Virus record (IMG/VR): IMGVR_UViG_3300050821_004433
Span: 1 to 22,552 of that record
Length of the DNA stretch: 22,552 bases
From: a virus
Direction: 5' to 3' (one strand)
Both the position numbers and the translations under genes were made by a program. The first letter of the stretch is position 1, and the number at the start of each line of letters is the position of its first letter. Below the pieces are notes generated by a model. The model searched no databases. It saw only the letters and a program-made list of their open reading frames with translations, and was not told the DNA's origin. Of the stretch, positions 1 to 22,552 are shown piece after piece.

Positions 1-2
1 GC

Positions 3-89
3 GAAATCTACGACGATCCGGAGCGGTTCGATCGCTGGCTCAACTCGAGCGAGGCGGCGCCCTGGCGTGTCTGGGGAGGGAGGGTTTGA
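3..89 (+). CDS. C-terminal end of an upstream phage gene (partial)
   Basis: The frame is open from the left edge and ends at TGA 87-89. The visible 28 residues are charged and aromatic, ending in APWRVWGGRV. The stop overlaps the next ATG (89-91) by one base, the same close junction used throughout this operon, which supports it being a real gene end. The fragment is too short to name a family. From its position just before the lysis cassette it belongs to the late operon. Confidence 0.6.
   Translation, partial: EIYDDPERFDRWLNSSEAAPWRVWGGRV
73..84 (+). promoter_or_regulatory. Strong purine-rich ribosome binding site
   Basis: The run GGGGAGGGAGGG lies 4-15 bases before ATG 89, so it best serves the 17-codon ORF at 89 rather than the endolysin. 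It falls inside the longer GTG-started (67) reading of the endolysin frame, which argues against that GTG start. Confidence 0.5.
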
Positions 90-142
90 TGTCTCACAAG
101 CCTGGCGAAAAGAAACCCCCACGCAAGCCGAAGCCGCGATGA
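89..142 (+). CDS. 17-aa basic Pro/Lys-rich leader peptide
   Basis: ATG 89 follows an unusually strong Shine-Dalgarno run. The product, MSHKPGEKKPPRKPKPR, is almost entirely Lys, Arg and Pro. It begins on the stop of the preceding gene (TGATG) and ends with TGA 140-142 overlapping the endolysin ATG at 139 (ATGA). This layout suggests a translated leader whose termination feeds ribosomes to the endolysin start, which has no good binding site of its own. It could instead be chance coding in the 5' part of a longer endolysin. I do not recognise the peptide. Confidence 0.45.
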   Translation: MSHKPGEKKPPRKPKPR

Positions 143-582
143 CTCAGCTGACGCCGCATTTTTCGCTCGAGGAATTCACAGACTCGCAGACCGCGGCCCG
201 CAAAGGTCTTCCCAATACGCCGCCGGCATACGAGCTCGAGCACCTTGAGCACACCGCTAAGGTGATGGAAAAAGTTCGTGCTCTGCTGGGCGATAAGCCG
301 ATTCTAATCAGTTCCGGCTATCGGAGTCCGCAGGTCAACGCCGCTGTCGGCGGCTCGAAGGGCAGCGCGCATATGAGCGGCCTGGCGTGCGATTTTTCTT
401 GCCCTGGCTATGGGACGCCGCATGTCATTTGCAAAGCGCTCGAGCCGCACATGAAGGCGCTTGGAATCGACCAGCTAATTCACGAATACAATCAATGGGT
501 TCACCTTGGTTTGAGCGCGGGGACTCCGCGGCACCAGGCAATGACCATCGACAATCGCGGCGCGCGTAACGGATTCGCATGA
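139..582 (+). CDS. Endolysin, M15-family zinc D-Ala-D-Ala carboxypeptidase-like
   Basis: This 147-aa protein has the signature of M15A peptidases, zinc enzymes that cut peptide bonds in the peptidoglycan stem. After a conserved SSGYRSPQVNAAVGG segment (residues 58-72) comes SAHMSGLACDF (76-86), supplying zinc ligands His78 and Asp85. His122 in WVHLGL is the third ligand and Glu116 is a candidate catalytic base. The length fits a single-domain phage endolysin. There is no signal peptide, so release through a holin is expected; two small membrane proteins follow directly. I chose ATG 139 because homology-like sequence begins there (TPHFSLEEF). An in-frame GTG at 67 would add 24 residues without family features. 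Confidence 0.88.
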   Translation: MTQLTPHFSLEEFTDSQTAARKGLPNTPPAYELEHLEHTAKVMEKVRALLGDKPILISSGYRSPQVNAAVGGSKGSAHMSGLACDFSCPGYGTPHVICKALEPHMKALGIDQLIHEYNQWVHLGLSAGTPRHQAMTIDNRGARNGFA

Positions 583-770
583 AAAACTGGCGGCCAGATT
601 TCATCATCACTGTGATTTGGGCGATCGGAGCAATGACTGCGATGGTGCTGATGGGCACGGAGATTATTCACAACCAGAAACTGGTCGACCGAATGCTGAT
701 CACAATTCCCGGCGGCACTGCGATCATTATGGGGTACTGGTTCAGCAAGAAGGATGGGCCGCCGCCATGA
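579..770 (+). CDS. Small two-helix membrane protein, holin candidate
   Basis: The 63-aa product has two predicted membrane helices, about residues 8-26 and 40-54, joined by a short charged loop (HNQKLVDR) and followed by a short charged tail (FSKKDGPPP). Small size, two helices and a charged end are typical of class II holins, which form the inner-membrane lesions that release endolysin. Its ATG overlaps the endolysin stop (ATGA), so the two are translationally coupled. Holins are too diverse to name from sequence alone; the call rests on topology plus position. Confidence 0.6.
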   Translation: MKNWRPDFIITVIWAIGAMTAMVLMGTEIIHNQKLVDRMLITIPGGTAIIMGYWFSKKDGPPP

Positions 771-946
771 GCCCGATTGCCCTCGTTCTTGTCATCATCC
801 TGATTGTTGTGCTCGCCGGCGGCGTTGGCGGGCCGTATCTCGGAGCGCCGTGGCAACCTGGCTACGGGTTTGGCCATAGCGTCAATGGCCTGGTCGTCCT
901 CGTTCTGATCGTCGTGATCATCCTCTGGGCTATGGGGCGCATGTGA
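767..946 (+). CDS. DUF3309-like two-helix small membrane protein
   Basis: The 59-aa protein is two very hydrophobic stretches (about residues 3-22 and 41-56) around a Gly/Pro/Tyr-rich loop containing PYLGAPWQPGYGFGHS, ending in GRM. This plan matches my recollection of DUF3309, small proteins of unknown function found mostly in bacterial chromosomes. It starts at ATG 767, overlapping the holin candidate's stop by four bases, and ends overlapping the adaptor gene's GTG. Its place in the lysis cassette suggests a second holin, antiholin or pinholin-type role, but that is inference. A longer in-frame start at 617 would overlap the holin gene heavily and is unlikely. Confidence 0.6.
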   Translation: MSPIALVLVIILIVVLAGGVGGPYLGAPWQPGYGFGHSVNGLVVLVLIVVIILWAMGRM

Positions 947-1569
947 GCGACTATTCCGACTTTTGTGCGCAGATCGCGGAATGGTGCAACCGCCAGGATT
1001 GGTCGCAGAATCTCGTTGGCTCGTTCGTTCTTATGGCCAATCAAAAGTTCAACCAGGAACTCCGAATTTCGCGGATGATCGGGATGGCGGAAAACACCGT
1101 TACTTGCCGCTGTTCGACGTTGCCCGACGATTGGCTGGAGAGCGATCTGGTCTTGATGGCGAGCGAGCAAGTGCCAGGCGGCTGGAAGCCGATTCGCTAC
1201 AAAGCGAGGGACGAATTCTTCAAGCTGCCAGACAAATGGTCGTGCAACCATTACACAGTCGAAGGGCGAACGCTGTTCTTTGGCGGCACGCCGGACGAGA
1301 CGGAAGGGCGCGCGTTTCAGCTCTATTATTTCCAAGAAGTGCCGATCTTTTCGGACACGATACCAAGCTGGATTTATACAAAATACCCGTCGCTCTACCT
1401 CTCCGCGGCGCTGATGCACGCCTATCTGCATGCGATCGGTGAAGAGGGCCAGGCGGCGGGGGCGAAACAACTCACCGAAGACACGATTCAGAAGCTCAAC
1501 AACGAACACAACCTCTCCAAGGCGAGCGGCTCGAGACTCACGCGCACGAGGGTCAGGAGTTTCGGCTGA
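943..1569 (+). CDS. Head-tail adaptor/connector-like phage protein
   Basis: The 208-aa protein starts at GTG 943 within a GTGA overlap. It shows the plan of podo/siphovirus adaptor proteins that sit under the portal ring: an N-terminal helical part (YSDFCAQIAEWCNRQD), a central LPDDWLE segment, a beta-rich middle (YTVEGRTLFFGG), and a C-terminal WIYTKYPSLYLSAALMHAYL helix typical of the family's Pxl-YL-aaL-A signature. The role would be to connect portal and tail and to hold packaged DNA. The tail seems trimmed for a charged end (SRLTRTRVRSFG). The family assignment is from remembered motifs, not from a search. Confidence 0.6.
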   Translation: MSDYSDFCAQIAEWCNRQDWSQNLVGSFVLMANQKFNQELRISRMIGMAENTVTCRCSTLPDDWLESDLVLMASEQVPGGWKPIRYKARDEFFKLPDKWSCNHYTVEGRTLFFGGTPDETEGRAFQLYYFQEVPIFSDTIPSWIYTKYPSLYLSAALMHAYLHAIGEEGQAAGAKQLTEDTIQKLNNEHNLSKASGSRLTRTRVRSFG

Positions 1570-3884
1570 TGAACGATCAGTGGATTCCATCTCCGCCTCA
1601 ACCGCCGCCGACATGGACGCCTAACCCGCTGCCGCCGTCGAACGAATGGAGCGACACGGAGGCTTGCGCCGCGCCGAGCGGGCCTTCGATCGTCGATGGC
1701 ATCGTTATCACCGGCGTGCCGGCGACGGTGAGCTCGCTCTATTGGCAGGTGAGCCTCAACGATGGCTCGAGTCCGCCGAATTTTCAGATCAATCATCTCG
1801 ACGGCAAGGGCGCTGTGCTCGACGCTGCGCTGCAGATCTCTGGCGCTGATCTCTCAGCCACTTTCGCGGGTCCGGTCTACCTGGCGCGCGATCCGGTCGA
1901 GCCGATGGAGGCGGTGACTCTCGAATATCTCGAGGCGCATGGGGCGGGCGTCGAGGAAGCGCCGTCAGATGGTCAGACTTATGGGCGGACTTCAGGAGCT
2001 TGGAACGTAGTTGTTCCGGCCAGCGGTGGCACTTTTTCTGGACCGACCAACCTGGGCGCGGGCGGCGCGGTCACCTCGGGCGCGCTCTTATTCGCCGGAA
2101 ATGCTGTTTGTTCGTTGCCCACGGTTGCTCAATTAGAGATCGGCGGCGGCTCTGCAGGCCAGGTGCCGGCGACCGATGGCAACGGCAATTTGTCCTGGGT
2201 CACGCCGGTTACCGGCGGGCCTTATCTGCCGCTCTCGGGCGGCACAGTCACGGGCAGCTTGACGGTCAACCAGGTGCTCACCGTTCAGGGGAGCAATTCA
2301 CTGGTGCTCAACGCGCCGGTGACTGGCGGCAATCAGCGCGCCATCTTGAGCATGGCCGCCAATGTCACGCGCTGGCAGTTAGCGCTGGGCGACGGAACGG
2401 CTGAAGGGGCAAATAACGCCGGGGCGAATTTCAACTTGTCGGCCTACAGCACGACCGGCGGGTTTCTCGGCAATTGGCTGACCATCGCGCGGGCGGACGG
2501 TTCGACCGTGTTCAACGGGACCGGCATCACTGTCAATGGCGGCCTGGCGGTCAATGGGCTTTTCGCCGTCAACAGCCTCGGCAATTTCTATCTTCCCGGC
2601 GGCTCGGCTGGCCAGGTGCTCACGACCAATGGCTCGGGCCTTTTGTCCTGGACGACGCCTGCGGCTGGCGGATCGACGGTCACCATCAGCGACACGGCGC
2701 CGGCGAGCCCCACCGTAGGGGCGCTGTGGTGGGATTCTGTCGGGGGTCAGATGTACCTCCGTTATCAGGATCCCAATACGATCCAATGGGTTCCGACGAC
2801 CAACGCCGCCAGCCTTCCGCCGCCCGCGTCGACGACGGTATTGGGCTCGGTCAAGGTCGATGGGACGTCGATCAAGGCGGCGGCGGACGGCACGATTTCG
2901 ACCGTGCTTATCCCGATGGGCGACAACAGGCTCATCAACGGCGACATGCGGATCGATCAGCGCAACAACGGCGCGAGCGGCGCGGCGAACAACGTCTACA
3001 CGATTGATCGTTGGTTTTACGGCGCGACACAAGCAAGCAAGGGAAATTGGGCTCGTAATAGTAGCGGGTCTGGTGTGCCGGGGCCTGCCGGGTTTCCCTA
3101 TTGTCTCGGCTTTGCATCGTCGTCGGCTTACGCTTCGCTGGCGACTGATAACTTTTATTTCCAACAACGGATCGAAGCCGACATGATTAGCGATTTCGCT
3201 TGGGGAACGAGCGGAGCGCAGCCGGTCACATTGTCGTTTTGGGTTTATTCCAGCCTGACAGGCACATTTAGCGGCTGTCTAGAAAACGGTGCGGCGAATA
3301 GAGGTTATCCATTCAGCTTTTCCATTCCGGTTGCGAACACATGGACTAGGATCGTCGTCATCATCCCCGGCGATACGGGCGGCACATGGACGTTGAGCGG
3401 CAACGGCGTTGGGCTGTATGCGATCTTCGATTTGGGCAGTGGAGCAAATTTCCGCGCCCCTGCTGGGGCGTGGGCGACCGGCAACTATGTCGGCGCGACC
3501 GGCGCGGTGAGCGTCGTCGCCACCAACGGCGCGACTTTCTATCTGACCGGCGTCAAGTTAGAGATCGGCAGCGTCGCAACGCCCTACAACCGGCAGTCGC
3601 TGGCCAAGTGTTTGGCCGATTGCCAGAGGTATTATCAGGTATTAGCATCAATGCAACTAGGTGGAAACTCGCAAGTAACTGGTCCTATTACAACTGCGGC
3701 GATCCCGCTCTCTCCACAAATGCGCGCACAGCCTACTGTTACAACAAGTAATCTTTCGTATGGTAATGCGTCGGCATTAACTCTTGCTCCTTCTAGTAGT
3801 AATGTTGTTCAAACATTTCTATCAGTGACTGCTGTTGGCGCATGGAACGCAAACTTCAATATGCTTTCTAGCGCGGAGCTTTAA
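1569..3884 (+). CDS. Tail fibre protein 1 with C-terminal carbohydrate-binding-like module
   Basis: The 771-aa protein begins at ATG 1569 in a TGATG overlap. It has a Pro-rich N-terminus (residues 1-35), a virion-attachment-like part, and a repetitive beta-rich shaft with LPLSGGTVTGSLTVNQ. The shaft contains a duplicated segment at about 194-213 and 345-364 (GSAGQV..T.G.G.LSW.TP). A linker (DTAPASPTVGALWWDS) follows. From about 452 it carries the module starting NRLINGDMRIDQ and ending LADCQRYY at about 690, common in phage receptor-binding fibres and sandwich-like in predicted strand content. The last 80 or so residues are a tip encoded by AT-richer DNA. The module is repeated in the next gene. 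The receptor is unknown. Confidence 0.85.
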   Translation: MNDQWIPSPPQPPPTWTPNPLPPSNEWSDTEACAAPSGPSIVDGIVITGVPATVSSLYWQVSLNDGSSPPNFQINHLDGKGAVLDAALQISGADLSATFAGPVYLARDPVEPMEAVTLEYLEAHGAGVEEAPSDGQTYGRTSGAWNVVVPASGGTFSGPTNLGAGGAVTSGALLFAGNAVCSLPTVAQLEIGGGSAGQVPATDGNGNLSWVTPVTGGPYLPLSGGTVTGSLTVNQVLTVQGSNSLVLNAPVTGGNQRAILSMAANVTRWQLALGDGTAEGANNAGANFNLSAYSTTGGFLGNWLTIARADGSTVFNGTGITVNGGLAVNGLFAVNSLGNFYLPGGSAGQVLTTNGSGLLSWTTPAAGGSTVTISDTAPASPTVGALWWDSVGGQMYLRYQDPNTIQWVPTTNAASLPPPASTTVLGSVKVDGTSIKAAADGTISTVLIPMGDNRLINGDMRIDQRNNGASGAANNVYTIDRWFYGATQASKGNWARNSSGSGVPGPAGFPYCLGFASSSAYASLATDNFYFQQRIEADMISDFAWGTSGAQPVTLSFWVYSSLTGTFSGCLENGAANRGYPFSFSIPVANTWTRIVVIIPGDTGGTWTLSGNGVGLYAIFDLGSGANFRAPAGAWATGNYVGATGAVSVVATNGATFYLTGVKLEIGSVATPYNRQSLAKCLADCQRYYQVLASMQLGGNSQVTGPITTAAIPLSPQMRAQPTVTTSNLSYGNASALTLAPSSSNVVQTFLSVTAVGAWNANFNMLSSAEL
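3576..3634 (+). repeat. Direct repeat A1, copy in fibre 1
   Basis: The 59 bases match 4692-4750 with one mismatch (3590 C against 4706 T), including 44 identical bases in a row (3591-3634). They encode ATPYNRQSLAKCLADCQRYY. Neighbouring DNA matches less well, so the identity looks recent or conserved by recombination. Confidence 0.9.
3635..3869 (+). other. Divergent AT-richer receptor-tip segment of fibre 1
   Basis: The 235 bases follow the near-identical repeat and are visibly richer in A/T than the shaft (for example, many AGT, ACT, GTT codons). The counterpart in fibre 2 (4751-4982) is three bases shorter, in the same frame, and only weakly similar in protein (PQMRAQPTVT against SSMRIAPTIT). 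Similarity resumes at 3870. This is the expected layout of a variable receptor-contact tip. Confidence 0.6.
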
Positions 3885-3907
3885 CCATGACCACTACGCA
3901 AGTCTGA
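3870..3907 (+). repeat. Direct repeat B1: fibre end plus fossil start of the 5000 gene
   Basis: The 38 bases match 4983-5020 at 34 positions. They hold the last fibre codons (SAEL), the stop, the ribosome binding site GGAG, and the first codons of the gene at 5000. Here the seventh codon is TGA instead of TGG, so the copied gene is truncated to MTTTQV. Confidence 0.88.
3887..3907 (+). pseudogene. Six-codon remnant of the fibre-associated gene, possible reinitiation leader
   Basis: ATG ACC ACT ACG CAA GTC TGA reads MTTTQV-stop and lines up with MTYTQVW, the start of the intact gene at 5000. A GGAG site at 3875-3878 lies a normal distance upstream. The stop TGA (3905-3907) is one base before the ATG of fibre 2 (3909), which lacks its own ribosome binding site. 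Ribosomes ending here could restart at 3909. The remnant origin is strongly supported by the aligned copy; the leader role is inference. Confidence 0.65.
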
Positions 3908-3908
3908 T

Positions 3909-4997
3909 ATGATTGACTTCCCCGCCAGCCCCACCGTCGGTCAGCAGTTCACCGCTGCGGGCGTGACTTGGGTTTGGGACGGGACGAAGTGGGCCGCGAG
4001 CGGCCTCTCCATCGCTTACGTGCCGCTGGCCGGGTTCGTCCCGGCGATGAATGACAACAGAATTATCAATGGAGATATGCGTATAGACCAAAGATGGAAC
4101 GGCGCGAGCGGGACGGCGAATGGATATACGGTTGATCGGTGGCAGTATTTAGGGAGCTTGGTGAAGGGAACGTGGCAGCGAGTTCCTACCAACACAGCGG
4201 CGTTTGGCTTTCTTTATTGCCTCAGTTTCATATCGTCCTCGGCATATGCGTCTATACCAGCCGACTATTTTGTATTTACGCAATTTATTGAAGCCGACAT
4301 GGTCGGTGATTTCGCTTGGGGAACGGCAAATGCGCAGCCAGTTACACTTTCGTTCTGGGTTAATTGTTCACTGGCGGGAACTTTCAGCGGCGCAATTCGC
4401 AACGCTGCCGCCACACGTTCATACCCTTTCATATATTCGGTTTCGGCCGCGAACACCTGGACGAAAATTACCATTACTATTCCCGGCGACGCTACTGGGA
4501 CATGGGTCTCTAGCGGCAACGCCGCTTCGGTTCATGCGATCTTCGATCTTGGATCTGGTTCGACTTCTCGCGGACCCTCTGGCGCATGGGCGTCGGCAAA
4601 TTATTTGGGCGCGATCGGCGCGCAGAGCATCGTCGCCGTCAACGCCGCGACCTTCTATGTGACCGGCGTCAAGCTCGAGATTGGCTCTGTGGCAACGCCC
4701 TACAATCGGCAGTCGCTGGCCAAGTGTTTGGCCGATTGCCAGAGGTATTACAGGAACGACATAGCAGTTTACGCTAATGCATATGCATTAGCCGGTAATA
4801 ATGTTGGTTCAACTGTCTCATACTCATCGATGCGGATTGCACCTACAATTACGTTTTCCGGGGCTTCTTATGCTAATGCAAGCGGCGTAGCAGTTGGCTA
4901 TGCTCCAACAACTGGTAGTGTAGGTATTATAGCCACAGCAACAGCAACTGGAACCGCGAGCTATGCTGCTACAGTGGTTATGAGCGCGGAGCTTTGA
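3909..4997 (+). CDS. Tail fibre protein 2, short paralogue of the fibre 1 C-terminus
   Basis: The 362-aa protein lacks a shaft. Residues 1-45 are a short linker (FPASPTVGQQF...WVWDGTKWAA) of the type found in phage tail proteins. Residues 48-281 repeat the module of fibre 1 (NDNRIINGDMRIDQ to LADCQRYY), and residues 282-362 form a divergent tip ending SAEL like fibre 1. Without an attachment domain it may assemble onto fibre 1 or the collar fibre, or act as an alternative adhesin. Its start follows the TGA of the micro-ORF by one base. Conserved positions across the two modules suggest both are functional rather than one being decayed. Confidence 0.82.
   Translation: MIDFPASPTVGQQFTAAGVTWVWDGTKWAASGLSIAYVPLAGFVPAMNDNRIINGDMRIDQRWNGASGTANGYTVDRWQYLGSLVKGTWQRVPTNTAAFGFLYCLSFISSSAYASIPADYFVFTQFIEADMVGDFAWGTANAQPVTLSFWVNCSLAGTFSGAIRNAAATRSYPFIYSVSAANTWTKITITIPGDATGTWVSSGNAASVHAIFDLGSGSTSRGPSGAWASANYLGAIGAQSIVAVNAATFYVTGVKLEIGSVATPYNRQSLAKCLADCQRYYRNDIAVYANAYALAGNNVGSTVSYSSMRIAPTITFSGASYANASGVAVGYAPTTGSVGIIATATATGTASYAATVVMSAEL
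4692..4750 (+). repeat. Direct repeat A2, copy in fibre 2
   Basis: This is the partner of 3576-3634, with 58 of 59 bases identical and an offset of 1116 bases. It marks the boundary between the conserved module and the variable tip of fibre 2. Confidence 0.9.
4751..4982 (+). other. Divergent AT-richer receptor-tip segment of fibre 2
   Basis: The 232 bases encode an Ala/Gly/Ser/Thr-rich tip (GIIATATATGTASYAATVV). They are A/T-richer than the preceding module and lie between repeats A2 and B2. This is equivalent in place and frame to 3635-3869 of fibre 1. Confidence 0.6.
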
Positions 4998-5020
4998 CCA
5001 TGACCTATACGCAAGTCTGG
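4983..5020 (+). repeat. Direct repeat B2, intact copy
   Basis: This is the partner of 3870-3907 at an offset of 1113 bases. Here codon seven is TGG, so the gene at 5000 stays open. It includes GGAG at 4988-4991, eight bases before ATG 5000. Confidence 0.88.
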
Positions 5021-5290
5021 GATGCCATGCAGAACCAAGTCCACGACGGCATGATCCAGCGCGACGAGGATGGCGCGTTCGTGCCGTTTGACCCCGACAA
5101 CCGCGACTATCAGGACTATCTGGCCTGGCTCGACGAGGGCAATGAGCCTAATCCACCGCCCGCGATTCCTACGCCGCCGATCGAAGAGTCGCCGCCGCCC
5201 GACATCCATGAAGTCAACGCCCAGGTGCAGGACATCGACGCGCGGCTGACGGATCTCGAGACAATCGTGGGGAGACAGGCGCGTGGTTGA
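5000..5290 (+). CDS. Small tail-fibre-associated protein
   Basis: The 96-aa product begins MTYTQVWDAM and has the segment FVPFDPDNRDYQDYLAWLDE followed by GNEPNP, a hallmark of short proteins or domains encoded beside phage tail fibres. A Pro-rich linker (residues ~48-66) and a C-terminal heptad-like helix (VNAQVQDIDARLTDLETIV) suggest a small oligomer. It may be an accessory or assembly factor for the fibres. ATG 5000 has GGAG eight bases upstream; TTG 4994 is in frame but less likely. Its first seven codons are copied between the fibre genes. Confidence 0.68.
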   Translation: MTYTQVWDAMQNQVHDGMIQRDEDGAFVPFDPDNRDYQDYLAWLDEGNEPNPPPAIPTPPIEESPPPDIHEVNAQVQDIDARLTDLETIVGRQARG

Positions 5291-6068
5291 GACATTAACA
5301 AAAAACTATAGTTGGACGAAGCCGGAAATCACGGGCTCGGCGGCGACTTGGGGTGGCTTTCTCAACAACGATCTCGACGAGATCGACGCCCTTGTCTTCG
5401 CCAATCAGCAGGGCATCAATCCGATCGGCTCGGGCGCGCTCTGGTTCACCGCGACGCCGCCGGCGAACTGGCTGATCTGCGACGGTTCGTCGCTCTCTAC
5501 TACGACTTATGCGGCGCTCTACGCGGCGATCGGCTACACCTACGGCGGCTCAGGGCCAAACTTCAACCTGCCGAATCTACAACTCAATTTCCCCATCGGC
5601 GCAGGGGCCGGCCTGGCGCTTGGCGCGAGTGGCGGCGAGGCGACGCATGTTCTTACGACGGCCGAGCTCGCGCCTCATCCGCACCCAATTATCGACGTCG
5701 CCCACACGCACGGCGCGTCGCAAGGCGCGCATGCGCACGCCATCGCGACCGGGGCGCATGCGCACGCCATCCATACCGGGGCTCACGCTCATAGCGGCGT
5801 TGCTGTTGGTCTCACAGCATCGGGAGGGGCGATCCAGGGCGGAGCGCCAGGCAATCTTCAAATGGGGAACACCAGCACGGCTGGCGATCTCGGCGGCAAC
5901 ACCGATACTGCCGGCAATCTCGGCGGCAACACCGACACGCAACAACCAGGGGTGACGGTTAACGCCTCGGGCACTGGTCTTTCAACCACGCAGAACGCCG
6001 GCGGCGGCGCGGCGCACAACAACCTGCCGCCCTATGTCGGAATTAACTTCATAATTCGGTATCTATGA
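5283..6068 (+). CDS. Tail collar domain fibre protein with His-rich segment
   Basis: The 261-aa protein starts at GTG 5283 with GGGGAG eight bases upstream. Residues 1-45 resemble the N-termini of tail proteins (WTKPEITGSAATWGGFLNNDLDEID). Residues ~53-115 are a phage tail collar domain (PPANWLICDGSSLSTTTYAA, YTYGGSGPNFNLPNL). From His132 to His170 there are five H-x-H motifs (HPH, HTH, three HAH). Then come Gly/Asn repeats (LGGNTDT twice) and the typical end LPPYVGINFIIRYL. Such proteins form short fibres or spikes on the baseplate or collar. H-x-H motifs bind metal along the T4 gp37 fibre axis, so metal-stabilised trimerisation is plausible. Confidence 0.85.
   Translation: MVETLTKNYSWTKPEITGSAATWGGFLNNDLDEIDALVFANQQGINPIGSGALWFTATPPANWLICDGSSLSTTTYAALYAAIGYTYGGSGPNFNLPNLQLNFPIGAGAGLALGASGGEATHVLTTAELAPHPHPIIDVAHTHGASQGAHAHAIATGAHAHAIHTGAHAHSGVAVGLTASGGAIQGGAPGNLQMGNTSTAGDLGGNTDTAGNLGGNTDTQQPGVTVNASGTGLSTTQNAGGGAAHNNLPPYVGINFIIRYL
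5676..5792 (+). repeat. H-x-H repeat coding segment
   Basis: The unit GGGGCGCATGCGCACGCCAT and relatives recur, encoding GAHAHAI-type peptides in the collar protein (His132-His170). This is a coding repeat, not CRISPR: the spacing is about 27 bases and always in frame. Confidence 0.7.
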
Positions 6069-7726
6069 GCACGCAGTTCAAACCGCTCTCGATTCCACCT
6101 GGCGTCGTCGCCACCGCGACGAAGCAGATGAGCTCGACCAATTATTCCGCGGTCAACATGGTGCGCTGGACGGAGGGGCGGCTTTCGCCCATCGGCGGCC
6201 AGGCGAAGTACAATTACACCTTCGCCTCACGCTGTAAGGCGATCCATGGCTGGTATGATCTAAGTGAGATCTACCACACCGCATATTTGTGCGAATCGAA
6301 CCTTTATATCGATGTCGGCGGCGCGCTTCTCGACATCACGCCGGCCAATGGCATGATTCCGCCGACGCCGCCGACTGAGGGCGGCTATGGCGATTTGCTC
6401 TACAACGATGGTCCGCCAAACACTTACGGCACGCCGCGCAACATCGGCGCCGACGCGGCGATCGACCGTGTGCCCGACGTCTACAGCCTCAATAATTTCG
6501 GCGCGATTCTCCTGGCGATGACCTCCTCAGATGGACGGCTTCTCCACTGGGATCCAGCCGCTGCGCCAGGCACATTGGCGACAGTGGTGACGCCAAAAGT
6601 GACGACGCCGCCATGCGTGGTGCCGAACGGTCGTTGCTTCGCCGTTACGCCGGAGCGCTTTGTTCAGATTTTCGGCTCGTACAACGACGGCACGGCGAAC
6701 GACGGCGGCTCGTTTCGCCGCTTCGCCTGGTGCGACCAGGAGGATTACACCAACTGGAATTACTCCGACACGACGACGCAAGCGGGCTTTCTCGACATCG
6801 AGCCAGCGAATCCGATCATCACGGCGTGCCCGACGCGCAACGGCACGATCTTCTGGACCGGCAAAAAATGCTATGTTTCCAGGTACTTAGGCATTCCGTA
6901 TGTCTACAATTTCACCGAACTTGGAGACTCCTGCACGCCGTGGAGTCCACAGAGCGTAGTCACGACCTCAAGCATGGTGCTTTGGTTCTCGCAACAGGGT
7001 CCGTACAGCTTCGACGGAACCTCGATTCTACCGGTTCAGTGCATGACCCGCGCCTGGATCGACGAGGACATCGACCTCCTCAATGTGCGTGAGCAAGCCT
7101 GTGCGGTGCATGTGGCTAATTTTAACGAATTCTGGTGGTTTTTCCCGCAGGGGCCGCAGACTAATCCGAGCGGCTATAATACGCGCGCTGTCATCTATAA
7201 TTACAAAGAAGGCTGGTGGGGCCAGGCGCAATGCGCGCGCTCGGCCGGCGTGACGGCGAGCTACACCGCGCACACGATCATGGCCAATGGGACCGTCTCG
7301 TACGAGCACGAGTATGGAAACCAGTACAATGATTGTGACTTACCCTGGATCGAAACCTTCGATCTCAATGTCTTTGGCTACGGCAAGAACACCAGTCCTT
7401 ACCTGGTAGGCTTCACGGCTGGAAGCACGCTGACTACGGTCAAACAGCTTCTTCCAGACATCCAGGGCGCAGTTAGCAACGTCCTTTATTCGCTGTTTTA
7501 CCGTGCTAGCCGCAGTCTTGGCTTGCCTGAGCTCCAATCCGTTCCGAAGCCGGTGCGGAGCGACGGCTACGTCGACATGCGCACGACCGGCCGGGATATC
7601 CGGCTGCGCATGGACCTGGCGATTCCGCCGGGAATGATCATCAACGGCGTCGCCTCGTCGGGCGCGGTCCTTCCGGTGACGGTGGGCCAGCATTTGATCG
7701 ACGCTGTGCCTCGAGGAGATCGCTAA
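6065..7726 (+). CDS. Large tail/neck protein, P22 gp10-like candidate
   Basis: The 553-aa protein begins with the ATGA overlap at 6065. It starts LSIPPGVVATATKQMSSTNY, then MVRWTEGRLSPIGGQAKY. This 'net trajectory with genome-wide repeat of W/G-rich blades' style is seen in podovirus head-completion or tail-hub proteins such as P22 gp10. Many blade-like beta segments follow (GRLLHWDPAA, RRFAWCDQEDYTNW, GPYSFDGTSI, FNEFWWFFPQG), consistent with a propeller fold. It would seal the portal-adaptor and anchor fibres or the tail needle. Its position among fibre genes fits. Identification is by overall layout only; a generic structural protein is the alternative. Confidence 0.5.
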   Translation: MSTQFKPLSIPPGVVATATKQMSSTNYSAVNMVRWTEGRLSPIGGQAKYNYTFASRCKAIHGWYDLSEIYHTAYLCESNLYIDVGGALLDITPANGMIPPTPPTEGGYGDLLYNDGPPNTYGTPRNIGADAAIDRVPDVYSLNNFGAILLAMTSSDGRLLHWDPAAAPGTLATVVTPKVTTPPCVVPNGRCFAVTPERFVQIFGSYNDGTANDGGSFRRFAWCDQEDYTNWNYSDTTTQAGFLDIEPANPIITACPTRNGTIFWTGKKCYVSRYLGIPYVYNFTELGDSCTPWSPQSVVTTSSMVLWFSQQGPYSFDGTSILPVQCMTRAWIDEDIDLLNVREQACAVHVANFNEFWWFFPQGPQTNPSGYNTRAVIYNYKEGWWGQAQCARSAGVTASYTAHTIMANGTVSYEHEYGNQYNDCDLPWIETFDLNVFGYGKNTSPYLVGFTAGSTLTTVKQLLPDIQGAVSNVLYSLFYRASRSLGLPELQSVPKPVRSDGYVDMRTTGRDIRLRMDLAIPPGMIINGVASSGAVLPVTVGQHLIDAVPRGDR

Positions 7727-8004
7727 TGGCGACTGTTCCCTCTCCGCCCGCTGCGCAAGCGCCGCCTGAGCTTCCGAATGATCCTAAAGTTTCGGACAAG
7801 CTGGCGAATTATTTGCGCAGCTTTTCGCTCTGGTGCCGGCACGGCTTCGCGGCCAAGCTCGACGCCAATACCGCGCTGCCGGGGATCCTATTGCAAGCCA
7901 ATGACGCGCCGCCAGGCACAGCGCCCGCGGTGTGGTTATTGGAGGTTCAAACCAACGGATCGTTTGTCGCTAGACCTGTGCCGCTTGGAGGCGGCAAGCC
8001 GTGA
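7726..8004 (+). CDS. Small late-operon protein of unknown function
   Basis: The 92-aa product starts in a TAATG overlap with GAGGAG upstream. The N-terminus is Pro/Ala-rich, then a helix-prone stretch KLANYLRSFSLWCRHGF, then a beta-like half (AVWLLEVQTNGSFVARPVPL). I do not recognise a family. Genes of this size beside gp10-like and internal virion genes in podoviruses are usually minor virion components. Confidence 0.65.
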   Translation: MATVPSPPAAQAPPELPNDPKVSDKLANYLRSFSLWCRHGFAAKLDANTALPGILLQANDAPPGTAPAVWLLEVQTNGSFVARPVPLGGGKP

Positions 8005-8360
8005 ACGAGGCCTTCTATTTCCGCAAGCTGCAGCGCGCCCTCGACGCGCAGGGCGGCTTGTGGGCGCTTCATGACATCCTCGAGCGCATCAGCGACGGAC
8101 GGATGCAGAGCTTTGTCCACAATAATTCGTGGATCGTGACTCAGATCTCGGTGTTTCCGCGACGCCGCGTACTCGACGTCATCGCTGCGGTGGGTGACTT
8201 ACGTGATTGCCGGCTCTTGCACGGCGAGGTTCTAGCCTTCGCCAACAGAATGAACGTAGACCTGGTCGCCGCGTACGGGAGGCGCGGCTGGGCTCGAGAC
8301 GCCGATCGCAACGGCTGGAAGATTAAGACGACCAGCTACCTCTACCACAAGGATCTGTAG
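8001..8360 (+). CDS. Small late-operon protein, internal-virion-associated candidate
   Basis: The 119-aa protein starts at GTG 8001 with TTGGAGG nine bases upstream, overlapping the previous stop. The alternating pattern SWIVTQISVFPRRRVLDVIA, then GRRGWARDADRNGWKI, resembles small phage proteins located just before internal virion genes, some with a GNAT-like look (compare the position of T7 gp13). No acetyl-CoA binding motif is clear, so no enzyme activity is assigned. Confidence 0.6.
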   Translation: MNEAFYFRKLQRALDAQGGLWALHDILERISDGRMQSFVHNNSWIVTQISVFPRRRVLDVIAAVGDLRDCRLLHGEVLAFANRMNVDLVAAYGRRGWARDADRNGWKIKTTSYLYHKDL

Positions 8361-8362
8361 CC

Positions 8363-9634
8363 ATGGGCGGACAGACCGGCACGCAGCAAACCCAGACCCA
8401 GCAAACGACGCAACTGCCGCCCTGGATCAACGACGCTGCACAGCAAAATTACGCTACTGCGCAGCAAATCGCTACGACTCCGTTGCAGCAATATGCAGGG
8501 CAGATGACGCCGGATGTCTCCCAGCAACTGCAGCAAAGCTGGAACACGGCGGCGACGGCGGGCAACGCTGGGGTTCCGCAACTGAATGCTTCGACGGCAG
8601 GGTTCGTCGGCGCGCTCGGTCAGACGCCCTCTTCGATCCTGCCGAAGACTCTCGCCGGGACCGATCTTTCGCCGTACATGAACCCCTACACGCAAAACGT
8701 GATCAACGCGACGCTGCCGATCATGCAGCAACAGCTGGGGCAGACACTCGCCACCAACGCCGGCAACGCGGTCAACCAGGGCGCATTCGGGGGCTCAAGA
8801 TTCGGCGTCCAGCAAGGCGTGGCCCAGGCTCAGGGAGCCCTTGGCGAGACGCAAATGGCCGAGCAACTCAACCAGGCGAACTACGGCCAGGCGGTGCAGG
8901 GCGCGCAATACGATATCGGCAACAATCTGACCGCGCAGACCGCCAACCAGGCGGCGCAGCAAGCGAAGATCAATTCCGACATCGCCGCCTCGAGCGGCCT
9001 CAACGCGGCGGCGCAGACCGCGGGCCAGCAAGCCCAGTCTGCCTTCAACATGCAGAACACCGCCGGCACGCAGCAAATGTCGACGGCGCAGGACCAGATC
9101 AACGCGCAGATGCAGAAGTTCCAGCAAGCCTGGGGCTATCCGACCCAGGAGCTCGGCGTCCTGCAGAGCGCGCTCGGCATGACCCCTTATGGACAATCCA
9201 CAACTGGCGCAAGCAATACACAGACCTATACGCCCACCGACTGGGCGGCGCTCGCCGGCGCCGGGCTTGGCGCGGCCGGCTCGATCTTCAAAGGCTTTGG
9301 TCCCTCGGACAAGCGGCTAAAGAAGAATCTTAAGCGCGTCGGCACGCACGGACCGACCGGCGTTCCGGTCTACGATTTTAACTGGAAAGGTCAGCCGCCA
9401 GGGGCTCCGAAGACCCGCGGCCCGATGGCGCAGGATGTTGAGAAAGTTCTGCCTGGCGCGATTGCGCACGACGCAACCGGCGTTAAGCACGTCCATCCAG
9501 CGGTGCTCGGCGCGCTCTCCCGGCCGACGCCGGTGGGCCATGCGGGCGCGCTACGGACGCTCTCGCCGCTCTTGCACACTCAGCATCGACGTCGCGTGCG
9601 GCCGCCGCAACTGAGGGGCGCGCTCAGTGGCTGA
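8363..9634 (+). CDS. Gln-rich virion protein with S74 intramolecular chaperone domain
   Basis: The 423-aa protein has a Gln/Ala/Asn-rich body (residues 1-300) with DLSPYMNPYTQNVINAT and GAFGGSRFGVQQG, a pairing I recall from structural proteins of podoviruses. Residues 315 to ~390 read SDKRLKKNLKRVG, VYDFNW, GPMAQDVEKVLPGAI, GVKHVHPAVLGAL, the Peptidase_S74 chaperone signature. In endosialidases this domain trimerises the protein and cuts itself off just before the Ser of SDxRLK, here Ser315. The C-terminal ~35 residues are Arg/Pro-rich and not typical of S74. ATG 8363 has AAGGA upstream. It probably assembles as a trimer in the tail or ejection apparatus. Confidence 0.75.
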   Translation: MGGQTGTQQTQTQQTTQLPPWINDAAQQNYATAQQIATTPLQQYAGQMTPDVSQQLQQSWNTAATAGNAGVPQLNASTAGFVGALGQTPSSILPKTLAGTDLSPYMNPYTQNVINATLPIMQQQLGQTLATNAGNAVNQGAFGGSRFGVQQGVAQAQGALGETQMAEQLNQANYGQAVQGAQYDIGNNLTAQTANQAAQQAKINSDIAASSGLNAAAQTAGQQAQSAFNMQNTAGTQQMSTAQDQINAQMQKFQQAWGYPTQELGVLQSALGMTPYGQSTTGASNTQTYTPTDWAALAGAGLGAAGSIFKGFGPSDKRLKKNLKRVGTHGPTGVPVYDFNWKGQPPGAPKTRGPMAQDVEKVLPGAIAHDATGVKHVHPAVLGALSRPTPVGHAGALRTLSPLLHTQHRRRVRPPQLRGALSG

Positions 9635-11129
9635 CGAGGACCGCCCACAATACCAGCATGGCTTGGGCACGATTGGCGGCCAGACGTTCCACTGGGGCTC
9701 GGGCGAGCCTGGGCGCTATTGGTCGATTCCCTACGGCGATTATCCCGTTACTCCCAACGCGCCGACAGGCGCCTGGGCGCAAGGGGCTGGGGCGATCCCG
9801 ATCGCCAATAACGTCATTCCCGATCCGCTGCTGGGCCGGAATCGCATCGGCATCATGATCCATTCGGGATCGGCTCAGAGCCTCGATCAGCTTTACACGG
9901 AGGGCTGTTTCAAGGTTGCGCCGTCCGAATGGCCAGGCGTCCGCTCGGAGATCCTTTCGGAGGCGAAGAGCGGCCCGCTCTATCTGCATGTCGCGCCTGG
10001 CGGCGTGGCGGCGTTCACGAACACGCCGACGTTTTCGAAAGCCAGCAGCGAAACGCCGGCCGCGAACGCCAACGCGGTTGCGAATACGACCGCCCATACC
10101 GTTAGCCAGACGACGGTCAACGCCGCCAATGCGCCGATCGCCGGCGCGCTCGCTAACCAGGGGCCGGAGAGCGTCGGTTCAAATTCGGCTTACAGCTTCA
10201 CGCTGCCGAAAAACGCGCCGATGGGCATGGGGAACAATAATCCCTTGAACATCAAATATTACCAAGGCGCGGAGAAGGATTATCCCGGCATGACCGGCCC
10301 CTCGTCGAACACCGACCAGGGCGATTCGCAAATGACCTTTGCTTCGCCGGAAGCAGGCTGGAATGCGGCATACAATCTCCTCAATAAGAAATACACGAAC
10401 GGCAAGACAACGCCGAATCAGATCATCGCCGGCCAAGGCGGTTGGACGCCTGGCAATACGCAAGCTGCGGCGAATGTAGCGAAATCCGCCGGCATCGGGC
10501 CCGACGACGACATCGGCTTCTCGGATCCGGCGAAAGCGCAGAAGTTCATGCGTGCTTTGGTGACGCAGGAGCAAGGCGGAGCCGCCTCCGCTTATCCGGA
10601 CGAGATGATCGCCGCCTCCATTGGCGGCAATGCGCCGGCGACGACGGGTACAAGCGGTACAGCGGTCGCTTCGACGCCCGCGGCCGCGCCGACAACGCCC
10701 GAATCCTGGTGGGGTAAGCTATTCGACAAACCCGCCGATGGCGGCGCCAACGCCCAATCGCCTTTTCAACAGGCGACGAGCGCTTTTCTCAACGCGCCGC
10801 AAAAAGAGCAAGCGGCCGAACGAGCCCAGGCGCCGCAAGACGGCTCGCCGGCGAGCGAGCAAGCTTCGCAGCAGCGCTTCGCTCCGGGCGCGCGCAACGT
10901 TTCGCCTGGCCTGGCCAGCGTGCCTCAGACTTACGGCACCACGATCAACGCCGCTTCGCGGCCGCTGACCTGGACCGACGCCCCTCCAGGAGCCCCAAAA
11001 CTGCCTCCTGCCGGCCTTCAGGGCCCGATGTACGCTCAGACACCCGGAACATCGATCAACTCAGTGCAGCCCCTGCCGCAAGGGCTGGGATACGGCGTCG
11101 ACCCGAACATAGGCTACGGCTATGGCTGA
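9627..11129 (+). CDS. Virion peptidoglycan-active protein: LDT-like plus hydrolase domain
   Basis: The 500-aa protein starts at GTG 9627 (overlap GTGGCTGA; GAGGGG upstream). Residues ~10-130 contain IPYGDYP, IMIHSGSAQS and LYTEGCFKV. His79 and Cys94 are spaced as in L,D-transpeptidase (YkuD/DUF2778-type) active sites, with T-E-G-C in place of S-H/F-G-C. Residues ~199-320 contain GMGNNNPLNIKYYQG, FASPEAGWNAAYNLL and NVAKSAGIGPDDDI, as in the P5-like structural lytic transglycosylases of phages. The rest is low-complexity Ala/Pro/Gln. It would open the cell wall during DNA entry. Catalytic competence of either domain is not proven by sequence alone. Confidence 0.68.
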   Translation: MADEDRPQYQHGLGTIGGQTFHWGSGEPGRYWSIPYGDYPVTPNAPTGAWAQGAGAIPIANNVIPDPLLGRNRIGIMIHSGSAQSLDQLYTEGCFKVAPSEWPGVRSEILSEAKSGPLYLHVAPGGVAAFTNTPTFSKASSETPAANANAVANTTAHTVSQTTVNAANAPIAGALANQGPESVGSNSAYSFTLPKNAPMGMGNNNPLNIKYYQGAEKDYPGMTGPSSNTDQGDSQMTFASPEAGWNAAYNLLNKKYTNGKTTPNQIIAGQGGWTPGNTQAAANVAKSAGIGPDDDIGFSDPAKAQKFMRALVTQEQGGAASAYPDEMIAASIGGNAPATTGTSGTAVASTPAAAPTTPESWWGKLFDKPADGGANAQSPFQQATSAFLNAPQKEQAAERAQAPQDGSPASEQASQQRFAPGARNVSPGLASVPQTYGTTINAASRPLTWTDAPPGAPKLPPAGLQGPMYAQTPGTSINSVQPLPQGLGYGVDPNIGYGYG

Positions 11130-11874
11130 CAATAGCGCCAACATTTACCCCTACCCATTGCAATTTGACCCTTCGCAATGGTCGAATAAATACAGTTCCT
11201 TCGCGGGCCAGAAGCTGCCCAGCCTGGCGGCTTACGCCGGCGTGCCGACCGACGCGCTCGGCAATCCGATCGCCAGCTATCAAGCGATTCAGGCTCAGCA
11301 AGCCGCGGCGCAACCGGCGGCGCCCGCCATGGCGCCGTCGACGACGCTGAACTCGAATCCATTCGCCGGCGTTCAAATCCCGCAAGGCCAAAATGCGGCG
11401 CCGTATGAGCCGCGTGGCGGCTTGAGCACCGCCCAATGGCAAGCGCTGACGCCGGCTCAAAGAGGCACAGCGCAGAGCGCGCTAGACACAGTTCAAGCCG
11501 GCGTAGCGGCGACGCGGCCTGACAGCTTCGTCGCCTCCTCCAATAATCCGAGCGGCGGCGGCCCCGGAGCGGGCGCGTACCTCCAGGGCTTAGGAGCCAA
11601 CGCTTTTAACCAAATGGCTAATCAGCCCGCGGCGCCCGCGGCGTCGGCCGCGCCGGCTGGCCCCGACATGAACCAGGCCTATCTCGCTGCGCTTTCCAAC
11701 CCAGGCAAAGTCCAGACGCCTGGCGCAACCGTGCCGCAAGCGCCTCTGCCCTCCGGCCAATCCGGCGTCCTGCAGCAGTTCCTCTCCAATTGGCAGAACC
11801 AAGGCTCGCCAACCACAGGGGCCGGAAATTACAATAATCAGGGGTTCTTCAACGCCCTGAAGGGAGGCATGTGA
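11122..11874 (+). CDS. Low-complexity Ala/Pro/Gln-rich virion protein
   Basis: The 250-aa product overlaps the previous gene by eight bases (ATGGCTGA). It is dominated by Ala, Pro, Gln and Asn, with tracts such as QAQQAAAQPAAPAMAP and a short amphipathic C-terminus (GVLQQFLSNWQNQ). No enzyme motif or membrane segment is visible. Its place between the cell-wall-active protein and the large helical proteins suggests a minor or ejected virion component. I do not recognise a family. Confidence 0.62.
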   Translation: MADNSANIYPYPLQFDPSQWSNKYSSFAGQKLPSLAAYAGVPTDALGNPIASYQAIQAQQAAAQPAAPAMAPSTTLNSNPFAGVQIPQGQNAAPYEPRGGLSTAQWQALTPAQRGTAQSALDTVQAGVAATRPDSFVASSNNPSGGGPGAGAYLQGLGANAFNQMANQPAAPAASAAPAGPDMNQAYLAALSNPGKVQTPGATVPQAPLPSGQSGVLQQFLSNWQNQGSPTTGAGNYNNQGFFNALKGGM

Positions 11875-12230
11875 TGCCGACTCCAGCCGATCTTCTCTCC
11901 GAGAAAATCGACGAGGATCCCGACGATCAATTGCGCATGCAACTCGATCAGGGTCAGGGCAATAACCTCGCCGGCGCCCCACAGACGCCTCCCCAAGCCG
12001 GCATGCCGCCGCCAGGCGGAGTGATGCCAGGCGGGGCGCCGCCGTCGCCCAACGTGCCAGGACCGCTCGCCGCGCTGGCGAAAAAGACGCCGACGACCAA
12101 GCCGCATATCCGGCTCAAATCGAAACCGGCCGAGCCGCCGCGAAAGAAGCTCAAGGTCCGTCTGAAACCGCGTGCGGGCAAGCCATCGATTTCACCGCTG
12201 CAGGGGTTCCTGAACAGCCTAGGAAGCTAA
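11874..12230 (+). CDS. Pro-rich, C-terminally basic small virion-region protein
   Basis: The 118-aa product has an acidic N-terminus (LLSEKIDEDPDDQL), a Pro/Gly middle, and a strongly basic tail with two similar stretches (IRLKSKPAEPPRKKLKVRLK), so the tail may bind DNA. ATG 11874 sits six bases after AGGGAGG (11861-11867) in a TGATG junction; GTG 11871 is in frame but too close to the ribosome site. The function is unknown. Confidence 0.62.
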   Translation: MPTPADLLSEKIDEDPDDQLRMQLDQGQGNNLAGAPQTPPQAGMPPPGGVMPGGAPPSPNVPGPLAALAKKTPTTKPHIRLKSKPAEPPRKKLKVRLKPRAGKPSISPLQGFLNSLGS

Positions 12231-12231
12231 C

Positions 12232-13848
12232 ATGGCCGGCATTGGCGATCCTCTGTTCAATCTGTTCCAGCCTGATCCCGAACAGGCGATCGCGGACTGG
12301 AGCAACGAACAACAAAGGAAAAACCGCGCCGCTATTGGGCTCGACGCCAACGGCAATCCGTTGCCCGCCGCAGCCACCGCACCCGCGGTGCCGGCCGCCG
12401 ATGGATCCGCGCCGCTGACTCCGGGTGACCACGCCGCCATTCAGGCTCAAGTCTCAGGCACAATGCAACCTGGGCAGGAGCCAAACGCGACCAAGACTCC
12501 GCAAAGCCTCGGCGCGCTTTTGATGAATCTGCAGCAACGCCAGGAGGCCGATCAGGGCTTGAACCAGGCGCTCGGCATGGGCTTCGCCGCCTTCGCCCAG
12601 CCGCGCGATCGCGAAATGGTTTCGCGAATGTTTAATCAGCAACAGCCGGATGTGAACCAGATCGGCATGACGCAAATGAACCTGGCCGGCCAGCAACAGG
12701 GCCAGGATCGCATGAACGCGCTCGGCGCATTGGTTCGCGATCCGGTGCGAGGCAAAGCCATCGCGGATAGCCTCAACATCCCGCAAGCCGACCTCATCGC
12801 CCGCTACGAGGCTGATCCGCAGGGCGTCGGCCAGATGATTCAGAATTTCCGTCAGCCTACCGACCCGCTCAAAAACATCATGCAACTTCCCACGGTGGGC
12901 GGCAGCGCGGCAGCGGGGCCAGCGGGTCCAAGCGGTCCAAAAGGAAGCCCAGCCAATGGCACGCCGCTCAGCGATATCATTTCCGCCGTCACCAGCAGCG
13001 TCGCCGGTCCTACTAGCGAAGCAATGCTTTCGGCGCAGAACGCCTGGCGCGCAGCGCACAAAGGCCAGCCGGATTCGGCTATGCCCTGGCAAGCCAACAA
13101 CCTGCAATCGTTTGGGCAATATGCGATCAATGAAAAGGGCAAGGAAGACGATCGCGCGTCGGCGTCGGCAGCGCTCGTCGATAATAACGAAACCGCTCAG
13201 AGAATGCAGACCGACCTCGAGACGTTGAAAGATTCGCCTGGCTTAAAGAGCATTCTCACTACGCCAGCCAAGCGAGCGATTGCTCAGACAGCGATGGAGG
13301 ACAAAGGCGCAACCGACGTCCCGACTATCATGGCGAAATATGTCGGATTAAACAGCCAAGAAGCAGACGCGATCGCAGTTCTAAAAAGAATCGGCGGCGC
13401 GACGACCGAAACCGCCATGAAGGGCATGGCTGGCACCGGCACGCGCGTCACGCAAGCGGAAGTTGGGCCGCTGAAAGACGCAATCGCCACGACGCAGAAC
13501 CTGAACCAAAGCTACGATTCTTACATTCACGGGGCGCTTGGCAGCGCGATCACGCGGGCGAAGAAAACCATCGCGACAAATTTCGGCGCGACCGGCAACG
13601 TTAAGAATATGGATCCGCAATATGCGCCGTGGCTGGACGACAACTTCAAGCCAGGCGGCGAGCTCTACAAGGAAGGCAGCGGCGCAGAGGCGCTTCCGGC
13701 GGCCAAGCCGATTCCGCCGGATATGTTGGCTCAGGTGAAGCAGGAAGCTTCGAACTATTCCGTTGGAAAAGACGACCTTCTCGACAATCTGCAGCAAGCT
13801 GGATTTGATACAAAAAGGCTGCGTCACACGCCGGTTTCAGGATGGTGA
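12232..13848 (+). CDS. Large helical virion protein, ejection-protein candidate
   Basis: The 538-aa protein is mostly predicted alpha-helical and Gln/Ala-rich. Residues 1-60 carry a DPLFNLFQPDPEQAI start and a low-complexity linker; about 95-220 hold long helices (LMNLQQRQEADQGLNQAL). A Gly/Ala/Pro linker at ~225-245 precedes a second helical half. Its size, helicity and location at the end of the late operon match ejection or internal virion proteins of podoviruses, which pass into the cell before the DNA. The ATG follows a TAA by one base with AGGAAG upstream. No catalytic motif was found. Confidence 0.65.
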   Translation: MAGIGDPLFNLFQPDPEQAIADWSNEQQRKNRAAIGLDANGNPLPAAATAPAVPAADGSAPLTPGDHAAIQAQVSGTMQPGQEPNATKTPQSLGALLMNLQQRQEADQGLNQALGMGFAAFAQPRDREMVSRMFNQQQPDVNQIGMTQMNLAGQQQGQDRMNALGALVRDPVRGKAIADSLNIPQADLIARYEADPQGVGQMIQNFRQPTDPLKNIMQLPTVGGSAAAGPAGPSGPKGSPANGTPLSDIISAVTSSVAGPTSEAMLSAQNAWRAAHKGQPDSAMPWQANNLQSFGQYAINEKGKEDDRASASAALVDNNETAQRMQTDLETLKDSPGLKSILTTPAKRAIAQTAMEDKGATDVPTIMAKYVGLNSQEADAIAVLKRIGGATTETAMKGMAGTGTRVTQAEVGPLKDAIATTQNLNQSYDSYIHGALGSAITRAKKTIATNFGATGNVKNMDPQYAPWLDDNFKPGGELYKEGSGAEALPAAKPIPPDMLAQVKQEASNYSVGKDDLLDNLQQAGFDTKRLRHTPVSGW

Positions 13849-13851
13849 TCG

Positions 13852-15096
13852 ATGGCTGACAGAATCCAAGGTCTGCCTGGCTATCATCGCGCGCAAGACG
13901 ATCTGCCTCCGGTGCAGCCGCAAACCGTCTTTCCAAAGTCGCAGGGGCAACCGACCGCGCCGGATTCGACGCCGGCGCCCATTCCTGGCTTGCCAGGGTA
14001 TAAACGGGCGACGCCGGATGCGACATCTTCAACTGCCGCGCCGGCAAGCCAGAACAGCCTCCTGTACGACATGTTTCATCCGACCGACGCGGATCTCAGT
14101 CGGCCTCAGACCTGGCATGATTGGCTAACCAAGACCTATAGCCCCTCGGCAAGTCAGGTGGGCTCCGCGGCGCTTGATGACGTCTCATTCGGCACTGCGG
14201 ATTATCTGCAGTCTAGGCTGACCGGCGAGAATGTCGGCAATATTCGGGCTCGCACAGCCGATGCTCAGGCGGCGCTTGGACCGATGGGTCCGGTCGTCAA
14301 TGCACTCACCTACGCGATTCCCGGCGGCGGCGAGGCAAAGCTCGCTTTCACGCCTGGCAAGTATCTCGGCAAGGCGGCGCAAGCGGCGGCGCCCTACATC
14401 GGGCGCTATGGCGCGGCGGCCGCGGAGGGCGGCACGGCGGCCGCGGCAAGTTCGATCGGACATCAGGTAGGAGATCCCAATGGTATCGACGCCTTAAAGG
14501 TCGCTAAGGACACGGGGTTTGGCGTAGCCGGCGGCGCGTTGGCTCAGAGCGTTGGTGACGCTGCGGCGGCGACTGGGCGCCCGATAGTGGATTTGATAAC
14601 CGGCAAAGATGGTCGCAGTAGCGAAGCCTGGAACTGGCGCACGCGCGCAGCGTCAGGCGATCCGACTCTTCCTTCCGACGTTGCAAATCAACAAGTCTTT
14701 CGCGCATCCAACGATCCAGCTCAGCCCGCGCTCGCTAATCTTCAGACCGCGCTTAGCCAGTCGACCGATCCCGGCGCGGGATTCAATGCTGTAGCGAGTG
14801 CGACAGGGCTGGCAACAGGCGCAGCCGGGATGGACAAGGGGATGGATTGGGTATCGGCGCTTGTGCCTGGCGGCGTGGCCGGAGCAGCAACTAAATATAT
14901 GGGTGAGCCGCTTGCACGCGGGATCAACACCATCGATCGCAACATCAATGTTGGACAGGCTCTCGATCAGACTTATCCAGCGCTGTATCCGAATGCGTCG
15001 ACGACTGATACGTCGGGTTGGGCCAATGCGCTCCGCCAAGGCTGGATCGGCGGCCAGCGCTCAACGGATCAGGCTGGAGACGCTCAGTGGTGGTGA
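13852..15096 (+). CDS. Ala/Gly-rich virion protein, ejection-protein candidate
   Basis: The 414-aa protein opens with a duplicated motif, IQGLPGYHRA (residues 5-14) and IPGLPGYKRA (44-53), in a Pro-rich leader. From ~120 on there are long small-residue helices (YGAAAAEGGTAAAASSIG, GVAGGALAQSVGDAAAA). Such glycine-zipper-like helices could insert into membranes, as expected of ejection proteins forming a trans-envelope channel. The ATG has AGGATGG upstream. The gene ends at 15096, overlapping the 3' end of a convergent gene by 13 bases. Confidence 0.65.
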   Translation: MADRIQGLPGYHRAQDDLPPVQPQTVFPKSQGQPTAPDSTPAPIPGLPGYKRATPDATSSTAAPASQNSLLYDMFHPTDADLSRPQTWHDWLTKTYSPSASQVGSAALDDVSFGTADYLQSRLTGENVGNIRARTADAQAALGPMGPVVNALTYAIPGGGEAKLAFTPGKYLGKAAQAAAPYIGRYGAAAAEGGTAAAASSIGHQVGDPNGIDALKVAKDTGFGVAGGALAQSVGDAAAATGRPIVDLITGKDGRSSEAWNWRTRAASGDPTLPSDVANQQVFRASNDPAQPALANLQTALSQSTDPGAGFNAVASATGLATGAAGMDKGMDWVSALVPGGVAGAATKYMGEPLARGINTIDRNINVGQALDQTYPALYPNASTTDTSGWANALRQGWIGGQRSTDQAGDAQWW

Positions 15097-15311
15097 GCAT
15101 TCTTCAGTCGCATTTGCTCGGCCTGAGCTATCATTGCTAAGACGCGTGCTTTGCTTGCCTCCGCCTCTTCTGGCGTAGGGACATAGGGCGGTGCTTTGGG
15201 CTTAGCGGTTAGCTTGCCAACGAAGCTGACAAACGCCATAGCTGCGAAAGCCGCCAAGATCCAGGGGGCGAACACAACGAGGTAGAAGGGGATTTCCTGT
15301 AGCACGATCAT
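15084..15311 (-). CDS. Small membrane protein at the operon junction
   Basis: The 75-aa product has a long N-terminal hydrophobic segment (about residues 8-32), a short Lys/Pro linker (KLTAKPKAPPYVP), and a helical charged end finishing NAHHH. One membrane helix with a cytoplasmic or periplasmic helix is predicted. AAAGGA lies just before ATG 15311. It could act in superinfection exclusion, or be a spanin-like or antiholin factor; nothing decides between these. It is the last gene of the minus-strand arm, and its 3' end overlaps the late operon's last gene. Confidence 0.72.
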   Translation of the reverse strand: MIVLQEIPFYLVVFAPWILAAFAAMAFVSFVGKLTAKPKAPPYVPTPEEAEASKARVLAMIAQAEQMRLKNAHHH

Positions 15312-15328
15312 CGTCCTTTCGAGCGTCT

Positions 15329-15357
15329 TATCTAGTGTGTTGCCTTGCTGTTTTCAA
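15329..15357 (-). promoter_or_regulatory. Possible sigma70-type promoter
   Basis: On the minus strand TTGAAA (15357-15352) and TAGATA (15334-15329) are 17 bases apart, in the 50-base gap before the gene starting at 15311. The -35 box fits the consensus in five of six positions, the -10 box poorly. It could give the last small gene its own transcript. Confidence 0.25.
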
Positions 15358-15361
15358 GTGC

Positions 15362-15466
15362 CTAGATCCGGCGACGATTCGGGTCTTTGTAGTGGTGACG
15401 CTTTGGGCCAGAACACCACATTACGACGCCGACAATGAAGAGGGTAAGGAGAATAAGACCGGTCAT
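15362..15466 (-). CDS. 34-aa single-helix membrane peptide
   Basis: ATG 15466 opens MTGLILLTLFIVGVVMW, a clean membrane helix (residues 3-18), followed by a basic tail (CSGPKRHHYKDPNRRRI) and TAG at 15362-15364. Positive charge after the helix suggests N-out or lipid-contact topology. AAGG lies four to eight bases before the ATG. The gene is too short for usual cut-offs but is the only coding explanation for this stretch between two minus-strand genes. The function is unknown. Confidence 0.6.
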   Translation of the reverse strand: MTGLILLTLFIVGVVMWCSGPKRHHYKDPNRRRI

Positions 15467-15506
15467 GCGCCTTATTTAAGCCTATCCATGCGGATTACAA
15501 GTGCCT

Positions 15507-15734
15507 TCAATGCACCGTATCCGCACCTGCCAGATCCTCGAGTATGACCGACAGCATTTTCGGCCTAAGCTCGTCGACTGTCATCTTGGGCTCGCCGGTG
15601 ACGTAGCTCAGCATCCGCGTCGCGAGCTCCATCGCCGCCTCCGCCTCCTCGACGCTGTTGATTTCGATTCCTGCCCTGCAGATCGCGTTAAACACGCCTC
15701 GAATCGCTATGCGCTCTTTCTTGTTATCGATCAT
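15507..15734 (-). CDS. Small helical acidic protein of unknown function
   Basis: ATG 15734 overlaps the helicase stop (ATGA). The 75-aa product is helical and Glu/Ala-rich (INSVEEAEAAMELATRML), ending in a second acidic helix. No motif is recognised. A longer in-frame reading up to 15947 is Arg-rich shadow sequence inside the helicase gene and is rejected. Coupling to the helicase suggests it is made together with it. Confidence 0.68.
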   Translation of the reverse strand: MIDNKKERIAIRGVFNAICRAGIEINSVEEAEAAMELATRMLSYVTGEPKMTVDELRPKMLSVILEDLAGADTVH

Positions 15735-17146
15735 GCCACTGGCTCCGCCGCCCTGAGCTTCGAAAACACCGCCTCGTAAAGGTTCTGCTTTTTCTGTAGG
15801 GCTCGGACCACGCGCCGATCGATGTCGGCGCCGGCGAAGTCGATGTAGAGGCAATTCTCGCGCTGTCCTCTGCGATGTATGCGGTCTTCGTCCTGCGTGC
15901 GCGTGTCTAAGCTGTAGCTCGACTCGAAGAAAATCATCGTCGAACAATGGTCTTTCGCATCTTCACCGCCGAGCAAGGTATGCCCGTATTTGACGCTGTC
16001 GGCCTGGCCAAGCATGAGCCGGCACATGGGGTCCGTATTGAAACGGCGCTTCTGCGCGCCCGTCTCCTCGGGCTTCATCTGGCCTTTGATGAAAGCGGGG
16101 AAATGCGCTTTGAGCGCAGAGAAGAGAATCTCAAACGAATAGCGGTGCCGGTAGATGACGACGACCTTGCCCTCGATCTGCGCCAGCAAGTCGATCAGAC
16201 ACAAAAGGCGCGGATTCTTCTCCGGTTCAACCAATATGCGGGGATCCCCACTCTCGTTGAGAATAAAGCCACACATGATTTGGCTCAGCTTCTCGTATTT
16301 GCTCACGGCGACGTCGACGGCGACAATCTCGTCGTTCTCGAGCTCGAGCAGAAACTCGTCCCGCATTTGCTTGTACTGGGCCGCTTGTTCGCCCGACATT
16401 TCGTAGCCGCGAATCGAAAAGTCTTTCCGCGGCAACATGGGAAGCCAATCGGCCTTCCGAGCCTGGAAGATAGCTGGCGCCATGATCCGTGCGAGCGCCT
16501 CGGCGTTTTTGACGCCGACGACTTGTTTGTTTTCCCAGCCGCCCATCTGACAAAATGTGTTTCTGAAAGCCCAAAACTTCATCCCCGTGAACAAGCCGAT
16601 CGCGCGCAATTGGGGATACAAATCATGTGGCCCCTGAGTTTGCGGCAGACCGGTCAAAAGGCGCACGATCGTCGCTTCTTTCGCCAGGTTGAGCGCCGCT
16701 TTGGTCTGCTGACTGTCGTGGGTTTTGATCTGGATTGATTCGTCGAGCGCCAGCATCGAGGGCTTAATGCGCATCCAGGCCAGGAGCTTGAGGAGAACCT
16801 CGGGCGATCGAATCGCCTCGTAATTGATGATTAGAATCGGCGGCTTTTCGTAGCGCTGAATCGAGAAAAAAGCGTCGTTGGTTTTCGAGCCCGAAACGAA
16901 AATGTGGTGGACGAACGGGAAGTCTTTGTCCTCGATTTCGTCCGACCAGCCGCTCTTGAAGCTGTTGGGCGCCACCACGACCAGGCGCGTGGCGCGAAGC
17001 TCGTCGAGCTCGAGGGGCTTGACCGCGCGCCGGAACTCCTCGAGCGCCAGGATCGTTTTTCCCAAACCCATCTCGAGGAAATAGCCGACGCCGCGTTTGC
17101 CGCGGCCGAACTTCAGAGCTTCGATCTGGACCTGGTCAAGTTGCAC
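15731..17146 (-). CDS. SNF2-family helicase/ATPase
   Basis: The 471-aa protein has both RecA-like lobes of SNF2 (superfamily 2) enzymes. Motif I is EMGLGKT (residues 25-31), motif II LALDES (about 132-137, Ser where DExH/DEAH is usual), motif III TGLPQTQ, and motif VI QDEDRIHRRGQ (418-428), with an arginine finger. It is compact and has no extra domains. Phage SNF2 proteins translocate on double-stranded DNA and may help replication, recombination or remodelling. I chose GTG 17146, seven bases after AGGTGG. The ATG at 17188 would overlap the previous gene by 53 bases and add Ala/Ser-rich sequence. Confidence 0.87.
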   Translation of the reverse strand: MQLDQVQIEALKFGRGKRGVGYFLEMGLGKTILALEEFRRAVKPLELDELRATRLVVVAPNSFKSGWSDEIEDKDFPFVHHIFVSGSKTNDAFFSIQRYEKPPILIINYEAIRSPEVLLKLLAWMRIKPSMLALDESIQIKTHDSQQTKAALNLAKEATIVRLLTGLPQTQGPHDLYPQLRAIGLFTGMKFWAFRNTFCQMGGWENKQVVGVKNAEALARIMAPAIFQARKADWLPMLPRKDFSIRGYEMSGEQAAQYKQMRDEFLLELENDEIVAVDVAVSKYEKLSQIMCGFILNESGDPRILVEPEKNPRLLCLIDLLAQIEGKVVVIYRHRYSFEILFSALKAHFPAFIKGQMKPEETGAQKRRFNTDPMCRLMLGQADSVKYGHTLLGGEDAKDHCSTMIFFESSYSLDTRTQDEDRIHRRGQRENCLYIDFAGADIDRRVVRALQKKQNLYEAVFSKLRAAEPVA

Positions 17147-17528
17147 AGCGTTTCCACCTGCCCTCGCCGTCGCGCTCGATGACGCCATATTTGCGCAATT
17201 CTTCGAGCCGCGAGGTGATCGAATTTATCGAGAAACCCGCGGCCATGACCTTGGGCTGCATGTCAATCGCGCGCTTAGGTCCGGTGGAGAGTTCCGTCAC
17301 AATGATGCCGTTAATGCCCTTTTTCAGATCCGGGCCAGGCGAGACGCGTTTATGGATTTGAGGCTTAGGCTTGTGCGTAAGCTTGTGGATTGCGATCGCG
17401 CGCTCAGCCAGCTTAGGCTTGGGCGCAATCTCTTCGACCTCGAGATCCTCGATCGGCAACATTTTCGACATCAGCCCGAACAGCGTGTCGGCGCCGATGG
17501 TGAAGCCGATTTTGAACTTAATGGTCAT
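17136..17528 (-). CDS. Winged-helix-like DNA-binding protein candidate
   Basis: The 130-aa product has a basic Pro/Lys middle (HKPKPQIHKRVSPGP) and a C-terminal half resembling a winged helix (about residues 72-128): INSITSRLEELRKYGVIERD looks like a recognition helix followed by the wing and GRWKR. It may be a transcriptional regulator, or a partner loading the helicase encoded next. Its 3' end overlaps the helicase start by 11 bases. Confidence 0.62.
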   Translation of the reverse strand: MTIKFKIGFTIGADTLFGLMSKMLPIEDLEVEEIAPKPKLAERAIAIHKLTHKPKPQIHKRVSPGPDLKKGINGIIVTELSTGPKRAIDMQPKVMAAGFSINSITSRLEELRKYGVIERDGEGRWKRCAT

Positions 17529-17649
17529 CCGGGCCTTCCTTGTCCATGGCGTCGAGCCACTCCTTGAGCCGGATCGCCGGATCGTGGCGACAGGGTAAGC
17601 AGACGCAGATGAAGGCGACGATTCCGAGCGCGATGCCGAGCCAGTTCAT
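17518..17649 (-). CDS. 43-aa single-helix, cysteine-containing membrane peptide
   Basis: ATG 17649 overlaps the previous stop (ATGA) and the frame ends at TAA 17520-17518. Residues 3-18 are a membrane helix (WLGIALGIVAFICVCL), with Cys15, Cys17 and Cys20, followed by a charged amphipathic tail (IRLKEWLDAMDKEG). It overlaps the next gene by 11 bases. It is shorter than common gene-calling limits, but its fit in the chain of overlapping genes supports it. Confidence 0.62.
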   Translation of the reverse strand: MNWLGIALGIVAFICVCLPCRHDPAIRLKEWLDAMDKEGPDDH

Positions 17650-17897
17650 AGGCGCTTCCCGATGCTGCAATTCTCGTACTGGATGATCGCTTGCGCGCGC
17701 ATGAGGTCGAGCACGTCCTTGGTGTGCAGGAACGCATCGACGGCTTGGTCGCAGAGCTTAACTTCCTTATCCCACTCGCTGGGCGCGGGTGGCGGCGCCG
17801 GGACGGACACCGTGACGTGTCGATCTAAGAATCGATACAGATCATCCGCCGCCATGCCGGCGATAAAAACGATTGCTCCGAAAGTTAGCGGCTTCAC
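17646..17897 (-). CDS. Small membrane-anchored protein with Pro-rich linker
   Basis: The 83-aa product starts at GTG 17897 in a GTGA overlap with the regulator gene. An N-terminal hydrophobic helix (residues ~4-16, TFGAIVFIAGMAA) is followed by a Pro-rich linker (VSVPAPPPAPSEW) and a helical soluble end with two cysteines. The topology resembles an anchored periplasmic protein such as an inner spanin, though placement away from the lysis genes makes that uncertain. Confidence 0.62.
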   Translation of the reverse strand: MKPLTFGAIVFIAGMAADDLYRFLDRHVTVSVPAPPPAPSEWDKEVKLCDQAVDAFLHTKDVLDLMRAQAIIQYENCSIGKRL

Positions 17898-18226
17898 TTC
17901 GCCCGCCGAATCTTCGCCATGCGAATGACATGGCCCATAGAACGGCTAGGGGCGGCCGCTGGCGTGGGTTGGACGACGGAGGCTGCATCGATCAGGACGA
18001 AGCCAAGTTTGTAGCCGAGCGCCCGCGCTACGGCGTTGAGCGAGGCGGCTTGCGGGCGCCGTGTTTCGCCAGAGAACCAGTTCGACAGCGTCTGCGTTGA
18101 GACGCCCGAATCTTCGTGGATCTGCTTATAGGTCGCGCCGCTGTCCTGAATGACCGTCCGGAGCTCATCAATAATCGGGTCTTTGTCTGTGAAATTATAA
18201 GATTTGTAAGTGAAGATCTTAGCCAT
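17894..18226 (-). CDS. Cro/CI (XRE)-type helix-turn-helix regulator
   Basis: The 110-aa protein carries a typical HTH at about residues 20-76: ATYKQIHEDSGVSTQTLSNW, then RRPQAASLNAVARALGYKLG. Such proteins bind operators and switch early transcription. It sits mid-operon with no obvious own promoter; AAGGGAAAG lies upstream of ATG 18226. Local DNA is A/T-richer at the 5' end. It could be a lysis-lysogeny regulator, but no integrase or divergent repressor pair is seen here. Confidence 0.82.
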   Translation of the reverse strand: MAKIFTYKSYNFTDKDPIIDELRTVIQDSGATYKQIHEDSGVSTQTLSNWFSGETRRPQAASLNAVARALGYKLGFVLIDAASVVQPTPAAAPSRSMGHVIRMAKIRRAK

Positions 18227-18229
18227 TTA

Positions 18230-18418
18230 TTATTTCTTTCCCTTGGCGAAATCTTCGCGCATCGGCAAATTTGGGTAAGCGCCGTTCTCCGCGATCCTTT
18301 CGATCTGCATGGCGACGTGCATAAGCGCCAGCGCGACGGCGTAGGTCGCGCCGACTGGCGTGCGGATCTTGGCCGCCCTTTCGAGCTCAGCGATCCACTT
18401 CATCGTTTCATCGTTCAT
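18230..18418 (-). CDS. Small helical protein of unknown function
   Basis: The 62-aa product overlaps the previous stop by four bases (ATGA). It is mainly helical (MKWIAELERAAKIR, VALALMHVAMQIERIAENG) with a Lys-rich end (DFAKGKK). Its stop TAA is immediately followed by a second TAA before the regulator ATG. No family is recognised. Confidence 0.65.
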   Translation of the reverse strand: MNDETMKWIAELERAAKIRTPVGATYAVALALMHVAMQIERIAENGAYPNLPMREDFAKGKK

Positions 18419-18753
18419 TGGCCATTCCTCGGAATTTGACGGACCAGACGCTCGATGCCGTGCTCAATTTCGGCAGCCGACGTTTGCTTCGCGATCGGCG
18501 GCGTGGTGTAGGGGTAGTCGAAGGATCGATCAGCCTTCACCGGATCTGAGGTGCTTGGCCTCGCCGCCTGAGCAAAGCCGATGATGCCGTCCCAGTGGAC
18601 TCCATCGCCGGAAACGGTGCGGGCGATCGAAGTCGCGATCTGGTCGAGCGCCTCTTTCGCCGCCGGCGAAAGCTCGTCCCAAGAATCGCCGGAACGAATC
18701 TGATGCTTGAGCGCTTGTGCTATGATCGCAAAGTTCATTTTGTCATTCGCCAT
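18415..18753 (-). CDS. Protein of unknown function
   Basis: The 112-aa product starts MANDKMNFAIIAQALKHQ at ATG 18753, with AAGGGA nine bases upstream; ATG 18738, in an ATGA overlap, is the alternative. The first half is helical (ELSPAAKEALDQIATSIART) and the C-terminal half polar and probably disordered until a final helix (AAEIEHGIERLVRQI). It resembles no family I know. Confidence 0.62.
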   Translation of the reverse strand: MANDKMNFAIIAQALKHQIRSGDSWDELSPAAKEALDQIATSIARTVSGDGVHWDGIIGFAQAARPSTSDPVKADRSFDYPYTTPPIAKQTSAAEIEHGIERLVRQIPRNGQ

Positions 18754-19121
18754 ATAAGCCAGTCCCTTAAGGTTTCTGCGTGCGGTCCATATGATCCGCC
18801 TGGCGGAAACGAGTCTTTCCTCAGTGCGGTCTTTGCCCATTCGTGGACATACATCACCTTCGTTTTCGGATCCCAGCCGATCAGGGCGCAAAGGCCGCCG
18901 GCGGCGATGTAACGCTGGCCTTCCTCGAATTGACGCAGCGTCGGCGCAAACGACTGATGGGGTATGAGCTTGCCTTCAGCGAGCAAGTGTGGGTGACCGG
19001 GTAGCTTGATTGCCAGGTCCAAGAGCCCGATTGCATAACGGTCTTCGTGCCTGCGGGCATATGCTCCAAGGCCACGACAATCTGCCACAAGCTGAGTTTT
19101 AAGTTTGCTTTCAAGGTTCAT
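18735..19121 (-). CDS. PD-(D/E)XK nuclease-like protein
   Basis: The 128-aa protein shows the order of residues expected for restriction-endonuclease-fold (VRR-NUC-like) nucleases: Asp35 in GLLDLAI, Glu49-x-Lys51 in LLAEGKL, and Gln64 in TLRQFEEGQRYIAAGGLCALIG, where the 'tQ...AGG' helix is characteristic. It could trim or resolve replication intermediates or attack host DNA. A strong GGGAGGAGG precedes ATG 19121. The 17-base gap to the previous gene is the largest in this part of the operon. Confidence 0.58.
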   Translation of the reverse strand: MNLESKLKTQLVADCRGLGAYARRHEDRYAIGLLDLAIKLPGHPHLLAEGKLIPHQSFAPTLRQFEEGQRYIAAGGLCALIGWDPKTKVMYVHEWAKTALRKDSFPPGGSYGPHAETLRDWLIWRMTK

Positions 19122-19138
19122 TCCTCCTCCCAGAAGAA

Positions 19139-19336
19139 TCAGTCGCCTTCCTCGCCTTCGTAGTAGCCACGCACGATTTCCTGCAGGTCAAACGCCATCA
19201 ACGCGCCGATTATGAATTCGGCATCAGGGAGGCATTGCCGCCAGAGCTCCTCGGGAATGCGCCGACCGTTGGGATCCTTGATCAGGCCCAGCTGGCGCGC
19301 CGCCAGGCAGCGGGCAAGGAATTCGTCGAGCCTCAT
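19139..19336 (-). CDS. Small acidic protein of unknown function
   Basis: The 65-aa product starts at ATG 19336 in an ATGA overlap; the upstream extension is shadow sequence. It is helical and ends very acidic (RGYYEGEEGD). A hydrophobic central patch (AEFIIGALMAF) could mediate protein contacts. The function is unknown. Confidence 0.65.
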   Translation of the reverse strand: MRLDEFLARCLAARQLGLIKDPNGRRIPEELWRQCLPDAEFIIGALMAFDLQEIVRGYYEGEEGD

Positions 19337-19500
19337 GGCTTCCGCCGATCTTTGAGAGCATCGGCTATTTCTTTGGCCATATCGCCCAGCGGCTGCATTT
19401 GCCGCACGCAATAAGCGACGCCGGATCGATAGCCCCAGGCATAAGCGACGATCAGGCCTACGCTGACGAGCGCGGCGAAGATGACGGTGGAGAGCGTCAT
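19333..19500 (-). CDS. Small single-helix membrane protein
   Basis: The 55-aa product starts at ATG 19500 (ATGA overlap); an in-frame ATG at 19524 would overlap more. Residues 3-24 form a membrane helix (LSTVIFAALVSVGLIVAYAW) and the rest is helical and charged, ending ALKDRRKP. This topology is typical of small phage membrane regulators. No family is recognised. Confidence 0.65.
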   Translation of the reverse strand: MTLSTVIFAALVSVGLIVAYAWGYRSGVAYCVRQMQPLGDMAKEIADALKDRRKP

Positions 19501-20087
19501 GGCTTCAGCAACAGCGAGAGGCACGTCTGCAGGGCTCTAGACGCTTGCAGGAGGTGAAATTGAATCGAATACGGATTGTAGTCGCCAACCTCGGCAAGCT
19601 CCCTCACCGCTTCGCTGTGCAAGATGACAACATCAATCGCGTCGGACATCACGTCGCGCCTGGCCGGAATCATCGCGCCTTTGAGATCCGGCCGATCGTG
19701 CTCCTCGATTGCCTGGATGACGACCTGGCACTCGGAATCTACGACCGCGGGATGATCGCCGGCGGCTTTCGGATACTCGCTCATTGGCTCTGGGCCAGCG
19801 AAGAACGCCGTGCGCAAATAGTCGATCAGAGCTTGTGTCGGAATCGGTTTGGCAGTGGGGCGCAAGGTCCGAAGTTCCGGCCGACATAAGCGGCGAAGAA
19901 ACGTCCTAGCGAGTACGTCGGTGAAGTGATTTGGCAAATTACCGCCGCCAGGATGAGTGAGAGGTGCGTAATAAGCTTCGCCAGGCGAAGCGAGCGCATA
20001 GCCGTACTCGAGCTCTTGGAAGGCGATTACCGGCGCGTTCCAGACCAAATTGAGGAGATGATCCTCATCGATCTTTGCGATGATCAT
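19497..20087 (-). CDS. Conserved-looking phage protein of unknown function
   Basis: The 196-aa product starts at ATG 20087 (MIIAKIDEDHLL) within an ATGA overlap. The N-terminal part reads like a mixed alpha/beta domain (WNAPVIAFQELEYGYALASP), the C-terminal part is helical with AIDVVILHSEAVRELAEVG and SRALQTCLSLLL. I see no catalytic motif. It is one of the larger unknowns of the early arm. Confidence 0.65.
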   Translation of the reverse strand: MIIAKIDEDHLLNLVWNAPVIAFQELEYGYALASPGEAYYAPLTHPGGGNLPNHFTDVLARTFLRRLCRPELRTLRPTAKPIPTQALIDYLRTAFFAGPEPMSEYPKAAGDHPAVVDSECQVVIQAIEEHDRPDLKGAMIPARRDVMSDAIDVVILHSEAVRELAEVGDYNPYSIQFHLLQASRALQTCLSLLLKP

Positions 20088-20311
20088 CCAGGTTTCACCG
20101 AGCGTGACTTGTAAGTGAAGTTGAATCCGGCCCACCAGGCGTTTCGTCGATTAAGCGGCCAATCATGGAAGCCTTTTGGATAGTTGCCCGCTTCACGCGC
20201 GCCCAAGGGAAGTCGACCACGCCCGCAATTCTCTCCATCAGCGAACTCGCTGGGATAGAGCGCCTGAAGCGCAGATCGTTCGCGATTAGACCTTCGAGCT
20301 TTTCGGTTCAT
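20084..20311 (-). CDS. Small basic protein of unknown function
   Basis: The 75-aa product is Arg-rich at the N-terminus (MNRKARRSNRERSALQAL) and has an aromatic run (GFHDWPLNRRNAWWAGFNF) before a basic end. The W/F-rich stretch suggests nucleic-acid or protein contacts. ATG 20311 overlaps the preceding gene by 26 bases and lacks a good ribosome site, so the start is uncertain. Confidence 0.58.
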   Translation of the reverse strand: MNRKARRSNRERSALQALYPSEFADGENCGRGRLPLGAREAGNYPKGFHDWPLNRRNAWWAGFNFTYKSRSVKPG

Positions 20312-20471
20312 CGGTTCGCTTCAAAAGCTTGGGATAGAATTTGTGGTAAAGCGCCAGCTTGCGCTTGGCGTTTTTGCGCGTCATGGGCTCCCCCCGTTCA
20401 TCATTGGCGAGCGCGATCAGCTTCTCTAATCGAGCCCGCGTCGGGCGATCGGGGGGAGTTTCGTCAGGCAT
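20286..20471 (-). CDS. Small Lys/Arg-rich protein of unknown function
   Basis: The 61-aa product starts at ATG 20471 in a TAATG junction; the longer reading to 20633 lies inside the ParB-like gene and is rejected. It is mostly basic helix (RLEKLIALANDERGEPMTRK, RKLALYHKFYPKLLKR), so nucleic-acid binding is possible. No family is recognised. Confidence 0.62.
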   Translation of the reverse strand: MPDETPPDRPTRARLEKLIALANDERGEPMTRKNAKRKLALYHKFYPKLLKRTDEPKSSKV

Positions 20472-21346
20472 TAATCGACTTCGAAGAAGCCTTTTCTGAT
20501 ATCGTAATTGACGCGCTCGATTGACGTTTTGCCGTTGCGCTGGGCGTTCCAGCAAAAAACGCAGCCCTGATAAATCTGCGTATCGGTGATCGGAGACTTC
20601 CGGCGCTTGGGAGTCTTGGCTTCTTGCAGCCACCGATCGAGCGTCGTTGTCGGCGCTTTCTCAACGAAATCTTCGCCGCCGCGGCTAACGTTGTGCCAGA
20701 ACTCCTTCGCCGCCTCGGGATCCTTTTCCCAAGTAGCGAAGATAGCGCCGACAACCGGAGCCTTCTGAAGCTCGGGTGTCTTCATCGTCAGAACATTGCC
20801 CATCCAAACGATGAAAGGCGCGTATTCGGGCGTGTGGAAGAGGTCGTAGACCTCATCGCCCTTAGGCACTGGCACGCCGACTTTGCGGCTGAGATACCAG
20901 GCAATGCCCTCGGCTGCATGTTTCGCGGCCGGCCGCGGAACCGTACGGAGGTCCGTCTCCATCATTTGGTAGGCGCCGGCGATGTCTCCTCTTGAGCGCA
21001 GCGATCCTTTCGGATCGAATTGCCGGAAGAGAAGAATCTCATCCCGCTCGTCGTCGACCTTGTAGCGGCTAAGATTGACCATCAGGCCGCTTGGCATGTC
21101 GCCGTCGAGTTTGGCCAGAATATCGCTAGAATGCTGACCATTGATGCGCCGCTCCGTCTCGTCTGGACGCACTGCGATCGCCCAGTTAAAAACGGTTGCC
21201 TGACCGGCCATGATTTGACCTTTCAGGTAGTCCAGCCGCTTGTCGTCAAGTGGCCGCTCAGTTGCAGAACCTGGCATCTGAGCGATTTTTCTAGCGAGTT
21301 CGCTCGTGACGGAGAGAAGCTCGCTGTTCAACAAGGTGAAAGCCAT
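20471..21346 (-). CDS. ParB/DGQHR-like protein
   Basis: The 291-aa protein has ERPLDDKRLDYLKGQIMAGQ followed by RRINGQHSSDILAKL (residues ~67-81). This resembles the '(D/N)GQHR' motif of ParB-like and DGQHR proteins, whose members include DNA-modification or nuclease-associated enzymes. The middle is helical, and the end has WxxC-x-x-C-like residues (GCVFCWNAQRNGK). Its role is unclear; among phages such proteins sit with replication genes. The assignment rests on a short motif. Confidence 0.45.
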   Translation of the reverse strand: MAFTLLNSELLSVTSELARKIAQMPGSATERPLDDKRLDYLKGQIMAGQATVFNWAIAVRPDETERRINGQHSSDILAKLDGDMPSGLMVNLSRYKVDDERDEILLFRQFDPKGSLRSRGDIAGAYQMMETDLRTVPRPAAKHAAEGIAWYLSRKVGVPVPKGDEVYDLFHTPEYAPFIVWMGNVLTMKTPELQKAPVVGAIFATWEKDPEAAKEFWHNVSRGGEDFVEKAPTTTLDRWLQEAKTPKRRKSPITDTQIYQGCVFCWNAQRNGKTSIERVNYDIRKGFFEVD

Positions 21347-21363
21347 GAACTTTCATCTTTCTT

Positions 21364-22065
21364 TTATGGACGCTTAAAGGGAACGGGCTCAGAGGGCGTT
21401 CCAGACTCTGGCTCGTTTTCCGTCCACGCATCAGCGAGTTTTCCAAGTTCAAATGCAATGACAGATAGCTCCACGAATGACACCGTGGCTGCATGTCGTT
21501 TGCTTTGCTCTTTGACTCGCTTAATGAGTGGCCGAAACTTATTGACCACATCTTCGTAAGGGATCGTGATCTTTCGTTCTTCCTTTCGTTGAATACGGCG
21601 GAATGGCTTGCCCTTAGAGGGTTTCGCCTCGGCGCGGCGCATGATTATTTCCGCTTTGTCGCGGTTTGTTTTTGGCGTAATTTCTCCAGCGACGACGGCG
21701 GCATTAAAGACTTCTGGATGAGTTGATTTTGTGCGGGCAAGGTAACTAAGAGCTTGGATATCCCCTGGAAATGAAATATAGCTCACCTCGTGGTCTATAT
21801 TTTTAGCTACAAGCTCGTACCGATCGCATGATGCTTTGCTAATTCCAATTATTTCTACACATAATTCATCCCATCTCCTACCCCACTTCTGTTTATGAGT
21901 CCTAAATGCATTGTGAAACTCAATAATACGCTTCCCTTTTTCAAGAATAGCCTTAACCTTGGTTAAGTTGGCGCGATTCTCCGCGGCAGTCGCCTCAGCG
22001 ATGTAGGCTTTCCAATCGTCGAGCGTCTCAGGCGATTGGAACATTTTGATGATGTTGTTTTCCAT
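21364..22065 (-). CDS. DUF3102-like DNA-associated protein, low-GC gene
   Basis: The 233-aa product starts at ATG 22065 (MENNIIKMFQSPETLDDW). Residues ~35-90 show the DUF3102-like plan: GKRIIEFHNAF, WDELCVEIIGISKASCDRYE. In that plan a host-factor-like helical unit is followed by 'GiS...ryel'. Basic stretches follow (AKPSKGKPFRRIQRKEERK). DNA between about 21720 and 21960 is clearly richer in A/T than the rest of the arm. The Arg-rich in-frame extension to 22248 is shadow and rejected. Function unknown; DNA partition or replication links are guesses. Confidence 0.5.
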   Translation of the reverse strand: MENNIIKMFQSPETLDDWKAYIAEATAAENRANLTKVKAILEKGKRIIEFHNAFRTHKQKWGRRWDELCVEIIGISKASCDRYELVAKNIDHEVSYISFPGDIQALSYLARTKSTHPEVFNAAVVAGEITPKTNRDKAEIIMRRAEAKPSKGKPFRRIQRKEERKITIPYEDVVNKFRPLIKRVKEQSKRHAATVSFVELSVIAFELGKLADAWTENEPESGTPSEPVPFKRP

Positions 22066-22076
22066 GATGAACGTCC

Positions 22077-22552
22077 TCAGAACGGAATGTCGTCGTCGTC
22101 GACGACGCCGGCCTGGCCTTGCGGCTCCGGAATGCGAGCGCCGCGCTCCGACGCCGCCTCGCGAGGCGCGCTCGAGCGGCGGTGGACTCCCGTCTCGCCG
22201 TCGACGTCTTCGTCTTCGTCGGCGGTCGCAAAGGCGACATCCCGCCATTGCGCGAACAGCGGCTCGGTGATCGCGGAGAGCGCCGGATCGGTGTAACCGT
22301 CGCCACGATATTTATAGCCGTAGTAGACTTCGTTGGTGGGCCCGATATTGCGCACCGCGCAGATCTTGTAGCGCTGGAAGAAGGGATCGACCGGCTTGGC
22401 GTCGACCATGGCGAACAGCTGCCGCGCCTCTTTGACGCCGGAACGCGTGTTCAGAGTCAGAGCGAGCGTGTTCCAATCGGGCAGAAACCAGAGCACTTCG
22501 AAGGTTAGAGTCGCGGCGGGCGGCGAGTTCTTGTCGTCGTCGCGCGAAGAGC
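22077..22552 (-). CDS. Protein with SSB-like acidic tail (5' end outside window)
   Basis: The frame is open to the right edge, so the N-terminus is missing. The visible 158 residues hold a mixed alpha/beta domain (NTLALTLNTRSGVKEARQLF, QRYKICAVRNIGPTNEVYYG) and then a low-complexity acidic region, ending DDDDIPF. The tail is the hallmark of bacterial and phage single-strand DNA-binding proteins, which use it to recruit partners. The body does not look like a canonical SSB OB fold, but phage versions vary. An internal GTG at 22496 could be a start if the gene were short. The role fits a replication operon. Confidence 0.6.
   Translation of the reverse strand, partial: SSRDDDKNSPPAATLTFEVLWFLPDWNTLALTLNTRSGVKEARQLFAMVDAKPVDPFFQRYKICAVRNIGPTNEVYYGYKYRGDGYTDPALSAITEPLFAQWRDVAFATADEDEDVDGETGVHRRSSAPREAASERGARIPEPQGQAGVVDDDDIPF

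Follow-up and report, generated by a model that had tools for sequence, protein, structure and literature searches.

In the tail spike cluster of Ackermannviridae (tsp1-4), several receptor-binding genes are arranged in tandem and their homologous segments permit recombination. When a fifth spike gene was added to such a phage, the enlarged cluster collapsed by recombination into a tsp4-tsp5 chimera (PMC11414711). In modular tailspikes (Gamaleya-, Justusliebig-, Kuttervirus and others), conserved DNA flanks the swapped domains and was proposed to provide recombination hotspots; neither an array of variable length nor a translational relay is described in the accessible part of that work (PMC10408124). 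In lambdoid phages, Rad52-like recombinases exchange stf/tfa via short diverged homology (PMC3945230). Reporter work on translational coupling by termination-reinitiation found the final 15 nt of an upstream gene to be sufficient and overlaps of -4, -1 and -8 to be favoured, while at about 20 nt hardly any coupling was left (PMC10666635). Finally, cyanophage tail fibres with a carbohydrate-binding domain (Synechococcus S-B28, MA01 and S-N03; Prochlorococcus P-TIM68) belong to the same distal family as the fibres described below, with 36-43% identity. Synechococcus phage MA01 (L198:4698-6951) has consecutive fibre genes of this family, which suggests that tandem fibres are common in it, and P-TIM68 has behind its fibre a stretch resembling g98, the small gene discussed below. 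The cyanophages differ from the phage analysed here in host and genome type.

Here, an IMG/VR virus record of 22,552 bases from a soil phage was analysed; this whole stretch is referred to as the window. As in the Ackermannviridae-type arrays, a variable number of homologous fibre genes and exchange at shared segments were found by comparison of related loci (numbered with the prefix L), the fibres being presumed receptor binders. The tsp4-tsp5 chimera resembles the difference between loci L006 and L079. In contrast, spikes of Ackermannviridae are joined by N-terminal XD/TD docking domains, recombination was proposed at conserved 5' ends, and no leftover start of a downstream gene is described between the genes in the accessible part of PMC11414711. 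The lambdoid stf/tfa exchange is an experimental system of temperate phages, whereas the evidence presented here is comparative. No recombinase was identified in the window.

We favour, with a probability of roughly 0.7, the reading that the locus is a variable-length array of distal fibre cassettes exchanged by homologous recombination, in which a relic of g98 serves as a ribosome relay. It builds on the observed borders and their recurrence, on mosaicism, spacing rules and predicted folds, and recombination at the joints would be the underlying mechanism. Positions 2916-5020 would then belong to a tandem array whose distal tail-fibre cassettes are interchangeable. Each cassette would consist of a CBM4-like body, a pre-tip joint, an H-type-lectin-like tip and a 3' border, in which the SAEL stop codons, containing a GGAG, are followed by the first g98 codons. 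Modular receptor-binding proteins are already known, and the recurrent relay relic seems to be new; no such relic turned up in searches of the open-access literature for tandem fibre duplications or for coupling involving fibre cassettes. For phages it is a practical problem how to gain extra receptor-binding genes while a densely packed and translationally coupled operon stays intact. Naturally occurring arrays with one, two or three cassettes, in which near-identical phages differ by a tip, a body or a complete unit, offer a ready record of the process of fibre-gene gain, and the relic mini-ORF may provide a simple rule for choosing insertion sites at which a new gene would still be translated.

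Gene order, repeated module and predicted folds

The genes around the locus are ordered endolysin, adaptor, fibre 1, fibre 2, g98, collar-domain tail protein and virion structural protein, and the fibre genes with their parts, the relic, the border, g98 and the collar-domain gene lie on the plus strand. Fibre gene 1 (1569..3884), an ORF of 771 aa, comprises a long shaft and a distal cassette. Fibre gene 2 (3909..4997), an ORF of 362 aa, comprises a 46-residue N-terminal part with a beta mini-domain, followed by body 2 and tip 2. Both matched the tail fiber protein family PHROG 4492, fibre 1 through its residues 362-762 (E=2e-48) and fibre 2 with E=8e-46. Behind the last fibre lies the intact small gene g98 (5000..5290), which matched PHROG 20370 of unknown function (E=7e-15) and carries the motif QRDEDGAF.PFDP.N.DYQ.YL.WL.EGN. 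In most relatives, too, it comes after the last fibre. The collar-domain tail protein follows at 5283..6068 (Pfam PF07484, E=1.7e-18). Neither the fibres nor g98 matched a family in Pfam or NCBIfam, and solved structures gave no match at the sequence level. Two shorter repeats were seen in this region. In the shaft of fibre 1 a segment is repeated (2144-2218 and 2597-2671; GGSAGQV..T.G.G.LSW.TP) with 75% identical DNA and a spacing of 453 bases, and the collar-domain gene contains a short 30-base tandem repeat at 5865-5924 (GNTSTAGDLGGNTDTAGNLGG).

The original prediction held that the fibre module and the border behind it are present twice, and this recurrence is real. Repeat families were found mechanically (D1 with a spacing of 1116, D5 of 1131 and D11 of 1113), and comparison of fibre 1 with fibre 2 by blastp (E=1e-109) and blastn (E=2e-77) gave values far above chance. 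Body 1 (2916..3635), which is CBM4-like by its homology to body 2, shares 68% DNA identity with body 2 (4047..4751) in a global alignment, and 67% amino acid identity over aligned columns. The border copy at 3870..3907, here called joint J3, is identical in 34 of 38 bases to 4983..5020, exactly as had been claimed (87% over 39 bases in the segment alignment); at 4983..5020 the sequence has its normal place, spanning the end of fibre 2 and the start of g98. The longest exact repeat in the window is 44 bp long (3591..3634, repeated at 4707-4750), codes for ...RQSLAKCLADCQRYY and forms the core of joint J2, just before the tip. The module had also been thought to recur up to the end of fibre 1 at 3884. 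This holds for the body, but not for an even recurrence to the end: the variable tip 1 (3636..3869) and tip 2 (4752..4982) share 51% DNA identity, which is the background level, and 22% amino acid identity, less than tip 1 shares with the tips of many other phages.

Folds were predicted for fibre 2. The AlphaFold model (mean pLDDT 82) consists of a small N-terminal beta domain, in which residues 1-31 form the short beta mini-domain, a jelly roll and the tip. Body 2 (model residues 49-259) was aligned to the CBM4 structure 4bj0 with Z 13.5 and an rmsd of 2.7 over 159 residues at 14% identity; a search of Pfam gave no match for the body. The body is thus a predicted jelly roll like those of CBM4 carbohydrate-binding modules and may bind glycans. 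Modelled alone, tip 2 (pLDDT 85) is predicted to form a six-stranded sandwich similar to H-type lectins and to the fibre tips of phages and pyocins. Z was 7.4-8.5 against discoidin II, Helix agglutinin, LKA1 gp49 and the Pam1 tailspike, 7.2-8.5 against discoidin II, Helix agglutinins and several phage tips, and 5.5-8.5 over the H-type lectins and phage or pyocin tips as a whole. These matches come from a second aligner and not from Foldseek, which with the tip alone returned no match at E under 0.001 (best E 0.1), and the H-type-lectin-like character of the tip is suggestive only. As predicted originally, two distal genes of receptor-binding type are present in tandem. Fold and position point to receptor binding by the fibres, and the cassettes may be used to determine host range.

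Array length and cassette exchange in related phages

Scans with the tail protein and the fibre revealed over 100 viral contigs with the fibre family or the gene neighbourhood. The close relatives are metagenomic contigs or fragments, many of them incomplete, and none is a cultured phage or has a known host. In many of these contigs, between one and three fibre genes bearing the distal module precede g98. Loci with one, two, three and four modules number 71, 35, 12 and 1, counts in which overlapping contigs partly remain. Relatives with a single fibre and the order fibre-g98-collar, as anticipated in the original prediction, do exist (e.g. L019, L029, L035, L063, L078 and L084). Mapped onto a tree of the tail protein from 50 loci, array length undergoes at least 16 changes, the tree being unrooted with respect to gain or loss. 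At three loci (L008:2602-6038, L007:836-4001 and L027:2061-5991) the CBM-type distal module is missing from the first fibre gene and present only in the second. Genome contigs were searched with the tail protein for a prophage that might indicate the host, and no match was obtained; a search of genome contigs with the fibre alignment returned distant fibres only, including some from Polynucleobacter, Janthinobacterium and Rhodopseudomonas.

The two fibre modules had been put down to a single tandem duplication within the locus, in which a unit of about 1.1 kb, comprising the fibre module and the start of g98, was copied and the copies then diverged. Such an event would account for the correctly placed border copy and for the spacing of 1113-1131 nt throughout, and the copied flank expected at the end of the unit is present in the window. 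However, the same flank recurs in other phages, and the cassettes of other phages are frequently nearer than the sister copy. For fibre 1, 28 foreign cassettes are closer, which places the sister copy 29th of 65 in identity rank; for fibre 2 there are 8 such cassettes and the sister copy ranks 9th. Of 34 non-redundant cassettes in multi-fibre arrays, four have their nearest relative within their own array, and mean cassette identity is 56.7% within arrays versus 54.3% between them (permutation p=0.07). Divergence along the unit is also uneven, with 44 identical bp beside 68% in the body, 51% in the tip and 34/38 in the border. In addition, the same kind of relic junction occurs in many phages that carry different cassettes, and near-identical cassettes stand at unlike positions in different phages (third in L075, first in L005). 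We therefore consider the single duplication improbable, and the claim of one event is not supported, given the closer cassettes elsewhere, the uneven divergence and the recurrent relic. An AU test did not reject the window bodies as sisters (p=0.25), although the best such tree is 29 log-units worse; identity ranks were used in place of this indecisive test. Because the test leaves fibres 1 and 2 as possible sisters, a very old duplication followed by exchange or replacement of the copies is possible.

Direct comparison of relatives revealed mosaics. Up to J2 of fibre 2, L006 and L079 agree at 99.9%, and beyond it they are unrelated; tip 2 of L006 matches the third tip of L079, and these arrays therefore differ by one unit joined at J2. 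Between L075 and L082 the bodies are 70% and 62.5% identical, the tips 95% and 100%. Cassette 3 of L075, which is followed by intact g98, equals cassette 1 of L005, behind which lie a relic and a further fibre; the two are 94% identical along 977 nt that end at GCAAGTCTG. L023 and L024 are 96-99% identical in the flanking genes, the fibre 1 shaft and the second cassette, while the first body is partly different (86%) and the first tips are unrelated. Near-identical phages thus differ in clean blocks, with the CBM4-like bodies and H-type-lectin-like tips swapped separately. Joints J1 and J2 are located at either end of the jelly roll, so that the exchanged blocks coincide with domains.

Excess synonymous codon identity amounted to 0.32 at J1, 0.44 at J2 (measured over 57 cassettes) and 0.76 at J3. 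The corresponding values were 0.16 for the body, 0.02 for the tip and 0.14 for a tail gene serving as control. Silent-site conservation of this kind would be expected if the joints were homogenised by recombination; for J3, a ribosome-binding role alone can explain the conservation. Joints look conserved in any pair, which biases apparent breakpoints into them, and only transitions between unrelated and >94% identical segments were counted as evidence of exchange. Breakpoint enrichment as a formal test was dropped, as conserved joints draw apparent breakpoints. In the favoured reading, related phages would exchange cassettes, bodies and tips, and arrays would grow and shrink between one and three fibre genes. 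Homologous recombination is the likeliest means, acting at J1, where the body starts, at J2, the pre-tip helix, and at the border, J3. In modular tailspikes, too, conserved DNA borders the exchanged domains.

A short conserved border next to variable tips could also be a site-specific recombination site, part of an invertible or shufflon-like switch, or belong to a diversity-generating retroelement. All cassettes point in the same direction, however, no reverse transcriptase or invertase was present among the ORFs scanned (the main ORFs of this 22.5-kb fragment), and two further joints, 45-90 nt long and located inside the gene, are also used for exchange. Of all the explanations considered, we regard this one as the least probable. 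Hardly more credible is an assembly artefact, in which strain mixtures in soil metagenomes were joined at short repeats into false arrays and false mosaics. The source contigs do come from complex metagenomes, and the joints are their most similar stretches. Against this, the array of the window was found again in L003 with 99.3% identity over 8,028 bp (from a sample that may be the same or a neighbouring one), an array piece is 99.9% identical over 2.3 kb between L068 and L071 from two data sets, the longest exact repeat in the window measures merely 44 bp, and tandem fibre+g98 units are also present in the assembly of a Polynucleobacter isolate (L119).

The g98 relic at fibre-fibre junctions

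Between the two fibre genes of the window lies a 21-nt mini-ORF (3887..3907, MTTTQV*) that corresponds to the beginning of g98, the gene downstream. The stop codon of the mini-ORF ends 1 nt 5' of the fibre 2 start codon, and a Shine-Dalgarno-like GGAG (3875..3878) is located 8 nt 5' of the relic ATG, within the last codons of fibre 1 (SAEL). The relic reads ATG ACC ACT ACG CAA GTC TGA, compared with ATG ACC TAT ACG CAA GTC TGG at 5000. The original prediction took the final codon for a single-base TGG-to-TGA change that cut the copied gene. This was rejected: in none of the relics does similarity to g98 extend past GTCTG, and a new fibre start (e.g. ATG ATC GAC TTC CCC) follows close behind. 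Since the DNA past GTCTG is not g98, the TGA is part of the junction and is better read as a putative recombination junction. The window relic has one mismatch to the relic of L005 and three to the window's own g98, and is therefore no fresh copy of the latter.

The border copy is not unique to the window. A relic was found at 16 non-redundant fibre-fibre junctions, de-duplicated by context, with the peptides MTTTQV*, MATTQV*, MTYTQV*, MTYMQV*, MTYTRV*, MTYTQA*, MTPTHA*, MTSTHA* and MTYTQVT*. Searches of viral contigs with exact relic patterns returned 3 and 6 stretches; diverged forms missed in this way were recovered by synteny. Few original events may lie behind the 16 relics. Of all junctions between fibres, about half have no relic and show a direct ATGA overlap or a gap of 2-3 nt, and the relic is therefore dispensable.

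The spacing of signals around the relic kept within narrow limits. GGAG lies 8-9 nt 5' of the relic ATG in 16 of 16 relic junctions, always inside the last codons of the upstream fibre, and, counted from the ATG of the following fibre, the relic stop lies at -8, -4 or +1 to +5 nt, again in all 16. This placement of the stop is reached by three structurally different sequence solutions, and its simulated chance is 0.055 per junction. Upstream of the next fibre ATG, at most 3 of 5 positions match GGAGG in 15 of the 16 junctions. The stop/start distances are alike to those of described termination-reinitiation coupling; the difference is that here recombination would have created the upstream ORF, as seven codons left over from an unrelated gene downstream. 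If the relic were absent, the fibre-fibre gaps would be 15-28 nt. Together with the GGAG and stop spacing and the published range of coupling, this makes a relay the likeliest role of the relic. Judged from these sequence signals, it probably relays ribosomes to the next fibre by termination-reinitiation. A fibre gene landing between another fibre and g98 would leave the g98 start behind as a seven-codon relic, the GGAG would set a ribosome on the relic ATG, and with the relic stop beside the next fibre start codon the same ribosome could reinitiate, so that all fibres would be translated from one operon. A more tentative idea is that the border has a dual purpose, its 38-45 bases being both a recombination joint, used to add or swap fibre cassettes, and, by means of the GGAG and the seven-codon relic, an automatic relay that would make an inserted cassette expressible at once.

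The cassette array could be real and the relic still a neutral scar without a translational role, with fibre 2 starting translation by itself. Many junctions lack the relic, short scars are expected where recombination joins sequences, and a possible single origin of the relic would have left little time for decay. We consider a neutral scar unlikely, although it is the strongest of the competing explanations: all 16 junctions, three structural forms among them, have retained the GGAG, the start codon and a stop that lies between -8 and +5 nt from the next start, and the start of fibre 2 has no Shine-Dalgarno sequence of its own.

A whole g98 between fibres was found in L141, L153, L162 and L119, and in L141 the g98 stop overlaps the next fibre ATG as ATGA. 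The Polynucleobacter isolate assembly (L119:3460-7459, on a chromosome contig) contains three complete fibre+g98 pairs in tandem. This repetition of the whole pair may represent the ancestral unit or a parallel case. A terminator-like sequence was observed behind the first two pairs of L119. In a distant clade (L058, L028 and L173), tandem fibres without a relic are connected by a different junction (CTTCTGACCATGTTGGATTTCCCC or similar), in which the next ATG follows 2 nt past the fibre stop.

What the first reader, a model, noticed from the sequence alone, without database searches (positions are those of the whole stretch)
9627..10590. L,D-transpeptidase-like motif fused to a virion lytic transglycosylase-like domain
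H79...TEGC94 resembles the YkuD/DUF2778 active site. Placed ahead of a P5-like hydrolase in one virion protein, it would join two different wall activities: one on peptide crosslinks, one on glycan. Alternatively the first domain caps or anchors the protein to the wall.
Basis: partly seen in the sequence, partly recalled or inferred. Interest (0 to 1): 0.55.

Follow-up and report, generated by a model that had tools for sequence, protein, structure and literature searches.

The report
Cysteine wall-peptide enzyme in phage injector
A phage carries, in a protein probably injected at the start of infection, a cysteine enzyme-like domain resembling bacterial L,D-transpeptidases in front of a sugar-chain-cutting domain, which suggests that it attacks both the peptide and the sugar parts of the host cell wall on the way in.

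Summary
ORF 9627-11129 (500 aa) has H79 and T-E-G-C94 near its N-terminus and an Enc34/P5-type glycosidase domain behind it. In 24 aligned members the only invariant residues besides Gly, Pro and one Leu are H79 and C94. In all 37 proteins found, the equivalent of C94 is the sole cysteine. Eight close relatives keep the N-domain (83-89% identical), but in 6 of 8 the domain behind it is of another type. Distant relatives are largely tape-measure-like proteins. Sinorhizobium phage phiM5 holds, in the same gene slot, an 'exolysin' annotated as found in the particle, without the N-domain. Arg two residues after Cys, found in many L,D-transpeptidases, is absent (0 of 37), as in the hydrolase DpaA. 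Best reading: an entry-side cysteine hydrolase of meso-DAP stems or protein tethers, paired with a glycan cutter. Activity is untested, Pfam matches stay below cut-off, profile comparison was not significant, and the H79-C94 distance could not be measured. New variant of a known kind.

The parts
9627..11129 (+). Whole gene: 500-aa protein (GTG start, overlaps upstream ORF by 8 nt)
9627..10025 (+). N-terminal L,D-transpeptidase-like (YkuD-fold) domain, residues 1-133, modelled core 9-131
   Evidence: AlphaFold2 with 31-row alignment, 11 of 13 ten-residue blocks at pLDDT 84-97; PDB matches; 24-member alignment
9861..9863 (+). H79, predicted catalytic histidine, in modelled strand 77-80
   Evidence: invariant in 24 of 24 aligned; His found at the equivalent place in 37 of 37
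9897..9908 (+). T91-E92-G93-C94; C94 is the predicted nucleophile and the only Cys in the protein
10026..10211 (+). Low-complexity linker; pLDDT under 50 over residues 137-185
10212..10622 (+). Enc34/P5-type glycosidase domain (residues 196-332); E315 and W273 align with residues taken as Enc34 Glu131 and Trp79; Tyr95 not kept
   Evidence: residue roles from passages of PMC8943055
10623..11126 (+). Variable tail, residues 333-500
   Evidence: dN/dS 0.26-0.81 in 5 comparisons
8363..9634 (+). Upstream gene: DNA-ejection-protein-like with an S74 domain; no Cys
   Evidence: phrog_4287 E 8.7e-32, Peptidase_S74 E 2.5e-8, Cys count
11122..15096 (+). Four downstream Cys-free genes (11122, 11871, 12232, 13852), probably further internal virion proteins (inferred)
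   Evidence: Cys counts; profile relatives of ORF12232 in phage OH and 5 contigs

Best explanation
The protein is an internal (ejected) virion protein that opens the host wall during genome entry. Its N-terminal domain is a divergent YkuD-fold cysteine enzyme (nucleophile C94, base H79) that most likely hydrolyses bonds at meso-DAP: L,D-carboxypeptidase or L,D-endopeptidase action on stems and 3-3 cross-links, or DpaA-like release of proteins tethered to peptidoglycan. The Enc34-type domain behind it cuts the glycan. Shown by computation: the two domains, the fold resemblance, invariance of H79 and C94, the lone cysteine, exchange of the second domain, gene order shared with phiM5. Inferred: presence in the particle, catalysis, and hydrolysis rather than cross-linking.
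For: Fold: of the 50 PDB entries listed, ranks 2-47 (46 rows, about 17 different proteins by my count) align to the N-domain and all are L,D-transpeptidases, L,D-carboxypeptidases or DpaA, Z 4.9-6.7. Residues: of 12 invariant columns in 24 members only H79 and C94 are not Gly, Pro or Leu. Lone cysteine: 37 of 37 proteins (26,776 aa) hold exactly one Cys, in the motif; in one member each of 29 clusters, 29 Cys in 20,246 aa against a crude background of 356 in 66,554 aa (0.53%), about 108 expected. Constraint: N-domain dN/dS 0.09-0.19 in 8 of 8 comparisons. Exchange: second domain Enc34-type (window, L001, L005), phrog_4067 transglycosylase (L002, E 4.1e-19), Phage_lysozyme2 (L006, E 6.2e-24), phiM5_28-like (L003, L007, L008), phrog_24990 of unknown function (L004, E 2.8e-18). 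Of 7 other contigs found with the Enc34-type domain, two (L035, L036) have Amidase_2 in front of it. Hydrolysis: no Arg at C+2 in 37 of 37, present in 5 of 5 E. coli LdtA-E and absent in DpaA; PMC10653827 notes this Arg in many LD-transpeptidases and Ala in DpaA; the four YkuD-type matches among the Foldseek rows shown are DpaA, Csd6, Bd1075 and Pgp2, all hydrolases. Location: same gene slot as phiM5_28.
Against: No activity is shown. Pfam YkuD, DUF5675 and Tlde1_dom are matched by 5, 2 and 2 of 24 members with best E 0.0067, 0.0091 and 0.022, and the window's own domain matches none; a YkuD search found nothing in 15 records. Profile comparison with E. coli LDTs was not significant, and an unrelated control scored as well or better. 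The tool calls Z under 8 possibly just a common arrangement. Foldseek E for the N-domain is 0.1-0.57 with query TM about 0.19 and rmsd 7.6-11.1. VIA ties LdtMt1, a transpeptidase, with DpaA at 6.7. The window clade has Lys at C+2, which could stand in for Arg. dN/dS of the second domain (0.05, 0.13), helicase (0.06-0.25) and ORF6065 (0.11-0.25) overlaps that of the N-domain, so the constraint is not special. L035/L036 do not show the upstream ejection gene, so the amidase exchange is in architecture only. Cys-free proteins are common here (54 of 164 background ORFs). The H79-C94 distance was not measured and the loop 85-90 is poorly predicted.
Confidence: 0.55

Rival explanations
1. Tlde1-like editing: the domain trims tetrapeptides and swaps the last D-amino acid, so that stems near the entry point cannot be cross-linked again; the effect is on repair, not on opening.
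For: 2 of 24 members match Pfam Tlde1_dom weakly (best E 0.022); Tlde1a does both reactions (abstract and passages of PMC9638812).
Against: H-to-C distance 15 or 12 and no His before GC, unlike the printed HXX14-17-(S/T)HGCh motif.
Confidence: 0.15
2. Cut and re-stitch: an active transpeptidase makes 3-3 cross-links around the hole cut by the glycosidase, keeping the host from bursting during entry.
For: Fold matches include LdtMt1, LdtMt2 and YcbB; the probable host order (inferred) is rich in LDTs.
Against: No Arg at C+2 in 37 of 37; the YkuD-type matches shown by Foldseek are hydrolases; Amidase_2 takes the N-terminal position in L035 and L036.
Confidence: 0.12
3. Wall anchor: C94 is acylated by a stem peptide and stays bound, or the domain binds stems without turnover, fixing the ejected protein to the wall while the second domain cuts.
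For: The domain goes with very different partners; in 10 of 13 distant (tape-measure-type) members scanned against Pfam no second wall enzyme was recognised.
Against: A pure binder need not keep both H79 and C94.
Confidence: 0.12
4. Not an enzyme: a YkuD-derived structural domain, or an unrelated beta fold with a conserved Cys used in assembly.
For: Sub-threshold family matches and non-significant profile comparison.
Against: Invariant His/Cys pair in the order and near the spacing of E. coli LdtA, B, C and E (16, read; 15 or 12 here); no second Cys in the chain for a disulphide.
Confidence: 0.06

Closest known systems
YkuD-family L,D-transpeptidases (Pfam PF03734; LdtMt1/2, E. coli LdtA-E)
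   Same: Predicted fold; His then S/T-x-G-C; H to C 15 here (33 of 37) against 16 in E. coli LdtA, B, C, E and 19 in LdtD (read)
   Different: No Arg at C+2; no match over the Pfam cut-off seen; located in probable phage entry proteins
DpaA (YafK/LdtF), meso-DAP protein amidase, and L,D-carboxypeptidases Csd6, Pgp2, Bd1075
   Same: The YkuD-type matches among the Foldseek rows shown, E 0.1-0.57; DpaA also lacks Arg at C+2
   Different: H to C is 8 in DpaA (read); DpaA's Lys83 and loops were not checked in the model
Tlde1 / DUF2778 (Pfam PF10908)
   Same: L,D-transpeptidase-like fold delivered into another cell; weak match in 2 of 24
   Different: Motif spacing differs; other delivery. Podovirus JC1 has a 136-aa DUF2778 protein (gp41; table passages of PMC9144972), whose length leaves no room for a glycosidase (inference)
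Enc34 endolysin catalytic domain (PHA02564; PDB 7q47)
   Same: Second domain: Z 13.1 over 122 residues, profile E 5.5e-5, Glu and Trp kept
   Different: Tyr95 position is Ala; Enc34's enzyme is an endolysin (exit), this one probably serves entry
phiM5_28 'internal virion protein/exolysin' and Ochrobactrum phage OH p39
   Same: Same slot directly after the S74-type gene; their N-terminal regions match the second domain of L003, L007, L008, E 4.4e-13 to 4.1e-9
   Different: No YkuD-like domain in the sequences read and no Cys; no Pfam match

Membership tests
YkuD family (PF03734) | Score over the Pfam gathering cut-off | tested here: not met
   window: no match; 5 of 24 members match, best E 0.0067; L008 scored 13.6 against 23.4; 0 of 15 records in a six-frame search
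YkuD family (PF03734) | L,D-transpeptidase fold | tested here: met
YkuD family (PF03734) | His plus S/T-x-G-C catalytic motif | tested here: met
   37 of 37
YkuD family (PF03734) | His and Cys adjacent in space | not testable with these tools
   no coordinates returned; order of strands only
YkuD family (PF03734) | Significant sequence-profile similarity to known L,D-transpeptidases | tested here: not met
   hhalign with 5 and 4 E. coli proteins and with DpaA and LdtD alone: E 0.32-0.74, unrelated control 0.17; shallow profiles
Cross-linking L,D-transpeptidases | Arg at C+2 (in many LD-transpeptidases) | tested here: not met
   K 11, G 10, S 8, A 7, T 1 of 37
Tlde1 / DUF2778 (PF10908) | Motif HXX14-17-(S/T)HGCh as printed in PMC9638812 | tested here: not met
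   H to C 15 in 33 and 12 in 4 of 37; no His before GC
Tlde1 / DUF2778 (PF10908) | Score over the Pfam cut-off | tested here: not met
   window: no match at E up to 10; 2 of 24 members match, best E 0.022, their bit scores not shown
Enc34 / PHA02564 glycosidase (second domain) | Fold and catalytic Glu | tested here: met
   Z 13.1; E315 aligns with the Glu of HENG, which I take as Glu131 counted without Met; invariant in 10 of 10
Enc34 / PHA02564 glycosidase (second domain) | Trp79 and Tyr95 equivalents | tested here: inconclusive
   W273 aligns with the Trp, the Tyr position is Ala
Virion-associated peptidoglycan hydrolase | Protein present in the particle | not testable with these tools
   inferred from the slot shared with phiM5_28, noted as detected in the particle proteome

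The most novel reading that the evidence does not exclude
An unnamed phage enzyme family: a Cys-dependent meso-DAP hydrolase kept constant at the entry point of podovirus-like and tape-measure-bearing phages while glycan cutters are exchanged around it, acting on the protein-to-peptidoglycan tethers and 3-3 cross-links typical of Hyphomicrobiales walls, or even stitching the hole shut after entry. That a virion carries its own L,D-type peptide chemistry for entry would make directly testable how phages pass 3-3 cross-linked, protein-tethered walls.
Probability: 0.35. Interest if true: 0.75.

Novelty: new variant of a known kind. Interest (0 to 1): 0.55.

Why it matters
Entry-side wall enzymes of phages are mostly known as glycan cutters, amidases or endopeptidases (recalled). 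A conserved L,D-transpeptidase-like Cys domain in ejected and tape-measure-like proteins would add a different chemistry, aimed at meso-DAP, and would fit hosts whose walls depend on L,D-transpeptidases and covalently tethered outer-membrane proteins (section 13 of PMC12729407, read). The lone cysteine gives a clean handle: one residue to mutate or label.

Tried and rejected
Single-sequence structure prediction failed (pLDDT 34.6). tblastn of the window's N-domain in phages: 140 records, the 40 listed at E 0.07 or worse and under half of the query; none at E 1 for three distant members, L011, L010, L024. Plasmids, with L024's domain: 32 records, the 20 listed at E 5 or worse. Two scans of bacterial genomes found no relative; they need exact short peptide patterns, so this is weak. 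The N-domain profile (14 rows) matched no PDB sequence at E 10. hhalign with E. coli LDTs was not significant, so no membership is claimed from sequence. Chance was considered for the TEGC motif and rejected. Recent transfer was considered for the high N-domain identity: dS is 0.67-0.95 against 0.82-1.60 (ORF8001) and 0.84-1.32 (ORF8363), so slow protein change is mostly constraint, but some exchange is not excluded. Papers searched: YkuD, phage, virion (3 papers); YkuD, phage, transglycosylase (18); LD-transpeptidase, phage tail (6); D-transpeptidase, tape measure (6); YkuD, tape measure (1); transpeptidase, exolysin, phage (5). I saw the listings with starts of abstracts, and passages of five of these papers (PMC8310338, PMC5017753, PMC12729407, PMC3314691, PMC6116114) with two sections of PMC12729407; what I saw does not describe this arrangement, but most were not opened, and the library is open-access only. 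PhaLP lists 10 YkuD phage lytic proteins (a table passage), so YkuD in phages as such is known.
Full report
What is there. The window is an IMG/VR virus record of 22,552 bases. ORF 9627-11129 encodes 500 aa and starts inside the end of the preceding ORF. H79 and T91-E-G-C94 are present. No Pfam or NCBIfam family matches the protein at E up to 10; PHROGs gives phrog_873 'endolysin' for residues 188-405.

The N-domain across relatives. Scans of viral contigs gave 8 close relatives, N-domain 83-89% identical, and more distant ones, 32-51% identical to the window by tblastn: in all 36 distinct contigs besides the window (other locus ids are repeats of these contigs). In the 24-member alignment 12 columns are invariant: nine Gly or Pro, L110, and H79 and C94. 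In all 37 proteins there is exactly one Cys, in the T/S-x-G-C motif; 6 of the 37 ORFs run off a contig end, so some residues are unseen. They form 29 clusters; one member of each gives 29 Cys in 20,246 aa. Other ORFs of 200 aa or more on the same loci, chosen crudely, have 356 Cys in 66,554 aa, and 54 of these 164 ORFs have none. So Cys-free proteins are not rare here, but the single Cys kept always sits at the nucleophile position. In the window the five other genes of the ejection block (8363, 11122, 11871, 12232, 13852; 1,744 aa) have no Cys, the other 11 genes counted have 43 in 3,441 aa. The four such genes counted in each of phiM5, OH and MW202496 have none; of two further genes counted in each of L001, L002, L004, L006 and L008, one (in L006) has a Cys.

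Fold. Prediction from the single sequence failed. With a 31-row alignment mean pLDDT is 76.7; 11 of the 13 ten-residue blocks of the N-domain lie at 84-97, but the loop 85-90 between His and Cys is under 50. VIA-align looked at 284 chains chosen by Foldseek; 110 reached Z 2, 50 entries are listed. The 46 that cover the N-domain (many are LdtMt2; about 17 different proteins) are all L,D-transpeptidases, L,D-carboxypeptidases or DpaA, Z 4.9-6.7; listed rows for the second domain other than Enc34 reach Z 4.7 at most. The tool warns that Z under 8 can be a common arrangement, so the claim rests on the uniformity of the list together with the motif and the weak Pfam matches: YkuD 5 of 24 (best E 0.0067), DUF5675 2 (0.0091), Tlde1_dom 2 (0.022), NETI 1 (0.12), DUF4431 1 (0.23), none for the window itself. 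Foldseek's own superpositions of the N-domain are poor (query TM about 0.19, rmsd 7.6-11.1). Profile comparison with E. coli LDTs was not significant, and an unrelated control alignment scored as well or better. I could not measure the H79-C94 distance.

The second domain. It matches the Enc34 endolysin (PDB 7q47): Foldseek E 5.4e-5, Z 13.1, 2.5 A over 122 residues, profile E 5.5e-5. E315 aligns with the Glu of HENG and W273 with the Trp of RWAP, which I take as Glu131 and Trp79 of the paper counted without Met; the Tyr95 position is Ala. PMC8943055 (abstract and passages) argues for beta-N-acetylglucosaminidase activity. The profile also matches the N-terminus of a 1,295-residue PDB chain named 'Gp29' (9vvp_L, E 1.1e-4; organism not shown), and the viral structure library gives 'Internal virion protein D' of a Providencia phage (E 1.9e-5, aligned range not shown), which fits a place in ejected proteins.

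Exchange of partners. Behind a nearly constant N-domain, 2 of 8 close relatives (L001, L005) keep the Enc34-type domain and 6 have another: phrog_4067 transglycosylase in L002 (E 4.1e-19), Phage_lysozyme2 in L006 (E 6.2e-24), phrog_24990 of unknown function in L004 (E 2.8e-18), and in L003, L007, L008 a type matching phiM5_28 and OH p39 (E 4.4e-13 to 4.1e-9). L002 and L004 match each other weakly (E 1e-5, starting in the linker), so five types is an upper count. Gene order around the gene is largely kept in L001, L002, L004, L006 and L008. Distant members: four were scanned against PHROGs and all four (L018, L019, L024, L031) match tape-measure families; others I assigned by eye. Of 13 distant members scanned against Pfam, L026 has Amidase_2 (E 2.9e-11), L031 SLT (E 6.7e-5), L021 an M15-like stretch below cut-off, and 10 no recognised second wall enzyme; by eye several of these have lysozyme-like or M15-like stretches, which I did not confirm. 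L062 and L071 look like other internal-virion arrangements (by eye). The scan with the Enc34-type domain gave 9 contigs, 2 of them those of L001 and L005; of the 7 others, L035 and L036 have Amidase_2 in front (E 1.4e-10, 1.5e-7), though no ejection gene was found on them by profile; in L040 ejection protein and Enc34-type domain are one polypeptide.

Location in the particle. For ORF6065 the best phage records are Ochrobactrum phage OH (347 bits) and Sinorhizobium phage phiM5 (219); for the ejection gene OH is again best by bits, phiM5 lower. In both, the next gene occupies this slot and has no YkuD-like domain. phiM5_28 is annotated 'internal virion protein/exolysin', 'detected in phage particle proteome'; neither it nor OH p39 matches Pfam. 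In MW202496 the slot holds an SLT protein (E 1.8e-5). So the N-domain looks like an addition in front of an older exolysin (inference). Hyphomicrobiales as host group is inferred from OH and phiM5.

Which reaction. E. coli LdtA-E (5 of 5) have Arg two residues after Cys; DpaA has Ala. PMC10653827 (section 9 and passages) notes this Arg, exposed to the groove, in many transpeptidases, and describes DpaA and the carboxypeptidases as having a single-entrance site. In the phage family the position is Lys, Gly, Ser, Ala or Thr in 37 of 37. The four YkuD-type matches among the Foldseek rows shown are DpaA, Csd6, Bd1075 and Pgp2, with E only 0.1-0.57, and VIA ties DpaA with LdtMt1. I therefore prefer hydrolysis, with moderate confidence. 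Hyphomicrobiales are rich in LDTs and tether outer-membrane proteins to peptidoglycan (section 13 of PMC12729407), so 3-3 cross-links and protein tethers would be natural targets.

Constraint. dN/dS of the N-domain is 0.09-0.19 in 8 comparisons, against 0.14-0.37 in the ejection gene (6) and 0.26-0.81 in the tail (5); but the second domain (0.05, 0.13), helicase (0.06-0.25) and ORF6065 (0.11-0.25) overlap it. In L006 and L008 the N-domain (86%, 83%) is far better kept than the ejection gene (48%, 37%).

Verdict. A real, divergent YkuD-fold-like domain with a probable Cys-His active site, in a probable entry protein, joined to exchangeable glycan-cutting domains. New variant of a known kind; activity unproven.

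Noticed in passing
8363-9634 and 11122-15096: Five ejection-block genes around the YkuD-like gene contain no Cys in 1,744 aa while 11 other window genes counted have 43 in 3,441 aa; Cys avoidance may mark proteins that pass the periplasm.
   Followed up: partly
1569-3884 and 3909-4997: Two adjacent fibre-like genes match the same stretch in relatives (L001, L004): probable tandem duplication of a C-terminal region.
   Followed up: no
L040:4288-7950: Ejection protein and Enc34-type glycosidase domain fused into one 1,221-aa ORF.
   Followed up: no
67-582: The exit endolysin candidate is an M15 peptidase (PF08291, E 2.7e-21), a chemistry different from that of the probable entry protein.
   Followed up: no
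8363-9634: An S74 (endosialidase chaperone) domain lies in an ejection-like protein rather than in an obvious tail fibre; phiM5's counterpart is annotated tailspike/chaperone of endosialidase.
   Followed up: no
L062:5947-8229: A 761-aa protein with the YkuD-like domain at its very N-terminus and a long tail unlike the other architectures.
   Followed up: no
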